Source: Rhodospirillales bacterium (GTDB lineage: Bacteria; Pseudomonadota; Alphaproteobacteria; Rhodospirillales; Defluviicoccaceae). Taken from it: a stretch of DNA of 64,000 nucleotides. How positions within the stretch are numbered: position 1 is the first letter of the stretch; each line of letters opens with the position of its first letter. The stretch spans positions 1-64,000 of the forward strand of contig JAEULH010000063.1 of NCBI GenBank assembly GCA_016793925.1. Reading direction: 5' to 3'. A model generated the notes under the pieces. It saw nothing but the letters and a program-made list of their open reading frames with translations. It did no database searches and was not told the DNA's origin. Shown here one piece after another: positions 1 to 64,000 of the stretch. A program made the position numbers and the translations under genes.

Positions 1-1327
1 AGGTTGAAAAACTCGACGGTGTCTTCGAGGGTCAACAGTCGACCGTCGTGGAGATAGGTCGGCGAATCCTTGATCCCTCGCAGGGGGAAGGTCTTGATTG
101 GACCGTCGGCACTGGCCATCCGGCCGTTGATCAACACCGGCTTGAAGAACCGCTCGGTGCGGAGGTTGTGCATCAGATTGTCGGTGTAATAGGGCGGGGC
201 ATGGCAGGCGGCGCACTGGCCCTTGCCGAAGAACACCGCCTCACCCCGCATCTCGGACTCGCTGGCTTTGGCGGGATCCAGTCGTCCCATGATGTTGAGC
301 TTGGGAGCCGGCGGAAAGTCGAGAATCTCCTCAAACTCCGCCATGAAGTGGACCTGGCTTCCGCGTTCGAGAACGTTCACGCCCTTCTTGGTGGCGATCA
401 CCGGATCCCCGTCGAAGTATGCGGCACGCTGCTCGAACTCGGTGAAGTCTTCGACGGTCTTGAGAGCGCGCTGGGACCCGAAAAGCCGCTGAATGTTCAC
501 CCCGCGAAGCGGAGGCGTGTCGATCCGATGACGGAACTCCTGGGGACGAATGTCGCCGACCAGATGGGTCGCGGCGTTGGTGTGGCCGTTGACGTGGCAG
601 TCGAAGCAGGTCACGCCGCGGCTCGGCTTCGCCGAACGCCGGTCATCGGTCTGATTGAACTGCTGCTGCGGGAACGGCGTGACCAGAAGCCGCAGGCCCT
701 CGATCTGCTTTGGATTAAGGATACCGTTGAACAGATCGAAGTAGTTCATGATTGTCACCAGCTGCCCCTTCGAGACGTCGCCGAGGTCGGGGCGGGTCGT
801 CAAATAGATTGGCGGTGGGAACTCGGGCAGCAGGTGGTCTGGCAAGTCGTAATCGAGATCGAAGCGCGTGAGATCCCGACCCTCCTGCTTCATGATTTCT
901 TCGATGTGAACTTCGGAAAGACCATACCGCCTTCGGCATGGTTGGGATGCGGCAATGGCAGGAAACCTATCGGAAATATGCCCTTCGCGCGGATATCGTC
1001 GGGTGTCATCTTCGCCAGAGCGTCCCAGGTCGTGCCTGACGGAAGCTTGACCCGAACGCCCTCCTGAACGGGCTTGCCGTTCGACATGGTGACTCCCGCG
1101 GCGGGACGGTCACTCAGGTCGTAGCGTTGCTCCAAAAGCTGTTGATGTTCCTTGGTGATCTCGGGCTTTGCCACCGTCATGCGGTCCATGACGGTCGCGA
1201 AGTCTTCGGTAATGGCAACGGGCGCGTAGCTGGTAGGGTGCTCTGCCTGCGCACCCAAGGTTGTCAGCCCTGCCGCCAGGGCCACAGCCAGTCCCACGTG
1301 CCGCAAGCATATTGTTGAGCGGATCAT
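1..1327 (-). pseudogene. Diheme c-type cytochrome / cytochrome c peroxidase-like protein, frameshifted and cut by window edge
   Basis: The ATG at 1327 follows AAGGAG by 8 nt and opens a signal peptide (helix VGLAVALAAGL, AQA cleavage site), so the product should be periplasmic. The frame breaks near 907: after MVFPKF the reading becomes TSKKS and stops at 890, but adding one base restores an uninterrupted frame down to base 1. That downstream frame carries two haem-binding CxxCH motifs, CFDCH (about base 605) and CAACH (about base 210), plus blocks such as TFPLRGIKDSPTYLHDG typical of the bacterial diheme cytochrome c peroxidase family. A single missing C (minus strand) explains everything, so this is either a genuine frameshift or a sequencing error. 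The C-terminus lies outside the window. Family assignment is by motif and length; the substrate is unknown. Confidence 0.8.
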
Positions 1328-1695
1328 CCTTTTTGCTCCTTCCTTGGTCCCCTTCAAGCCGAAGTTCCCCTCGGAACGGGGAATGAACGGGGGCTTAGAT
1401 GTTCGTCGGAGTCTTATCCCGGACAGACCGGCATATCCCGCATGACCGGTCTTCGAGTGTCACAAACTGTACGCCTGCGCCTTCTGACATTCAACTTCTG
1501 GTCGATACCGGACGGGGCCAAGGGCTTCGAGATCGCCGAAATGATCGAAGCAAAGCGGCGGGTGATTGGCAGGTGCAGCCGAAAGGCCATCGCAGACCGA
1601 GTCTTCCTGGCTGCCGCATGACGCTCTTTTCCGGCATTATATAGCAAACGCACCTTCCCATTCCCCATGCCGTGGGGCGCGCATATGATGCGCGG
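1328..1695. other. Intergenic stretch with a doubtful 54-residue ORF
   Basis: This gap separates the cytochrome gene from the small-gene patch. It holds a short hairpin (TTCCCC/GGGGAA around 1364-1382) close upstream of the cytochrome start. A plus-strand ORF from GTG 1457 to TGA 1621 would encode a basic, helical 54-residue peptide (contains GFEIAEMIEAKRRVIG); it has no clear ribosome binding site and I do not recognise it. A TATATA box at 1637-1642 and the first copy of a 15-bp repeat (1646-1660) lie just before the next gene and could be part of its promoter. Confidence 0.3.
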
Positions 1696-2074
1696 ATGTC
1701 TCACATCGGACGGGAATGGAGAAAGAGGTGGGTTGGGTGGCGAATTGCAGCCATCGCAATTGTCGCGAAAACGTTCCTATGGCTTATCGACAAAGCCGCT
1801 GAGCTTATCTTCGAGCGAGCCATGAAGCCGGAGTGGCTCTATGCGGCTCTCTATTGGCTAAGTGCCGCCGCGACGGACCGTCTTGTCGTGGGAGCAACGG
1901 CTATGGCGGCTTTTATTGTCGTTTTTCCCTACCTGGTTGGGTTTTATAAAATTTGCATGAAGGTCGCCGGTCGGTCACGTGACCTGCGGCATCCGATCAT
2001 GCTGCATAATTTTATGCAGCAAAAAAAAACACTGCGCTTACCAATCAGGAAACTCAATTAAACGCACCTTCCCA
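1646..2074. repeat. 15-bp direct repeat, copies at 1646-1660 and 2060-2074
   Basis: The identical 15-mer AAACGCACCTTCCCA occurs 35 nt before the ATG at 1696 and again 22 nt before the GTG at 2097. It therefore brackets the first small gene and stands upstream of both. It could be a shared regulatory element or the trace of a recombination or duplication. Chance recurrence of an exact 15-mer at this distance is unlikely. Confidence 0.7.
1696..2061 (+). CDS. Small membrane protein of unknown function
   Basis: The product is 121 residues from ATG 1696; an upstream in-frame GTG at 1672 would add eight residues without better signals. It starts with a basic segment (REWRKRW) followed by a hydrophobic helix (residues 16-30), and has a longer hydrophobic region around residues 50-95 (two helices, including AAFIVVFPYLVGFY), so it is probably an inner-membrane protein with three helices and a basic tail. 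Codon use is AT-richer than in the flanking genes, which fits foreign origin. It opens the patch of small genes at 1.6-3.4 kb. No family recognised. Confidence 0.55.
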   Translation: MSHIGREWRKRWVGWRIAAIAIVAKTFLWLIDKAAELIFERAMKPEWLYAALYWLSAAATDRLVVGATAMAAFIVVFPYLVGFYKICMKVAGRSRDLRHPIMLHNFMQQKKTLRLPIRKLN

Positions 2075-2096
2075 CACCAGTAGTCAAATTAAGGCC

Positions 2097-2426
2097 GTGC
2101 CGACAGACCGCGGTAAGTGGGCTTTTATAGACGAGTATCATTTATGGGAGGCCGCATGCCTCTTGGCTGATATCGAGCCAACAAATCCACCTCCTGAAGG
2201 CGTCTGCACGCTTAATCTTCGCAAACTTAAAATGGCCGTAGTTGCGCGCCGGATAGATATTAAGTCGGCTACTCTTTGGCTAACCGCATCGTTTGTTGCG
2301 GGCCAAACACCAAGCGTTAATGATGTGTCTAGCAACGCTATAATTAAACGTGCTCAGATTACAGAAAAAATTCGTCCTTGCTTCTTATTTGAAGACATAG
2401 CACCCCCCAGCACTAGCGCGCGTTAG
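2097..2426 (+). CDS. Hypothetical protein, accessory patch
   Basis: A 109-residue protein starting at GTG 2097 behind a weak AAGG. The N-terminal part, WAFIDEYHLWEAACLLADI, is aromatic and acidic and resembles the start of small proteins found on mobile elements, but I cannot name a family. No membrane segment or catalytic motif is visible. It is AT-rich and overlaps the convergent DUF6471 gene by 4 nt at their stop codons. The second copy of the 15-bp repeat lies directly upstream. Confidence 0.5.
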   Translation: MPTDRGKWAFIDEYHLWEAACLLADIEPTNPPPEGVCTLNLRKLKMAVVARRIDIKSATLWLTASFVAGQTPSVNDVSSNAIIKRAQITEKIRPCFLFEDIAPPSTSAR

Positions 2427-2647
2427 TCGAGATCGATCTTGGCACACCCAACAGCCCTTAGGCACTGAACGAAGAACACGGCCGAGAACCCGCCTCTCGC
2501 CACCTTGTTGCGGATGTTCACGGCTGTATCCTGAACGCCTAACTCGGCAAGCCGGGCGGCTAACTGGTCGTATGTGATCCCGCGCCTGGCCATCTCGGCC
2601 CGCAGGATACCCTTCACCAAATTAACCCAATCATCGTTGCTTTTCAT
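2423..2647 (-). CDS. DUF6471 domain protein
   Basis: The 74-residue product is essentially one DUF6471 domain: a start MKSNDDWVNLVKGILRAEM, a helix-turn-helix-like centre (TYDQLAARLAELG) and the conserved block NIRNKVARGGFSAVFFVQ. The domain is common in alphaproteobacteria and mobile DNA and looks like a compact XRE-like DNA-binding fold; that role is inference. Start is ATG 2647. The roughly 50 bases upstream (2648-2700) are AT-rich and probably carry the promoter. The gene ends tail-to-tail with the preceding plus-strand gene. Confidence 0.85.
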   Translation of the reverse strand: MKSNDDWVNLVKGILRAEMARRGITYDQLAARLAELGVQDTAVNIRNKVARGGFSAVFFVQCLRAVGCAKIDLD

Positions 2648-2695
2648 CGTGCTCTCGCATTCGCTACGAGTGCCATCGTATACGTTACGTTTGCT

Positions 2696-2878
2696 ATTAA
2701 CAATAGCGACTCATGCCATCATCGCTGGGCCGAAAACGGTGGCGAGGCATACTGCCCGCGCTGCGGTTTGCGCGAAGACAACCGTCGCCTCAGCAACGGC
2801 GAGCAATATCTGATCGCGGCCGGCGCCGCGCTGGCGCACGGCGTGTCGCGGCAGTGGGTTGGCTACTGGCGGCGCTAA
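2696..2878 (+). CDS. Possible zinc-ribbon mini-protein without a canonical start
   Basis: A reading frame ending at TAA 2876-2878 contains CHHRWAENGGEAYCPRCG followed by LREDNRRLSNGEQYLIAAG, a plausible zinc-ribbon (one C/H pair, then CPRC) with a helical tail of about 60 residues in all. No ATG, GTG or TTG lies in frame near the motif; the nearest candidate is an ATT at 2696. It may use a rare start, be the 3' part of a decayed gene, or be chance. The conserved-looking Cys/His spacing makes me list it with low confidence. Confidence 0.35.
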   Translation: MNNSDSCHHRWAENGGEAYCPRCGLREDNRRLSNGEQYLIAAGAALAHGVSRQWVGYWRR

Positions 2879-2984
2879 ATGTTGCGCTTTTCTTTCGAAA
2901 ATGTCGAACATTTCGGGCTCAAGCACCTAGACTCCACACGGGTTATGTGGAATCATGGCCCGCACTGATCGCCTAATATAGGCG

Positions 2985-3016
2985 AGGCCCGTCAGAGTTG
3001 GCGCTCCGACGGGCCT
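2985..3016 (+). terminator. Hairpin, possible terminator
   Basis: A perfect 9-bp stem (AGGCCCGTC with GACGGGCCT) encloses a 14-nt loop between the zinc-ribbon ORF and the helix-turn-helix gene. No T-run follows, so it may be Rho-assisted or only structural. Confidence 0.45.
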
Positions 3017-3138
3017 CTGTATTGGGCGAGCCTGCTTCGATTGAGAGTCATCGCAGGCCCGAAATGACGCGACCTAATTATCTTACGCGACATTCGAATA
3101 GTCAAGGTGGCTCTCGCTTATTTGTGAGGACAGCTAGC

Positions 3139-3315
3139 ATGATAGAGAGAGAGCCTTCTTATCGCATAAAAGCATCCGATGTTCCGGATATCAAGCGGCG
3201 TATCCTAAAAGGTGAGCTGCTAAGCCGTATCGCGGCGTTTTACGATGTGAACCAAGGGCGGATTTCCGAGATCAAGACCGGGAAAAAGTTTCCTGATATA
3301 GGCCCGGCAGACTAA
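3139..3315 (+). CDS. Small helix-turn-helix protein
   Basis: The 58-residue product from ATG 3139 has GAGGA 8 nt upstream, which favours this start over an in-frame ATG at 3064 with no such signal. The core DIKRRILKGELLSRIAAFYD followed by VNQGRISEIKTGKKF is a resolvase-like helix-turn-helix as found in small proteins of phages and integrative elements. It probably binds DNA; target unknown. A strong hairpin follows at 3333-3357, so it looks like a self-contained transcription unit. Confidence 0.6.
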   Translation: MIEREPSYRIKASDVPDIKRRILKGELLSRIAAFYDVNQGRISEIKTGKKFPDIGPAD

Positions 3316-3332
3316 TTCGCCTTGTTGAAAAA

Positions 3333-3357
3333 GGGCGCGGGGAACCATCCCGCGCCC
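3333..3357 (+). terminator. Terminator hairpin after the helix-turn-helix gene
   Basis: A perfect 9-bp GC stem (GGGCGCGGG/CCCGCGCCC) with a 7-nt loop begins 17 nt after the stop codon. It lacks a 3' T-run. It lies 30 bp from the point where the neighbouring DUF433 homology ends. Confidence 0.55.
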
Positions 3358-3386
3358 AGTTCGCTGGTGATTCCAATCCCACAGCT

Positions 3387-3516
3387 ACGGGAGAGGTCCT
3401 CAGGCACCAGGTCCACAGCGATGCGGGTGCCCTTCGCCCTTCACGACAGGCTTTTCGGCCAGAATGCCCGGGTCAGTCACGATCCTCTGCCGGTAGGGCC
3501 GATGATCGTCGTTCAT
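3387..3516 (-). pseudogene. Remnant of a DUF433 antitoxin-like gene
   Basis: From ATG 3516 the translation RIVTDPGILAEKPVVKG matches the N-terminus of DUF433 proteins (VapB-like antitoxin-type DNA-binding proteins). It then goes out of frame; the continuation RIAVDLVPEDLSR, also typical, is readable in the next frame. The shift is exactly explained by a 7-bp tandem duplication: GAAGGGC twice on the minus strand (plus-strand copies 3429-3435 and 3436-3442). After about 3387 homology ends, so the 3' half of the domain is missing, with the small-gene patch beginning there. It starts 7 nt after the DUF427 stop, an arrangement suggesting former co-transcription. Confidence 0.7.
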
Positions 3517-3523
3517 GACCTCG

Positions 3524-3901
3524 TTACCTTATGGCATCTCGGTCATCCATCTCGATCGCGTCCACCTTGCTCGGATAGAACGCAAGGTGGTCCCTGATCG
3601 CCGCCACCGCGGAAAACGGCTGCTCGTAGCTCCAGGCCGCGTTCTCGACGCGCGTTTCGCCCGCGCTCACCGTGAAGTAGCTCGCGTCGCCCTTGAACGG
3701 GCAGTGGCTTCGGTGCGCGCTGCGGGTCAGCGAGGCCGGGTCGACGTCCGCGCGCGGAATGTAGACGACCGGCGACAGCGAGCCCTCGCGCAGGACCAGC
3801 GCCCGCGTCGACTCGGCAATGCAGACCCCGTCGAGAATGACGCGAACCCGCGCCGACGCCGGTTCGATCGTAATGCGATGTGCCTCCACTCTCTCGCCCA
3901 T
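3524..3901 (-). CDS. DUF427 domain protein
   Basis: A 125-residue cytosolic protein chosen from ATG 3901 because GGAGG lies 7 nt upstream; the frame stays open further upstream but becomes arginine-rich and unlike protein. The DUF427 signature is visible: ESTRALVLREGSLSPVVYIP in the first half, then SHCPFKGDASYFTV and the C-terminal AWSYEQPF...AFYPSKVDAIEM. DUF427 forms a small beta-barrel of unknown biochemical role. The gene directly precedes the DUF433 remnant. Confidence 0.9.
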   Translation of the reverse strand: MGERVEAHRITIEPASARVRVILDGVCIAESTRALVLREGSLSPVVYIPRADVDPASLTRSAHRSHCPFKGDASYFTVSAGETRVENAAWSYEQPFSAVAAIRDHLAFYPSKVDAIEMDDRDAIR

Positions 3902-4126
3902 GTCGCGTCCTCCGCCTCGCGCGTCGCCCGGCGCCGTCGCCGTCTCGGCCACCCTTAACATAGGTCGTGGCCGCCTGCGGGCGAGAGCGGCAGGATCTGC
4001 GTAATGAACGGGCCTCGGCCGGCGCAAAAGCGTCGATGGGGCCCGTTTTCTTTTCACCTGCACTCCGCTGTCGGCCCCGTTCGTTCGGCCGGACGGCGCG
4101 GGTCAAAGCGCAGAGGATTAAAGACG

Positions 4127-4324
4127 ATGAATTGGGATCAGATCGTCGGCAACTGGAAACAGGCCAAGGGCAACATCCGCACGCAATGGGGCAAGCTCAC
4201 CGACAACGATCTGGAGCAGGCCAAGGGCCACCGCGACAGCCTCCTCGGCCGGATCCAGGAGCGCTACGGCATCGGCAAGGAAGAGACGGAGCGGCAAGTC
4301 TCCGAGTGGGAACGCAAGATCTGA
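4127..4324 (+). CDS. CsbD family stress protein
   Basis: The 65-residue acidic, charged product begins MNWDQIVGNWKQAKGNIR and contains GKLTDNDLEQAKGHRDSLLG, both hallmarks of the CsbD family, which is induced by general stress in many bacteria. ATG 4127 fits the family start exactly; a longer upstream frame is not protein-like. It neighbours dps, consistent with a stress-protection cluster. Biochemical activity is not established for the family. Confidence 0.9.
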   Translation: MNWDQIVGNWKQAKGNIRTQWGKLTDNDLEQAKGHRDSLLGRIQERYGIGKEETERQVSEWERKI

Positions 4325-4519
4325 CGACGGTGGACGAAGCCGGGGCCGCGGGACGCCGTTTGCCATGCGAAGAGGATATCGCTTGCTTACCCAGCTCGGA
4401 GTTGGCCAGGGGTTGAAGAAGATTTGAACCGGGTTTCGCAGTCAAAAATGTGATCCAAAGCGCTGACGCGGCGTAACACCGATCTATTGCGGAGTTTCAT
4501 AACCCGATAGGATGAGCCA

Positions 4520-5026
4520 ATGACTGATGATGTACTTGAACATCGCACAGACGAGCTTCCCGTCCGCACCGGGATCGAGCGCGAAGATCGGCAGCACCTG
4601 GCGGAAGTTCTCAACGAAGCGCTGGCCGGAACATACGTCCTTTACGCGAAGACGCTCGCCTACCACTGGAACGTGGCGGGACCCCTGTTCTACAGCGTCC
4701 ACAAGCTGACCGATGAGCAGTATCGCGACCTCGCGGAGGCGGTGGACGCCATCGCCGAGCGGGTTCGGGCGCTCGGGTTCCCCGCGCTCGGCGGGATCGG
4801 CCATTATCTCCAGAAGAGCGCGGTCGCCGATGTCGACTCGCTGCCGAGTGCCGGCGAAATGGTCGCCACGCTCGCTCGCGACCATCAGACGATGGCGAAG
4901 TCGCTCCGCGGCGGCGTCGCCGAGGCCGAGAAGGTCGACGACGTGTACACGGCCGACTTCCTCACCGGCCGCATCGGCGTTCACGAAGAGGCAGCCTGGA
5001 TGCTGAACTCGATCGTCGCGGCTTAG
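4520..5026 (+). CDS. dps: Dps-family DNA-protecting ferritin-like protein
   Basis: A 168-residue protein of the Dps group. The ferroxidase region is visible as LYAKTLAYHWNVAGPLFYSV (His and partner residues) followed by HKLTDEQYRDLAEAVDAIAE, which supplies the acidic ligands at the dimer interface. Dps dodecamers store iron, oxidise Fe(II) with peroxide and shield DNA. The short N-terminal tail is acidic rather than lysine-rich, so direct DNA binding may be weak (inference). Start ATG 4520; a strong hairpin follows at 5046-5067. Confidence 0.93.
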   Translation: MTDDVLEHRTDELPVRTGIEREDRQHLAEVLNEALAGTYVLYAKTLAYHWNVAGPLFYSVHKLTDEQYRDLAEAVDAIAERVRALGFPALGGIGHYLQKSAVADVDSLPSAGEMVATLARDHQTMAKSLRGGVAEAEKVDDVYTADFLTGRIGVHEEAAWMLNSIVAA

Positions 5027-5045
5027 CCGTCGCATAATGCAGATC

Positions 5046-5067
5046 GCACGTGGCTCAGGCCACGTGC
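5046..5067. terminator. Hairpin between dps and the CDF gene
   Basis: A perfect 9-bp stem (GCACGTGGC/GCCACGTGC) with a TCAG tetraloop sits 20 nt after the dps stop and 53 nt after the convergent CDF gene's stop. Being symmetrical it may terminate both. Confidence 0.6.
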
Positions 5068-5119
5068 GGTCGGCCCACGTTGCATGCGGGCGGCATCGCG
5101 TACCGAGGCATTCTTTGAT

Positions 5120-6154
5120 CTAGCGCGCTGCGCCGGTGGCGGTCGGCGCCAGATCCGCGTCGTGATCGACGCATCCGGCCGCCTCGATCTGCACGGTCGA
5201 GTGCGTTACGCCCAACTCGTCGCGAATATATCTCCTGACGGCGACGAGCACCGCGTGGTGATCCGCGGTCGGCTCGACCTCCACATGCAAAGTCATCATC
5301 GGCCGTTCGGCCGTGATCATCCATGTGTGGACGTGATGGACGTCCACGACATCCGGCACGGCGCGGATCATCCCGCTGCGCAGGTCGTCGACGTTCAGCC
5401 AGTCCGGCGCGCCCTCGAGAAGGATATGGCCGGAGGACCGGATCAGGCCCCAGGCGCTGCGCAGGACGAGGACGGCGACGAGCAGCGACAGGATCGGATC
5501 GATCGGCATCCATCCGGTGATCATGATGACCACGGCGGCGACTATGGCGGCAACGGAGCCGAGAAGATCGCCCAGGACGTGCAGGGCCGCGCCGCGGATA
5601 TTGATGTTGGCCCGGTCGCCGCCATGAAGGATGGCGAAGGTGGCGACGTTGACGACCAGTCCGGCGCCGGCGACCGCAAGCATCAGGTTGCTCAGAACGT
5701 CGACGGGATCGAGCATCCGCCGGACCGCCTCCCAGGCGATCCAGGCGATGATGGCGATCAGCGCGAGGCCGTTGACGAAGGCGGCAAGAACCTGAAAGCG
5801 GTGATAGCCGTACGTGCGCCGTGCGTCGTGACCGCGGCGACCGACCCTGAACGCGGCGAAAGCAAGCCCCAGCGCTGCCACGTCGGTCACCATGTGTCCG
5901 GCGTCGGCCAGCAGCGCCAGGGAGCCCGAAATCAGCCCTCCGACGACCTCTACGACCATGAAGCCGCCGGTCAGCAGCATCGCCCACAGGACCCGGCGCT
6001 CGCTGTCATACGCGTGCCCGTGCGCATGCGCGTCGTGCGCATGGCTGTGCGTGTGCCCGTGCGCATGGCCGTGCGCGTGGGCGCCGGCATGCCCTGGCCG
6101 GTCTTGATGGCCGCCGCCGGGCGATCCGGGCGCGTGTTCGTCGCTACCGCTCAT
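5120..6154 (-). CDS. Cation diffusion facilitator (CDF) exporter, zinc type
   Basis: A 344-residue inner-membrane proton/metal antiporter. The cytosolic N-terminus (residues 15-50) is a histidine-rich stretch of alternating His with Ala or Gly, a presumed metal-binding buffer. Six helices follow; the metal sites are readable as LLADAGHMVTD in TM2 and ALHVLGDLLGS in TM5, the HxxxD pattern of zinc-type CDFs (ZitB/CzcD). The C-terminal cytosolic domain has VHHVHTWMIT and ends with TVQIE. ATG 6154 is chosen because the upstream extension lacks similarity. Exported metal is probably Zn(II), possibly Cd(II) or Co(II). Confidence 0.92.
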   Translation of the reverse strand: MSGSDEHAPGSPGGGHQDRPGHAGAHAHGHAHGHTHSHAHDAHAHGHAYDSERRVLWAMLLTGGFMVVEVVGGLISGSLALLADAGHMVTDVAALGLAFAAFRVGRRGHDARRTYGYHRFQVLAAFVNGLALIAIIAWIAWEAVRRMLDPVDVLSNLMLAVAGAGLVVNVATFAILHGGDRANINIRGAALHVLGDLLGSVAAIVAAVVIMITGWMPIDPILSLLVAVLVLRSAWGLIRSSGHILLEGAPDWLNVDDLRSGMIRAVPDVVDVHHVHTWMITAERPMMTLHVEVEPTADHHAVLVAVRRYIRDELGVTHSTVQIEAAGCVDHDADLAPTATGAAR

Positions 6155-6406
6155 CGGCCGATCCGGGTCCGTTGACGCTTGATCCTTTCTACCTGTCTCC
6201 GAAAAGGCCTGCCCGCGCAAGCGAACGTTGCCACAAGATCCTGCGCGCCGCCGCCAATGCGACCGGGCGCAGCTAGGCGCCAAGCGTTGCGGTCCCGCAT
6301 CTGCGCGACTAGCATCGAGTTCGAGCGCCTCGCATCCTCAGGAGCCGTCGATCCTCGACGACGCCCATTTGACGCGGCCCTTCGGGTCGAGACGGGGGTG
6401 GATATC

Positions 6407-7063
6407 ATGACGCGGTCATCGCAAGAACGCAGCCGGTTCGCAACGGCGCTGCTCGTTCCGGCGTTCCTGGTTCTGGCTTTAGTGGCCGGCGCCCCGCCGG
6501 TCGTCGCGGCGGAACCGGCGGTGGGTCGGGTGGTGCAACAGGAGGGCGAAGCCCGCGCCCAAAGCGACGGCCACATCAGGCCCCTCGGCCTCGGCGCGGC
6601 CGTGTTCTCCCGCGATCGGATCGAAACCGGCGAGGGCGGACGGCTCAAGATCGAGTTCGCCGACCACTCGCTGATCGTGCTTGGCAGCGACACGCACGTT
6701 TTCGTCGCAGACTACGCGGTGAGCGGAAGCGACCGCCGCATCGGCGCCATCCTCTCGCTCCTCTCCGGCATTATCCGGGCGGTGGTCGCAGCCCCCGGCG
6801 GTCATTTCGACGTCAGTTCCCAAGCGGCCGTGGCCTCGGCGCGCTCGACCGAGTGGCTGATGGAAGCCGACGGCGGCAAGAGCGCGATCTTTGCCGCCGC
6901 CGGAAGCGTCTTCGTTCAGTCTGTCGGCACCAACTCACTGGTGCTTCTGCAGCCGGGGGAAGGCACCGATGTCGCGCTCGACCGCTCGCCGACGGCGCCG
7001 AAGGCCTGGGGAAAAGCGCGCGTCGAGAGCTTCCGCGCCCGCGTCAGCCTCGCCGGCGAGTGA
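6407..7063 (+). CDS. Secreted FecR-domain protein
   Basis: A 218-residue protein with a signal peptide (hydrophobic VPAFLVLALVAGAPPVVA, cleavage near AEP). The mature part is a FecR domain: VGRVVQQEGEARA, then ETGEGGRLKIEFADHSLIVLG and SARSTEWLMEAD. Such stand-alone FecR domains are periplasmic ligand- or signal-binding modules, not necessarily iron-related. Start ATG 6407. The stop codon overlaps the GTG of the next gene (GTGA), so the two are translated as a coupled pair; the FecR domain probably works with the cyclase's periplasmic CHASE2 domain (inference). Confidence 0.85.
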   Translation: MTRSSQERSRFATALLVPAFLVLALVAGAPPVVAAEPAVGRVVQQEGEARAQSDGHIRPLGLGAAVFSRDRIETGEGGRLKIEFADHSLIVLGSDTHVFVADYAVSGSDRRIGAILSLLSGIIRAVVAAPGGHFDVSSQAAVASARSTEWLMEADGGKSAIFAAAGSVFVQSVGTNSLVLLQPGEGTDVALDRSPTAPKAWGKARVESFRARVSLAGE

Positions 7064-9030
7064 GTCGTCCGATCGCCGCTCCGCAGCGCCGGAAGACCGC
7101 GCTGCTGGCTGCCTTGTCCGTCGCCATCGCCCTGGCGCTGGCCGCTGTCGTCTGGCGCGAGGCGCCGCTGGTCGCGGCCGCGGACGGCGAGACCCTTGAC
7201 TGGCGCTTCCGCCTTCGCGGAGAGCTGGCGCCGGGCCCGGAAGTCCTCCTCGTCGCCATCGACGACCGCAGCGTCGGCGCCTTCGGCCGCTGGCCGATTC
7301 CGCGAGAGGTGCTGGCAGCGGCAGTCCGGGCGCTGACCAGGGACGGCGCGCGGGTGATCGCCTTCGACCTCCTGTTCGCCGATGCACAGCCGGCTGCTCC
7401 CGGAGCCGATCCGGATGGGGAGTTGGCGAACGCTGTTCGCGAAGCCAAGGCGGCGCTCGTCCCTTATGCGTTCGTCTTCAACGATGACGCCGGCGGCGCA
7501 GGCGCGCCGCCGTCCGTCGCCCGTTCGGCGTATCGCATCTACCGGCTGCCGGACCGGAACCGGCTCGCCACGTCTGTTGCGCCGCGCGGCCTGATCGCGC
7601 CAATCCCGGTCATCGGCGAGGCAGCCGCCGGCGCCGGTCACGTGAGCGTCGTCCTCGCCGACGATGGCAGCCTGCGCTTCGACCGCAGCGCCATCGTGTA
7701 CGGAGACGACCTTTATCCTTCCCTGCCGATCGAGGCGGTCCGCCTGTTTCGCGGCCTGTCCCGGGACGCCGTCGGGGTCCGTCTCGGCGACGGCATTTCG
7801 CTGGCTGGCGACCGCCTGCCCATCGACGCGGAGATGCGCCTCGCCGTCAATTACTATGGGCGGCGCGGAACGTTCCAAACCGTATCGCTCGCCGACGTCA
7901 TCGCGGCGCATCTTCCCGGGCCGGCGGCAACCGGCCGCATCGTTATCATCGGCGCGACCGCGACCGGGGTCGGCGACAGTTTCGTAACGCCCTTCAGCCG
8001 GACCCTGCCCGGCCCGGAACATTTCGCGACCGTCATCGACAACATCCTGCACCACCGCTTTCTCATTCGCGGCGAGCGCGCGCTGGCCTTCGACCTCCTC
8101 GCCATCGTCGCCGGAGCCCTGCTCGCCGCGGCCGCCGCTTCGATCCGTCGACCGCTGATCGCCATGGCGGCGGCGGCGGCCCTCCTTCTCGGTTGGGCCG
8201 CCGTGGCCCAGGCCACCTTCGTCTTCGGCCGGCTTTGGCTGAATGGCGTTTTCCCGACGTTGGCAATCATCCTGACCCTGAGCCTGGTCACGGCCATCCG
8301 TCTCGTCGGCGAGGGTCGCCTGCGCCGCGAGGCCGAACGCGAACGGACCAACCTCGCCCGATACGTCCCGGCCGCCTTCGCCGATCTGCTCGCCGGCGCC
8401 GACAAACCCTTCGGATCGGACAAGGTCCAGCAGGCGGCCGTGATGTTCGTCGACATGGTCGGCTTTACCCGCATCGGCGAGCAGCTTACGCCCCCCGAGC
8501 AGCTTGCCCTGCTCCGCGCCTTCCACAGGCGGGTCGAAGCCGTCATTTCCGCCCATGGCGGCACCATCGACAAGTTCGCGGGCGACGGCGCTTCGGCGAG
8601 CTTCGGCGCCCTCGGTCCGCAGGTCGAGGACGCCGCCCGGGCCTTGCGCTGCGCCCGCGCGCTGGCCGCCGATATCGCCGCCTGGGGCGCAAGCCATGCC
8701 GATCGCGCACAGGCGCCACGGATTGGCATCGGCCTGCACTACGGCCCGGTCGTGGTCGGCGAAATCGGCGGCGAGCGCCAGCAGCAGTTCACCGTCAGCG
8801 GCGATACGGTCAACATGGCAAGCCGGCTGGAGGCCCTGACCCGCAGTCACGGCGTCGTCATCATCGCCTCCGACGCTCTGGTCGAGTGCGCCCGTGCGGT
8901 CGGCGAAAGCGATGCGCTGGCGGGGTTCGTGCCGCTTCCCGACCAGGCGATTCGCGGCCGGACGCGTCCGTTCGCGGTTTGGGCCTGGCCAGCGCCAGCA
9001 AATGGCGAGGCCAGCGAGCCATCGGCCTGA
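7060..9030 (+). CDS. CHASE2-domain adenylate/guanylate cyclase
   Basis: A 656-residue membrane cyclase. One N-terminal helix (residues 12-30) leads into a periplasmic CHASE2 sensor (about 35-335, with LLVAIDDRSVGAFGRWP and IAFDLLFADA), then three transmembrane helices (about 340-415) and a class III cyclase domain (about 455-630). Catalytic metal-binding aspartates are in FVDMVGFTRIG (Asp near 465) and DKFAGDGASASFG; the purine-recognition segment is FTVSGDTVNMASRLE. It converts ATP (or GTP) to the cyclic nucleotide in response to periplasmic signals. The GTG start overlaps the FecR stop by 4 nt. Confidence 0.92.
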   Translation: MSRPIAAPQRRKTALLAALSVAIALALAAVVWREAPLVAAADGETLDWRFRLRGELAPGPEVLLVAIDDRSVGAFGRWPIPREVLAAAVRALTRDGARVIAFDLLFADAQPAAPGADPDGELANAVREAKAALVPYAFVFNDDAGGAGAPPSVARSAYRIYRLPDRNRLATSVAPRGLIAPIPVIGEAAAGAGHVSVVLADDGSLRFDRSAIVYGDDLYPSLPIEAVRLFRGLSRDAVGVRLGDGISLAGDRLPIDAEMRLAVNYYGRRGTFQTVSLADVIAAHLPGPAATGRIVIIGATATGVGDSFVTPFSRTLPGPEHFATVIDNILHHRFLIRGERALAFDLLAIVAGALLAAAAASIRRPLIAMAAAAALLLGWAAVAQATFVFGRLWLNGVFPTLAIILTLSLVTAIRLVGEGRLRREAERERTNLARYVPAAFADLLAGADKPFGSDKVQQAAVMFVDMVGFTRIGEQLTPPEQLALLRAFHRRVEAVISAHGGTIDKFAGDGASASFGALGPQVEDAARALRCARALAADIAAWGASHADRAQAPRIGIGLHYGPVVVGEIGGERQQQFTVSGDTVNMASRLEALTRSHGVVIIASDALVECARAVGESDALAGFVPLPDQAIRGRTRPFAVWAWPAPANGEASEPSA

Positions 9031-9338
9031 GGTCCGCCGGCATCAGGCTGCGACAATAATGCGACGCTTTTGCATGTAGTGTTGTCTGGTCCATATGTTG
9101 AAATGACAGGGGTCAAAGACCGCAACATGTTGCGCTGCATCCGCGTCGCATTCTTGACTTCCTGTGATCTCAATACGAAACTGTAACGTACACCTTGTGC
9201 ATCGTCGGTCATCGGCTTCCGCGAGACCGACGGAAGACAGGCAGAACCCTGCAACGAAGCTCGCATTACGTTCGCGTAGGGGCGCGGCAGGCGGCAAGCG
9301 AACGGTTCATGGCCGTCCGCGGACGCACGGAGGGTTGA
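9031..9338. other. Intergenic stretch, no gene seen
   Basis: About 308 bases without a convincing ORF. Composition is less GC-rich than the flanks. A TTGACT hexamer at 9154 could be the -35 element of a promoter serving the small ORF at 9339, but no good -10 box follows, so I do not call one. Confidence 0.3.
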
Positions 9339-9500
9339 ATGGCCGAGTTTGATGAGATGAGCCGGGTTCTCTGTCGCCACGATTGGCCGAGCCTCGACTG
9401 CTGGGTCGACTGCCTGGGTCGCCTGGCGGACCTCAGTGACGACGAAATCTGCGAACTCGATCGGCGCGCCCGCGCGGAGCCCCCCGCCGCCGCCGCTTAG
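9339..9500 (+). CDS. Small acidic protein of unknown function
   Basis: A 53-residue ORF from ATG 9339 with a strong ribosome binding site, GGAGG, 5 nt upstream. The sequence is soluble and acidic, contains three cysteines and three tryptophans (CRHDWPSLDCWVDCLG), then a DUF1127-like helical pattern LADLSDDEICELDRRARAE. The LxDLsDdEL.dl.R motif is like that of short DUF1127-type proteins, but the match is partial and I do not assign a family. It converges on the dehalogenase gene, 13 nt away. Confidence 0.6.
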   Translation: MAEFDEMSRVLCRHDWPSLDCWVDCLGRLADLSDDEICELDRRARAEPPAAAA

Positions 9501-9513
9501 GAGCGCCTTCTCG

Positions 9514-10188
9514 TTATGGCTCAAGCAGAGCCGTCAAATCCTTGGCCTCGCGGATCGCGCCAACATCGTGGTATTCCCGCGGCTGGCGCCTGCGGTTGAC
9601 CCACACGACCGAAAACCCGAAGGCGGCGGCGCCGGCGGCGTCCCACGCGTTCGAGGACTGGAACGACACCTCTTCCGCGGCAACGCAAAAGCGGTCGCAG
9701 GCGAGTTGGTAGACTCGCGGGTCGGGCTTGAAGATCCCGGCGTCCTCGACCGAAAGCACGGCGTCGAAGAGATGATCGAGGCCGGCCGAGCGGGTTGCGT
9801 CCGCCAGCATCGCGGGGCTGCCGTTCGAGAGGATGGCAAGGCGCGCCCCCTTGTCCTTCAGCGCCGCCAGAACCGACGGAACCTCCGGGTAGGCATCGAG
9901 GGCATCGTAGGCGTCGAGCAGCGGGCCGCGCAGGGCCGGGTCGATGCCGCCCGTGGCGGCCATGGCGTAGTCGAGTGCGTCCTCGGTCAGCAGCCGGAAA
10001 TCCCGATGTCGGCGATCGCGATGCGGCATCAGGCTGCGGACCCAGGAGTACTCCAACTGCTTGATCCGCCACAGCTCCGACAGCCGCTCGGCTTCGGGGC
10101 CGAGCCGCTCGCGCAGCCGCGCCACCGCGGAGTGGACATCGAACAACGTGCCGTAGGCGTCGAAGACGTAGACGGCGCGATCGGCCAT
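9514..10188 (-). CDS. Haloacid dehalogenase, type II (HAD superfamily)
   Basis: A 224-residue cytosolic enzyme that hydrolyses (S)-2-haloacids to (R)-2-hydroxyacids through an aspartyl ester. Motif I is VFDAYGTLFDVHS with nucleophile Asp10; the substrate arginine lies in RIKQLEYSW (residues 42-50); motif II is AILSNGSP; motif III lysine and partners are FKPDPRVYQLA; and SSNAWDAAGAAAFGF supplies the active-site Ser/Asn/Asp. These are specific to L-2-haloacid dehalogenases rather than generic HAD phosphatases. Natural substrate unknown. Monocistronic by position. Confidence 0.93.
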   Translation of the reverse strand: MADRAVYVFDAYGTLFDVHSAVARLRERLGPEAERLSELWRIKQLEYSWVRSLMPHRDRRHRDFRLLTEDALDYAMAATGGIDPALRGPLLDAYDALDAYPEVPSVLAALKDKGARLAILSNGSPAMLADATRSAGLDHLFDAVLSVEDAGIFKPDPRVYQLACDRFCVAAEEVSFQSSNAWDAAGAAAFGFSVVWVNRRRQPREYHDVGAIREAKDLTALLEP

Positions 10189-10289
10189 GGCAGGCGGCCT
10201 CCGGGCTTGTTGCGGGGCAGGCGCAGCCGCGACAGGCCCGCCGAAACCGGCCCCCGCAACGGAAAGACCGGGTCGGCGGGCCGCTCGTC

Positions 10290-12680
<2,391 letters not shown>

Positions 12681-13487
12681 ATGGATACGCTCGTCGCCCT
12701 GCAGGCCGTCTTCCTCGGCATTGTCGAGGGGCTTACTGAGTTCCTTCCGGTTTCGTCGACTGGGCACCTGATCCTCGTCGGCGACCTCCTCGGCTTCAAC
12801 GACGCCTCGAGCTCCGTCTTCGACGTCGTCATCCAGCTCGGCGCGATCCTGGCCGTCGTCGTCGGCTTCTTCCCCCGCCTCGCTCGCGTCGCGTTCACCC
12901 TGCACGAAGACCCCAGCTCGCGCCGCTTTGCCATCGCCGTGATCCTCGCCTTTCTTCCCGCGGCGGTTGTCGGCGTCTTCGCCCACGACTTCATCAAGGC
13001 CGTGCTGTTCTCCCCGCTGGTGGTAAGTGTCGCCCTGATCGTCGGCGGCGTCATCCTCGTCCTCGTCGAGCGGTTCGTCCCGAAGCCGCGGATCCACGAG
13101 GTGGAGGATTTCTCGGCCGGCCTCGCGCTGAAGATCGGCTGCTACCAGGTGCTCTCCATGATACCGGGGGTCTCGCGCGCCGGAGCAACCATCGTCGGTG
13201 CCCTGCTGCTGGGCGTCGACCGCAGAGCGGCGGCCGAATTCTCTTTCTTCCTCGCGATCCCAACGATGCTCGGCGCCTCGGCGCTCGACTTGTTCAAGAG
13301 CCGCGATCTCTTGACGATGAACGACGCCGGGGTCATCGCCATCGGCTTCGTCGCCGCGTTTGTCGCAGCCATGCTGGTGGTGCGCACCTTCGTCGCTTTC
13401 GTCGGCCGACACGGGTTCGCGCCGTTCGGCTGGTACCGGATCGTGATCGGGACACTGATGCTGATCCTGCTCGCCGTCCGACACTGA
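12681..13487 (+). CDS. uppP: Undecaprenyl-diphosphate phosphatase
   Basis: A 268-residue polytopic inner-membrane enzyme that dephosphorylates undecaprenyl pyrophosphate to recycle the lipid carrier for peptidoglycan and polysaccharide export. The two catalytic motifs are visible: EGLTEFLPVSSTGHLIL near the N-terminus (residues 18-34) and MIPGVSRAGATIVGALLLG in the centre. ATG 12681 gives the normal family length. The carrier it regenerates is needed by the surface polysaccharide locus at 27-46 kb. Also known as BacA. Confidence 0.96.
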   Translation: MDTLVALQAVFLGIVEGLTEFLPVSSTGHLILVGDLLGFNDASSSVFDVVIQLGAILAVVVGFFPRLARVAFTLHEDPSSRRFAIAVILAFLPAAVVGVFAHDFIKAVLFSPLVVSVALIVGGVILVLVERFVPKPRIHEVEDFSAGLALKIGCYQVLSMIPGVSRAGATIVGALLLGVDRRAAAEFSFFLAIPTMLGASALDLFKSRDLLTMNDAGVIAIGFVAAFVAAMLVVRTFVAFVGRHGFAPFGWYRIVIGTLMLILLAVRH

Positions 13488-13497
13488 GGCGAAGGCC

Positions 13498-13623
13498 TCA
13501 GGATTTCTGAATCGGGAGCTGTCTGAGCTTGCCGCCGGGGTTGGTGGGGAGCTGGAAGTCGGCGCCGCCGGCGATCAGGCTCGCCTGATCGATGATTTTT
13601 GGCCACTTGCGGCGGCTACTCAA
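13498..13623 (-). CDS. Doubtful 41-residue basic ORF after the receiver-PilZ gene
   Basis: A frame starting at TTG 13623, overlapping the stop of the receiver-PilZ gene by 8 nt in another frame, would encode a short basic peptide ending FQLPTNPGGKLRQLPIQKS. The amino-acid composition and GC-rich third positions look protein-like, but there is no ribosome binding site and it overlaps two hairpins. It may be a coupled small protein, a relic, or chance. Confidence 0.25.
   Translation of the reverse strand: MSSRRKWPKIIDQASLIAGGADFQLPTNPGGKLRQLPIQKS
13573..13600 (+). terminator. Rho-independent-like terminator downstream of uppP
   Basis: GATCAGG and CCTGATC form a 7-bp stem closed by CTCG, followed by GATGATTTTT with a five-T run ending at 13600. 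A smaller hairpin (TGAGGC/GCCTCA, 13485-13500) overlaps the uppP stop codon itself. Either could end uppP transcription. The first one lies inside the doubtful small ORF at 13498-13623. Confidence 0.6.
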
Positions 13624-14206
13624 CGAAGCGAACGCCGAGCTTGACGCCCTTGCGCCAGCGGATTTCGCAGCGCCGGACGGGTCCGTTCAGGATCTTGAGC
13701 ACGATCGGCCCCGGATCCTCGAACGCGTCCGCCGGCTGGATGCAAGCGCCGGAGGCCGAAATGTTCAAGACGGTGCAGTCCATGACGCACCGGGCGTCGC
13801 GGTAGACGATCTGGCCGGCCTTGAGGACTTTGTGGCGTACGCTGTCGCGCTCTGTTCTGCCGGCCGTTTCGGTCGACGCTTCGCCATCGCTGTCGCACGA
13901 GCGCGCGAGCCGCTGCAGCACCTCGGCGTAGGCCGTGCCGACAGGCTGATTGCGCATCCGAAGCAGGACCGGCGACCGGATTCCCGTCGCGTCAAGACGG
14001 GCAACCAGTTCGGCGCCCGTCTGGTCCGGCAGTGCAAAGGCCGACAAGATCAGGTCGTAATCTTCGAAGGCCAGGCGTTCAAGCGCAAGCTGTCCGGTCG
14101 ACACCGTGTCGCAGGTCGCACCGCCGCCGGCGATCAGCCGCTCGACGGCGGTGGCGGCGTCGCGATTGCTCTCAACTTGAAGAACGCGCACGAACAGGCG
14201 CTCCAT
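13616..14206 (-). CDS. Receiver-like domain fused to PilZ domain
   Basis: A 196-residue cytosolic protein. Residues 5-80 align by pattern with a response-regulator receiver of CtrA type (RVLQVESNRDAATAVERLI, then STGQLALERLAFEDYDLIL), but the phosphoacceptor Asp is replaced: the strand reads LILSAFALPD. Residues 118-196 form a PilZ domain (RDSVRHKVLKAGQIVYRD, NISASGACI), where the second c-di-GMP motif has Asn instead of the usual Asp (DxSxxG). It likely senses c-di-GMP or has become a protein-protein adaptor. Ends at 13616; no partner kinase is nearby. Confidence 0.8.
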   Translation of the reverse strand: MERLFVRVLQVESNRDAATAVERLIAGGGATCDTVSTGQLALERLAFEDYDLILSAFALPDQTGAELVARLDATGIRSPVLLRMRNQPVGTAYAEVLQRLARSCDSDGEASTETAGRTERDSVRHKVLKAGQIVYRDARCVMDCTVLNISASGACIQPADAFEDPGPIVLKILNGPVRRCEIRWRKGVKLGVRFVE

Positions 14207-14301
14207 TCACAGCCCGATCCTCTGCGCCCAGTCTAAGGCGGGACCGGTGAAGGAGACGCTAAAGCGTTCCTGTCGTTGCGAGAGCAGGAGGCGGACCGGC
14301 G

Positions 14302-14940
14302 CTACTTGCTAACCGGCTCGACCGCGATCGCGACAGCGTCCGTGAGGTAGGCGGTGATGGAGTCCCCGACGTTGACCATTCCCAGCATCTTCCTGGCTTC
14401 CTCGTCCTGGACGTTCAGGGTGTGGACCTTGCCGCCGGACTGATCGACAAGCGAGATCGTATGCGCCGAGGGGTCGACGCCGACCACGAGGCCGCTGAGG
14501 ATGATCTTCTGCGCGACCGCCGCGCCGGGCAGCGCACCGGGCTGCGCGCGCGCGGTCGCGACCGCGCTCATGTCGTCGGGCGCTCGCTGCCCCGCGGGAG
14601 CAATCACATAGACCGTGGAGTCGTAGTAGCGGACGACCACCTTGTCGCCGGGTCGCACCTGATCGAGATTGCGAACTTCCTTGCTGAGCTTGACGTTGAG
14701 CTCGTCACCATCGGGACCAACCAGGGTCGCCCTGCGGGCTGCGGCGTCGATGGACTTCACCGTCGCCTGCATGCTGCTGGCCTGGCTTTCACCGACGCCG
14801 CCGATGGCGGCTCCGTCTTGCGCCCGCGCGGGCGAAGCCAGCATCGGCGACAGGCTGATCGCCCCGGCGACGCCGAGGACGAGTGAAACGCCAGCGAGGC
14901 CCTGAAGCGTCCTGCCGAGCCTTGTCTTCGAGCTTGTCAT
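14302..14940 (-). CDS. Secreted repeat-domain protein, copy 1 (paralogue of 21799-22425)
   Basis: A 212-residue protein with a long signal peptide ending SPARAQDG, preceded by a GGGAGAGG ribosome binding site. The mature part has two related beta-rich units: residues 58-110 (ATVKSIDAAARRATLVGPDG, QVRPGDKVVVRYYDS) and 145-208 (VGVDPSAHTISLVDQSGG, VNVGDSITAYLTDAVA). The pattern suggests an internally duplicated small beta-barrel, DUF5666-like. A clearly related protein lies at 21799-22425, on the other side of the proline and DUF4410 genes. Periplasmic location is inferred; function unknown. Confidence 0.75.
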   Translation of the reverse strand: MTSSKTRLGRTLQGLAGVSLVLGVAGAISLSPMLASPARAQDGAAIGGVGESQASSMQATVKSIDAAARRATLVGPDGDELNVKLSKEVRNLDQVRPGDKVVVRYYDSTVYVIAPAGQRAPDDMSAVATARAQPGALPGAAVAQKIILSGLVVGVDPSAHTISLVDQSGGKVHTLNVQDEEARKMLGMVNVGDSITAYLTDAVAIAVEPVSK

Positions 14941-15028
14941 GTCCCTCTCCCCATATGCCCGCGCAAATGCTTTGCGCCGATCGTATGCGCATCTTCTTCG
15001 CCTGCGCGCCTATTGCAAGATCGAATAC

Positions 15029-18000
15029 TCAGGGCTCCTCGCCCAGAGACAGCAGCGACGCGTTGCCACCCGACGCGGTCGTGTCAACGCAAAGAGTTCG
15101 CTCGTGCATGAATCCCCCCAAATAGTGTGCGCAGCCCGCCGGCGACATGCCGCGGCCGAGATCTCCGTTGGGCTCCTCGGCAAAGAGGATCAACGGGATG
15201 ATCGGCCCGTCGCGGGCCGCCAGCGCGCGGTTGAGCACCGGCACAAGCGCATCCGGGCCTGCGTAAGCGAGGCCCGCAAGCTCCGGCGCGGCCGCGAGGT
15301 CTTCAACCGAGCCGTCGTCACCGACAGGAAGCAGGACCAGCGCGTCTTCGAGCACGCCACCGCCGATCACGGCGGCAACGGCCTCCGCCGCCAAGGTCGG
15401 ATTCGCATGCCACGCGACGACGCCGTTGCCTGCGGCAAGCGCGGCGGCGATCTGAGCGACGAATGGAACGAGGTCCAGCCCGTCGCCCAGGCTGAGACAG
15501 ATGACCACACCGCGTGGCGCATGCCGGATCTCGTTGCGCTCGCCGGTCGGCCCGGGCAGGGCATCCGGTTCGGCGAACTCCGCGCGGAGCTGGGCGCCGT
15601 AAAAGCGAACATAACGGGCCGCCTCTTCTCCGGCCGCGTTCGTTGCGAGCAGACGATCCGCGGCGCGTTCGAGACGATCGGCACGCACCTCGGCCGCCAT
15701 TGCAGCCCACGCACGGCCGCCTTCCCCGGCCGTTCGCATCGCCGCGGCAAGACCGGCGCGGGCAAAGCGGACGATGGGCGTCGGCCCGCGTCCGCTCGCT
15801 GACCGCGCTTCGCTGGGCGTCGCAACGCCCTCGCGCGCAGGCCGATACGTCGAGAAGCGCCGCAGGTACATTGGCCCCCCGGCCTTCGGCCCGGTGCCGG
15901 AGAGCCCCTGGCCGCCGAACGGCTGGACACCGACCATCGCGCCGATCTGGTTGCGGTTGACGTAGGTGTTGCCGACGCGGGTGCGGCCGAAAATCCTGCG
16001 CCAGGTCTGATCGATGCGCGTCTGCACGCCGAGCGTCAGGCCATAGCCGGTGTCGTTGATCGCGGCGAGGACATCGTCCAGGCGATCGGCCCGGTAGCGG
16101 ATCACGTGCAGCACCGGGCCGAAAACTTCCCGCTGCAGACGCGAGAGCCGATCGATCTCGACCAGCGTCGGGGCGAAGAAGGTTCCGCGGCTCGTATTCG
16201 GCCCGAGCCGCGCGCGCGCGAGGATCCGGGCTTCGCGCTCCATGCGCGTGACGTGACCGTTGAGCATGTCGCGGGCGTCGGCATCGATGACCGGGCCGAT
16301 GTCGGTCGCGAGCAGCGCCGGATCGTCGATGACAAGCTCGTCCATCGCCCCGGCCAGCATCCTCAGCAGGCCATCGGCGATATCCTCCTGGACAAACAGC
16401 ACGCGGAGCGCCGAGCAGCGCTGGCCGGCGCTCTGGAAGGCGGAGACAAGCGCGTCGCGCGTGACCTGCTCGGGCAACGCCGTCGAGTCGACGATCATGG
16501 CGTTCTGCCCGCCGGTCTCGGCGATCAGGGTCGCCGGCGGTCCGTCCCGGCGGGCCAGCGTGCGGTTGATCTGCCACGCAACCTCGGTGGAGCCGGTGAA
16601 GGCGACCCCCGAGATCCGTGGATCGGCAACCAGCGGCGCGCCGACGCGCGCGCCATCGCCCGGAAGCAAATGCAGCACGTCGCCGGGGATGCCGGCTGCG
16701 AGGAGGATGCGCACAGCCTGGGCGGCGATCAGCGGCGTCTGTTCGGCCGGCTTGGCGAGAACCGCGTTGCCGGCGACGAGCGCTGCCGTCACCTGGCCGG
16801 TAAAGATGGCGAGAGGGAAGTTCCACGGGCTGATGCAGGCGAAAAGGCCGCCGCCGCCCAGCGTCACTGCCCGAACGCCGTCGCCGCCGACCGGGAGCGG
16901 CAGCGGCCGTTCCAGGTCCGCCCGCGCGCGCGCCGCGTAGTAGCGGCAAAAATCGACCGCCTCGCGCACCTCGGCGACGGCATCGGCAACGGTCTTGCCG
17001 GCCTCTGCAATGCACATCGCCATCAACGCCGGCATCTCGCGTTCGAGCCGGTCGGCGGCGCGATCGAGGCAGGCGGCGCGCTCGTCGACGGGTGTCTCCG
17101 CCCACTGCGGCGCCGCCGCCGCGGCGATCTGGAGCGCTCGGGCCACGTCATCCGCCGTCGCCTCGGTGACGCTGCCGACGGTTCGCGCCGCGTCCGAGGG
17201 CGAAGCCACGGCCCGGCCGCCGGCGCCGCCCTCTCCGATCTCACCGCCGCCGATCAGCGGCGCAGCCGTCCATGGCCCGCGGCCGGCGGCGGCCATGTTC
17301 TCGGCCAGGACCGCAAGCCGCGAACGATCGGCCAGATCGATGCCGGCGGAGTTGAGTCGCTCCGGCAGGAACATCGCCCGCGGCTCTGGAATGCGCGGAT
17401 GCGGCACATGGGCAAGACTGCGCACCCGGGCGATGGGGTCGGCGACGATCTCGTCGACGGGCAGCCGGTCGTCCTGGATGCGGTTGACGAAGGAGCTGTT
17501 GGCCCCGTTTTCGAGCAGGCGCCTGACGAGGTAGGCAAGCAGGTCTTCGTGCTGACCGACCGGAGCGTAGATGCGACAGCCGACCCCGACCCCATCCTTC
17601 TCGATGAGCTGCTCGTAAAGGCCATCCGCCATGCCGTGCAGCCGCTGGAACTCGTAATCCCGCCGACCGCCGGCATACTCGAGCACAGCGGCGATCGAGT
17701 GGGCATTGTGGGTCGCGAACTGTGGATAGAAGGCGTCCCTTTCCGCAAGCAGCATGCGCGCGCAGGCAAGGTAGGACACATCCGTCAGGGCCTTGCGGGT
17801 GAATACGGGATACCCGGGCAGGCCGAGTTCCTGGGCGCGTTTGATCTCCGCATCCCAGTAGGCGCCCTTGACCAGCCGCACCATCAGCCGGCGCCTGGCC
17901 TTTCGCGCGGTTTCCGCCAGCCACTCGATGACGTGGGGCGCGTTCTTCTGGTAGGTCTGGACAACGACCCCGAGGCCGCCCCAGCCCGCAAGAGAGCGCT

Positions 18001-18937
18001 CGCCCGCCAGCGCGGCGATGACATCGAGCGACAGATCGAGGCGATCGGCCTCCTCCGCGTCGATGGTGAGCGCGATCTCCGCCGCTGCGGCCGCCCGTGC
18101 CAGTTCCCGCAACCGCGGCACGACCTCCGCCATGACGCGATCCGCCTGGGCAACCTCGTAACGCGGATGCAGCGCCGACAGCTTGACCGAGATCCCCGGC
18201 CCGGAGATCACGTCGCGATCCTTGGCCGCGGCGCCGATGGCGGCGATGGCGTTGGCGTAGGACCGGAAGTAGCGCTCGGCGTCGGCCATGGTCCGCGCCG
18301 CCTCGCCGAGCATGTCGTAGGAGTAACGATAGCCGCGCTTTTCCAGGGGCTTCGCCCGGTCGAGGGCGTTCTCGATGGTCCGCCCCATCACGAACTGGCG
18401 GCCAAGGATGCGCATCGCCTGGTTGACGGCCTCGCGCACCACCGGCTCGCCGAGCCGGGCGATGAGGCGGCCCATCGCGGCCCCCGGCGTCTGGCCGGCG
18501 GCGTCATGCAGACGGACCATGCGGCCGGTAAGCATCAGCGCCCAGGTCGAGGCGTTGACGAACAGCGAACTGCTCCGGCCGAGATGGCGATCCCAGTCGG
18601 CCGCCGACATCTTGTCGCGGATCAGCCGTTCCTGCGTCAGATCGTCGGGGACCCGCAGGAGCGCCTCGGCGATGCACATCAACAGCACGCCCTCCTGCGA
18701 CGACAAGCCGTACTCGTGGAGGAAGGCGTCCAGCCCGCCCCTGCCGCGGCGCTCCCGACGCACCGCCTCGACGAGGTGGTGCGCCCGGGCCTGGATTCGC
18801 GTCCCGGCGTCGTCGGGCTGATCGAGCCGATCGAGCAGCGCCTGCACGCTCGCCGTCTCATCGCCGCGCTGGTGTGCCCGGATCGCGGCCCGCCGCGCGC
18901 CCACCTCTTCCGGCGGGCGGGCGAAGACGAAGTTCAT
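15029..18937 (-). CDS. putA: Bifunctional proline dehydrogenase / glutamate-semialdehyde dehydrogenase
   Basis: A 1302-residue enzyme oxidising proline to glutamate: FAD-dependent proline dehydrogenase (about 170-490, with RLVKGAYWDAEIKRAQ and GCRIYAPVGQHEDLLAYLVR) and NAD-dependent P5C dehydrogenase (about 560-1060, with ISPWNFP at 702, FTGSTEV, catalytic Glu807 in IAETGGQN and Cys841 in SAGQRCSALR). Residues 1070-1302 form an extra C-terminal, aldehyde-dehydrogenase-like domain seen in long PutAs. There is no N-terminal ribbon-helix-helix domain, so it does not repress its own gene. The transporter gene putP lies 36 nt upstream on the same strand. Confidence 0.96.
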   Translation of the reverse strand: MNFVFARPPEEVGARRAAIRAHQRGDETASVQALLDRLDQPDDAGTRIQARAHHLVEAVRRERRGRGGLDAFLHEYGLSSQEGVLLMCIAEALLRVPDDLTQERLIRDKMSAADWDRHLGRSSSLFVNASTWALMLTGRMVRLHDAAGQTPGAAMGRLIARLGEPVVREAVNQAMRILGRQFVMGRTIENALDRAKPLEKRGYRYSYDMLGEAARTMADAERYFRSYANAIAAIGAAAKDRDVISGPGISVKLSALHPRYEVAQADRVMAEVVPRLRELARAAAAAEIALTIDAEEADRLDLSLDVIAALAGERSLAGWGGLGVVVQTYQKNAPHVIEWLAETARKARRRLMVRLVKGAYWDAEIKRAQELGLPGYPVFTRKALTDVSYLACARMLLAERDAFYPQFATHNAHSIAAVLEYAGGRRDYEFQRLHGMADGLYEQLIEKDGVGVGCRIYAPVGQHEDLLAYLVRRLLENGANSSFVNRIQDDRLPVDEIVADPIARVRSLAHVPHPRIPEPRAMFLPERLNSAGIDLADRSRLAVLAENMAAAGRGPWTAAPLIGGGEIGEGGAGGRAVASPSDAARTVGSVTEATADDVARALQIAAAAAPQWAETPVDERAACLDRAADRLEREMPALMAMCIAEAGKTVADAVAEVREAVDFCRYYAARARADLERPLPLPVGGDGVRAVTLGGGGLFACISPWNFPLAIFTGQVTAALVAGNAVLAKPAEQTPLIAAQAVRILLAAGIPGDVLHLLPGDGARVGAPLVADPRISGVAFTGSTEVAWQINRTLARRDGPPATLIAETGGQNAMIVDSTALPEQVTRDALVSAFQSAGQRCSALRVLFVQEDIADGLLRMLAGAMDELVIDDPALLATDIGPVIDADARDMLNGHVTRMEREARILARARLGPNTSRGTFFAPTLVEIDRLSRLQREVFGPVLHVIRYRADRLDDVLAAINDTGYGLTLGVQTRIDQTWRRIFGRTRVGNTYVNRNQIGAMVGVQPFGGQGLSGTGPKAGGPMYLRRFSTYRPAREGVATPSEARSASGRGPTPIVRFARAGLAAAMRTAGEGGRAWAAMAAEVRADRLERAADRLLATNAAGEEAARYVRFYGAQLRAEFAEPDALPGPTGERNEIRHAPRGVVICLSLGDGLDLVPFVAQIAAALAAGNGVVAWHANPTLAAEAVAAVIGGGVLEDALVLLPVGDDGSVEDLAAAPELAGLAYAGPDALVPVLNRALAARDGPIIPLILFAEEPNGDLGRGMSPAGCAHYLGGFMHERTLCVDTTASGGNASLLSLGEEP

Positions 18938-18973
18938 TCCGACGTCGTCCCGCGGCTCTCGACGCCGAAATCG

Positions 18974-20461
18974 CTACCCGGCGGGGGCATGGATGATGCC
19001 CGAGACCTTCGCCTCCACCGAACGGTCGAAGTCGGCCACGATGTCTGCATTCGGCTCGGCCGTGGCGAGGCTGGCTCCGACAACGGCCAGCGCGCAGAAG
19101 ATAAAGCCCGGAATAATTTCATAGATGTCAAATATGCCGCCCTCGAGCTGTTTCCAGACGACGACCGTGACCGCGCCCACGATCAACCCGGCCGCGGCGC
19201 CGTACCGGTTCATTCGCCGCCAGAACAGCGACAGCAGGATCACCGGTCCGAACGCGGCGCCGAAGCCGGCCCAGGCATAGCTGACCAGGCCGAGCACCCG
19301 GCTCTCAGGATCGGACGCGAGAAGGCCCGCGATGACGGCAATCGCGACGACGCAGAAGCGGCCGACGAAAACCAACTCCTTGTCGCTCGCGTTGCGGCGG
19401 ATGAAGGGGCGGTAGATGTCCTCCGTCAAAGCGCTCGAACAGACGAGAAGCTGAGAGTCGATCGTGCTCATCACCGCAGCAAGGATTGCAGCAAGCAAGA
19501 ATCCCGAAACCCACGGATTGAACAGGATCTGGCAGAACTGGATGAACACGGTCTCCGGGTTGCCCAGCGGCTCGGCGGAAAAATAGGCGATGCCGGTGTA
19601 GCCGACGAAGACCGCACCGTAGAGCCCGCACACCATCCAGACGATGTTGATCAGGCGCGCCAGCGGCACGTCGCGCGGCAGGCGTACGGCCATGAACCGG
19701 ACAAGGATATGCGGCTGGCCGAAGTAACCCAGCCCCCAGCCCATCAGCGAAACGATCCCGAGCGCGGTCATCCCCTTGAAGACGTCGTTGAAGGTCGGAT
19801 CGACAGTGGCGACCGCGGCCGTCGTCTCGCCCCAGCCGCCGAGGTGGCCGATGGCAACAATGGGGACGATGATCAGGGCGAGGAACATCATCATTCCCTG
19901 GAAGAAGTCGGTCCAGCAGACGGCCAGGAAGCCGCCGAGAAAGGTATAGGAAACGATGACGCCGGCGCCGATCCACAGCGCGAGGCCGTAGCTCAGCCCG
20001 AAGGTTTCCTTGAACAGGACGCCGCCGGCGACGAGCCCGGCCGAGACGTAGAAGGTAAAGAAGAGAAGGATGACGACCGCGGAAATGACCCTGAGGATGC
20101 GCGTGCTGTCGGCAAAGCGATTGTCGAGATAATCGGGGATGGTCAGCGAGTCCTTCGCCACCTCGGTGTAGATCCGCAGCCGTTCGGCGACGAACTGCCA
20201 GTTGAGGTAGGCGCCGATGACGAGGCCGATGCCGATCCAGATCTGGTTCATTCCGTCGGCGTAGACGGCGCCGGGCAGGCCGAGCAGCAGCCAGCCGCTC
20301 ATGTCCGAAGCGCCGGCCGACAGGGCCGCCACCGGCGGGGCCAGGCCACGGCCGCCGAGAATGTAGTCGGCAAGGTTCTTGGTCAGGAAATAGCAGATCA
20401 GGCCAATGCCCAGCATGGCGACGAGATAGACGGCAAATGCAACGATCGCGCCGGTGCTCAT
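18974..20461 (-). CDS. putP: Sodium/proline symporter
   Basis: A 495-residue SSS-family transporter with about 13 transmembrane helices. The family signature SDMSGWLLLGLPGAVYADG in TM2 and MGWGLGYFGQPHILVRFMA in the centre are close to those of PutP; the sodium-site region AAILAAVMSTIDSQLLV is intact. It brings proline into the cell for PutA, encoded 36 nt downstream, and both are probably one transcript. A 36-residue single-helix protein gene lies 101 nt upstream on the same strand. Confidence 0.94.
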   Translation of the reverse strand: MSTGAIVAFAVYLVAMLGIGLICYFLTKNLADYILGGRGLAPPVAALSAGASDMSGWLLLGLPGAVYADGMNQIWIGIGLVIGAYLNWQFVAERLRIYTEVAKDSLTIPDYLDNRFADSTRILRVISAVVILLFFTFYVSAGLVAGGVLFKETFGLSYGLALWIGAGVIVSYTFLGGFLAVCWTDFFQGMMMFLALIIVPIVAIGHLGGWGETTAAVATVDPTFNDVFKGMTALGIVSLMGWGLGYFGQPHILVRFMAVRLPRDVPLARLINIVWMVCGLYGAVFVGYTGIAYFSAEPLGNPETVFIQFCQILFNPWVSGFLLAAILAAVMSTIDSQLLVCSSALTEDIYRPFIRRNASDKELVFVGRFCVVAIAVIAGLLASDPESRVLGLVSYAWAGFGAAFGPVILLSLFWRRMNRYGAAAGLIVGAVTVVVWKQLEGGIFDIYEIIPGFIFCALAVVGASLATAEPNADIVADFDRSVEAKVSGIIHAPAG

Positions 20462-20562
20462 GATTCACCTCCCGCTCCTGCCCGGCCCTCCTTCGCAACC
20501 GCTGTGCCGGGCTCGCTATGAAGGCGCTATGGCGTTGACGGTGGTTCTTCGAGCGAGAGCCT

Positions 20563-20673
20563 CTAGCGGCGCTTGAGGGCGGCGCCGACGTAGGTGATGA
20601 TCGACAGCGCCACGACTGTCAGCATCGGCGCCAGCAGCCACAACCAGGTGGCGAGGGTCAGGCTCGTATGCAT
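20563..20673 (-). CDS. 36-residue single-helix membrane protein upstream of putP
   Basis: ATG 20673 is preceded by GGAGG at 10 nt, and the product is one hydrophobic helix (LATWLWLLAPMLTVVALSII) with a short basic tail ALKRR. Tiny single-span proteins encoded beside SSS and NSS family symporters are known as small accessory subunits; the position, 101 nt before putP, suggests the same here. The role in PutP assembly or activity is inference. It is too short for routine gene calling. Confidence 0.65.
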   Translation of the reverse strand: MHTSLTLATWLWLLAPMLTVVALSIITYVGAALKRR

Positions 20674-20849
20674 GGCTCAGCAGCCTCCATCAGCCGATTC
20701 TAGCACGCACCCCGCCGCCGGCGCATGCCTTTACTGACGCATTTGCCCCAAAAGCGAGAAACCCGCCGCAGCCGGGCGCAATCCACGCGAGCGGCAGCGT
20801 CCCAGCGCCTTGCAGGCCGGACGCGACTGCGAAAAGCCGCGCCGCCGCA

Positions 20850-21590
20850 TCATGGCTCGCCGATCCAGCCCTGCTTGACGAACAGCGCCTTCAGGCTGGC
20901 GGCGAGCTTGTCCCCGAGATGGCCCGCCTCGGCATCGACATTGGCGCTGAGATCTTCATTGGCGAACTGACTGCCGGCGGTAATCGCCGTCGAGACCAGC
21001 AGGTGGCCAGCCAGTGCGCCCACGCCCATTGTTTCCGCCGCGCCCGGCATGATGGTGCTCTCGGCCTTACCGCTCATGCTTTCGATGGCGATGCGCTGAC
21101 CGGCAACGGTTTCGTAGACCTGCGCGTGCGCCTCGACATCGCTGCGCCCGGCGCCGAGGCCGATGATCATCCGCTCGGCCTCGTTGCCCTGGTCGATGGA
21201 GACCAGCTGGCCCCTGATCAGCACATCGGTGCCCGTCGGTGACGGGGGCGTGGAAGCCCGTTGCGCCGGAAGTCCCATGGCCTGAATGTCTGAGACAAGA
21301 TGCTTGGCGAGAGCGGCTGCGACGGCGTGGCTAAGCTTCTGCTCCTGCGCAGATTTAGCGGTTCCATCTATCTTTTGTGCGATCTCGGCACCGACCGGAT
21401 CCAACTGGATCTCTTGTGGCGTCACGGCGAAGTCGTAGACAAGCACGCGCTGCGGCTGTGCCAGTTTCTCCGCCGCGCCGGCTTCCGGCGTCACCTTAAC
21501 GCTCGTGCAACCGTTGAGCAGAATAGCCACGAGCGGCGTGACGACCAGCAGGAAACCCTTCAAGGTCCCGGTCCGATCTTGCAGAACCAT
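20850..21590 (-). CDS. DUF4410 lipoprotein
   Basis: A 246-residue protein starting at ATG 21590 with GGAG 7 nt upstream. The signal sequence ends in a lipobox, ILLNGCTS, predicting lipidation at Cys28. The body has the DUF4410 pattern: VLVYDFAVTPQEI, LAKHLVSDIQAMG, VLIRGQLVSIDQGNEAERMIIGLGAGRSDVE (rough positions 50-150), a family of envelope lipoproteins of unknown role that resembles CsgG-type assembly factors in its alternating strand/helix layout. The C-terminal half contains a Gly/Ala-rich segment. Separate from its neighbours by about 200 bases on both sides. Confidence 0.85.
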   Translation of the reverse strand: MVLQDRTGTLKGFLLVVTPLVAILLNGCTSVKVTPEAGAAEKLAQPQRVLVYDFAVTPQEIQLDPVGAEIAQKIDGTAKSAQEQKLSHAVAAALAKHLVSDIQAMGLPAQRASTPPSPTGTDVLIRGQLVSIDQGNEAERMIIGLGAGRSDVEAHAQVYETVAGQRIAIESMSGKAESTIMPGAAETMGVGALAGHLLVSTAITAGSQFANEDLSANVDAEAGHLGDKLAASLKALFVKQGWIGEP

Positions 21591-21713
21591 TCTATATCTC
21601 CAGGTGAAGCTTTGATGGGGTCGTCATGAAAGCATCCCCGGTCGGATACTGAAGGACGCCGCCTCGGCTCCCCGCTTTTTCCGCAGCCGCCTTCCAGGAT
21701 CGACCGGCGCCGC

Positions 21714-21760
21714 GGACGGGCTGGCGGGAATGACAGAGCGCCTTCCGCGCCAGCCCGTCC
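21714..21760 (-). terminator. Strong hairpin downstream of secreted paralogue 2
   Basis: A perfect 13-bp stem (GGACGGGCTGGCG/CGCCAGCCCGTCC) with a 21-nt loop begins 38 nt after the stop of the minus-strand gene at 21799. No T-run follows; probably a terminator or 3' stabiliser. Confidence 0.55.
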
Positions 21761-21798
21761 GGTCTGCGCCTGCGGATCGGACGATCCGCTGTGTGGCC

Positions 21799-22425
21799 TT
21801 ATCCGGCCGGTTCGACGGCAGCGATGACAGCCTCGGTGATCACCGCCGTAATCGTGTCCCCGACCTTGATCGAAGGCAGCTCTTTCCGGTAGTCGGGGTT
21901 CTTGACCGCGAGGGTCCGCACCATTCCGCCGCTCGGATCGACCAGAGAGATCGTATTGGCGGCCGGATCAACGCCCGTCACCAGTCCGGTGACGATCACC
22001 CGCTCGGCCGCGCCGGCAGCCGGCAACTCGCCCGGCGCCGCGCGCGCCACCGCTGCGGCGATTGCGTCTTCCGGCACCTTGGTGCCCGGAGGCGCGATCA
22101 TGTAAACCGCCGCTTCGCGGAAGTGGACGAGGAGCGTGTCGCCAGGCTGAATCTGGTCGAAGTTTCGCACCTCGCTGCCGACCTTCATCGTCTTTGTTGC
22201 GCCCTCCGGGCCGACAAGGGTCAGGGTCCGCTTGGCGTAGTCGATCGACTGCACCGTTGCGGTCATGACGACGGTTTCCGACTGCCCGATACCCGTCATG
22301 TCGGCATTCTGCGCCCGCGCCGACGGCGCGAAGCCCATGGTCGGACTCAGCGCGAGGATACCGAAGATGAATGCGGCAGCGCCGACGCTGCGCACGAGGT
22401 TGGTTGGATGGCTTGTTCGCTTCAT
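21799..22425 (-). CDS. Secreted repeat-domain protein, copy 2 (paralogue of 14302-14940)
   Basis: A 208-residue secreted protein (signal peptide ending PSARAQNA) preceded by GGAG/AAGG. It shares the full layout of the 14302-14940 product: TGIGQSETVVMTATVQSID, TLVGPEG, EVRNFDQIQPGDTLLVHFRE, VYMIAPPGTKVPEDA, VTGVDPAANTISLVDPSGG and KVGDTITAVITEAVIAAVEP, about half identical by eye. The two internal beta-rich units are again present. The duplication is therefore old enough to have diverged but keeps the same periplasmic role, which is unknown. Confidence 0.75.
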   Translation of the reverse strand: MKRTSHPTNLVRSVGAAAFIFGILALSPTMGFAPSARAQNADMTGIGQSETVVMTATVQSIDYAKRTLTLVGPEGATKTMKVGSEVRNFDQIQPGDTLLVHFREAAVYMIAPPGTKVPEDAIAAAVARAAPGELPAAGAAERVIVTGLVTGVDPAANTISLVDPSGGMVRTLAVKNPDYRKELPSIKVGDTITAVITEAVIAAVEPAG

Positions 22426-22803
22426 GGCCTTAATTTCTCCTCAGGACACCTGCTGTCGTGCTGGAAATCCGACGAGCCGTTGCGCTCGATAGTCTCCCGA
22501 CCGATCGGCACACGCGTGCCGCCCTCGCGCCGCTTGTACCGCGCAAAGAGCCTTTCATGGTTTTCAGTCGGCGCGCCGATCCGCCCAATATTGCATCGAT
22601 CTAGTGGAGGCAAAGCATCGTTCGAAACGACCGGATCTTCCCTCGTCGTTTCCTAATGGCGCGCGCTTGCGTCTTCTTGTCATATCGTGCCACACTATGC
22701 GGAAGAAGGTCGTGTCGCTTGCGAAAGCCTCGTCCGCAAGCGCCCTGGCGCGGCCGGTCTGCGAGTCAATCGCGGACTGCGGGGATGGGCGACTCGGCGA
22801 ATT

Positions 22804-23811
22804 ATGCCTGGACAAGCGATCACGCTCGCGCGGGCCGGTGCTCTCGCGCCATTCGTCGATTTTCTGGACGAGGTGGGCGCCCCCTACGGACGGTTTCTGG
22901 AAAGCGCGCGCTTGTCGCCCGATCTGTTTGCGGATCCTTCCGCGCTGTTCCCCTTGCGACAGGGCATGCGCTTCATCGACGCGGCGGCGCATAGCCAGGG
23001 GATAGACGACATCGGCCTGGTCGTCGGCCGCAGAACCGGGATTACCGGCCTGCTCCCCTTGGGCGGTTTGATTTCGCCGCAGCAAACGCTTGACCAGGCG
23101 ATCGCCGTGCTGATCCGAGGCGCCGCCTGGTTCAATCCCGGCGCTCGGCTTTCGCTCGCGTGCAGGGGCGACCGCGCGTTCTTTCGCCACAGCATTCCGA
23201 CGATGCCGCATCGCGAAGCCCACCTGTTCAGCTTGATGGTGATGATCGATGTCGTCCGCCTCGCAGCCGGACCGCGGTGGCAACCCATCGCCGTGTATCT
23301 GCCCCGCGGCGAACAGGGCAGGTCGCGCGCCTACGAAGCCCTGCTTGGCGCCCCGTGCCACCGCGGCACGGATTGCTGGACCCTCGTTTTCGACAAGGAC
23401 CTGCTTGCGCAGACCCTTCGATTTGCCCGGTCGGCGTCCCGGTCCTCGGACGAGATTATGGCGGGGCTGCAAAGAACGGCGCCGGCAGGCGATTTCGAAG
23501 GTTCGCTGCGTCAGTTGATCGCATCCATGCTCTCGCTGGGCGCCCCAACCCTGAACGCGGTCGCCGAAGCCGGAGGACTGAGTCCGCGAACGTTGCAGCG
23601 GCGCTTGAGCGAATGCGGACGGACGTATTCCGATCTGGTCGAGGACGCGCGGTTCGACGCCGCCAAGAGGTTGCTCCGCAGGAACGACCTCAGGATCGTA
23701 GATATCGCCCTCGAACTCGGCTACTCGGACGCCGCAAACTTCACCCGCGCCTTTCGACGCTGGTCGGGGTCGGCGCCCCGGACAGCCCGGATCTCCGAAA
23801 TCCGCAGCTGA
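22804..23811 (+). CDS. AraC-family transcriptional regulator
   Basis: A 335-residue regulator. Residues 1-200 form an AraC_binding_2/OruR-like ligand domain (LSPDLFADPSALFPLRQ, GLLPLGGLISPQQTLDQA), and residues 235-335 carry the AraC helix-turn-helix pair: APTLNAVAEAGGLSPRTLQRRL and LRIVDIALELGYSDAANFTRAFRRW. The start is placed at ATG 22804; upstream sequence in the same frame is not protein-like and no strong ribosome binding site distinguishes alternatives. It converges with the sulfatase gene across a shared terminator; control of that gene is possible but not shown. Confidence 0.88.
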   Translation: MPGQAITLARAGALAPFVDFLDEVGAPYGRFLESARLSPDLFADPSALFPLRQGMRFIDAAAHSQGIDDIGLVVGRRTGITGLLPLGGLISPQQTLDQAIAVLIRGAAWFNPGARLSLACRGDRAFFRHSIPTMPHREAHLFSLMVMIDVVRLAAGPRWQPIAVYLPRGEQGRSRAYEALLGAPCHRGTDCWTLVFDKDLLAQTLRFARSASRSSDEIMAGLQRTAPAGDFEGSLRQLIASMLSLGAPTLNAVAEAGGLSPRTLQRRLSECGRTYSDLVEDARFDAAKRLLRRNDLRIVDIALELGYSDAANFTRAFRRWSGSAPRTARISEIRS

Positions 23812-23834
23812 TCTGATCCGGATCCCGCCTCGGC

Positions 23835-23858
23835 GGAAGGCGCCTGGAGGCGCCTTCC
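23835..23858. terminator. Bidirectional terminator between the AraC and sulfatase genes
   Basis: A perfect 10-bp stem (GGAAGGCGCC/GGCGCCTTCC) with a TGGA loop lies 23 nt after the regulator stop and 13 nt after the convergent sulfatase stop. Confidence 0.75.
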
Positions 23859-23871
23859 TGAGTGCACCTCT

Positions 23872-26388
23872 TCACTCGCTCGTCTTGTTGTTGCGCTGAG
23901 CCTGCATCAGGCGCTTTTCGTCCTCGGGCGAAAGCTGCGGGCGGTCAATGGAAAGCGTCAGCTTGTCCAGCGTCCCGTTGAAGCGGAACGGAACCTGATA
24001 GTCGGCATCGTCAACCGGCGTGCCGGTATCTGCGCCGATGTCGAAATTCTCGTCCCACTGCAGGATGATCGGCAGAGTCCGTTCCATCTTCTGTTCCGCA
24101 ACGGCCTTGCCGTCCACCTTCAGCACGCCCACGCCGCCGCGACCGATGCCGGAGAAATTGTTGAAGGCGAGCGTGCCCGCGCCGAGGCCGTCGTACTTGA
24201 AGTCGAACTCGAGCGTATGCTTGCCCGGCGTCAGCGCATCAGCGCCTTCCCACCGGACTCGCTGGAGGTCGATCAGATTCCACAGGAACACCGGTTTGCC
24301 CTTCAGCACGTAGAAGCCGTATCCGGCGAACCGGCCGCCCTGGGTCACGATCATGCCGTCGGCGCCGCCCTCGGGGACCTCGACGTCGGCCTTGAACGTG
24401 TACGAGGAGTTAAGGATGGAGGGGGCGTCGCCGTTCGGCGTACCGGTGATTTCGCCGGACCACGCGAAATCGGTCCGGCCGGCCGCCAGACTCGGACGCG
24501 GTGTGACGAGCCGCGCCGATATCGAGGCGTCAAGCGGCAGAACCTGGTACTTCTTCGCCTCCTCCCAGAAAAGGGTCTGCAGTTCCTTGAGCTTTTCGGG
24601 GTACTTGTCGGCGACGTTCTCGGCCTGCGTCCAGTCCTTGCTGACCTGGTAGAGTTCCCACGGAAATCCGGCCGGATCGAGCAGCGCCGGACCGAACGTG
24701 ACCCACGGCGGCCGCATGACCTTGGTGCTGGCCATCCATCCGTCGTGATAGATGGCGTGATCTCCGAACATTTCGAAATACTGGGTGGTGTGCCGCGACG
24801 GCGCCGACGCGTTGGCTTTGTCGAAGGTGTAGGTCATGCTCACGCCCTCGATCGGGCTCTGCTTGATACCGTCGACCACGTCGGGCTGCTTGATGCCGGT
24901 GGCTTCCAGGATCGTCGGAACGACATCGATGATGTGGTGGAACTGGTTGCGGATGCCGCCCTTGTCGGTAATCACCTTCGGCCAGGAGATCGCCATGCCC
25001 TGGCGGATGCCGCCGAAATGGGACGCCACCTGCTTGACCCAGGAGAACGGCGTGTCGAACGCCCAGGCCCAGCCAATGGCCATATGCGGATAGGTCTTGT
25101 CTGATCCCCAGACATCGTAGAAGTTCTTGAGCTGGTCTTCGACCGGGACAACAACGCCGTTGAACATAGCCACTTCATTCGGCGTACCCACGTGTGTACC
25201 TTCGGAACTGGTTCCGTTGTCGCCGTTGATGTAGATGATCAGGGTGTTGTCGAGCTTGCCCTCTCTCTCCACTTCGTCGATGACGCGGCCGATCTCGTGA
25301 TCCGTGTAGGCGGCATAGGCGGCGAAGACATCGACCTGACGGATGAACAGCTTCTTCTCATCCGCGCTCAGCGCCTCCCACCGCTTGAGCAGGTCGTCCG
25401 GCCAGGGGGTCAGCTTCGCGTCCTGCGGAATGACGCCTAGCCGTTTCTGGTTGGCGTAGATCGTCTCGCGCAGCTTGTTCCAGCCCTCGTCGAAGAGGTG
25501 CATGTCGCTGATCTTCTGGATCCATTCCGGCGTCGGGTGATGCGGCGCGTGGGTGCCCCCCGGCACGTAGTAGATGAACCACGGCTGGTCAGGGTCGATC
25601 GCGGTCACGCGGCGCATGTGCGTGATCGCATCGTCCGCCATTTCCGTGATCAGGTTCCACTTCGGATTGCCGATGTAGGGATAGATCGCGGACGTGTTAC
25701 GGAAGAGGTTCGGCTGCCACTGGTTGGCATCGCCGCCAACGAACCCGTAGAAATAGTCGAAGCCCTGGCCGACCGGCCAGTTGTCGAAGGGACCCGCGGC
25801 GCTCGCCTGGAACGGCGGAACGTTGTGATCCTTGCCGAACCACGACGTCGCATAGCCGTGGTCTTTCAGGATCCGGCCGATCGTGGCTTTGTCACGCGTG
25901 ATTATGCTGTCGTAGCCCGGAAAGCCGGTAGCCATTTCGGCAATGACGCCGAAGCCGCTCGAATGGTGGTTGCGCCCGGTGATCAATGCCGCCCGGGTCG
26001 GCGAACACAAGGCCGTGGAGTTGAAGTTCGTGTAGCGCAAGCCATCCCGGGCGATGCGATCAAGGGCGGGCGTCGGGATCACCCCGCCGAACGTGCTCGG
26101 TACCCCAAACCCGGAGTCGTCGGTCATGATCAGCAGGACGTTGGGAGCGCCCTTCGGCGGCACCACGCGCGGCGGCCAGTAGGGAACCGACTGTTCCGCA
26201 TTGCGCTCGATCTTGCCGCCGAATTTGGACGGAGGCGGCGGCAACTGGTTACCGGGGATGGTTGTGGTCGCACTCGGCGACCCGGGTTTGGCTGCGCCGG
26301 TTTCGGCAAGCGCCGGCGAAATCGCCGACAGGCTTGCGATACCTGCGAGTAGGAGAGCAGCAACCGACACGACAAACGAATTTTTCAT
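23872..26388 (-). CDS. Secreted arylsulfatase (CSPTR type)
   Basis: An 838-residue sulfatase with a signal peptide (AxA site near residue 28). Metal-binding DD at 90-91 (IMTDDSGFG) and the formylglycine motif LCSPTRAALITGRN with Cys128 identify a type I sulfatase; later ligands appear in YVPGGTHAPHHPT and NGDNGTSSEGTH. The C-terminal 200 residues are an extra beta-rich domain (DFAWSGEITGTPNG onward) as in long arylsulfatases acting on small or polymeric sulfate esters. No formylglycine-generating enzyme is encoded nearby. ATG 26388 is preferred over an upstream GTG. Divergent from the GFA gene. Confidence 0.93.
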   Translation of the reverse strand: MKNSFVVSVAALLLAGIASLSAISPALAETGAAKPGSPSATTTIPGNQLPPPPSKFGGKIERNAEQSVPYWPPRVVPPKGAPNVLLIMTDDSGFGVPSTFGGVIPTPALDRIARDGLRYTNFNSTALCSPTRAALITGRNHHSSGFGVIAEMATGFPGYDSIITRDKATIGRILKDHGYATSWFGKDHNVPPFQASAAGPFDNWPVGQGFDYFYGFVGGDANQWQPNLFRNTSAIYPYIGNPKWNLITEMADDAITHMRRVTAIDPDQPWFIYYVPGGTHAPHHPTPEWIQKISDMHLFDEGWNKLRETIYANQKRLGVIPQDAKLTPWPDDLLKRWEALSADEKKLFIRQVDVFAAYAAYTDHEIGRVIDEVEREGKLDNTLIIYINGDNGTSSEGTHVGTPNEVAMFNGVVVPVEDQLKNFYDVWGSDKTYPHMAIGWAWAFDTPFSWVKQVASHFGGIRQGMAISWPKVITDKGGIRNQFHHIIDVVPTILEATGIKQPDVVDGIKQSPIEGVSMTYTFDKANASAPSRHTTQYFEMFGDHAIYHDGWMASTKVMRPPWVTFGPALLDPAGFPWELYQVSKDWTQAENVADKYPEKLKELQTLFWEEAKKYQVLPLDASISARLVTPRPSLAAGRTDFAWSGEITGTPNGDAPSILNSSYTFKADVEVPEGGADGMIVTQGGRFAGYGFYVLKGKPVFLWNLIDLQRVRWEGADALTPGKHTLEFDFKYDGLGAGTLAFNNFSGIGRGGVGVLKVDGKAVAEQKMERTLPIILQWDENFDIGADTGTPVDDADYQVPFRFNGTLDKLTLSIDRPQLSPEDEKRLMQAQRNNKTSE

Positions 26389-26540
26389 CACGCCCACCCT
26401 GATCCGCGACGCCAACTCTCCGGTAGCGGAGCCGACGCGACCGATCTTGTCATATGGCGCCAGCACAAGCGAATGTTGTAGGCGGGGAGGCCAATACTCA
26501 CCGTTCGCTCGCTGCGCGCCGGTCGGGAAGGGATCAACTC

Positions 26541-27038
26541 ATGATTATCAAGGGATCGTGTCATTGCAAAGCGGTCAGGTTCACGGTCGAGTCCGGGCAC
26601 CCGTACCCCTTTGCCTTGTGCTACTGCTCGATCTGTCGGAAGACCGCCGGAGGCGGCGGATATGCGATCAACCTCGGCGCCCGGTTCGCCTCGCTCAGCG
26701 TTGAGGGCGCAGACTCCGTCCGGGTCTACCGGGCGAAGATCGCGGACAGCGACGGCAATCTCGTCGCAAGTTCGCTCGAGCGGCGGTTCTGCGGGCAATG
26801 CGGGAGCGCCCTGTGGTGCTGGGATCCGCGCTGGCCGGACCTCGTGCACCCCTTCGCCTCGGCCATCGATACCGACCTCCCCGTGCCGCCTGAACGCACC
26901 CACTTGATGCTCGGGTCGAAGGCGTCGTGGGTGGTTCCGCAGGTCGAAGAGAACGACAAGACCTTCGCCGAGTACCCCGACGAGTCGCTTGCCGAATGGC
27001 ACGAACGCCTCGGCCTGGTCGCCGACGGCCAGACCTGA
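26541..27038 (+). CDS. GFA-fold (glutathione-dependent formaldehyde-activating-like) protein
   Basis: A 165-residue cytosolic protein with the zinc cysteines of the GFA/CENP-V domain: GSCHCKAVRF, then LCYCSICRKTAGGGGYAIN and RRFCGQCGSALW. The family binds zinc and includes S-hydroxymethylglutathione synthases, but most members are of unknown activity. ATG 26541 places the first motif at residue 5, as is usual. It is divergent from the sulfatase; the function is not deducible from context. Confidence 0.9.
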   Translation: MIIKGSCHCKAVRFTVESGHPYPFALCYCSICRKTAGGGGYAINLGARFASLSVEGADSVRVYRAKIADSDGNLVASSLERRFCGQCGSALWCWDPRWPDLVHPFASAIDTDLPVPPERTHLMLGSKASWVVPQVEENDKTFAEYPDESLAEWHERLGLVADGQT

Positions 27039-27444
27039 GGCCGGCGCCGGCGCAACGACAGCGGACGCCGAAGGCGACGAATTAAGCCGGCCTCTTGCCC
27101 GCCCCCGCCGGCGGCCGCAGCCGCGCGCGAGGATTTCCGTGCGATCCCAGGGGCGGGTGCGGAAGTCGCTCCCCGGCGGCCGGGCGCTAGGCATTCATAG
27201 GCTTGCGGCGCCGGTGTCGGGCTCGGCGACCGGCGTGCCCCTCGCGGCAGTCCTAATGTGCATCCTCATACGTCGATAAGAGTAGCTGCGTCGTCGTCCC
27301 GGCGCGCGTTAGGCCACCTCCCAAAGCACGGGTCGAATTTCCGCCCGACAACAAATAGCGTCCCCCACTCACAAGCTTGGCACAAGCCGATAGGAGCCGG
27401 CACTCTGTACAGCCCGAAGAGTACAGATGCGCTTGGGGGGCGCA
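27039..27444. other. Region before the polysaccharide locus, promoter likely
   Basis: About 400 bases with no convincing gene. The last 100 bases become AT-richer and contain a 7-bp inverted repeat at 27404-27427, so the promoter and control site of the plus-strand polysaccharide genes is probably here. Confidence 0.4.
27404..27427 (+). promoter_or_regulatory. Operator-like inverted repeat before the polysaccharide genes
   Basis: TCTGTAC and GTACAGA are separated by 10 nt, giving half-sites spaced about one helical turn and a half apart, 17 nt before the first ATG of the locus. This is the shape of a dimeric repressor or activator site; no regulator can be assigned. Confidence 0.4.
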
Positions 27445-28869
27445 ATGTATTATCTCTTGCAGTGTTCAATTATCGCACGCCAGCTCTCCTCCAGCGTCAT
27501 GGATGGAGGTGCTGTATTTTTATTTCTTGGTATTTCGTTGCTTTTCTCGACGACTGAGGGGGTCGGTTATCCCGGGGGCGCGGACTACGGTCTGGTCGCC
27601 CTGCTTTCCATCTCGGCCATCGTGGCAACGTGCGCCGTATACGCCAGCGAAGGCCTGAATGACATGCGCCCTCGCGGCAAGACCGGGCTGCGGCCGGCGT
27701 TGACGCAAGGGTTGGTCGGGGCGGCGGCGGGCGCCCTGATCGCGATTCCTTTGTCCTCCGCCTACAGCATCTTCAGTCGCGGGCAAGGCGGCGCCGCGCC
27801 CGGCTTGGCGCAAATCAGCATCGCGCTCGTCCCCATCTCCGTCTTCTTCTCCCAGCTTCTGCAGCGCTTCATGCGTCAGTACGCGCACACCCAGCGCCGC
27901 ATCGTCGTCGTCGGCGATCGGACCATCGCCGGCCGGATCGCCAGCCAGCGCGAAATCGCCCATGAGGTTGTCGGCTTTTTCGAGCTCGACCCCGGGGATC
28001 CGCTCGCCGGCGGCGAGGACCCGTGAGCAAGTGAAAGCGCCTCGCGCCTCGCGCAGTTTCTCCGACAATCGAAGCCGGACGAGGTGGTCGTGGCCTGCGC
28101 CGATCCACAAGGACCGGACTCGCGCGCCGCGGGGCTGCCGGTCTGGGATCTCCTGCAGGCCAAGGCCAACGGTCTTCGCGTTGTCGTATTCGCCGACTTC
28201 TGGGAACGCGAGACCGGTCGGATCGACCTCCAGTCGCTCCATCCCGCCTGGCTCCTGTTCGGGCCCGCGTTGAGCGGCAACGCCAGGTCCCTGCTTACGA
28301 AAAGAGCGGGCGACGTCGTGTTCGCGTCGTTGATGCTCCTCTTGACGTCCTGGGTTTTTTGCCTTGTCGCCGCGCTCGTCAAGACGACGAGCCGGGGCCC
28401 GGCAATCTATCGCCAGGAGCGGGTGGGCCTGAACGGCAGGACGTTCACGCTGCTGAAGTTCCGCAGCATGCGTGTGGACGCCGAACATGGATCCGGTCCG
28501 ACCTGGGCGAGGCCGGATGATCCCAGGGTTACGCCGGTGGGCGCGTTCCTGCGCAAGACCCGTCTCGATGAGCTCCCGCAGCTCTGGAACATCCTGAGGG
28601 GCGACATGAGCCTGGTCGGGCCGCGACCGGAGAGGGTCCATTTCGTCGAACTTCTGAGCCGCTCCCTTCCCTTCTATGGCCTTCGACACGCCATGAAGCC
28701 GGGACTGACCGGGTGGGCGCAAGTCAATAACGGGTACGCAGCCTCGGTCGACGAGAGCGCCGAAAAGCTAAGCTACGACCTCTTTTACATCAGGCACAGC
28801 AGCGTTCTGTTTGATCTTTTCATCGCTGCAAGAACGCTTCGTGTCGTTTTGAAGAGAACAGGTCAATAG
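27445..28869 (+). pseudogene. Polyprenyl-phosphate glycosyl-1-phosphate transferase interrupted by an in-frame TGA
   Basis: The priming enzyme of the locus, moving a sugar phosphate to undecaprenyl phosphate. Residues 1-193 cover the membrane segments and the Rossmann-like CoA_binding_3 start (RRIVVVGDRTIAGRIASQRE). TGA at 28024-28026 then interrupts, but the same frame continues at once (ASESASRLAQFLRQ) into the catalytic half: RAGDVVFASLMLLLTSW, GPAIYRQERVGLNGRTFTLL, KFRSMRVDAE, RKTRLDELPQLWNILRGDMS and LVGPRP. One nonsense change is enough to explain it. The catalytic domain is complete and could be made separately from GTG codons near 28081-28084, so function is not excluded. Confidence 0.8.
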
Positions 28870-28905
28870 AGGAACGAACTTCTGTTCGCGAGGAAATTGA
28901 ACGGA

Positions 28906-31179
28906 ATGGATATGTCGCTCGATCGTCCGGAGTCCGGCCGCGGAAGCGCAATGCCGCACCAGCCGGCGCGTGACGGGATGAACATCAATGCTTTTCTGAG
29001 ACTTCTCTGGCGCAGAAAGATCCTCATCCTGGCGACGATCCTCCTCAGCGTTACCTCTGCCGCGAGCTATGCCTTCCTTGCTACGCCGAGGTACGAAGCC
29101 GACGCCCAGTTGTTGTTCGAGCCCGCCGCCAACCTGGTCGCCGAAAACATCGCGACGCTGGACCGGGAACCACAAGACGAAGCGGCGGTCCTCAGTCAGG
29201 TCGGCATTCTGCAGTCGCGCGAGCTTGCCCAAAGGGTCATCGACAAGCTTCAACTTCAAAACGTCGAAGAACTGAACCCTAAAGAAGAGTCCAGCGGCCA
29301 GTTGTTCGCCTTCCTCGGCAAGACGGTGCCCTGGCTGTTTGCCGGCGACGCCGGGGCCGCGCAACGCGACGCTCGGAGCACGACCGGGCAGTGGCCGCCG
29401 CCGGGTGCGGACCCGGAGCAAGGTTCGCGGGAGACGCGGGTGATCGAAGCGTTCCTGAGCCGGCTCAACGTGAGCCCGGTGGGTCGCTCGCGCGTCGTCG
29501 AGCTGAAGTTCACCGCCGAGGATCCCGAACTCGCTGCGACTGTCGCCAATACTCTTACGGAAATGTTCCTCCTAACGCGCTTCGAACACAGACTCCAGTA
29601 TGCACGACAGGCCAGCGACTGGTTGGCGTCCCACGCCCAGCAGATCAAGGCGGACGTGGAGCAAACGGAAAGCACCCTGGAGAACTATCGGAAGGAGCAT
29701 AACCTCTTGCAGGGCGACAAGGTAATGCTGCTTTCACAGCAGATTACCGAATTGAACAAAGAGATCATGACCGCGTCCCATGATCGCGCTATTGCCGAGG
29801 CAGAGCTTGCGCAAGCAAAGCTTGTCGCGAAATCCGGCAATATTGAAAACCTGAACCAGGTCCTCGAGTCGTCGCTGATACAGAGGCTGCGCGAGGAGGA
29901 AATAGGCCTGGAGCGGGCGGAAGCCGAGATGAACGAGCGTTACGGCCCGCGCTATCCGCAAATGCTGGAATTCAAGGCGGCGAAACAGCGGTTCCAGGAA
30001 AAGGTCAGAAGCGAGGTCAACAAGATCATCCAGGCTTTGGAGGAGCGCGTTCAGGTTTCGCGTCTCCGCGAGCAGGACCTCGATCGAAACCTCGCCTCGC
30101 TCAAGCAGCAGGTCGGCGACGCGAATACGGCATCGGTTCGGTTGCGGACGCTGGAACGGGACGTCGAGGCCAGCCGCCTGCTTCTTGAGAAGTTCATGAC
30201 CTCCTTCATGGAGATGAGCGCGCAGCAGGACGTCCATTCGCAAATGCCGCAAGCCTCGGTGATCTCGAAGGCAAGTGCGCCCGAACACCCGTCCTTTCCC
30301 CGCAAAGGGCTCGTAATCTTCCTGGGCCTCGTCGGCGGCACGATCTCGAGCTTTCCGCTCGCCTTCGCGGCCGAGGCCATGGGCTCCGGTTATCGGAGCG
30401 CCGAGGACGTCGAATTCGACACCGGCCTGCCCGTCCTCGCCCACGTTCCGAAGGTTGAAGGCCGGGGCCTGACGGGCAGGAACCTGGCCTGGTATTGCGT
30501 CAGCAAGCCGGACTCTGTCTTCACCGAAGCCATCCGCCTCCTGTGCGCACGGCTGCTCGCTTCGACCCCCTACGACCTTCACCAAAGCATCGTTTTCGTC
30601 TCCTCGAAGGCCGGCGAAGGCAAGACCACGATAACGCTTGCCGTGGCCAGGGCGTTGGCGCGGGCCGGCCGCAAGGTCGTGGTGGTCGACGCCGATTTTC
30701 GCTGCGGGAAGGTCGCCGCAATGCTCGACCTTCGCCGGGAAATGGGCCTCGCCGAACTCATCGCCGGGGCCGCCCGTCTCGATGATGTCATTCAGCAGGA
30801 CCGCGGCTCTGCCGTCGACGTCATCGCGAGCGGCGCCTACGCCTCCGAGAGCGCCGACGACCTCTCCAGGGAATGCTTCCCCGTCGTCCTTCAGGACCTG
30901 CACAGCCGTTACGACGTCGTCCTGATCGATGCGCCGCCGTTTCTTGCGCTTTCGAGCGCGTCCGTCCTCGCTGCCAAGGCCGACCTCACGATCGTCGTCG
31001 CCGGCTGGAGCACAACTCCGCGTCAGGTCCTCAGGTACACGGTCGAGCAGGTGCAGCGCGCCGCTCCCCGTGTCGCCGGCGTTGTACTGAACAAGGTCAA
31101 CATCAACAAGAACAGCCAATATGACTACGGGGATTCGAGCATGTTCGGTCCAGAAGCGCGCAAATACTATGTTCAATAA
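28906..31179 (+). CDS. Wzc-like polysaccharide co-polymerase with BY-kinase domain
   Basis: A 757-residue inner-membrane protein controlling chain length and export. Residues 30-55 and about 465-490 are transmembrane helices flanking a Wzz domain and a long coiled coil (250-450). The cytosolic tyrosine kinase part has Walker A SSKAGEGKTTITLAVARAL, Walker A' KVVVVDADFR and Walker B YDVVLIDAPP. The tyrosine cluster at the C-terminus is modest: QYDYGDS and RKYYVQ. ATG 28906 is the likely start (GAGGAAA upstream). The 3' end overlaps the following gene remnant by 11 nt. Confidence 0.93.
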   Translation: MDMSLDRPESGRGSAMPHQPARDGMNINAFLRLLWRRKILILATILLSVTSAASYAFLATPRYEADAQLLFEPAANLVAENIATLDREPQDEAAVLSQVGILQSRELAQRVIDKLQLQNVEELNPKEESSGQLFAFLGKTVPWLFAGDAGAAQRDARSTTGQWPPPGADPEQGSRETRVIEAFLSRLNVSPVGRSRVVELKFTAEDPELAATVANTLTEMFLLTRFEHRLQYARQASDWLASHAQQIKADVEQTESTLENYRKEHNLLQGDKVMLLSQQITELNKEIMTASHDRAIAEAELAQAKLVAKSGNIENLNQVLESSLIQRLREEEIGLERAEAEMNERYGPRYPQMLEFKAAKQRFQEKVRSEVNKIIQALEERVQVSRLREQDLDRNLASLKQQVGDANTASVRLRTLERDVEASRLLLEKFMTSFMEMSAQQDVHSQMPQASVISKASAPEHPSFPRKGLVIFLGLVGGTISSFPLAFAAEAMGSGYRSAEDVEFDTGLPVLAHVPKVEGRGLTGRNLAWYCVSKPDSVFTEAIRLLCARLLASTPYDLHQSIVFVSSKAGEGKTTITLAVARALARAGRKVVVVDADFRCGKVAAMLDLRREMGLAELIAGAARLDDVIQQDRGSAVDVIASGAYASESADDLSRECFPVVLQDLHSRYDVVLIDAPPFLALSSASVLAAKADLTIVVAGWSTTPRQVLRYTVEQVQRAAPRVAGVVLNKVNINKNSQYDYGDSSMFGPEARKYYVQ

Positions 31180-31498
31180 ATGCGGAAGACCGGCAGCGTT
31201 TCCGAACCGCTTGACGAATCCTTTTGCAAAAATGGGCGGAGGTGACGGGCTCGCCGAGCCCAGCATGCGCGGGCACGGTGATGGCGCTCGCCTCGGCCTC
31301 CATACGGGCTCGATCTTGCCCACCTCCGGAGCGGCGTCCGAGCGCAATCGTCGCCCGGCCAGGGCCCGACGCGTCGCCATGATCGGCAACATCGATCCCG
31401 TCAAATTCCGCGGCTGGCTGACCGAGGATCTGGTCGCTCAGGGTCATGCCGTCTTTGCCTGCGCACGGGAGCTAAGCAGTTCAAAAACAACGTATTAA
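31169..31498 (+). pseudogene. Truncated glycosyltransferase gene
   Basis: An ORF opening at ATG 31169, inside the end of the Wzc-like gene, contains the segment VAMIGNIDPVKFRGWLTEDL followed by VAQGHAVFACA, the typical N-terminal strand-loop-helix of a GT4-type glycosyltransferase. About 35 residues after the motif begins, coding breaks off with ELSSSKTTY and a stop, exactly where base composition turns AT-rich (near 31485). The rest of the enzyme is absent. I read this as a gene cut by replacement of the neighbouring segment. Confidence 0.6.
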
Positions 31499-31520
31499 TT
31501 AGGGTACGGGAGGGGCGAAT

Positions 31521-32696
31521 TTGCGAATAGCGGAGTTTGGTAAGTATTACCCGCCCCATCCCGGGGGCATAGAGTCTTATGTTCAGCAATGCTGCTCTGC
31601 ATTATCTCATGAACATGAAGTACGAGCCTTTGTCTACAATACGTGTATGAAACAGGTTCACGATACCATCAATGATATCCGCGTTTACCGGGCACCTAGG
31701 ATACTTGAGTTCGCTTCGCAGCCAGTGGCCCTAACACTTGGCCACAACATCAAGCTCTTCTCTCCGGATTTATTGCACCTGCATTGGCCGAATCCACTTT
31801 CCGCAATTATTTGCGAAACACAGCTTAAAGAAATTCCTGTAGTTGTTACACATCATGCGGATATTACTAGGCAGAGGCTTCTAAGACACGCCGTTATTCC
31901 AACTTATCGGAAGCTTCTGAAACGCGCGACCAGCGTAATCGTAACCAGCGGCAAGACTGCCGCTCAGTCCAATGATCTCGGACGCGCACGGAGAGATACG
32001 ACAATGATACCGATCGGTGTCAACGAGGCTTCTCTTGCCTTGACGCCAACCGTTGAGCGCTACATGGACTACCTACGACGAGTAGTAGTTAATCGCAACC
32101 ATCTCGTTGTCGGCTTTGTCGGACGTCTCGTCAGTTACAAAGGCATCGACGTCTTGCTGAAGGCCTTGGTTGGGCTCCCAGGCGTCTCCGCGATTATTGC
32201 CGGCGATGGTCCGTTGCGAGCTACTTTGCAGGCGGCGGCATATAACTTTGGTGTTGCTGATCGGGTTAAATTTTTGGGCCAAATCAACGATTTCATGAGA
32301 GCCGCGCTGTACAGGACAATTGACATTTTTGTCCTTCCTAGCGTTAGCACTGCGGAAACGTTCGGAATCGTCCAGGTCGAAGCTCAGCTTTGTCAGTGTC
32401 CAATTATAGCTTCAAATCTCTCGAGCGGCGTAACAGAGGTAACAATCCATGGGACGACAGGGCTTTGTGTACAACCAGGCAATTCAGAGGCGTTGGCCGA
32501 GGCTGTAAAGCTTTTGGCCGCCAACCCGGAGCTGCGGAAGCGCTTCGGAAAAGCCGGCTTCGAGAGGGCATCCGCGCTCTACAAAGCGGCTGCTGTAGAT
32601 GAAAGGCTTCGCGAACATTTCCGGTTCCTCGAATCACGGCTGAACGCACGCGTCCATCGCCATGGAGCGGCAACTCCCACCTCGGAGTTTACGTGA
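31521..32696 (+). CDS. Glycosyltransferase family 4
   Basis: A 391-residue cytosolic glycosyltransferase of GT-B fold. The N-terminal domain begins RIAEFGKYYPPHPGGIESYV, the classic loop that contacts the acceptor; the C-terminal nucleotide-sugar domain has VGFVGRLVSYKGIDVLLKAL and the EX7E region around TAETFGIVQVEAQ. The start is TTG 31521 with GGGAGGGG upstream. Codon use is much AT-richer than in genes on either side, as in the following polymerase gene, so both were probably acquired together. Sugar specificity unknown. Confidence 0.88.
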   Translation: MRIAEFGKYYPPHPGGIESYVQQCCSALSHEHEVRAFVYNTCMKQVHDTINDIRVYRAPRILEFASQPVALTLGHNIKLFSPDLLHLHWPNPLSAIICETQLKEIPVVVTHHADITRQRLLRHAVIPTYRKLLKRATSVIVTSGKTAAQSNDLGRARRDTTMIPIGVNEASLALTPTVERYMDYLRRVVVNRNHLVVGFVGRLVSYKGIDVLLKALVGLPGVSAIIAGDGPLRATLQAAAYNFGVADRVKFLGQINDFMRAALYRTIDIFVLPSVSTAETFGIVQVEAQLCQCPIIASNLSSGVTEVTIHGTTGLCVQPGNSEALAEAVKLLAANPELRKRFGKAGFERASALYKAAAVDERLREHFRFLESRLNARVHRHGAATPTSEFT

Positions 32697-32826
32697 ATTA
32701 CAGGGCCTTGAAACGGCTTCCTGCGGTGCTCGATGACGCGCTTCTACGTAGGAGCAATAGTCGGCAGCACGGACTCCGGGCGGCACTGTCTGAAACTCCG
32801 GCTCATACCTAGCTGATCATTTCACT

Positions 32827-34149
32827 ATGTCCTTCCGGCGCAGGCAAGCGATCCCTCCTCATAATCCGCCTTGGTGGATGAACCCGAGCATTGCTGCGGT
32901 CGCCATTGTTGTTCCTCTTTTGACGGCCGCACTTCTCGTTACCGAGGACTTCCACGCTTATTTTGGTCGACCGCATAAATTCCTTACCCCTCAATATTTT
33001 TTTCTCGGCCTCTGCGGCGTATCCCTGTTCTGGCTGGGAGCATACGTCGCTGCAAAGATCGGTTCTGGCGGCGCACGGTCGTCCGCGCGCGCAGACGAGA
33101 TATTTTTACTACATGGCGCGCACATCATAACATTATCCAGAATAATACTGATGCTGGCGCTTGGCTCTTATGCCCTGTACCTGTCGCCTTTGGCGGCCAA
33201 TCCCGATCTTCTGCTCGACATATTTCGGGGCGATCCCGGTGCGGATTATGTCTCGATGGAGATGAAAGAACATGTAAGGATTCCAGGGGTCACAAGCTTA
33301 ACTCAGCTAGGTATTGTTTATGTGGTTCTGTTTCTGGTTCGTCGTCTCTACCTTCCAAAAGTTACGATTCCGGCGATCGAGCGGCTTGCCTTCGCTGCCT
33401 TGATCGGGCTTGCCGTCATACGGTCGGTTGTCTATTCGGAGCGTCTTGCGGCGATAGAACTTCTCCTACCGGCGGTCGTCCTGCTGTGTCGTCGACCGAA
33501 GCTATCTGGGGCAACGCTTGCAGTTATGCCTATAATTGGCGTACTATTGCTGTTCTCATATTTCGCAACTCTTGAGTTCTTGCGGTCTTGGCAGGATCAC
33601 TATAAGTATATAGAGGCAGATTTTATTCAGTTCGCGTCAACTCGCTTGTTTGGGTACTACATCAATGCCCTTGATACGGGCGCCGGCTTTCTTGACCATA
33701 TGGGCGGCGGCATCGGTCCCGTGGTCACGTTGCAGTGGCTCTGGGCGTTTCCCATCAATTTTGGGCAAAGCACTCTTTTGGCCACGATCGGATTTGATGT
33801 ATTTTCATACAATGATTTTTTGTATTATTACGCCAATGGAGAGTTCAATAATGGATCCGGGCTTTTTGCTCCTTTTCTGGACTTCGGAATAGCGGGCGGT
33901 GCGATCTGCTGGCTTGGCCTTGGCGTCATTTCCGGAGCCTTGTTCCGGAGTTACCTTGATGGCGGCCTGATGGGGCTGCTCCTGTACCCGAGCTGGTATA
34001 CGAGCGTTGTGGAAATTCCGAGAATTTTCAACTTTAGCAATACCCGTTATTTCCCGGCCTTGGTCGTCAGCATCATCATCATCCTGTGGCTAAGCCTTTC
34101 AAGGCGGCCGGCAGCAAGCCCATCGGTTCGCCGTTCTCTCGGTGCCTGA
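32827..34149 (+). CDS. Wzy-like O-antigen/exopolysaccharide polymerase
   Basis: A 440-residue hydrophobic protein with about 11 predicted transmembrane helices and a large loop between helices in the second half (roughly 255-350, FIQFASTRLFGYYINALDTG...GGGIGPVVTLQW), the topology of Wzy polymerases, which have poor sequence conservation. The role, joining repeat units on the periplasmic side, is inferred from topology plus neighbouring wzx and wzc-like genes. It is AT-rich. Its stop overlaps the possible GTG start (34142) of the next gene. Confidence 0.7.
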   Translation: MSFRRRQAIPPHNPPWWMNPSIAAVAIVVPLLTAALLVTEDFHAYFGRPHKFLTPQYFFLGLCGVSLFWLGAYVAAKIGSGGARSSARADEIFLLHGAHIITLSRIILMLALGSYALYLSPLAANPDLLLDIFRGDPGADYVSMEMKEHVRIPGVTSLTQLGIVYVVLFLVRRLYLPKVTIPAIERLAFAALIGLAVIRSVVYSERLAAIELLLPAVVLLCRRPKLSGATLAVMPIIGVLLLFSYFATLEFLRSWQDHYKYIEADFIQFASTRLFGYYINALDTGAGFLDHMGGGIGPVVTLQWLWAFPINFGQSTLLATIGFDVFSYNDFLYYYANGEFNNGSGLFAPFLDFGIAGGAICWLGLGVISGALFRSYLDGGLMGLLLYPSWYTSVVEIPRIFNFSNTRYFPALVVSIIIILWLSLSRRPAASPSVRRSLGA

Positions 34150-34180
34150 TGAATCGCAATGCGAGACGGGCGTAACAGGA

Positions 34181-35344
34181 ATGCGTGAGAGCGTTCCGGT
34201 CTACCTGAACGGTCGCTTCCTGTCGCAGCCGACGACCGGTGTTCAGCGGTTTGCGCTGGAGACTGTTCGGGCTTTCGACAGGATGCTCGCGCGCCGTCCG
34301 GACCTACGTGGCGAGTTTCGTTTTGTTGTTCTCGCTCCTCGCAGGAGCGTTCTGCCGCAAGGCCTGTATCACGTGAACGCGCGAACGGTGGGGATCGGCG
34401 CTGGGCACGCCTGGGACCAGCTCGAACTTGCCTTTTACGCACGGGGCGGTCTTCTCCTCAGTCTCTGCGGAGCCGGACCGGTCGTGCACCCGCGGCATAT
34501 CGTCGCCATCCATGATGCAGCCGTGTTCGCTATTGCGCAGAACTTCTCGCGCCCATACCGGGCTTTCTATTGGGCGCTGACGCCGCTGCTCGCACGAACG
34601 ACGCGAGCAATGGTCACGGTCTCAGAGTTCTCCCGCAACGAGCTTGCGCAATATTTTCCGACAACGGCCCGAAAGCTGCGGGTCGTCTGGAACGGGGCGG
34701 AGCACATTCACGCCGAGCGCGCAGACGCCGCCGTTCTGTCCACGAACGGCCTCGCGCCCAGCCGCTACGTCCTTGCTCTTGGCAGCCTGAGCCGGAACAA
34801 GAACGTCGGCCTGGTCACGCGCGCTTTCGCCGCCATGGACGATCTGGACCTGCGTCTCGCGGTCGCCGGCGCCGGCTCATCTCGCGTCTTTTCCGGCTCC
34901 GCCGTTCAACACGGCCCACGCATCGGCGCGCTCGGCTATGTCTCGGACGCCGCCATCCGCGCCCTCTACGAGAACGCCCTGTGCTTCGTATTCCCGTCCT
35001 TCTACGAAGGGTTCGGCATCCCGCCGCTGGAGGCGATGCAGTGCGGGTGTCCGGTCATCGTCTCGGACATCCCGGCGCTTCGCGAGACCTGCGGCGACGC
35101 CGCCCTCTATTGCGATCCCCATGACCCGCGGTCGCTGGAGGCGCAGATCCGCGCTCTGGCCGAACGCCCGGAACTGCGCGACAGGCTCCGCGAACTCGGC
35201 CTCGCGCGGGCGCGCCGGTTCACCTGGGACCGCTCGGCCGAAATGCTGCTGGACGTTGTTCGCGAGGTGCGTGACGGCGGCGTCGAGAGAGCCGATGGGG
35301 GCACGTATCTGCCGCAGAGCGGGCTCGGAAAGGGAACACAATGA
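34181..35344 (+). CDS. Glycosyltransferase family 4
   Basis: A 387-residue GT-B enzyme resembling mannosyltransferases of O-antigen loci. N-terminal VYLNGRFLSQPTTGVQRFAL is the family start; the donor domain has VLALGSLSRNKNVGLVTRAF and the donor-site run FVFPSFYEGFGIPPLEAMQC. ATG 34181 is preferred because it sits just before the conserved segment; GTG 34142, overlapping the polymerase stop, is possible. GC content returns to the genome norm here. It overlaps the following GT2 gene by 4 nt (ATGA). Confidence 0.88.
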   Translation: MRESVPVYLNGRFLSQPTTGVQRFALETVRAFDRMLARRPDLRGEFRFVVLAPRRSVLPQGLYHVNARTVGIGAGHAWDQLELAFYARGGLLLSLCGAGPVVHPRHIVAIHDAAVFAIAQNFSRPYRAFYWALTPLLARTTRAMVTVSEFSRNELAQYFPTTARKLRVVWNGAEHIHAERADAAVLSTNGLAPSRYVLALGSLSRNKNVGLVTRAFAAMDDLDLRLAVAGAGSSRVFSGSAVQHGPRIGALGYVSDAAIRALYENALCFVFPSFYEGFGIPPLEAMQCGCPVIVSDIPALRETCGDAALYCDPHDPRSLEAQIRALAERPELRDRLRELGLARARRFTWDRSAEMLLDVVREVRDGGVERADGGTYLPQSGLGKGTQ

Positions 35345-36240
35345 TCGCAAACACCGCCGGTATTCTCGAAGCGTCTCAGCCGGAGCGCAGGTCGCAGTTC
35401 TCGCTCGTGCTCGCGACCGTCGGCCGCACACACGAAGTTGAGCGCCTGCTTTGCTCTCTGGACCGACAGGAAGGGGCAACCTTCGAACTCATCGTCGTCG
35501 ACCAGAACACCGACGACCGTTTGGTCCCGTATTTGGAGTCTCGGAAGAACAGGTACCCCATCCAACACCTTCGGAGGGATAGGTGCGGAGCCTCCGGCGC
35601 AAGAAATATCGGGTTGCGATATGTTTCAGGCGATATTGTCGCTTTTCCCGACGACGACTGCTGGTATCCGGACGGCCTGCTAGAAACGGTAAACCGCGTG
35701 ATTGCGCAAAACCCTTGCTGGGACGGGGTAACCTGCATGTCGCGGGATGCGAAGGGCGCTGTTTCTAACGGTCGGTTCGCAGAGGATGAAGGCTTCGTCA
35801 ACTTCTTGGCGGCTTGGGCGCAAGCCATAGAATACACGATGTTCTTCAGACGCGCTGTCGTGGATGCCGTCGGGCCATTCGACGATGAACTCGGCGTCGG
35901 AGGCTGTACCCCATTCGGCTCAGGCGAGGGAACTGACTATCTGTTGCGCGTAATTGGTACGGGCTTCAGGATCTATTACCGGCCGGCCCTTTTTGTTCAC
36001 CACCCCAACCCCTACGCAGTCTACGACAGGCGCACGATCAGAAAGGCGCGGAGCTACGGCGCCGGCATGGGACGCGTTGTTCGCAGGCATGCCTACCCCG
36101 TATGGTTCAAGCTAAGGATGCTGGCGCGGCCGTTGGCGGGGGCCCTGCTCTCTGTCGCGACGCTGAAGCCCGGCAAGGCCATGTTCCATCTGAGCACGTT
36201 TCTTGGTCGGCTCCGGGGTCTGCTCGATCCGATAACGTGA
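35341..36240 (+). CDS. Glycosyltransferase family 2
   Basis: A 299-residue GT-A enzyme. FSLVLATVGRTHEVERLLCS opens the nucleotide-binding fold, ELIVVDQNTDD and the metal-binding DxD-like FPDDDCWYP are present, and the SGARNIGLRYVSGDIVAFP block is typical of GT2. The C-terminal part has a hydrophobic, basic region (240-290) that may associate with the membrane. It is translationally coupled to the GT4 gene by an ATGA overlap and ends 55 nt before the convergent wzx gene. Confidence 0.88.
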   Translation: MIANTAGILEASQPERRSQFSLVLATVGRTHEVERLLCSLDRQEGATFELIVVDQNTDDRLVPYLESRKNRYPIQHLRRDRCGASGARNIGLRYVSGDIVAFPDDDCWYPDGLLETVNRVIAQNPCWDGVTCMSRDAKGAVSNGRFAEDEGFVNFLAAWAQAIEYTMFFRRAVVDAVGPFDDELGVGGCTPFGSGEGTDYLLRVIGTGFRIYYRPALFVHHPNPYAVYDRRTIRKARSYGAGMGRVVRRHAYPVWFKLRMLARPLAGALLSVATLKPGKAMFHLSTFLGRLRGLLDPIT

Positions 36241-36295
36241 AGCCGGGGCTCACGTGTGTCCATGGCTCGCGCCGTCGGCGCATTACCTTCGGAGT

Positions 36296-37792
36296 TCAGG
36301 GCTGGGCAGTTCGGGCGCGCGAGCGCAGTGACCTGAATTCGGCCAACCGCCGCCCTATCAGGCGGTCGGAATTCAGCGCCAGCATCAGCTTTGCCAACAG
36401 CGGGTGCCGTGTCATGACTAGGCCCAAGCACCAGCCGACGAGGGCAAGGAGCGCCGCGGCCACAAATGCCGAATTGGAAAAAGTGAGGCTGAAGCCATTG
36501 ATCCCGACGATCAGCGCGACGCCGAGCATGGTCGTGGCGGCCACGATCGCGCTTTTCCACAGCGCGGCAGCCAGATCCGCAATGCCGAGATCGATGCGCC
36601 GGCAAACGAAAAGGAATGCGGTGCCGGCTTGCAGCGGCAGCGTCAAGAACGCGGAGGCCGCAACGGCCTGGATGCCGAAGAACGACGCGACGACCATCAC
36701 GAGCAGCGAGGGGGGAACCGAGATCAGCGATGCCGTCAGCGTATCGCGAACGCGACCGGTTGAGACGAGAACCGGATAGGTGAGGCATGCTGCGAAAAGG
36801 GAAAGCGACGCGAGGGCGAGCATACGAACCAGAATGACAGCATCCACCCACTGCGACCCGAACAAGATACGCACTATGGGATCCGCCAAAAGGGCCACGA
36901 CCAGAAGGCACGGCCAGTGAAGAGCCGCTAGTAATTCAACCGCGAGTAGATACGTCGGCTTCAACTGACGACCTGTTCGCGCCTCCGCTGCAATCGCGGG
37001 CAGGATGACCGGATCGAGGACATTAAGAACCAGCCTGTCGAAGATCTGCGTAATGTTAACGGCGCGACCGTAGAGCCCAACCGCCGCCAAGTTCGCGACA
37101 CGCCCGAGAATGAGCTGCGGCGACCACTGATAGAGCACGTTAATGATGACGGTGCCACTCGAGTACAACCCAAAAGAAACCACCTCGCGCCAGCCCCGCG
37201 CGGAGGGGCGAAAGATGCCGATGTTTCGCCTGTAGGCGAGAAAGGCCACGGTCATCGTCAGGTTGCCCGCGACTGCGCCCCAGACCGGGCCCATAAAGCT
37301 GAACCCTAGGGTGGCAAGACCAACAGAGGTCAGGGCCATAACGAAGTTTGCCGACAAACTGGAGACGGCGATGGCCTCGAACGCCATCTCGCGGCGGAAC
37401 AAGGCCGACATCGTTATCGAGAATGGGACCAGAAAAAAGTTGAGCGCCGAGACGGCCACACCTTCTCTCAGCCCTTCCTCGCCGAAGAACGATGCCACAA
37501 GACTGCTTGCAGCGAAGAATCCCGCGGCAAGCAGGCAGCAGATCAAAAACGTGATCGTGAATGCGCTCCGGATACAATCTTCCGAAAGAGCCGGTTTCTG
37601 GATCAGGTAGTTTGCGCCGCCAAACTCCCTCAGCGTTGTGGCCAACGCCATCAGGGCCGAAATAATGGAGTAGACGCCAAACTCTTGGGGCGTGAGCAGG
37701 CGTGAGAGTATCGCCATCGATCCGAGCAACAGAACAAGGCTGCCGTAGCGATCCGCCGCCGAAAGGACCAATGACTGGTGGAATCGGTTCAT
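36296..37792 (-). CDS. Wzx-like oligosaccharide flippase
   Basis: A 498-residue membrane protein of the MOP/polysaccharide exporter group, with about 14 transmembrane helices. The N-terminus (ADRYGSLVLLLGSMAILSRL, TPQEFGVYSIISALMALA) is the family's first helix pair; FGGANYLIQ and WSPQLILGRVANLAAVGLYG are further characteristic blocks. It should flip lipid-linked repeat units to the periplasmic face for the Wzy-like enzyme. It is the last gene of the minus-strand run and follows the glycosyltransferase gene by 6 nt. Confidence 0.92.
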   Translation of the reverse strand: MNRFHQSLVLSAADRYGSLVLLLGSMAILSRLLTPQEFGVYSIISALMALATTLREFGGANYLIQKPALSEDCIRSAFTITFLICCLLAAGFFAASSLVASFFGEEGLREGVAVSALNFFLVPFSITMSALFRREMAFEAIAVSSLSANFVMALTSVGLATLGFSFMGPVWGAVAGNLTMTVAFLAYRRNIGIFRPSARGWREVVSFGLYSSGTVIINVLYQWSPQLILGRVANLAAVGLYGRAVNITQIFDRLVLNVLDPVILPAIAAEARTGRQLKPTYLLAVELLAALHWPCLLVVALLADPIVRILFGSQWVDAVILVRMLALASLSLFAACLTYPVLVSTGRVRDTLTASLISVPPSLLVMVVASFFGIQAVAASAFLTLPLQAGTAFLFVCRRIDLGIADLAAALWKSAIVAATTMLGVALIVGINGFSLTFSNSAFVAAALLALVGWCLGLVMTRHPLLAKLMLALNSDRLIGRRLAEFRSLRSRARTAQP

Positions 37793-37798
37793 TCATCT

Positions 37799-39490
37799 CT
37801 ACTTGCGCTTGGCGCCTGCTGGGAGCCGATCCGACAAAAACCCCTTCCAGAGGGCCCTTGTCCGGCACAGAACCCATTCCGGAACCATGTAAGGCATCCC
37901 GTCGACCCACCTGCCGACTCCCCGGCCTTTGGAGAGGTTGAACCAGTGACGGGCACATTGCGCTAGCGGCATGACCCTTAGCCTTGAGCGCAGCAAATCA
38001 GGTAGCTCGCGGACACGACCATCGCACATTGTATTGTGTATGTACGGCATAAACATATCCAACTCTTCGATCCGCAGCTCATCAACGAAAGAAGACAATT
38101 CTCTGTTTCTTGGAAGACCTATAGCGCGGCAGTACAACTCTTCCAATGACCGCTGCCAGTTCACGCCAACGTGCGACTCGCAGATATTCTTTCTTGTCAG
38201 GTCTCCGAGGTTCATCCGATAATTTTCATCCTCTACAAGACGCACCAGTGCCGCGGTGTATTCATCAATATTCCCGACGCGGATGAGCGTTTCAGCCAAG
38301 CCTGGCATGTCCGCGCCCAGGACTTCGCACCCCGGGGGAAAGGGGTAGCGGCTGACAAGAGGAAGGCCGTAGCTCCCAGCTTCCAGAAGGGACGTATTCG
38401 ATACGAAAGGAAACGAGTCCACGTAGATGTCGGCAGCCTCGTAGAACAGGTCCGGTTTTTCCTGCTCCGCGAGGGCAAGGATCCGTCCCTGGGCGCGCTG
38501 TACGGCTTCCGGCCAATCCTCCTGAACGCCCGAACCAACGGTGATCAAAAGGCAGTGCTTATGCTTTTCAAGCAGAGGCAGGTGTACGTCCGCATAGCTC
38601 AGGCCATCAACGGTCCGGAATTTGACCTTCCGTGCTACCGACAGAAGGACAATGGAGTCTTCAGGAAGTCCAAGTTGGCGTTTCGCCGTGGTGCGCTGGT
38701 GGACCCGGCGGCGAGGGTCGACTGGCGTGGGAAGCAGCTGATTTCGTTCGAAAACGACGCCCCTCCGCTGCTGGCTGAGCTGCAGTCCCGATTCTCGAAG
38801 GTTTGCAAGAACGTCGCTTGTACTTACACCAAGCGAGAAAACATGGTCAGCGTGATTGATATAGATTACCGGAGGTCGCTCGACTCCGGCAAAGGCAAGC
38901 AAAGGTATAACATCGTAGGTAGATGTATGCAGAACTACTAAATCAACTGCCGCAGAGATTTGTCTTAGCCGGACGGCCCAACTTATTACGCCGCCAGCTT
39001 GGCGATTTAGCCTGTGTATGCGTCCACCGCTGTTGGCGACAGCCTTGCGAATATATTCAGGAACCTCATCTTTTACCTGCCTGGTCATCACGAATGAGTG
39101 GCAACGGCCCGAATCTTGTTTTATCCAGCGCCATATCAGCGAGGTTATACCGCCGATGGGAGTTAGCCCCGTCGCAACGTGCAGTATTCTCTGCGGGCTG
39201 CTTTGTCTTTCTGCCTCCTTTTTTTGTGTCACGCGAAATGGAGGAATGCAATTCCCCGCTATTCGGGCAAGCAGTCGCTCAAGTCTGGAGCTAGCAAACA
39301 CTCCGGGATGATGCGAAAATGCGTAGTCTGCTGCTATATCTGCGTAGATGGCCGCCGTGTCATAATCGCGTTCCCGCTCGAAGCGTTCCGCTTCGGTCAC
39401 GAGGGCGCAGAATGTACTAAAATTTTCCCGAACCGTTATCGAACCACTGTGTCGCCAACCACCGAACGGATCATCCTCAGGGTTGCGCAT
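37799..39490 (-). CDS. Glycosyltransferase (GT4-like) with N-terminal extension
   Basis: A 563-residue protein. Residues 1-95 form a helical extension (CALVTEAERFERERDYDTAA, IYADIAADYAF) with a TPR-like look. The catalytic GT-B part begins near 100 (RILHVATGLTPIGGITSLIW) and has a donor domain with VLLSVARKVKFRTVDG and the signature DIYVDSFPFVSNTSLLEAGS. The last 100 residues are not typical. Codon use is moderately AT-rich. It lies between the second DegT gene and wzx in the same run, although 161 nt separate it from the former. Confidence 0.8.
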   Translation of the reverse strand: MRNPEDDPFGGWRHSGSITVRENFSTFCALVTEAERFERERDYDTAAIYADIAADYAFSHHPGVFASSRLERLLARIAGNCIPPFRVTQKKEAERQSSPQRILHVATGLTPIGGITSLIWRWIKQDSGRCHSFVMTRQVKDEVPEYIRKAVANSGGRIHRLNRQAGGVISWAVRLRQISAAVDLVVLHTSTYDVIPLLAFAGVERPPVIYINHADHVFSLGVSTSDVLANLRESGLQLSQQRRGVVFERNQLLPTPVDPRRRVHQRTTAKRQLGLPEDSIVLLSVARKVKFRTVDGLSYADVHLPLLEKHKHCLLITVGSGVQEDWPEAVQRAQGRILALAEQEKPDLFYEAADIYVDSFPFVSNTSLLEAGSYGLPLVSRYPFPPGCEVLGADMPGLAETLIRVGNIDEYTAALVRLVEDENYRMNLGDLTRKNICESHVGVNWQRSLEELYCRAIGLPRNRELSSFVDELRIEELDMFMPYIHNTMCDGRVRELPDLLRSRLRVMPLAQCARHWFNLSKGRGVGRWVDGMPYMVPEWVLCRTRALWKGFLSDRLPAGAKRK

Positions 39491-39651
39491 GGAGGATCAA
39501 TCCTTCGATCCGGAGGGAGAGAAGCGTGCGGCTCGAGGAATGCGATTCCTGATCGTCTGGAACGTCCTGCGCGCGAGGGCGGCCACGCACGGTACAGAAG
39601 CCACATCCAGGAACGCGTTGACAGGTAGGCGACGGTTGCCCTGGGCCGGCG

Positions 39652-40848
39652 TCATCGCGCGCACGCGCCTCTCGGAGAACGACCTGACTGGCATGCGCTG
39701 ATCCGCCGGCGGTAGCCGCAACCGTCCTTCAGCGCCTCCACCACGCGCGTGTGCTCGTCTTCGGTCATTTGCGCATACAGCGGCAGAAGGATGCGCCGGT
39801 CCTGCGCCCGCTCGGACGCGGGCAGAGCGAAGCGCGGCGCGTCCTCGGCATACGCCGGCTCCCGGTGCGCGCACATGATCCCCCGCCGTGTCGCAACGCC
39901 ATCGTCGAGCATGCGCTGCATCACCGCCCGCTGGTCCACGTTCGCCGGCAGGCGCACGCAGTAGCTCTGCCAGTTCGACCGCGCCCACCACGGCTCACAG
40001 GGCGGCGCGAGGCCGGGAATATCGGCGAGCAGCGCCCGATAGCGACGCGCCAGCGACCGGCGCCGAGCCACCAGTTCAGACAGGCGACCGAGCTGCTTGC
40101 GGCCGATCGCGGCCTGGATGTCGGTCATGCGGTAGTTGAAGCCGAGCACCGGGTACGACTCGACGCTCACCTCCCGCGCGCCGTGGCGGACGGTATCCGG
40201 GATGTCCATGCCGTGCTGACGCCAAAGCCGAAACATCCGGTCCCATTCGGGATTGGCGGTGGTGAGCATTCCGCCGTCGCCGGTGGTCAGGATCTTGCGG
40301 GGATGGAACGAGAAGCAGGCGATGTCGCCGTGGGGCTTGCCGATGCGCTCCCAGGTGCCGGCAAGCCGAACCTCCGATCCGATGGCGCAGGCGGCATCCT
40401 CGATCACTGGCAGATCGTGCGCGCGCGCAATCGTCAGGATGCGCGCGAGGTCGCACGGCATGCCCATCTGGTGGACGCAGAGGATCGCCCGGGTCCGCGT
40501 CGTGATCGCCGGCTGCAGTCGGTCCGGATCGAGGTTGCAGGTAAGCGGGTCGATGTCGACGAAGACGGGCTTGGCGCCGCAATAGCGCACGGCATTGGCG
40601 GTCGCGATGAAGGAATGGCTGACCGTGACGACCTCGTCGCCCAACCGGACCCCGACCGCGAGCAGAGCCAGATGAAGCGCGGCCGTGCAACTGGACACGG
40701 CGCAGGCGTGAGCTGCGTTGACGGTTTCGGCAAACTCCCGTTCAAAGGCGGCGACCTGAGGACCCTGGGTGACCCACCCCGAAAGCACAGCCTGCCGCGC
40801 CGCCTCCGCTTCGGTCTCGTCGAGAAGCGGCCTGGCGATCGGGATCAT
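39652..40848 (-). CDS. DegT/DnrJ/EryC1 family sugar aminotransferase (1)
   Basis: A 398-residue PLP enzyme that aminates a nucleotide-linked keto-sugar. The family landmarks are all visible: GWVTQGPQVAAFEREFAE, SSCTAALHLALLA (phosphate loop), VIEDAACAIGSE (Asp pairing with the PLP ring) and the Schiff-base lysine in FSFHPRKILTTGDGG. ATG 40848 overlaps the TGA of the upstream epimerase gene (ATGA). The substrate may be the product of that epimerase; family members also include dehydratases, so the reaction is not certain. Confidence 0.9.
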   Translation of the reverse strand: MIPIARPLLDETEAEAARQAVLSGWVTQGPQVAAFEREFAETVNAAHACAVSSCTAALHLALLAVGVRLGDEVVTVSHSFIATANAVRYCGAKPVFVDIDPLTCNLDPDRLQPAITTRTRAILCVHQMGMPCDLARILTIARAHDLPVIEDAACAIGSEVRLAGTWERIGKPHGDIACFSFHPRKILTTGDGGMLTTANPEWDRMFRLWRQHGMDIPDTVRHGAREVSVESYPVLGFNYRMTDIQAAIGRKQLGRLSELVARRRSLARRYRALLADIPGLAPPCEPWWARSNWQSYCVRLPANVDQRAVMQRMLDDGVATRRGIMCAHREPAYAEDAPRFALPASERAQDRRILLPLYAQMTEDEHTRVVEALKDGCGYRRRISACQSGRSPRGACAR

Positions 40849-41840
40849 GGAAGCTCCGCCACAGCCTCTCGGCCTGCGGCAACGCGTTCGCTTCGCCACC
40901 AGCCGACGAGCTCGCTCAGGCCCTGGTCGAGGGAAATCGAGGTCTGGAAGCCGAGCTGCTCGCGCGCCGCCGAGGTCTCCGCGAGCCGGCGGCTGACCGG
41001 GTTGACGGCGCGTTCTCCGACGAACTGGGGCTCGAGATCCGGCCGCCCCATCGCTTTCGCCAGGGCGGCGGCGAGCCCGATGAGGCTGGTCTCGACCCCG
41101 GAGCCGACGTTGAAGACGACGTCAGTTATGGCCGCCTTCGCCGCCATGATGTTGGCGCGGGCCACATCGCGGACATGGACGAAATCCATCGTCTGCAGCC
41201 CGTCGCCGAAGATCAATGGCGGACGGCCGCTGGCGATGCGCTCCATCCAGCGGATCAGCACTTCCGTGTACTTGCCATGGATATCCATGCGGGGCCCGTA
41301 CACGTTGAAGTATCTGAGCGCGACGTAGTCCAGCCCGACCATGTCGTTGAAGGATCGCAGCAACCCTTCATTGAACGACTTCGCCGCTCCGTAGAGGGTG
41401 CGGTTGTTGTAGGCGTGGTGCGTTTCGTTCGTCGGGAACGCGTCCGCCATTCCGTAGATCGACGCCGAGGATGCTGCGACGACCCTTTCGATGCCGTGGG
41501 CGGCGCACATCGTCAGGAGATCGAAGGTCGCGTCCACCATGACCTCGAGCGCGAGCCGCGGCTCGGCGGCGCAGTGCGTAATCCTCAGCGCGGCCTGATG
41601 GAAAACCACGTCGCTCGCCGCCACCAGCCGGTCCATCAAGTCGCGTTCGCGGATGTCGCCCTCGATCAGGCGAACCCCGCCCTGCGCCTTGGCCCAGGCC
41701 AGGTTCTCGGGCCGCCCGCGCACCATGTTGTCGACGACCACGACGTCGCGGCATCCTTCCGGAACCAGAAGGTCGACGATGTGGGACGCGACGAAGCCGG
41801 CGCCGCCCGTGACCAGAACGCGCTTATTGTGCAGCATCAT
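40845..41840 (-). CDS. NAD-dependent epimerase/dehydratase (extended SDR)
   Basis: A 331-residue nucleotide-sugar enzyme. NAD-binding glycine motif VLVTGGAGFVASHIVDLL at the N-terminus, catalytic SASIYG followed 25 residues later by the YGAAK motif (NRTLYGAAKSFNEGLLRSF), and RYFNVYGPRM typical of UDP-glucose 4-epimerase-like or 4,6-dehydratase enzymes. It overlaps the upstream unknown gene by 4 nt and the downstream aminotransferase gene by 4 nt, a tight operon. The sugar is not identifiable from sequence. Confidence 0.92.
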   Translation of the reverse strand: MMLHNKRVLVTGGAGFVASHIVDLLVPEGCRDVVVVDNMVRGRPENLAWAKAQGGVRLIEGDIRERDLMDRLVAASDVVFHQAALRITHCAAEPRLALEVMVDATFDLLTMCAAHGIERVVAASSASIYGMADAFPTNETHHAYNNRTLYGAAKSFNEGLLRSFNDMVGLDYVALRYFNVYGPRMDIHGKYTEVLIRWMERIASGRPPLIFGDGLQTMDFVHVRDVARANIMAAKAAITDVVFNVGSGVETSLIGLAAALAKAMGRPDLEPQFVGERAVNPVSRRLAETSAAREQLGFQTSISLDQGLSELVGWWRSERVAAGREAVAELP

Positions 41841-42940
41841 GCTTCGCTACCGTTTCCATATGACCCGGGCGGAGTGGTCGCCGGAGAGCGCGGGGGCGCG
41901 CCGGTCAGGAGCTGCGCAATCCCGTCCTGCCCGGGCAGTTCGCCTCGGAAAACCAGTTCCGCCGCACGAAGGCCGCCGGCCTGCAACCGTACGACGGGCT
42001 CCGGGCCGATGGCCGAGAGCAGAATGCCCATGTGCCCGCGCGACGGCGGATCGGGCGGCCACGGGGACAGCCCATGCGCTTTCAGCGCCCCGCGATCGAC
42101 ATCGCCCCAGAATTGAACGACAGCGATGCCGGGGGGCGACACCGCGGCAAGATGGCGAACGTCCGCCGCCTCGATCTCGAACTTCGCGTCGGGCGCGGCC
42201 AGCGGCCGCATGGCGACAACGATCGCATCCCAGGCCTCGGGGAGAACGTCGGCGCTTCGCGCGAAGAGTTCGACGCTCGCGCCCATGGCCTGGAGCCCGC
42301 GCCGGATCCACGCGGCGAAATCGTTGTCGCAGAGGAGCGCCAACCGACTTCCGTAGACGGCGATCCCACAATCGTGGAGCTGCCTCACGCACAGCGGGCC
42401 GAGGAACGAGAACACGTCCACCGTGGGATGGCGCTCGTTGACGCCGACGACCGGGATATTTCGCCGGCGGCAAACGTCCAGATCGATGTCGCCCGGCCGC
42501 GTCTCCCATGCCTCGAACATGAGAGCGACGACCGCTCGACCCGGCAACCCGTTCAACAGCCACGCGTTCAGGGGACGAAGATGGCCGCTGTTGGTGACGA
42601 TATCGACGCGTCGAAGCAAATCGACTTCGATCGCCTGCACGACCGTCACCCGCGGGGCAACGTCTGCGCACGCGGCCAGCCTCAACACCTCCGCCTCCGC
42701 CTCAACGACGGATCCGTGCCGGCTCGGCTTTGCAAACGCGTAGACCCGCGCCGCCCCAGCCATCGCCGCCACCACCGCGGTCGTTGCGTAGGCGCCGGTC
42801 GCCGCTTCCGTCAGAACCGTGAGGCCCGAGAGATTGAGCGCCGTCGCCCGGACAGCCCTGTCCATCAGCGCCCGCAAGCGCGGCGCGGCATATCCCGGTC
42901 GCATGTCGCTCGCTGGTGCGGTTGGCCCGGTCTCAGGCAT
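41837..42940 (-). CDS. Unrecognised Rossmann-like protein in the polysaccharide operon
   Basis: A 367-residue soluble protein, start ATG 42940 overlapping the preceding stop by 8 nt. Two alpha/beta halves are apparent: VVAAMAGAARVYAFAKPS with VEAEAEVLRLAACADVAPRV, then VALMFEAWETRPGDIDLDVC, NIPVVGVNERHPTVDVFSFL and a Rossmann-type turn AVYGSRLALLCDNDFAAWIR...GLQAMGASVELF. The layout recalls the dinucleotide-binding halves of 2-hydroxyacid dehydrogenases or S-adenosylhomocysteine hydrolases, but no clean GxGxxG or catalytic triad is seen. Being sandwiched between sugar-nucleotide enzymes it probably acts on the same sugar or is a regulator of the pathway. Function unknown. Confidence 0.7.
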   Translation of the reverse strand: MPETGPTAPASDMRPGYAAPRLRALMDRAVRATALNLSGLTVLTEAATGAYATTAVVAAMAGAARVYAFAKPSRHGSVVEAEAEVLRLAACADVAPRVTVVQAIEVDLLRRVDIVTNSGHLRPLNAWLLNGLPGRAVVALMFEAWETRPGDIDLDVCRRRNIPVVGVNERHPTVDVFSFLGPLCVRQLHDCGIAVYGSRLALLCDNDFAAWIRRGLQAMGASVELFARSADVLPEAWDAIVVAMRPLAAPDAKFEIEAADVRHLAAVSPPGIAVVQFWGDVDRGALKAHGLSPWPPDPPSRGHMGILLSAIGPEPVVRLQAGGLRAAELVFRGELPGQDGIAQLLTGAPPRSPATTPPGSYGNGSEA

Positions 42941-44054
42941 CGACGAGTTGGGCGACGGAACGCGCGATCTGTTCAACGGCGCGGCAGACGATGGCGCATT
43001 GATCGGCGGTCATTTCGGGAAAGATCGGGAGGGACAGCACCTGCAGGGCCGCCTTTTCCGCGTGAGGAAAGCGACCGCGGCCATACCCGAGGTCGGCGTA
43101 CGCCGGAAGGAGGTGGACGGGGGTCGGATAGTGAATGCCGGTCTGAATGCCGAGCCTGTGAAGCCCGTCCTGCCATGCCTGGCGGTGATGGGTCCGGATC
43201 GCGTAGACGTGATAGACGTGGCGGGCATAGAGCATGGCCTCCGGCGTCGGCACGCCGCTGCCGGCCAGGGCGCGATCGTAGAAGGCCGCGACCGCGCGAC
43301 GGCCTTCCGTCCAGGCCTCCAGGTGCGGCAGCTTCGCTCCCAGCACGGCGCCCTGAAGGCTCTCCATGCGGTAGTTGAAGCCTTTGAAAACGTGCTCGTA
43401 TTTTCGCTCGGCGCCCCAGTCTCGCAGCATCCTTATGACGCGCGCATACTGGTCGTTGTCCGTCGTCACCATGCCGCCTTCGCCGCAGGCGCCGAGGTTC
43501 TTGCCCGGATAGAAGCTGAAGCACCCCATGTCGCCGAGGCTGCCGACCCGCTGCCCGTAGTACTCCGCCCCATGCGCCTGCGCGGCATCTTCTATGACGA
43601 CCAGCCCTTTGCGCCGCGCGATCTCAAGGATCGGGAACATGTCGGCGGACTGGCCGTAGAGATGGACCGGCACGATGGCCTTCGTTCGTGCGCTCACGGC
43701 CGCTTCCATGGCGGTCGGATCCATGGTGAACGAGTTCGGGTTGATGTCGACGAAGACCGGCCGCGCGCCGGCGTATTCGATGGCCGCAACGGTGGCCACG
43801 AACGTGAAGGGCACGGTGATGACCTCGTCGCCTGGCCCAACCCCGGCCGCCAGGAGCGCGAGATGCAGCGCGCTGGTTCCGCTGTTGACGCCGATCCCAT
43901 GCCTGACGGCGCAGAAGGCGGCGAAGTCCCGCTCGAAGGCTTTCACTTCGTCGCCGAGCGTGAACTGCTGCGAGTCCAGAACCCGGTGAACGGCCGCGTC
44001 GATCTCGTCCTTTATGGACGCGTACTGGCTCTTGAGATCGAGGAAGGGAATCAC
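42933..44054 (-). CDS. DegT/DnrJ/EryC1 family aminotransferase (2), WlbC/WbpE-like
   Basis: A 373-residue PLP aminotransferase starting at GTG 44054, which overlaps the upstream stop as GTGA. Motifs: IPFLDLKSQYASIKDEI, NSGTSALHLALLAAGV, VVIEDAAQAHGAEY and the lysine in CFSFYPGKNLGACGEGGM. The close match to WlbC/WbpE-type enzymes fits its place after a Gfo/Idh oxidoreductase and before nothing else it could partner: together they would convert UDP-GlcNAcA to its 3-keto and then 3-amino form. The exact substrate is inferred. Confidence 0.9.
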   Translation of the reverse strand: MIPFLDLKSQYASIKDEIDAAVHRVLDSQQFTLGDEVKAFERDFAAFCAVRHGIGVNSGTSALHLALLAAGVGPGDEVITVPFTFVATVAAIEYAGARPVFVDINPNSFTMDPTAMEAAVSARTKAIVPVHLYGQSADMFPILEIARRKGLVVIEDAAQAHGAEYYGQRVGSLGDMGCFSFYPGKNLGACGEGGMVTTDNDQYARVIRMLRDWGAERKYEHVFKGFNYRMESLQGAVLGAKLPHLEAWTEGRRAVAAFYDRALAGSGVPTPEAMLYARHVYHVYAIRTHHRQAWQDGLHRLGIQTGIHYPTPVHLLPAYADLGYGRGRFPHAEKAALQVLSLPIFPEMTADQCAIVCRAVEQIARSVAQLVDA

Positions 44055-45079
44055 GCTGCTTTGTCCTGGCTTCTTGTGAAAACCGTTTCGCCCCGGTTTC
44101 GCATCGAGGTCGTCGCCGCTTCTATGAGCTCTACCAGTCGCGCACCGAAACGACCGTCCGTATCCGGCGTTCTCCCGTGTTCGATACACGCAACGAAGTG
44201 TTCGGCCGCCGTCCTCAGCGCCTCCGTCGCCGCAAGCTTCGGCGCCCACATGTCCCCGGTCCGGTAGCCAACGCGCATTTCTTGGATCTGGTTCGGGTCA
44301 TCCGTGAAGCTGACCCCCTTGTCGTAGACCTTGATTTTCTCGCTTTGCTCCAGATCGTCGTAGGCGATCATCTTCGTGCTGCCGCCGATCAGGATCTGGC
44401 GAACCTTGACCGGCGCCAGCCAGCTCACGTTGGTGTGCGCGATCGTCCCGGATTCATAGAAAAGGGTGATGTACGCCAGGTTCTCGGGCGTTCCCGGAAA
44501 GTGGTTGGTGCCGCTGGCCGTGACCGCCAGCGGATGCTCTCCCAGAAGGTACTGAAGGATCGAGAAGTCGTGGACGGCCAGGTCGGAAATGACGCTGACA
44601 TCCCGCTGGAAAAGGCCGAGGTTTATGCGCGTGGAATCGTAGTAGTACAGCCGACCGAGGTCACCGCTTCGGATGATTTCCGCGATCTTCTGGACGGCGC
44701 CCGTGTAGATGAACGTGTGATCGACGTACAGAACCCTTCCGCGCCGTTCGGCCTCGTCCGCCAACGCGCGCGCCTGTTGTGAAGTCTCCGCCATCGGCTT
44801 TTCGAGCCAGACATGCTTCCCGGCTTGCAGCGCCGCCATCGCAATCTCGAAATGGCTGCGGACAGGCGTGGCGATGGCGACGGCATCCACCGACGGATCC
44901 GCGATCAGGGCGAGGAAGTCGGCCGTGGTCCCGACGCCCGGATAGCGCTTTCGCGCGAGAGCAAGCTTGTTTGCGTCGAGGTCGGCAATCGTCGCAACGG
45001 CCGCACCCGGCGTCTCCGCAAGATTGCGCGCCAGGTTGGGTCCCCAGTACCCATACCCGATGATGCCCATTCTGATCAT
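44051..45079 (-). CDS. Gfo/Idh/MocA oxidoreductase, WlbA/WbpB-like
   Basis: A 342-residue NAD-dependent enzyme: N-terminal Rossmann fold (MGIIGYGYWGPNLARNLAE), the EKP motif (HVWLEKPMAETSQQA), YVDHTFIYTGAVQKI and a catalytic-region SDLAVHDFSILQYLL with the Asp/His pair. Related WlbA enzymes oxidise C3 of UDP-N-acetylglucosaminuronic acid. Gene order acetyltransferase, oxidoreductase, aminotransferase repeats that of wlb/wbp clusters making UDP-2,3-diacetamido-2,3-dideoxy-glucuronic acid. The 6-dehydrogenase that would supply the substrate is not in the window. Confidence 0.9.
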   Translation of the reverse strand: MIRMGIIGYGYWGPNLARNLAETPGAAVATIADLDANKLALARKRYPGVGTTADFLALIADPSVDAVAIATPVRSHFEIAMAALQAGKHVWLEKPMAETSQQARALADEAERRGRVLYVDHTFIYTGAVQKIAEIIRSGDLGRLYYYDSTRINLGLFQRDVSVISDLAVHDFSILQYLLGEHPLAVTASGTNHFPGTPENLAYITLFYESGTIAHTNVSWLAPVKVRQILIGGSTKMIAYDDLEQSEKIKVYDKGVSFTDDPNQIQEMRVGYRTGDMWAPKLAATEALRTAAEHFVACIEHGRTPDTDGRFGARLVELIEAATTSMRNRGETVFTRSQDKAA

Positions 45080-45134
45080 GTGCAGGCCGACCCCCGTATT
45101 TCCCTGTCATACCGAACTTGGCTACTTAACCCGG

Positions 45135-45608
45135 TCAGTCGGCGGCGGCGCCGATCACCCGGGCAGGCGCGCCGGCAACCACGGCGTGATCCGGCACATC
45201 TTTGGTCACGACGGCGCCCGCGCCGACGACGGCCCGCTCTCCCACGGTCACGCCGCAAACGATCGTGGCATTCGAACCGACGGAGGCGCCGCGCTTGACG
45301 CGGGTCGGCTCCATCACCCAGTCCGCCTCGGTCTGCAGACTGCCATCCGCATTGCTGGCGCGAGGATAGCGGCCGTTCGTGAACATGACGCCGTGGCCGA
45401 TGAACACTTCGTCTTCGATGGCCACGCCCTCGCAGAGAAAGCTGTGGGAGGAGACCTTGCACGACTTTCCGACCGTGCAGTTCTTCTGTATTTCCACGAA
45501 GGGTCCGACGCGGCTGTTATCGCCTATCGAACAGCCGTAGAGATTGACTTGGTCAGGCCAAGGGATAAGCACGTCCTTTCCAAGCTTGACGTCCTCGCCT
45601 ATCGCCAC
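45135..45608 (-). CDS. Left-handed beta-helix N-acetyltransferase, WlbB/WbpD-like
   Basis: A hexapeptide-repeat acetyltransferase, 157 residues from GTG 45608; an upstream GTG at 45644 would add 12 residues. The repeats run from VAIGEDVKLGKDVLI through CSIGDNSRVGPFVEIQKNCT, VGKSCKVSSHSFLCEG, DEVFIGHGVMFTNGRYPR and ATIVCGVTVGERAVVGAGAV to the usual VAGAPARVIG end. WlbB/WbpD enzymes acetylate the 3-amino group of the uronic acid sugar nucleotide. It heads the minus-strand run, with its promoter in 45609-45931 divergent from the LuxR gene. Confidence 0.88.
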   Translation of the reverse strand: MAIGEDVKLGKDVLIPWPDQVNLYGCSIGDNSRVGPFVEIQKNCTVGKSCKVSSHSFLCEGVAIEDEVFIGHGVMFTNGRYPRASNADGSLQTEADWVMEPTRVKRGASVGSNATIVCGVTVGERAVVGAGAVVTKDVPDHAVVAGAPARVIGAAAD

Positions 45609-45931
45609 TCCAGCGTCCCCCTGCAGTCCCGCTCGCCGCAGCACGCTAGCCGAGTGCGGCTGGCGCGGAAGGGGTCAGTTCGCACAGGTTCTTGGGGCGT
45701 AACCTTTTTACTCCGGAAGAGGGAGCGGGCACGCGTCGCCCTCACTCATCGTCGGGACGGACGCTCCTTGTACCGCGCTTTGCCGACATCCGGGGCTTCC
45801 GCCGACCTCGCGAAGTAGACGGCCTCATTCAAACGGCGGAGCACTTAACTCTTTTGCCACTTCGACATTACGGAACGGCTGAGATAGTTTCTGGCCCGTT
45901 TCTGTACTCTAAGGAGGGGGATAAGAGTAAA

Positions 45932-46642
45932 GTGGCTGTATTGCGTGAGCGCGATCGTTCGCGCTTTATCGTCTACGTACAGAGCGAAAATTTCTTTCGG
46001 GAATGCGTGAGTAAATGTCTCTCGTACTCGTACAGGGACGCAAAAATTGCCGCCTTTCCCACCGTTCGGGACTGCTGCAAGTCGGGTATCGAACCGTTGG
46101 CGGTTACCTTTATCCTTTACGGGATCGACCACAGACACGGCGGACATGACGAGCTCGGTGATGAACTGGCGCAACTGTCGCGCGTCTTTCCGGCTGCGCC
46201 CGTCATCCTGCTTTCGGATCGCGACGCCGCCGATCACGTGCTCGACGCCGTCAAAAGAGGTGCGCGAGGCGTCATTTCGACAAACGAAACGCTCGATGTC
46301 GCCGTCGGTGCGACGCAGGTCGTCACGGCCGGCGGCTCGTTCGTCCCGGAGCACTGCCTTTCCGGATTGCGCCCGGCGCGGGACGGCGGCGAAGACCGCA
46401 GGCGCCGTCACGACGACTTCACACCGCGTCAGATGGCGGTGCTGAAGCGCCTGCGGCAAGGCAAGGCCAACCGCATCATCGCGCACGAACTCGAAATGAG
46501 CGAGAGCAGGGTGAAAGCGCATGTGCGCAACCTGATGCAGAAGCTCAATGCGACAAATCGCACCCAGGTCGCTTTCTTGACGAAAGCATACTTCAATGAC
46601 CGCCATCCGAAGCAGTCCACCGATGGCGGAGCCGGACGGTGA
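45932..46642 (+). CDS. LuxR-type regulator with degenerate receiver
   Basis: A 236-residue DNA-binding protein from GTG 45932, preceded by a strong AAGGAGGGG 12 nt upstream. The C-terminal helix-turn-helix is clear: DDFTPRQMAVLKRLRQGKAN, then RIIAHELEMSESRVKAHVRN and LMQKLNATNRTQ. The N-terminal 130 residues follow the receiver pattern but the phosphoacceptor strand reads VTFILYGIDH with no Asp at the expected site, so it is probably phosphorylation-independent. Divergent from the minus-strand polysaccharide run and likely its regulator (inference). Confidence 0.85.
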   Translation: MAVLRERDRSRFIVYVQSENFFRECVSKCLSYSYRDAKIAAFPTVRDCCKSGIEPLAVTFILYGIDHRHGGHDELGDELAQLSRVFPAAPVILLSDRDAADHVLDAVKRGARGVISTNETLDVAVGATQVVTAGGSFVPEHCLSGLRPARDGGEDRRRRHDDFTPRQMAVLKRLRQGKANRIIAHELEMSESRVKAHVRNLMQKLNATNRTQVAFLTKAYFNDRHPKQSTDGGAGR

Positions 46643-46660
46643 TCGGGTTCACGGCGCGCC

Positions 46661-46693
46661 AGTCGGGGCGGCAGTCGGGGCGGCAGTCGGGCG
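46661..46693. repeat. 12-bp tandem repeat
   Basis: The 12-mer AGTCGGGGCGGC occurs twice exactly (46661-46672, 46673-46684) followed by a partial third copy. It lies just after the LuxR gene stop, in the 338-base gap before the sulfatase. Confidence 0.7.
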
Positions 46694-46926
46694 ATACGCT
46701 TCGGATGTTCCGCTCACGGCCCGCGGCCTAGAACGGCCCTGTGCCGGCAGGGTCCCTGCCCCGTCTTCCCCTTTTTTCAAGACCCACTTGCGCCATGCCC
46801 GTCTGCTTTGCACGAGCCTCGACCGCGCCCTGCTGCGTGCACAACGCTGTCGACCGGTCCGTTGGCCGCATGTGAATGCCCGCCGGGGTCATCCGAAAAC
46901 TATAGTGAGTGGCAATCGCAATGTTA

Positions 46927-46956
46927 TATAAATGGACGAAGTTATAAATGGACGAA
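46927..46956 (+). promoter_or_regulatory. Paired 14-bp direct repeats upstream of the second sulfatase
   Basis: TATAAATGGACGAA occurs at 46927-46940 and 46943-46956, a 16-bp period, ending 24 nt before the ATG at 46981. The sequence is AT-rich in a GC-rich region and could be a regulator binding array or a duplicated start region (each copy carries an ATG). No other feature is visible in the gap 46643-46980. Confidence 0.5.
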
Positions 46957-46980
46957 ATAACGACCGGGGAGGCGGGAAGC

Positions 46981-48543
46981 ATGCGAGCCGTGGGATATCT
47001 GACAGCTTTGGCGCTTATGGTCGTCGCGGGGAGCGCCATGGCGCAAACGGCCTCGACGAAGCCCAACATCCTGGTGATCTTCGGCGATGACATCGGCCAG
47101 ACCAACCTGTCCGCCTACAGCTTCGGGTTGATGGGCTACAGGACCTCGAATATCGACAGGATCGCCAACGAGGGGATGAAATTCACCGATTACTACGCCG
47201 AGCAGAGCTGCACGGCGGGTCGGTCGACGTTCATCACCGGCCAGACGACGCTGCGGACCGGTCTGTCGAAGGTCGGCCTTCCAGGCGCGGATGTGGGGCT
47301 CCAGGACACCGACGTCACCCTCGCCTCGGCGTTGAAAGACAGAGGCTATGCAACCGGCCAGTTCGGCAAGAACCACCTTGGCGACAAGGACAAGTTCCTG
47401 CCGACCAACCACGGCTTCGACGAGTTTTTCGGCAACCTCTACCACCTCAACGCGGAAGAAGAGCCGGAGAATCGCAACTACCCGCAGGATCCGGGCTTCC
47501 GCAAGAACTTCGGGCCGCGCGGCGTGATCAAATCGTCGGCCGATGGCAAAGTTCAGGACACCGGGCCGCTGACGATTAAGCGGATGGAGACGGTGGACGA
47601 CGAGACCGCAGCCGCCGCCATCGATTTCATGCAGCGTCAGGTCGATGCCAAAAAGCCGTTCTTTACCTGGTTCAACACCACGCGCATGCATTTCCGGACG
47701 CATGTGCGCGACGAGCACCGCAGCCCTCCGGGCCTGACGGCGCCGACCGAATACGCCGACGGCATGGTCGAGCATGACGCGCTCGTCGGCCAGGTGCTCG
47801 ACTCGCTCGACAAGATGGGCGTCGCCGACAACACCATCGTGATCTACACAACCGATAACGGCCCGCATCAGAATTCGTGGCCGGATGCTGCCACCACGCC
47901 GTTCCGCAGCGAGAAGAACACCAACTGGGAAGGCGCCTACCGCGTGCCGGCGATGATCCGCTGGCCCGGGCATATCAAGCCGGGCACCGTGGCCAACGGC
48001 ATCGTCTCCGGCCTCGACTGGTTCCCGACGCTGATGGCCGCGGCCGGCGACACCGACATCAAGGAGCGGCTGCTCAAAGGAACCACCATCGGCGGCAAGA
48101 CTTACAAGAACCACCTCGACGGCTACAACCAGCTGCCCTACCTGACCGGCCAGGCGGACAAGAGCGCGCGTCAAGACTTCTTCTATTTTAACGACGACGG
48201 TCAGCTCGTCGCTTTGCGCTACGAAAACTGGAAACTGGTCTTCGCTGAACAGCGCGCGACTGGCACGCTTCAGGTCTGGGCCGAACCGTTCACGAAGCTC
48301 CGCCTGCCCAAGATCTTCGACCTGCGGTCCGACCCCTATGAACGGGCCGACATCACGTCGAATACCTACTGGGACTGGGTGCTGTCCCATGCCTTCCTGG
48401 TCGTTGCCGGACAGGCCTACGTCGCGAAGTTCCTCGACACATTCAAGGAATTCCCGCCCGCACAGCGACCTGCGAGTTTCTCGATCGATCAGATCCAGGC
48501 GGAAATGGAGGAATCGTTCAGGAACGCCGGCTCCGGGCAGTGA
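46981..48543 (+). CDS. Secreted arylsulfatase (CTAGR type)
   Basis: A 520-residue sulfatase with a short signal peptide (ALMVVAGSAMAQ). Metal ligands are in VIFGDDIGQTN (Asp36, Asp37); the formylglycine motif is SCTAGRSTFITGQ with Cys77, the CxAxR variant rather than CxPxR. Later elements include TGQFGKNHLGD and TTDNGPHQNSWPDA. It is shorter than the 23872-26388 sulfatase and belongs to a different subgroup. ATG 46981 is chosen because GGAGG precedes it and it opens the signal peptide. A strong hairpin follows at 48583. Confidence 0.92.
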   Translation: MRAVGYLTALALMVVAGSAMAQTASTKPNILVIFGDDIGQTNLSAYSFGLMGYRTSNIDRIANEGMKFTDYYAEQSCTAGRSTFITGQTTLRTGLSKVGLPGADVGLQDTDVTLASALKDRGYATGQFGKNHLGDKDKFLPTNHGFDEFFGNLYHLNAEEEPENRNYPQDPGFRKNFGPRGVIKSSADGKVQDTGPLTIKRMETVDDETAAAAIDFMQRQVDAKKPFFTWFNTTRMHFRTHVRDEHRSPPGLTAPTEYADGMVEHDALVGQVLDSLDKMGVADNTIVIYTTDNGPHQNSWPDAATTPFRSEKNTNWEGAYRVPAMIRWPGHIKPGTVANGIVSGLDWFPTLMAAAGDTDIKERLLKGTTIGGKTYKNHLDGYNQLPYLTGQADKSARQDFFYFNDDGQLVALRYENWKLVFAEQRATGTLQVWAEPFTKLRLPKIFDLRSDPYERADITSNTYWDWVLSHAFLVVAGQAYVAKFLDTFKEFPPAQRPASFSIDQIQAEMEESFRNAGSGQ

Positions 48544-48582
48544 CGGGCGCCCGTCGGCGGATCCGGAAGGCCGTTCCCGTTG

Positions 48583-48610
48583 GGCGGGCCGCAGCCGGGA
48601 GCGGCCCGCC
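48583..48610 (+). terminator. Hairpin after the second sulfatase
   Basis: A perfect 10-bp stem (GGCGGGCCGC/GCGGCCCGCC) with an 8-nt loop starts 40 nt after the stop. No T-run follows. Confidence 0.6.
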
Positions 48611-48673
48611 ACCGCCACGCGCCGTGAAGAACGTTCGGCTCCGGAAGTCAGCCGGTCATGAGATGCTCCGCTG

Positions 48674-49684
48674 ATGGCCGCTCGCGACGCCATCCTCGCC
48701 CTGCAATCGGCGATGAACGCCGAGGTGCTGGGCCAGCCCCGGCTGATCGAGCGCATGCTGATCGGGCTTCTGGCCGACGGCCATCTGCTCATCGAGGGCC
48801 TGCCCGGTCTCGCCAAGACCCGCGCCGTCAAGGCAATGGCGAAGCACCTGCGCGCCGACTTCAGTCGCATCCAGTTCACGCCCGACCTGCTGCCCTCCGA
48901 CGTGACCGGCACCGACATCTATTACTCCGACAGCGGCAAGAGCGCGTTCCGGTTCGCGGCCGGTCCGATCTTCGGCAACATCGTCCTGGCCGACGAAATC
49001 AACCGGGCCCCGGCCAAGGTGCAGGCCGCTCTCCTCGAAGCGATGGAGGAGCGGCAGGTCACCGCTGGCCAGACGACACACCGTTTGCCGGTTCCGTTCA
49101 TGGTTCTCGCCACCCAGAACCCGATCGAACAGGAGGGGACCTACCCGCTGCCCGAAGCACAGACCGATCGCTTCGTGATGAAGGTCCTGGTGGATTATCC
49201 CACGCCCGAGGATGAACTGGGCGTCCTGCGCCTGGTGCGTTCGGAAGAGCGCGGGGAGCGCGCCGGTGATCCCGACCCGCAACCGGCAACCACCGCCGAG
49301 GGCGGCATCGCGGCAGGCATCGCGGCCGGCCCCGACGATGTCGCCGCCGCGCGTAGCCAGGTTTCGGCGCTGCATGTGGCCGAGCCGATCGAGCGCTACA
49401 TCATCGATATCGTGAACGCGACGCGCAACCCCGCGCCGCTGTCCGACGACCTCGCCAAGGCGATCGAGGTCGGCGTCAGCCCGCGCGCCGGATTGGCGCT
49501 GGACCGCTGCGCGCGCGCCCTCGCCTGGCTGAAGGGCGAGGACTTCGTTTCGCCGGGCGACGTCCAGGCCGTGGCGCCGGACGTGCTGCGGCATCGGCTG
49601 ATCCTGTCCTACGAGGCGCGCGGGTCCGGACGCTCCGCCGATGACGTGATCGAAGATCTGATGGCGCTCGTCGCGGTCGGCTGA
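48674..49684 (+). CDS. MoxR-family AAA+ ATPase
   Basis: A 336-residue cytosolic ATPase, probably a chaperone for the VWA proteins encoded downstream. Walker A is EGLPGLAKTRAVKAMA, Walker B IVLADEINRAPAKVQAALLE, sensor 1 VLATQNPIEQEGTYPLPEAQ; the C-terminal lid spans about 250-336. Within residues 190-225 there is an Ala/Gly/Asp-rich insertion (DPDPQPATTAEGG) not seen in most relatives. It is the first gene of a six-gene run on the plus strand; the next gene starts 46 nt downstream behind a GGGAGGAAGC ribosome binding site. Confidence 0.93.
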   Translation: MAARDAILALQSAMNAEVLGQPRLIERMLIGLLADGHLLIEGLPGLAKTRAVKAMAKHLRADFSRIQFTPDLLPSDVTGTDIYYSDSGKSAFRFAAGPIFGNIVLADEINRAPAKVQAALLEAMEERQVTAGQTTHRLPVPFMVLATQNPIEQEGTYPLPEAQTDRFVMKVLVDYPTPEDELGVLRLVRSEERGERAGDPDPQPATTAEGGIAAGIAAGPDDVAAARSQVSALHVAEPIERYIIDIVNATRNPAPLSDDLAKAIEVGVSPRAGLALDRCARALAWLKGEDFVSPGDVQAVAPDVLRHRLILSYEARGSGRSADDVIEDLMALVAVG

Positions 49685-49730
49685 AAGCGAAGGGGTCCGG
49701 CGATGCGGCCGGGCTTACCTGGGAGGAAGC

Positions 49731-50675
49731 ATGACGACAGCGGATCTTCGCATCCATGTCGGGCTCGATCATCTTGCTGCACTCGAACACCAGGCGCGCG
49801 ATTTCGACTTCCTGCCGCGCCAGCCCGTGGGCAGCGTGCTTGCCGGACGCCGTGCCAGCCGCCTGCGCGGCCGAGGCCTGGAGTTCGAGGAAATTCGGGC
49901 CTATCTCCCGGGCGACGACATCCGCGCAATCGACTGGAAAGTCACTGCGCGAACCGGCGCGCCTCATGTCCGCGTGACGCGCGAGGAACGCGACCGGCCT
50001 GCCTTCCTCCTCGTCGATCAGCGCCAGTCGATGTTCTTCGGCTCCCGTCTCAACATGAAATCGGTAACGGCGGCCGAGATCGCAGGTCTCGCTGCCTGGC
50101 GCATTCTTTCCGCCGGCGATCGGGTGGGCGGCATGGTGCTGACCGATACGAGCCTGGATGAGACACGCGCGGCTCGAAGCCGCGCCGTGGTATTGCGGCT
50201 GCTCGGTCAAGTCGCGGACAAGAACGGCGCCCTGTCGGCTTCGACGGAGGTCGTCCCCGGAGCGTCCGCGGCTCTGAACCGGGCGCTGCGACATGCCGCC
50301 GGGATCCTGACCCATGACTGGCTCTTGATCGTCATCAGCGACCTCGACGGAGCCGACGACGAGACCCTTCGCCTGCTTGTCGATATCGCCGCGCGCAACG
50401 ACGTGGTGATGGCGCTGGTGCATGATCCCATCGCCCACGAGACGCCGGACACCGGGCGTCTGGTCGTCGGCGACGGGCGTCTCCAGGTCGAGCTCGATTT
50501 CGCCGACGCCCGGGTGCGCCGAAACCTCGCCCAGGTCGGCGGCGAGCGATTGAAGCGGCTCCTGGGCTGGCAGACGCGGCTCAACGCGGCGATCCTGCCA
50601 GTCAGCGCGGGCGAGGCGACCGGGCCGCAGCTTCTGCGACTGTTCGGCGCGCCGCCGCGAAAGCAGAGGGTGTGA
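49731..50675 (+). CDS. DUF58 domain protein
   Basis: A 314-residue protein with the DUF58 core RGRGLEFEEIRAYLPGDDIR, AIDWKVTARTGAPHVRVTRE and LLVDQRQSMFFGS, which overlaps a von Willebrand A-like fold with a DxxxS-type strand. No membrane segment is evident, unlike in many relatives. DUF58 proteins almost always accompany MoxR ATPases and VWA proteins. The stop shares one base with the ATG of the next gene. Confidence 0.92.
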   Translation: MTTADLRIHVGLDHLAALEHQARDFDFLPRQPVGSVLAGRRASRLRGRGLEFEEIRAYLPGDDIRAIDWKVTARTGAPHVRVTREERDRPAFLLVDQRQSMFFGSRLNMKSVTAAEIAGLAAWRILSAGDRVGGMVLTDTSLDETRAARSRAVVLRLLGQVADKNGALSASTEVVPGASAALNRALRHAAGILTHDWLLIVISDLDGADDETLRLLVDIAARNDVVMALVHDPIAHETPDTGRLVVGDGRLQVELDFADARVRRNLAQVGGERLKRLLGWQTRLNAAILPVSAGEATGPQLLRLFGAPPRKQRV

Positions 50676-51154
50676 TGGCCGTTGACGACGACAGCCTGAT
50701 CGGCCTGCTGGGTCAGGTTCAGGATATCGTCGAACCCGCCCCCGTTTCGATGTGGCCGGCAACGCCGGCCTGGACAGTGCTGGCGCTGGTCGTGCTCGCG
50801 CTCCTCGGGTACGCCGCTCGCGCCTGTCTGCGCCGCCGCCGCGCCACCGCCTATCGCCGCGCCGCGCTCGCGGAGTTGAAGGCGCTGCAGCCGGCGTTGG
50901 AACGGGCCGATGCGCAGGCGCTGGCCGGGCTCGACGTGCTGATCCGGCGCACCGCCCTCGCCGCGTTCCCCCGCCGCGACGTGGCGTCGCTGACGGGCGC
51001 GGAGTGGGTCGCGTTCCTCGACCGGACGGGCGGGCGATTCGAGGCCTTCGCCGGCGCCCTGGCCGTCGATCCCTACAGCCCGTCCGCGCATTACAGCAAC
51101 GGACCCGCGCTTGCGGGTGCGGCGCGACACTGGATTGCGCATCACCATGCCTGA
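50675..51154 (+). CDS. DUF4381 membrane protein
   Basis: A 159-residue protein with one transmembrane helix (TVLALVVLALLGYAARACL, about residues 35-53) followed by a basic segment and a cytosolic helical domain (YRRAALAELKALQPALERA, LIRRTALAAFPRRDVASLTG). This is the DUF4381 layout found in MoxR/VWA operons of proteobacteria. ATG 50675 overlaps the DUF58 stop. It overlaps the next gene by 8 nt. Confidence 0.88.
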   Translation: MAVDDDSLIGLLGQVQDIVEPAPVSMWPATPAWTVLALVVLALLGYAARACLRRRRATAYRRAALAELKALQPALERADAQALAGLDVLIRRTALAAFPRRDVASLTGAEWVAFLDRTGGRFEAFAGALAVDPYSPSAHYSNGPALAGAARHWIAHHHA

Positions 51155-52148
51155 GTTCGCCGCGCCCTGGGCGTTTTTCGCTCTGCCCCTGCCCCTTCTG
51201 ATCCTGTGGCTGGCCCCGGCCCGCCGCGAAGTCGTGGAGGCGGTTCGTCTGCCCTTCTTCGAAGCGGCAAGCGCGGGCCTCGCTCGCAGCGAAGGTGCGG
51301 TGGTCCGGCGGCGGACATGGGCGCAGATGGCCATTGCCTGGATACTGTGGCTTCTGATCGTCGTCACGCTGGCCCGCCCGGCCTGGGTCGGCGAACCGAT
51401 CGAGCGGAGCGAAGCCGCGCGCGACGTGATGCTTGCGGTCGACATCTCCGGCTCGATGGCGACGCCGGATTTCGTCGGAGCGGACGGCGCCAGGGCGACC
51501 CGGCTCGCTGGCGTGCAGTCCGTGCTGGACGGGTTCATCGCCGGGCGGCGCGACGATCGCATCGGGCTGATCGTGTTCGGATCGGCGCCCTATGTCCTCG
51601 TCCCCTTCACCCGGGACCTCGACGCCGCCCGCTACCTTCTCGCCACCCTTTCACCGGGTATGGCCGGGCAGGATACGATGCTTGGCGATGCGATCGGCCT
51701 TGCCATCCGCTCGTTCATGGCCAGTTCGGTCGAAGCGCGGGTCCTGATCCTGCTCTCGGACGGGTCCGACACCGGCAGCCGCATGGCCCCGGCCAAGGCC
51801 GCCGATATCGCCGCGCGGAACGGGGTCGTCATTCACACCATCGCCGTGGGCGAGCCGAGCGGTTCGGGGGACGACAAGGTCGACATCGCCGCGCTTCGGT
51901 CCATTGCGACCGCTACCGGCGGCACCTTCAATCGCGCCGAGGACGCCAAAGGGTTGAGCGCCATCTACGGCCAGATCGACGCGCTTGGCAAACGCGAGGG
52001 CGCAACCGTCTCCTGGCGGCCGCGGACCCGGCTGACCGCGATCCCCGCCGCCTGTTTCGCGGCCCTGGTTTTTCTGGGCTACGCCGTCGCCCTGTCAGCG
52101 GCCCTGTTGCGTCGCCGCCGCCGCATCCCGAAAGGGGCCCCGGCGTGA
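51147..52148 (+). CDS. VWA-domain membrane protein (BatA-like)
   Basis: A 333-residue protein with an N-terminal helix pair (FAAPWAFFALPLPLLILWL, AIAWILWLLIVVTLARP), a von Willebrand factor A domain (about 90-290) with an intact MIDAS start VMLAVDISGSMATPDF and LLSDGSDTGSRM, and a C-terminal helix. Such BatA proteins sit in the inner membrane with the metal-binding domain in the periplasm. Start ATG 51147; the stop overlaps the GTG of the next gene. Confidence 0.92.
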   Translation: MPEFAAPWAFFALPLPLLILWLAPARREVVEAVRLPFFEAASAGLARSEGAVVRRRTWAQMAIAWILWLLIVVTLARPAWVGEPIERSEAARDVMLAVDISGSMATPDFVGADGARATRLAGVQSVLDGFIAGRRDDRIGLIVFGSAPYVLVPFTRDLDAARYLLATLSPGMAGQDTMLGDAIGLAIRSFMASSVEARVLILLSDGSDTGSRMAPAKAADIAARNGVVIHTIAVGEPSGSGDDKVDIAALRSIATATGGTFNRAEDAKGLSAIYGQIDALGKREGATVSWRPRTRLTAIPAACFAALVFLGYAVALSAALLRRRRRIPKGAPA

Positions 52149-53641
52149 GCCCGATCGCCGCCTTCACCTTCCTGAGGCCATGGGCGCTCCTTGCCCTGCC
52201 GGTTCTGGCGTTGCTCTGGCTGGCGTTGCAGCGAAAGGGCCGGGCCGACGCGTTGAAGAGCCCCCATATCGCGCCGCATCTTCTGGCGGCGCTGACCATC
52301 GGCCGCGGCGCCGCCAAGGGGTCGTCCGCGCCGGCCCTGCTCATCCCCGCCGCGATGCTGATGGCGATCGCAGCGGCCGGACCGGCCTGGCGCCCTGCGC
52401 CGTCGCCTTTCGTGACCGAGGCCGCGCCGGTCGTCGTCGCGCTGGATCTGTCGCAAAGCATGGCCCGGGGCGATATCCAGCCTTCGCGGCTTGAACGAGC
52501 CAAGCAGAAGATCCACGACCTGATCGCTCTGCGCGCCGGAGGACGGGTCGGCTTGATCGCCTACGCGGGATCCGCCCACCTGGTGATGCCGCTGACGAAC
52601 GACCCGACCGCGCTGGAGCCCTTCCTCGAAGGTCTCGATCCGTCGATCATGCCCGCTGCCGGACAACGTCCCTCGAACGCGGCTCGCCTCGCCGAACGGT
52701 TGCTCGCGAACGAGCCCCAGGCCGGTTCGGTGCTGTTCGTCACCGACGGCATCGATCCCGGGGACATTGCAGACTTCCCCCGCGAGGGCAGCGCTCGAGC
52801 GGCGCTGATCGTCGCACCCGACGGCGGCGGCGCCGAGATCCGCAACTGGTCGCGCCAGGCGGGGATCGCGACGGTGACCAGCACGCTCGACAACAGCGAT
52901 CTTGACGCAGTGCAACGCGCGCTGGCCTCCAGCTTCGCCCGCGCCGAGGCAAAGCAGGGCAAGCTGCAGGACGACGGCTGGATCATGGCAGTCCCTGCCG
53001 GTTTGCTGCTGCTGGTGTGGTTCCGGCGCGGGACGACGCTCAACTGGGCCATGATGGCGCTCGCGTTGGTGCTGGCGGGGCCGGTCGGCGCTCGCGCCGA
53101 CGATCTGTCCGACCTGTTCCGGACCCCCGATCAGCAAGGCCAGCGGCTTTATCAGTCCCATCGCTACGCCGAGGCCGCCGATCGCTTCACCGACCCGTCC
53201 TGGCGCGCGGCCGCGCTGTTCCGCAGCGGCAAATACATGGAGGCCGCGGGTCTGCTCGCTTCGATCCGGACTTCGACCGCCCAGTACAACCGGGGCACGG
53301 CGCTGGTGCGCGGGAGGGATTATCGGGGAGCCAAAGCCGCCTTCGAACAGGCCCTGAAGCTTGACCCCGCCAATGCGGCCGCCCGGCACAATCTGGACGT
53401 GACCGAGAAGATCATCGCCTATCTGACGAGCGTAGGGGAGGCGGAGGATCAGGGCGCACAGTCGGAGCCGCCCGACGCCACGGTCAACGACCTGTCGGGC
53501 GATCAGGGCAAGCGTCAGAGGATCGATCGGAACGCGCAGCTTTCCGAGGACGCGGCCGAACAATGGATGCGGCAGGTCCAGACCGAACCGGCGGATTTCC
53601 TCAAATCGCGCTTCGCACTCGAAAACCAGGCTGCGCGATGA
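52145..53641 (+). CDS. VWA and TPR protein (BatB/BatC-like fusion)
   Basis: A 498-residue protein combining what are often two genes: an N-terminal membrane-anchored VWA domain (helices near 15 and 65; MIDAS VVVALDLSQSMARGD; VLFVTDGIDPGD), a central helix pair near 280-315, and a periplasmic TPR region (LYQSHRYAEAADRFTD, AQYNRGTALVRGRDY, AAFEQALKLDPANAAARHN). The C-terminal tail is charged. GTG 52145 overlaps the previous stop as GTGA; the end overlaps the BatD gene by 4 nt. Confidence 0.9.
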   Translation: MSPIAAFTFLRPWALLALPVLALLWLALQRKGRADALKSPHIAPHLLAALTIGRGAAKGSSAPALLIPAAMLMAIAAAGPAWRPAPSPFVTEAAPVVVALDLSQSMARGDIQPSRLERAKQKIHDLIALRAGGRVGLIAYAGSAHLVMPLTNDPTALEPFLEGLDPSIMPAAGQRPSNAARLAERLLANEPQAGSVLFVTDGIDPGDIADFPREGSARAALIVAPDGGGAEIRNWSRQAGIATVTSTLDNSDLDAVQRALASSFARAEAKQGKLQDDGWIMAVPAGLLLLVWFRRGTTLNWAMMALALVLAGPVGARADDLSDLFRTPDQQGQRLYQSHRYAEAADRFTDPSWRAAALFRSGKYMEAAGLLASIRTSTAQYNRGTALVRGRDYRGAKAAFEQALKLDPANAAARHNLDVTEKIIAYLTSVGEAEDQGAQSEPPDATVNDLSGDQGKRQRIDRNAQLSEDAAEQWMRQVQTEPADFLKSRFALENQAAR

Positions 53642-54906
53642 TCCGGGCGCTTGTGATCGCCCTGCTTGCAGCAATCCCTGCCGCGATCGCGCAGGAGAGC
53701 GGGCCCCCTTCGCCGACGATCGCGGTGTCCGTCGACCCGCCCGGCCCGGTCACGGTCGGCGCGCCGGTCGAAGTCGCAGTCACCGTGCTCGTGCCGACCT
53801 ACATGCCGCAACCGCCGGACTGGCCCGACCTGCAGATCGCCGACGCGATCACGCGGTTGCCCGAACGCGCCACCGTGCCCGTCACCCGGCGCGTCGGCCA
53901 TGACATCTGGTCGGGGCTGACGCGAAGCTATGAAATCACGCCGCAGCGGGCGGCCGACTTCGACCTCGGCGGCGCCGAAGCGACCGTCAGGTACGCCGAT
54001 CCCGAAACGAACGAACGGCGCGAGGCGACGCTGCCGCTGCCCGATGTCGTCATCTCAGCCGTCCTGCCAAAGGGGGCGGAAGCCCTGGATCCTTTCGTTT
54101 CGGCGCAGAACCTGACGCTGCGGGCGCGGGTCGACGGGCTGCCGGATGCACCGAAGCCGGGAGACGCCTTCAGGCTGACGTTGACGACCGTGGCGACCGG
54201 AACCCGTTCGATGCTGCTGCCGCCTCTGGCCGATCGGCTGGACGTGCCCGCGGGCCTGCGCGCCTATCCGCGCCAGCCCGAGCTCAGCGATACGGCGCCC
54301 GGCGGCGGAGACCTGCCCACGGCAACGCGCATCGAGGCGATCTCCTTCGTCATCGAGGCGCCCGGCGCCTACATCCTGCCCGCGCAGAGCGTCGAGTGGT
54401 GGAACACCGCTGCGCAACGCGTCGAAACCGCGACGACGGATCCGATCGACATAGCCGTCGCCGGCGCCCTCGGCGATGCGGCATCGCAGACCATGCGGAC
54501 CCTGCAGCCGCTCGTGTTGGCGGGTGCGGCCCTTGTGCTTGCCACTCTCGGCGGCGGGTTGGCCGTTCTTCGCCACAGACGGCGCGGACGCCTGCCGTCA
54601 CCTTCGGAAAGACGGCTGTACCGTCAGTTGCGGGCGGCGGTGCGACGCGGTCGGATCGAGACCATCCGGCCTCGGCTTTACCGCTGGTCGGCCGCATTGA
54701 CCCCGGCGGACCCGGGGCCGCAAATCGAAACTCTCTTGCGCCGGTTGGAGCGGGCGGCGTTCGGCCCTGAACCGTCGGAGGCCGACGCGACGATACGCGC
54801 CGCGTTGCTCGCCGCGCTCGTCGAGCGCCGTCGCGCCGCCCCAGCGAAGCCTCTGCGCGCGGAAGCCGCGCTGCCCGCGCTCAACCCGGACTGGTCGCGC
54901 TTGTAG
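53638..54906 (+). CDS. BatD-like protein
   Basis: A 422-residue protein with a signal peptide (MIRALVIALLAAIPAAIAQ), a beta-rich periplasmic region (about 20-290, immunoglobulin-like strands such as TVGAPVEVAVTVLVP and SLT-type repeats), a transmembrane helix near 305-325 (LVLAGAALVLATLGGGLAVL) and a basic cytosolic tail. Fits BatD of MoxR/VWA operons. The ATG overlaps the TGA of the previous gene. The whole six-gene run is implicated in envelope stress or cell-surface maturation in other bacteria; specific role here unknown. Confidence 0.85.
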   Translation: MIRALVIALLAAIPAAIAQESGPPSPTIAVSVDPPGPVTVGAPVEVAVTVLVPTYMPQPPDWPDLQIADAITRLPERATVPVTRRVGHDIWSGLTRSYEITPQRAADFDLGGAEATVRYADPETNERREATLPLPDVVISAVLPKGAEALDPFVSAQNLTLRARVDGLPDAPKPGDAFRLTLTTVATGTRSMLLPPLADRLDVPAGLRAYPRQPELSDTAPGGGDLPTATRIEAISFVIEAPGAYILPAQSVEWWNTAAQRVETATTDPIDIAVAGALGDAASQTMRTLQPLVLAGAALVLATLGGGLAVLRHRRRGRLPSPSERRLYRQLRAAVRRGRIETIRPRLYRWSAALTPADPGPQIETLLRRLERAAFGPEPSEADATIRAALLAALVERRRAAPAKPLRAEAALPALNPDWSRL

Positions 54907-54978
54907 GCGATCCGGCTCGCGGATCCGTTCCGCCGGCGAACAGCTCGGCAAAGGCGGAACGAGAGGCGGCGAAGAGCC

Positions 54979-55488
54979 CTATGCCGCCGCCGGCACAAAC
55001 TTCAGCGCAACGCCGTTCATGCAGTAGCGGAGCCCGGTCGGCGGGGGTCCGTCGTCGAACACGTGGCCCAGGTGACCGCCGCAGCGGCGGCAATGCACTT
55101 CGGTCCGGGTGACAAAGAAGCTTCGGTCCTCGGAGGTGCCGATGGCGCCCTCGATCGGCGCATAGAAGCTCGGCCATCCCGTCCCGCTGTCGAACTTCGT
55201 ATCGGACCTGTAGACCGGCAAGTCGCAGCCGGCGCAGAGGTAGGTCCCCACCCGCTGCTCATGATCCAGGGGGCTGCTGCCGGGCCGCTCGGTGCCGTGC
55301 TCGCGCAGCACATTGAACTGCGCCGGCGTGAGAAGCGCCCGCCACTCGTCCTTGCTTCGGACGATCTCGAAAGTGGTCTCGTCGGTCGCAGCCACCGACC
55401 TGGATTTGCCGCCAAGCGCCGTCACTGCCGCGCCGGCGCCGAGTGCGCTCAACAATCCGCCGAGGAGAGTTCGTCTGGTCATCATCAC
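54979..55488 (-). CDS. msrB: Peptide-methionine (R)-S-oxide reductase, exported
   Basis: A 169-residue MsrB that reduces methionine-R-sulfoxide in proteins. The N-terminus MMMTRRTLLGGLLSALGAG is a probable Tat or lipoprotein-less signal, so the enzyme likely works in the periplasm. Zinc cysteines CAGC and CRRC, the SGTGWPSFYAPI block and the catalytic-cysteine segment LRYCMNGVALKF are present; the usual resolving region is altered only slightly (MNG for INS). Faces away from its neighbours and sits close to the copper operon, which also handles oxidative damage. Confidence 0.93.
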   Translation of the reverse strand: MMMTRRTLLGGLLSALGAGAAVTALGGKSRSVAATDETTFEIVRSKDEWRALLTPAQFNVLREHGTERPGSSPLDHEQRVGTYLCAGCDLPVYRSDTKFDSGTGWPSFYAPIEGAIGTSEDRSFFVTRTEVHCRRCGGHLGHVFDDGPPPTGLRYCMNGVALKFVPAAA

Positions 55489-55692
55489 GCGCTTCCTGAG
55501 GCAATTTCTATCGACCCGCCATTACCCGACAGCCGATGCCTCGACGAGGCTTCCTGCGCCGGCGGTACCGCAGTTCTCGCCGTTTCGGCGGCGAAGACCC
55601 GGCCCTGCGCTCCGCGTCTGGGTATGACTGAGCAAGAATGTAAGGTGCGTCTCGGCTTCCTATCGTCCTTGACGAGACGAAACCATCCATCC

Positions 55693-56877
55693 TCACGCCC
55701 TTTTGATCAGCCGGATGAAAACCGGGATGGAGGCAAGCTGCAGCGCAGCGGAAGCGACCGCCACCCACAGCGCAGAGGTCTGGTCGTAGAGGATGCCGAG
55801 GACCGCGCTGCCGCCGAACCAGGCGAAGCCGTAGATCATGTTCATCGTGCCGAAGGCCGTTCCGCGCCTCTCCCTCGGCGCCATCGCGGCGACGGCGGCC
55901 CGCATCACCGATTCCTGCGCCCCCATGCCGAGGCCCCACAGCGCCATGCCCGCCGCTGCCAGGCGGAGGTCGCCCAGGAACACCAGCGGCGCGGAGGCCG
56001 CAGAAGCAACGGTCGCGGCGACCATGGCCCACAGGCCAACGCGATCGTAGGCTCGTCCGAGCGCCAGCGCGGCGACGGCGTCGGTCGCCATGGCGATTGC
56101 GTAGAGGACAGGGATCCAGACCGTTGGCGCCGCGCCGCTTTTGTCAAAGTGGAAGGCGATCAGTGCGTAATCGGCATAGCCGGCGGCGACGAAGGCGACC
56201 GCCAGCATGTAGACCCAGAACACCGGCGGCAGGCCCTTGGCCTCCGGCGGCTCCGGCGTCAGGTCCAGGTCCTGCGGCCGCGGGAACAGGTAGCGGGCGG
56301 CCAGCAACACGGACATCGAGAGAACGGCCGGAACGAGCAGAATGCCGAATGCCTCGCGATAGCCGTGGCCGTAGGCAAGCACCGCACTCAGGATCAGCGG
56401 ACCTGCGATCGCTCCCACCTGGTCCATTGCCTCGTGCAGACCGAAACCCCACCCCAGCCCGGTCTGACTGCTCGCATGGGACAGCATCGCGTCGCGCGCC
56501 GGCGAGCGGATCGCCTTGCCCACCCGCTCGGCGACGATAAGGATGACGGCAAGCTCCCAGCGCCCGGTCAAGGCCAGCGCCGGCACCGCAAGCAGATTGA
56601 GGGCGTAGCCGAAGATGGTGATCGGCCAATACCGGCCAGTCCGATCGCTGAGGTATCCGGACGCCAATCGTAGTGCGTAGCCCATCAGTTCGCCGGCGCC
56701 GGCGACAAGGCCGACCACGGTCGCCGACGCGCCCAGAAACGCCAGGTACGGACCGGTGATGCTTCGGGCCCCTTCGTAGGTCATATCCGCGAAGAGGCTG
56801 ACGAGGCCGAGGAGGACGATGAAGCGCAGGGCGTTGCGCCGCGGCAGGACCGCCGCGCGACGGGAACGGATGCTCAA
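55693..56877 (-). CDS. MFS transporter
   Basis: A 394-residue 12-helix major facilitator protein. The start LRFIVLLGLVSLFADMTYEG, the loop SGYLSDRTGRYWPITIFGYA (MFS motif A) and SPARDAMLSHA identify the subfamily that often accompanies heavy-metal P-type ATPases or formate metabolism genes. It begins 44 nt after the stop of the P-type ATPase gene on the same strand and is probably the last gene of the copper operon. Substrate unknown. Confidence 0.88.
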   Translation of the reverse strand: MSIRSRRAAVLPRRNALRFIVLLGLVSLFADMTYEGARSITGPYLAFLGASATVVGLVAGAGELMGYALRLASGYLSDRTGRYWPITIFGYALNLLAVPALALTGRWELAVILIVAERVGKAIRSPARDAMLSHASSQTGLGWGFGLHEAMDQVGAIAGPLILSAVLAYGHGYREAFGILLVPAVLSMSVLLAARYLFPRPQDLDLTPEPPEAKGLPPVFWVYMLAVAFVAAGYADYALIAFHFDKSGAAPTVWIPVLYAIAMATDAVAALALGRAYDRVGLWAMVAATVASAASAPLVFLGDLRLAAAGMALWGLGMGAQESVMRAAVAAMAPRERRGTAFGTMNMIYGFAWFGGSAVLGILYDQTSALWVAVASAALQLASIPVFIRLIKRA

Positions 56878-56921
56878 GGAAGCCTCCCACGTCCAGACCC
56901 GCGGCGCCGGACTGCTCTCAC

Positions 56922-59411
56922 CTAGATCTTCACCGCGCGCAGCCGGAGCGCATTGCCGACCACCGACAGCGAGGAGAGGCTCATGGCCGCCGCCGCGAAC
57001 ATCGGTGAAAGCAGAATGCCCAGGAACGGATACAGCACGCCCGCCGCCACCGGCACACCGGCGGCGTTGTAGACGAGGGCGAAGAACAGGTTCTGCCTGA
57101 TGTTGCGCATGGTCGCGCGGGACAGGCGCCGGGCCCGGACGATGCCGTTGAGGTCGCCCTTGACCAGGGTGAAGCCCGCGCTCTCGATAGCGACGTCGGC
57201 GCCGGTGCCCATGGCAACGCCGACATCCGCCTGAGCCAATGCGGGCGCATCGTTGACGCCGTCGCCGGCCATCGCGACCTTTCGGCCCTGCCCCTGAAGC
57301 TCCCTGATGATGCGGGCCTTGTCCTCGGGCAGGACCTCGGCGCGGATTTCGTCGATGCCCAGCTTGGCGGCCACGGCCCTCGCCGTCCTCTCGTTGTCGC
57401 CCGTCGCCATGACGATGCGAAAGCCTTCCTCGTGCAGCGCCCTCAGCGCGTCCACGGTCGTTTCCTTGATCGGGTCGGCGACCGCGACAAGACCGACGAT
57501 TTCGGAACCGACGATGACGAACATCACGGTCTCACCATGGTCGCGACGGTCGTTGGCGACGTCGGAGAGCCCTCGGGCGGCGATGCCAAGGTCCGCGAGC
57601 AGCTTCGCGTTGCCGAGCGCCACCTGCTTGCCATCCACCACGCCCTTCACGCCCTTGCCGGTCAACGCCTCGAAGGCGTCGGCCTTGGCCAGGGCGACGC
57701 CGCGTTCCTCGGCTCCGGCGACGATCGCTTCCGCGAGCGGGTGCTCAGAGCCCCGCTCCAGGCTCGCGGCCAGGCGCAGCACCTCGTCTTCGCCATGGCC
57801 GGTCTCCGGCAGGACGGCGACCAGCTTCGGCCTGCCGACGGTGAGCGTGCCCGTCTTGTCGACGATCAGCGTGTCGACCTTGGCGAACCGCTCCAGCGCC
57901 TCGGCATTCTTGATCAGCACGCCGGCCTGCGCGCCGCGGCCCGTCGCGGTCATGATCGACATCGGCGTCGCCAGGCCCAACGCGCACGGACAGGCGATGA
58001 TCAGGACGGCGACCGCCGCGACGAGCGCATAGGCCAGCGCCGGCGCCGGCCCCCAGACCGCCCAGACGATGAAGGCGAGAACGGCAACGCCGATGACGGT
58101 CGGCACGAATATGCCGGCCACCGAGTCGGCGAACTTCTGAATGGGCGCGCGCGAGCGCTGGGCATTCGCAACCATCTCGACGATCTGGCTGAGCGTTGTG
58201 TCGGCGCCGACCCGCTGCGCCTCCATCACCAGGCTGCCGGTGCCGTTGATCGTGGCCCCGGTCACCTTTTCGCCCGGAACCTTCTCGACCGGAACCGGCT
58301 CTCCGGAGATCATCGACTCGTCGACGGAGGATCGGCCCTCGACGACGACGCCGTCGACCGGAACCTTGTCCCCCGGACGCACCCGCAACCGGTCGCCGAC
58401 CGCGACGTCCTCGAGCGGGATTTCCTCCTCGCGCCCGTCCGGGCGAATGACCCGCGCCGTCTTCGCGGCGAGATCCAGGAGCGCCCGGATCGCCGAGCCG
58501 GTCCGCTCACGCGCGCGCAGCTCCATCATCTGACCGAGCAGGACCAGCACGACGATGACCGCCCCGGCTTCGAAGTACACGCCGACATTGCCGTCCTCGT
58601 CCCGGAAGCCGGCCGGGAAAATCCCCGGCGCAAGCACGGCGACGACGCTGAACAGGTACGCCGCGCCGACGCCCATTGCGATCAGCGTGAACATGTTCAG
58701 GTTGCGGCTGACCACCGACTTTGCGCCGCGCACAAGAAACGGCCATCCGGCCCACAGAATGACGGGTGTGGCCAAGACGAGCTCGATCCAGAGCGTCGTA
58801 CGCTCGCCGAAGATGTCGCGAACGAAGCCGAGCCCGACGTGCGGACCCATCGCCAACACCAGCAGCGGAACCGTCAGAGCGATCCCGACCCAGAACCGGC
58901 GTCTGAAGTCGACCAGCTCCGGGTTCGGTCCTTCGTCGGCGGCCGGAACGCCCATGGGCTCCAGGGCCATGCCGCACTTCGGGCAGTCGCCGGGGCCGTC
59001 GCGGACGACTTCGGGATGCATCGGGCAGGTGTACTTCGCGCCCCGGGGGGCGTCGTCGACCTTCCTTTTGGACGCCCCCGGCAGAAAGGCCTTCGGATCG
59101 GCCGCGAACCTGTCGTGGCACTTCTGGCAGCAGAAATAGTAGGTCTGTCCGCCGTGCTCCAGGCTCGGCTTGCCCGCGTCCTTCTTAACCGACATGCCAC
59201 AGACCGGGTCCGTGGCTTGGGTGAAGGTCTCGGGATCGGCCGCGAACCTGTCGTGGCACTTCTGGCAGCAGAAATAGTAGGTCTGTCCGCCGTGCTCCAG
59301 GCTCGGCTTGCCCGCGTCCTTCTTAACCGACATGCCACAGACGGGGTCCTTGGCTTGCGCGACGGCATGGTCGTGATGATGTCGCGCCTGGACGTCGGAT
59401 TTTGCGTTCAT
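56922..59411 (-). CDS. Copper-translocating P-type ATPase with duplicated YHS domains
   Basis: An 829-residue P1B ATPase exporting Cu(I) from the cytosol. In place of the usual HMA domain the N-terminus has two identical-looking YHS units ([32 protein letters not shown]; residues 22-112) and a heavy-metal-binding CPMHPEV...DCPKCGM unit (about 131-155). Core motifs: SGEP in the actuator domain, [13 protein letters not shown] (CPC metal site), [12 protein letters not shown] (phosphorylated Asp), [10 protein letters not shown] and [13 protein letters not shown]. Start ATG 59411. The copB-like gene lies 58 nt upstream and an MFS gene 44 nt downstream on the same strand. Confidence 0.94.
59095..59342. 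repeat. Direct repeat within the P-type ATPase gene (duplicated YHS unit)
   Basis: Bases 59095-59204 recur exactly at 59233-59342 (110 identical bases, offset 138 bp). The 138-bp period is 46 codons, one YHS domain plus linker, so the duplication stays in frame. Near-perfect identity at the DNA level marks a recent tandem duplication. Confidence 0.95.
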
Positions 59412-59469
59412 GGGAACCTCCTTGGCTTGCGCCGGGTATCCTTCGGCAGGAGTTTTGACCGCTCCCCTG

Positions 59470-60204
59470 CTAATACCAGAGCCGGACGCCGGCGACGAAG
59501 CGAAGGCTGTCCTTGTCGTCCTCGGCGGCCTCGTTGCGGACATACGCGATGCCGACGTAGGGCGCGACCTCGCGAATGATCTCGTAGCGCAGGCGCACCC
59601 CCGCCTCGAGGCTGGAGATGCCCTGCTTGACCTCGCGGTCGGCAATGTCGGCGGAGGACAGATTGACCTCGACGTCGGGCTCGGCGATCAGCCGCTGGGT
59701 CAGGAGCAGTTCGTAATCGGCCTCGATGCGAGCCTGCACGGCTTCGCCGCTGACGAACGCCGACGCACTCAGCTCGAAGAAGTAAGCCGCCAACCCTTCG
59801 ATGCCGACGACCGCGTCCCAGGCCTGGGTCGGCTCGAATTCGGAGCGCACGCCGACCAGGGCGTTCCAGTAGGGCGAGACAGTCCGGCCGTAGAGCGCCT
59901 GCAGCTCGGCAGACTCGGTCTTGTCGGACTCGAGCAGGTACTCGCCCTGGGTCTTCAGCCACAGCCTGTTGTAGTCGCCGCCGATCCAGCCCTCCGCGTC
60001 CCAGGCGTAGAACTGGTCCTCGTTGTCGATCTGGTATTCGTTCTTGCGCATCTGGAAAAAGGTGAAGGTCTGGGCGTCCATCACCGGCTTCGGCCAGTCG
60101 GCCGGCGCGCCGGAGGCGGCCCGCTCCTCCGCCGCCGCGGCGTCGACGGCAGCCAACAGGCCGGTCAGCGCGAGAAGCGCGCCGGTTTTGCGGGGCCCGG
60201 CCAT
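59470..60204 (-). CDS. copB: Copper resistance outer-membrane protein B
   Basis: A 244-residue protein with a signal peptide ([18 protein letters not shown]) followed by the CopB beta-barrel pattern: [53 protein letters not shown] and a final strand [10 protein letters not shown] with a terminal aromatic, typical of outer-membrane barrels. The Met/His-rich N-terminal segment of other CopBs is short here. ATG 60204 shares a base with the TGA of the multicopper oxidase gene. Confidence 0.93.
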
Positions 60205-62102
60205 CAGGTCTCCCCATCGTACGGCGAGACCTCGACGACGCGGAACATGCCCATCTCCATGTGGTAGAGCAGGTGACAGTGGAACGCCCAGCGCCCGGGG
60301 GCGTCGGCCGTGATCAGCACCGACAGCCGCTCGCCGGGCTTGACGCTGATGGTGTGCTTGCGCGGGATCAGTTCGCCGGCGCCGTTTTCGAGCTGCATCC
60401 ACATGCCGTGCAGGTGGATCGGGTGCTCCATCATCGTGTCGTTGACCATGATCAGCCGCAGCCTTTCGCCACAGGTGAACGGGATCGGCGAGTCGACCTC
60501 GGAGAACGTCTTGCCGTCGAAGGACCACATGTAGCGGTCCATGTTGCCGGTCAGGTGCAGTTCCAGCTCCCGCTCCGGCGGTCGCTGGTCGTAGGGCCGG
60601 GCGGCGACGAGGTCGGTGTAGACCAGCACCCGGTGGCCCACGTCCTCGAGGCCGGTGCCCGGCTCACCGAGGCGATTGCGCTCGACCGTCGCGACGGTCA
60701 TGTTGCCGGGGCCGTGATGGTCGGGGCCGTGGCGAGCGACGACCGGCCCGGCGTTCTCCATCATGCCGCCGACCGGGCCGGGCGCAGGCTCGCCCATGCC
60801 GGGCGGGGCGGCGTGTGCGCCGTGTCCGCCACCGGCCATTTCCATGTGCCCAGGGTGGCCGCCAGCGGGGGCGTCCATGCCCTTCATGCCGCCGTTTTCG
60901 GCCGGCATGTCCATGCCCCCCATGTCCATGCCCCCCATGTCCATGCCCCCCGTATCCATGCCCCCCATGTCCATGCCCATGTCGACCATGGTCCTGAGCG
61001 GCCGCGGCCGCAGGTCCGGGATCGCCGCGGCCATGCCCTGGCGCGGCGCCAGCGTGCCGCGGCCGTAGCCGCTGCGGTCCAGGGCCTCGGCAAAGATCGT
61101 GAAGGCGCGGTCGGCCTTCGGCTCGACGAGGACATCGAACGTCTCGGCCACGGCGATCTGGAACTCGCCGACCGTTACCGGGCGGACAGGCTGGCCGTCG
61201 GCCTCGACCACCGTGAGCGGCAGGCCGGGAATGCGGACGTTGAAATAGCTCATGGTCGAGGCGTTGATGACGCGCAGCCGCACGCGTTCGCCGGGGTTGA
61301 ACAGGCCGGTCCAGTTGTCCTCCGGGCCGTGCCCGTTGATCAGGTAGGTGTAAATGTGGCCGGTGATGTCGGCGATGTCGGTGGGGTCCATCTTCATCTC
61401 GCCCCAGGCGAGACGGTCGCGAACCGTTGCGCCCAGGCCGGCGGCGGCGACGTCGGCGAAGAAGTCGCCGACGGTGCGCTTCTGGAAATTCAGGTAGTCG
61501 CTGTGCTTCTTGAGCTTGGCGAAGACGCGGTACGGATCCTCGAACATCCAGTCGGAGAGCACGACGATGTGCTCGCGATCGAACGCCACCGGGTCGGGCT
61601 TCAGCGGGTCGATGATCAGCGGCCCGTAGTGGCCGAGCTGCTCCTGCAGTCCCTTGTGGCTGTGGTACCAGTAGGTGCCGCTCTGCCTGACCGGGTAGCG
61701 GTAGGTGAAGGTTTCGCCGGCGCGAATGCCGGGGAACGAGACCCCGGGCACCCCGTCCATCCGGAACGGCAGCAGAATGCCGTGCCAATGGATCGAGGTG
61801 TCCTCGTCGAGCCGGTTGTGCACCCGGATGGTGACCGTCTCGCCCTCCTGGAAGCGCATCACCGGGCCGGGGAAGCCGCCGTTGAGCGTGATCGCCGAAC
61901 CCCGCCGGCCGTCGATGGCGATCGGCGTCTCGGCGATGGTGAGGTCGAACTCGTGCGGTCCCGTGCGCGGTCCCGCGACCGGGCGGCTGCCTGCGACGTT
62001 GCGGGCCCAGGCGGGAAGCAGGGCCTGGGCGCCGAGGAGCGCACCGGCGGCCGCCGTCGTCCCGAGCAGCTGCCGCCGTGTCAGGGGTGCTGGGTCTCTC
62101 AC
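60204..62102 (-). CDS. copA: Copper-resistance multicopper oxidase CopA
   Basis: A 632-residue periplasmic oxidase (cuprous oxidase). GTG 62102 has GGGAGA upstream and opens a Tat signal, TRRQLLGTTAAAGALLG. Copper ligands: SIHWHGILLP, YWYHSHKGLQEQ, HPIHLHGMW and HCHLLYHMEMGMF. A methionine-rich insert around residues 370-445 with repeated MDMGG units and His/Gly-rich stretches presumably binds Cu(I). It heads the recognisable cop operon, with copB and the ATPase following. The open frame upstream of 62102 is Arg-rich and not part of the gene. Confidence 0.94.
   Translation of the reverse strand: MRDPAPLTRRQLLGTTAAAGALLGAQALLPAWARNVAGSRPVAGPRTGPHEFDLTIAETPIAIDGRRGSAITLNGGFPGPVMRFQEGETVTIRVHNRLDEDTSIHWHGILLPFRMDGVPGVSFPGIRAGETFTYRYPVRQSGTYWYHSHKGLQEQLGHYGPLIIDPLKPDPVAFDREHIVVLSDWMFEDPYRVFAKLKKHSDYLNFQKRTVGDFFADVAAAGLGATVRDRLAWGEMKMDPTDIADITGHIYTYLINGHGPEDNWTGLFNPGERVRLRVINASTMSYFNVRIPGLPLTVVEADGQPVRPVTVGEFQIAVAETFDVLVEPKADRAFTIFAEALDRSGYGRGTLAPRQGMAAAIPDLRPRPLRTMVDMGMDMGGMDTGGMDMGGMDMGGMDMPAENGGMKGMDAPAGGHPGHMEMAGGGHGAHAAPPGMGEPAPGPVGGMMENAGPVVARHGPDHHGPGNMTVATVERNRLGEPGTGLEDVGHRVLVYTDLVAARPYDQRPPERELELHLTGNMDRYMWSFDGKTFSEVDSPIPFTCGERLRLIMVNDTMMEHPIHLHGMWMQLENGAGELIPRKHTISVKPGERLSVLITADAPGRWAFHCHLLYHMEMGMFRVVEVSPYDGET
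60906..60980. repeat. 15-bp tandem repeats encoding the Met-rich segment of CopA
   Basis: Five consecutive 15-bp units starting CATGTCCATGCCCCC (plus strand), three identical, one with two changes (60951-60965) and a last one ending differently. Each unit encodes a five-residue MDMGG-type repeat, so copy-number change would lengthen or shorten the copper-binding segment in frame. Confidence 0.9.
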
Positions 62103-62161
62103 GATCTCTCCCTTTGCCCCGAATGCCGCAGGCCGGGACGATCCGGCTCGTCGACCACGGG

Positions 62162-62442
62162 TTACGGGTTTGCATCGACGGCGCCCGTCATGCCCGCCTC
62201 GCAATGACCGGACCAGTGCAGGCGAACCCCGGGGTCGCGGGCCCTGCCGAGACCGAGGACGACCGTGCCGCCGCCCTGCCCCGGTGTCGCCAGGACGCTG
62301 TTGGCATCGAGGCACATCGTTGCGCATCATTGCGCATCGTCATGCAGCCGCCCTTGCGGCTGCCGGCCGTGGCCTCCTCACTCGTCATGCCATGGTTGAT
62401 TATGTCGGCCTCGAGCGTGCCGGGGTCGACCACCTCCGCCAT
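62162..62442 (-). pseudogene. Possible frameshifted small gene at the head of the cop operon
   Basis: ATG 62442 (GGAGG 11 nt upstream) opens MAEVVDPGTLEADIINHGMT, which reads like protein for about 38 codons to GGCMTMRND. A second, different frame then reads MCLDANSVLATPGQGGG and VRLHWSGHCEAGMTGAVDA to TAA 62162, again with GC-rich third positions. At the junction lies a 10-bp tandem repeat (GATGCGCAAT, GATGCGCAAC, on the minus strand), a likely slippage site. I read this as one roughly 90-residue gene, possibly metal-related by position, broken by an indel; alternatively the second frame is an independent 51-residue ORF. Confidence 0.35.
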
Positions 62443-62930
62443 TTTCTTTTGATCCTCCGCGCGCATTGCGGGGCATCAAGGGACAGGGCGCGATCAGCAG
62501 CATGGCGTCGGCCCGCGCGCGGGTTCGGCGATGAGAGGTTCGCCGGCGTTTGAGGTGGCAGGTCTTGCAGGCAACGGCGCTCTTTCGACTGATACGATCC
62601 TGACCGGCGAAAAGTAGTCAGCGCCTGTTGCCAGCGTATTTCTGAAGGGCGGTATTGTGTAACGGAGTGTATCTCGCTCATGGCGACGCGATCCCGGGGG
62701 GCGACGCGAGCGTTACAGCGTCAATGCGGTCCTCTGCGCCCGATCCTGGCGCAGGGACGCGGCAACGAACCTGGCGTGGGGTCTCTGATTTTCACAGTAC
62801 TGGGCCAACGGTCCGACAAAGCTGAAATGGCCTTGGCTCGATGTGTCATTTAAGAGTATTTTAGCGTTTGTGAGACAAAGCCGCAGCATTCTCCGCGCAT
62901 GAATGATGCCGCTTGCTTAATGTGAGGCAC
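62443..62930. other. Intergenic region between the cop operon and the right-edge cassette
   Basis: About 490 bases with no supported gene. GC content drops from about 62.8 kb onward, marking the approach of the AT-richer cassette. It should contain the copper-responsive promoter of the minus-strand operon and the promoter of the gene at 62931, but I could not pick convincing boxes. Confidence 0.35.
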
Positions 62931-63803
62931 ATGAACACTGAAGATGTTGCCTACGAGCGCGATGAACCGAGCTGTGCCGTGCCGCTTGCAGCCAGTTTGG
63001 AGCTGTTTGGGCCTAGCCAAGGTAAAGGGTGCTTCTCACGATCTCCTCTTGAGATCGAGGTTTCCGTGGGCGAGCAAAACCTGAGGAACGGGGAAGGCTT
63101 TGGGTTTTCGTTGCACTTCCGCCGAGTGATTGTGGCTCTTTTATTTGAGAACTGTGAACTAATGAGAGAAGGTCGCTATGAGCGTACGCTGCCCGCTGAG
63201 GATTTCGTCCAATTCCTCAAACGCGTGGTTGACACCTCGCGGATCGCAAAGGGACAGGTAAAAGCCGGTACCACAAAGCTCTTGTCAAGTTTCCTGTCTA
63301 CACTCGGAATTGAGTTATCAGCACAAGCGAATGTCGTTGGGTCCCTCGAACGGGGTGACACCAAGACAATTGAGAGCAAAATTAATTTTAAGATTGTCCG
63401 TTTTGTCGCCGGCGCTCGCTGGGAGATAGGACACGAAATTCTCGGCGATCCTACCGAGATAGACAACTTGTTGCGCGGATCGTACTTCAATCAGCCCGCC
63501 GATGTGCGGAATGAGGCGGAATATTATCCGCTGTGTTTTGTAGAGCCGGTTGGCCGCCGGCCATATGCGGTAACCATAGAATTACGGGCGAAAAAAGCTG
63601 ACTGTGTCTACGTTCCGCTTGGCAATGAACCGGCCGGCGACCCATGGGAAAGGAAGAATAAGGAAGCTATAGAACGTCTTCTCGCACTGAAAATGCTTAA
63701 AGAGCAAAATCAGGCTGACGCGCTTCAGTGTCCGGAAGATGAGATCATTCTCGCCCGCGCTAGGCTATCAGCGAGGACAAGACGAGCGCAGAAGCCAACA
63801 TGA
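62931..63803 (+). CDS. Unknown protein of the right-edge accessory cassette
   Basis: A 290-residue soluble protein from ATG 62931; an in-frame start at 62913 is also possible. The first two thirds look beta-rich (LEIEVSVGEQNL, FGFSLHFRRVIVALLFENCE, TIESKINFKIVRFVAGARWE), with a helical linker containing FVQFLKRVVDTS; the C-terminal 70 residues are helical and highly charged (KNKEAIERLLALKMLKEQNQ). I recognise no family. Codon use is AT-richer than the copper genes. It overlaps the next gene by 4 nt (ATGA), so the two products probably act together. Confidence 0.6.
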   Translation: MNTEDVAYERDEPSCAVPLAASLELFGPSQGKGCFSRSPLEIEVSVGEQNLRNGEGFGFSLHFRRVIVALLFENCELMREGRYERTLPAEDFVQFLKRVVDTSRIAKGQVKAGTTKLLSSFLSTLGIELSAQANVVGSLERGDTKTIESKINFKIVRFVAGARWEIGHEILGDPTEIDNLLRGSYFNQPADVRNEAEYYPLCFVEPVGRRPYAVTIELRAKKADCVYVPLGNEPAGDPWERKNKEAIERLLALKMLKEQNQADALQCPEDEIILARARLSARTRRAQKPT

Positions 63804-64000
63804 CAACCGATCCGGAACTCCCCCGCTTTGGCGCAGTTTCGCAATTCAGGCCGGATTTTGATCTCCTGAAAAGGGTGCGCAACGCGAATCGCGCCTCAGT
63901 TGATTACCTAGCACAAGTCGCAGGGCTCGATCCGCGAACCGATTTTCGTTTCGCCGACATTTCTAACATCGATTGGCGTGGAACAGACAAGACTGCTTTT
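63800..64000 (+). CDS. Start of a probable pentapeptide-repeat protein, cut by window edge
   Basis: 67 codons are visible. The beginning MTTDPELPRFGAVSQFRPDF is followed by a helical segment (LLKRVRNANRASVDYLAQVA) and then FRFADISNIDWRGTDKTAF, whose A-D-x-x-N/x-x pattern is that of pentapeptide repeats. The rest lies beyond the window. Pentapeptide-repeat proteins include effectors fused to NACHT, TIR or nuclease domains, but nothing of that kind can be seen here. Translation is coupled to the upstream gene. Confidence 0.5.
   Translation, partial: MTTDPELPRFGAVSQFRPDFDLLKRVRNANRASVDYLAQVAGLDPRTDFRFADISNIDWRGTDKTAF

Follow-up and report, generated by a model that had tools for sequence, protein, structure and literature searches.

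A conserved single-helix membrane protein encoded just upstream of putP, a likely accessory subunit of one clade of Na+/proline symporters

As the textbook symporter of Na+ and proline, PutP serves as a model of the SSS family and has been studied as a single polypeptide. Small proteins are encoded next to several other Na+-coupled transporters. MetS, the small subunit of the methionine transporter MetPS, has one span and serves a Na+-coupled transporter of the LeuT fold that belongs to another family (NSS). Nearer in kind are the proteins of NCBIfam model NF045580, "symporter small accessory protein" (33 positions), which are about 34 aa long and encoded immediately 5′ of an SSS symporter. 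Larger proteins of 87–90 aa, probably with two spans by hydropathy, are likewise encoded 5′ of SSS symporters, and are described by TIGR03647, "sodium/substrate symporter small subunit" (DUF4212, PF13937), and by DUF485 (PF04341). In human, the single helix of MAP17 (PDZK1IP1), which acts with SGLT2/SGLT1, is an essential auxiliary subunit of SGLT2 and contacts its TM13, according to excerpts of PMC10803289. For putP itself, no small membrane protein beside the gene was met among the open-licence papers listed, as judged by titles and the openings of abstracts, and the excerpts of PMC3032703 hold nothing on such a protein.

The DNA analysed here (the window, a stretch of 64,000 nucleotides in total) carries a small ORF ahead of putP. 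An earlier note on this DNA had described a frame of 36 residues with a ribosome binding site and a transmembrane helix, 101 nt upstream of putP; all of these points could be confirmed, and the strand was newly added. The small ORF lies on the minus strand at 20673..20563 (ATG at 20673, TAG stop at 20565..20563), and encodes a predicted single-span membrane protein of 36 aa, MHTSLTLATWLWLLAPMLTVVALSIITYVGAALKRR. Translation of 20563..20673 on the plus strand was rejected, the 36-aa protein being encoded on the minus strand. A Shine-Dalgarno-like GGAGG (20684..20688, minus strand) stands 10 nt 5′ of the ATG, a spacing that is a bit long. Using a 19-residue stretch with a mean Kyte-Doolittle value of at least 1.9 as criterion for a membrane span, the small ORF, with a peak of 2.11, was the only strong case among the 277 ORFs of 30–60 aa in the window. 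Farther upstream on the same strand, 176 nt 5′ of the small ORF, a DUF4410 protein is predicted at 20850–21590 (88 bits).

Downstream of the small ORF, a spacer of 101 nt (20462..20562), which includes the Shine-Dalgarno-like GGAGGTGA of putP at 20465..20472, leads to the putP gene at 20461..18974, all on the minus strand. Its product, a Na+/proline symporter of 495 aa in the SSS family, scored 711.5 bits against TIGR02121, for which the cut-off is 515.5 bits, and 367.3 bits against PF00474. The putA gene for proline dehydrogenase / P5C dehydrogenase (15029..18937, minus strand; NF008869 1645 bits, PF01619, PF00171) is located 36 nt downstream of putP, giving small ORF, putP and putA as the order of transcription. 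It appears that putP and putA are probably carried on one transcript, and the three genes together constitute a probable unit.

A recognisable version of the small ORF was found by family profile just 5′ of putP in 80/80 relatives. These were taken from 311 loci as the 80 whose PutP is most similar to that of the window, so that the figure applies to that clade. Conservation of the frame in relatives, the check that the earlier note had named, is strong. The 80 loci represent five phyla according to record titles, the hosts named being, among others, Marivibrio, Pseudomonas, Ectothiorhodospiraceae, Desulfobacteraceae, Desulfuromonadales, Puniceicoccaceae, a Bacteroidetes MAG and many Bacillota. 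Of these loci, 29 are also rows of the profile and the others are outside it; 79 were found by pattern, and one (L024) escaped the regular expression but was matched by the profile. In BLAST with the window peptide alone against 60 related genomes, the peptide itself was the sole convincing match, and 11 other genomes were matched at E 0.077 or worse. The conclusion that this search would imply, an ORF that is not conserved, is wrong, and single-sequence BLAST is too weak for this family. By name only, many of the hosts (L014–L093) point to salt, alkaline or marine habitats, i.e. Halobacillus, Gracilibacillus, Salipaludibacillus, Alkalihalobacillus and Marivibrio.

The family consensus reads MxxxLTxATWFWLLVPMPLxxxLSxITxFxER. 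In 30 aligned members, T9 and P16 were invariant, and A8, W10, W12, L13, L23 and S24 were conserved at 90% or more. From 78 loci (L020 and L024 left out), 34 non-overlapping pairs gave a pooled pN/pS ratio of 0.33, and among the 11 closest pairs nine had an identical 24-residue core although silent changes were present, a pattern which indicates at sequence level that the codons are under purifying selection. Upstream of 76/79 small ORFs a Shine-Dalgarno match of at least four letters was identified, with start codons that were assigned by us and partly chosen for that match. Because it is conserved in 80/80 loci and under purifying selection, the small ORF is a real gene.

Linkage to putP was followed with a profile from alignment A1 (30 rows, the window protein being one of them), which was searched across whole genomes. 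In its own genome the small-ORF protein, one of the profile rows, scored 57.4 bits. Of the 80 genomes, 28 were searched, and 30/30 profile matches in them were located just 5′ of a PutP above the TIGR02121 cut-off, at 14–96 nt from profile end to profile start; two of these genomes hold two pairs of small ORF and PutP each. The 28 genomes contain 34 PutPs above the cut-off, which leaves four without a small ORF. In the 150 genomes of one Bacillota order (that of G350; locus L019, titled Alkalihalobacillus), 62/62 matches precede PutP, 58 of them sitting 12–75 nt before a listed PutP match and four being confirmed from fetched DNA. These 62 matches fall in 59 genomes, three of which are shared with the 28-genome set. 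In the class of a Pseudomonas (G349; 274 genomes, threshold E≤1e-4), 5/5 matches precede PutP, two of them counted already, and in the class of a Desulfobacteraceae MAG (G348; 241 genomes) 3/4 do so, again with two counted already. The fourth match in the latter class (L227, E 5e-4, within a 93-aa frame, no PutP in 2.9 kb) was treated as chance. The window's own class (289 genomes; Alphaproteobacteria, to judge by the neighbours of its PutP) returned 11 profile matches, of which the one in the window's own genome alone was convincing; the other ten were partial, with E-values from 3.6e-5 to 7.6e-3, and the stretches around them contained no PutP-like frame. Members are thus scarce in the class of the window and common in the Bacillota order (59/150 genomes).

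Presence of the small ORF follows the phylogeny of PutP. The Bacillota order has at least 150 PutPs, and of the 150 listed, 58 were with the small ORF and 92 without, and 36 of the latter were fetched together with four paralogs. A quick method was used to build a tree from 86 sequences (44 with the ORF, i.e. 43 of the 88 positive loci after thinning and the window; 41 without; one outgroup). On this tree the small-ORF label needs two changes over 85 labelled PutPs, against a mean of 28.7 when shuffled, and 0/500 label shuffles were as good. The result is in keeping with a single gain at the clade base and a single loss in a subclade of five members, a direction of change that is tentative given the quick method, the root and long branches. 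The window PutP clusters with those of Marivibrio and another alphaproteobacterium (SH-aLRT 100).

The five-member subclade (L205, L207, L210, L215, L217) is nested inside the positive clade and has no small ORF upstream of putP, and the five genomes gave no match to the family profile at E≤0.001. These five loci offer a natural test of the role of the peptide. The small ORF is likewise lacking from E. coli PutP and, in two Pseudomonas and two Bacillota, from the second PutP; in the 500 nt upstream of E. coli putP there was no family match (best 5.0 bits, E 0.015 among frames, below inclusion). E. coli putP is preceded by ymdG, and YmdG is similar to the small-ORF protein in its position upstream of putP, whereas it consists of 8 aa and is unrelated. 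Since E. coli and the paralogous PutPs do without it, the peptide is not a general requirement of PutP, and the subclade argues in the same way that PutP would not depend strictly on it in all organisms.

AF2 modelling of the 36-aa protein returned a single helix over residues 2–35 with a mean pLDDT of 87.7. The span is hydrophobic, with Trp at the N-terminal border, the invariant Pro and an LS pair. In 77/80 proteins the flank C-terminal to the span holds more K+R than the N-terminal flank, and from this bias a topology of N-out/C-in is expected. By hydropathy, AF2 and charge, the protein has the short one-span form known for SSS accessory subunits, membrane insertion being predicted.

The natural read-through frame of small ORF, spacer and PutP was modelled by AF2 as well, giving the SSS fold at a mean pLDDT of 77.7, with the other four read-through models at 62.9 to 54.6. 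CHT1, SiaT, NIS and SGLT2-MAP17 were among the best structure matches of this model, the aligned span being mainly the PutP part, which superposed on SGLT2-MAP17 (entry 8hez, chain A) with Z 31.8 and rmsd 2.8 over 475 aligned positions. The SGLT2 alignment ended at residue 550–568 in ten of the 11 rows shown, and at 642 in one (7ynj). TM13 of the SGLTs lies beyond the point where most of these alignments end. Judging from the models, PutP probably is without this last helix of SGLT2, and since most alignments stop before TM13, the helix on which the peptide would dock in PutP is probably a different one. Comparison of PutP positions that changed upon loss of the ORF produced three (65, 89 and 280), against 0, 0, 0, 0, 0, 5 and 10 for seven clades used as controls, and therefore indicates no docking site; a looser pass, run without control, produced nine.

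The arrangement of the two genes in relatives raises the question of coupled translation. In 79 relatives, with starts as assigned by us, the median distance from the end of the small ORF to the start of putP was 3 nt (range -11 to 72), the ORF overlapped the putP start by 1–11 nt in 9/79, and the putP Shine-Dalgarno motif fell within the last codons of the ORF in 58/79. These short gaps and the position of the motif suggest that the two genes are probably translationally coupled in most relatives. Conservation of the C-terminal ERRE is in part accounted for by the ribosome binding site of putP; at the 21 loci where the motif and ORF do not overlap, and in the window, at least one K or R is kept in the tail. 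As a separate observation, small ORF and putP share the same frame in 48/79 of the loci L014–L093, 43 of these with one stop codon between, where one third would be expected, relatedness being uncorrected for. The gap of 101 nt in the window exceeds that of every one of the 79 relatives, and by this measure coupling in the window would be weaker or absent. From 18800 to 20900 the window has no terminator-like and no sigma-70-like match, and the predicted RNA fold of 20440–20700 was not more stable than shuffles (z 0.80).

A regulatory leader ORF, whose translation rather than product controls putP by opening the ribosome binding site or by attenuation, would account for the tight spacing, the overlaps and the embedded Shine-Dalgarno motif. 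It has a parallel in E. coli, where ymdG before putP is named, in excerpts of PMC7815308, among potential (regulatory) uORFs with an RNA 3′ end at most 200 nt downstream. A coupling ORF would not, however, need the amino acids of its span conserved across phyla under silent drift, and P16 as the one invariant Pro speaks against a proline-attenuation leader. In the window itself, the long gap, the lack of a terminator-like match and the ordinary fold fit poorly with such control, and we regard the leader as an improbable explanation for the gene, while coupling may be an added role beside subunit function. It could also be supposed that the peptide is a free-standing membrane protein of proline catabolism or membrane stress, binding PutA or a sensor, for example, and merely sharing the operon. 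A P5C dehydrogenase-like match within about 2.5 kb in 35/80 positive loci, some perhaps being other aldehyde dehydrogenases, and a proline dehydrogenase in addition in six of these 35 would agree with that idea. In the sets examined, however, strong profile matches adjoin PutP, and at 45/80 positive loci the flank, which is truncated in some, contains neither of these catabolic genes, so we give a free-standing protein little credence. As for an ORF present by chance, or intergenic DNA that yields no product, the shortness of the frame and the lack of any matching annotation model are what such a sequence would look like, whereas conservation in 80/80 loci, purifying selection and the Shine-Dalgarno matches in 76/79 (starts partly chosen for the match) make it barely credible.

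We consider it likely that the small ORF encodes a one-helix accessory subunit in the inner membrane for one clade of PutPs, a reading based on the profile matches, which across genomes fall just upstream of PutP, and further on the purifying selection, the charge pattern, the PutP tree, the close arrangement with putP in relatives and the small partners of two other SSS-like genes in the window's own genome. Conserved genetic linkage to the transporter, as expected of an SSS accessory subunit, was found. The earlier note had raised the idea of a PutP-associated accessory subunit, and its genetic side is upheld, with a gene that is conserved, under purifying selection, sited at PutP with no strong match at other places in the genomes searched, and passed on with one PutP clade across phyla; binding of the peptide to PutP and an effect on proline transport are suggested by analogy with known partners. 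In the accessory-subunit model, the peptide would be made just before PutP from the preceding ORF, and would insert so that the acidic N-terminus, bordered by Trp, faces outwards and the basic tail inwards, as the charges suggest. T9, W10, W12, L13, P16, L23 and S24 could then pack on the lipid-facing side of PutP, where the peptide may aid the folding or stability of the symporter or tune its transport cycle, in the way that MAP17 acts on SGLT2.

The window protein has no match to Pfam or NCBIfam models at E≤10. Family members gave sub-threshold chance matches only, both against Pfam (nine members) and against NCBIfam (the 30 A1 rows among others), and because the members tested match no model, many genomes probably carry the gene without a name. 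Searching PDB with the family profile returned two poor matches (E 2.6 and 7.2), and two members used as queries against a plasmid collection returned none.

One likeness is to NF045580, with which the small ORF shares its place beside an SSS symporter, directly 5′ of PutP. By score it stands apart, as the window protein has no match to this model at E≤10, where the curated cut-off is 35 bits. None of the 30 A1 rows matched NF045580 at E≤1, the window's own genome had 0 matches, and hhalign of the small-ORF family against a single NF045580 member gave a probability of 0.6%. As a positive control, an NF045580 member in L222, which precedes an SSS-like frame, scored 60.3 bits against its own model; the symporter next to it is 27% identical to the window PutP. 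The TIGR03647/DUF4212 and DUF485 proteins are more than twice as long and probably span the membrane twice, against 36 aa and one span here, and profile tests did not place the 36-aa protein in either family. Both types occur in the window's own genome, a DUF485 protein (L095, 1204–1476, contig C15) before one SSS-like gene and a DUF4212/TIGR03647 protein (L097, 1181–1444, contig C21) before another. A third SSS-like gene (L096) has no small partner seen upstream, and the fourth SSS-like match is L100. A different one-span ORF of 40 aa (L179, 490–612; G352:C2), unmatched in Pfam and NCBIfam at E≤0.01, overlaps the start of a gene for an SSS symporter that shares 34% identity with the window PutP, and is possibly another small SSS partner.

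With MAP17 the likeness would be one of kind, a single transmembrane helix that assists an SSS transporter. It is a tentative and rather doubtful generalisation that PutP in one broad clade forms a heterodimer, its partner being a helix of about 31–47 aa, and that one-helix SSS subunits have arisen repeatedly (this family, NF045580, MAP17), an added helix being a general means of stabilising or tuning the fold. Should a broad clade indeed have a conserved one-helix partner, expression and kinetic work on such PutPs without the partner may mislead, and the peptide would provide a bacterial counterpart, small enough for complete mutation, to MAP17-type control of SSS transporters. Small partners encoded upstream of SSS genes are a known kind, within which the small-ORF family, as far as its sequences tell, appears to be new.
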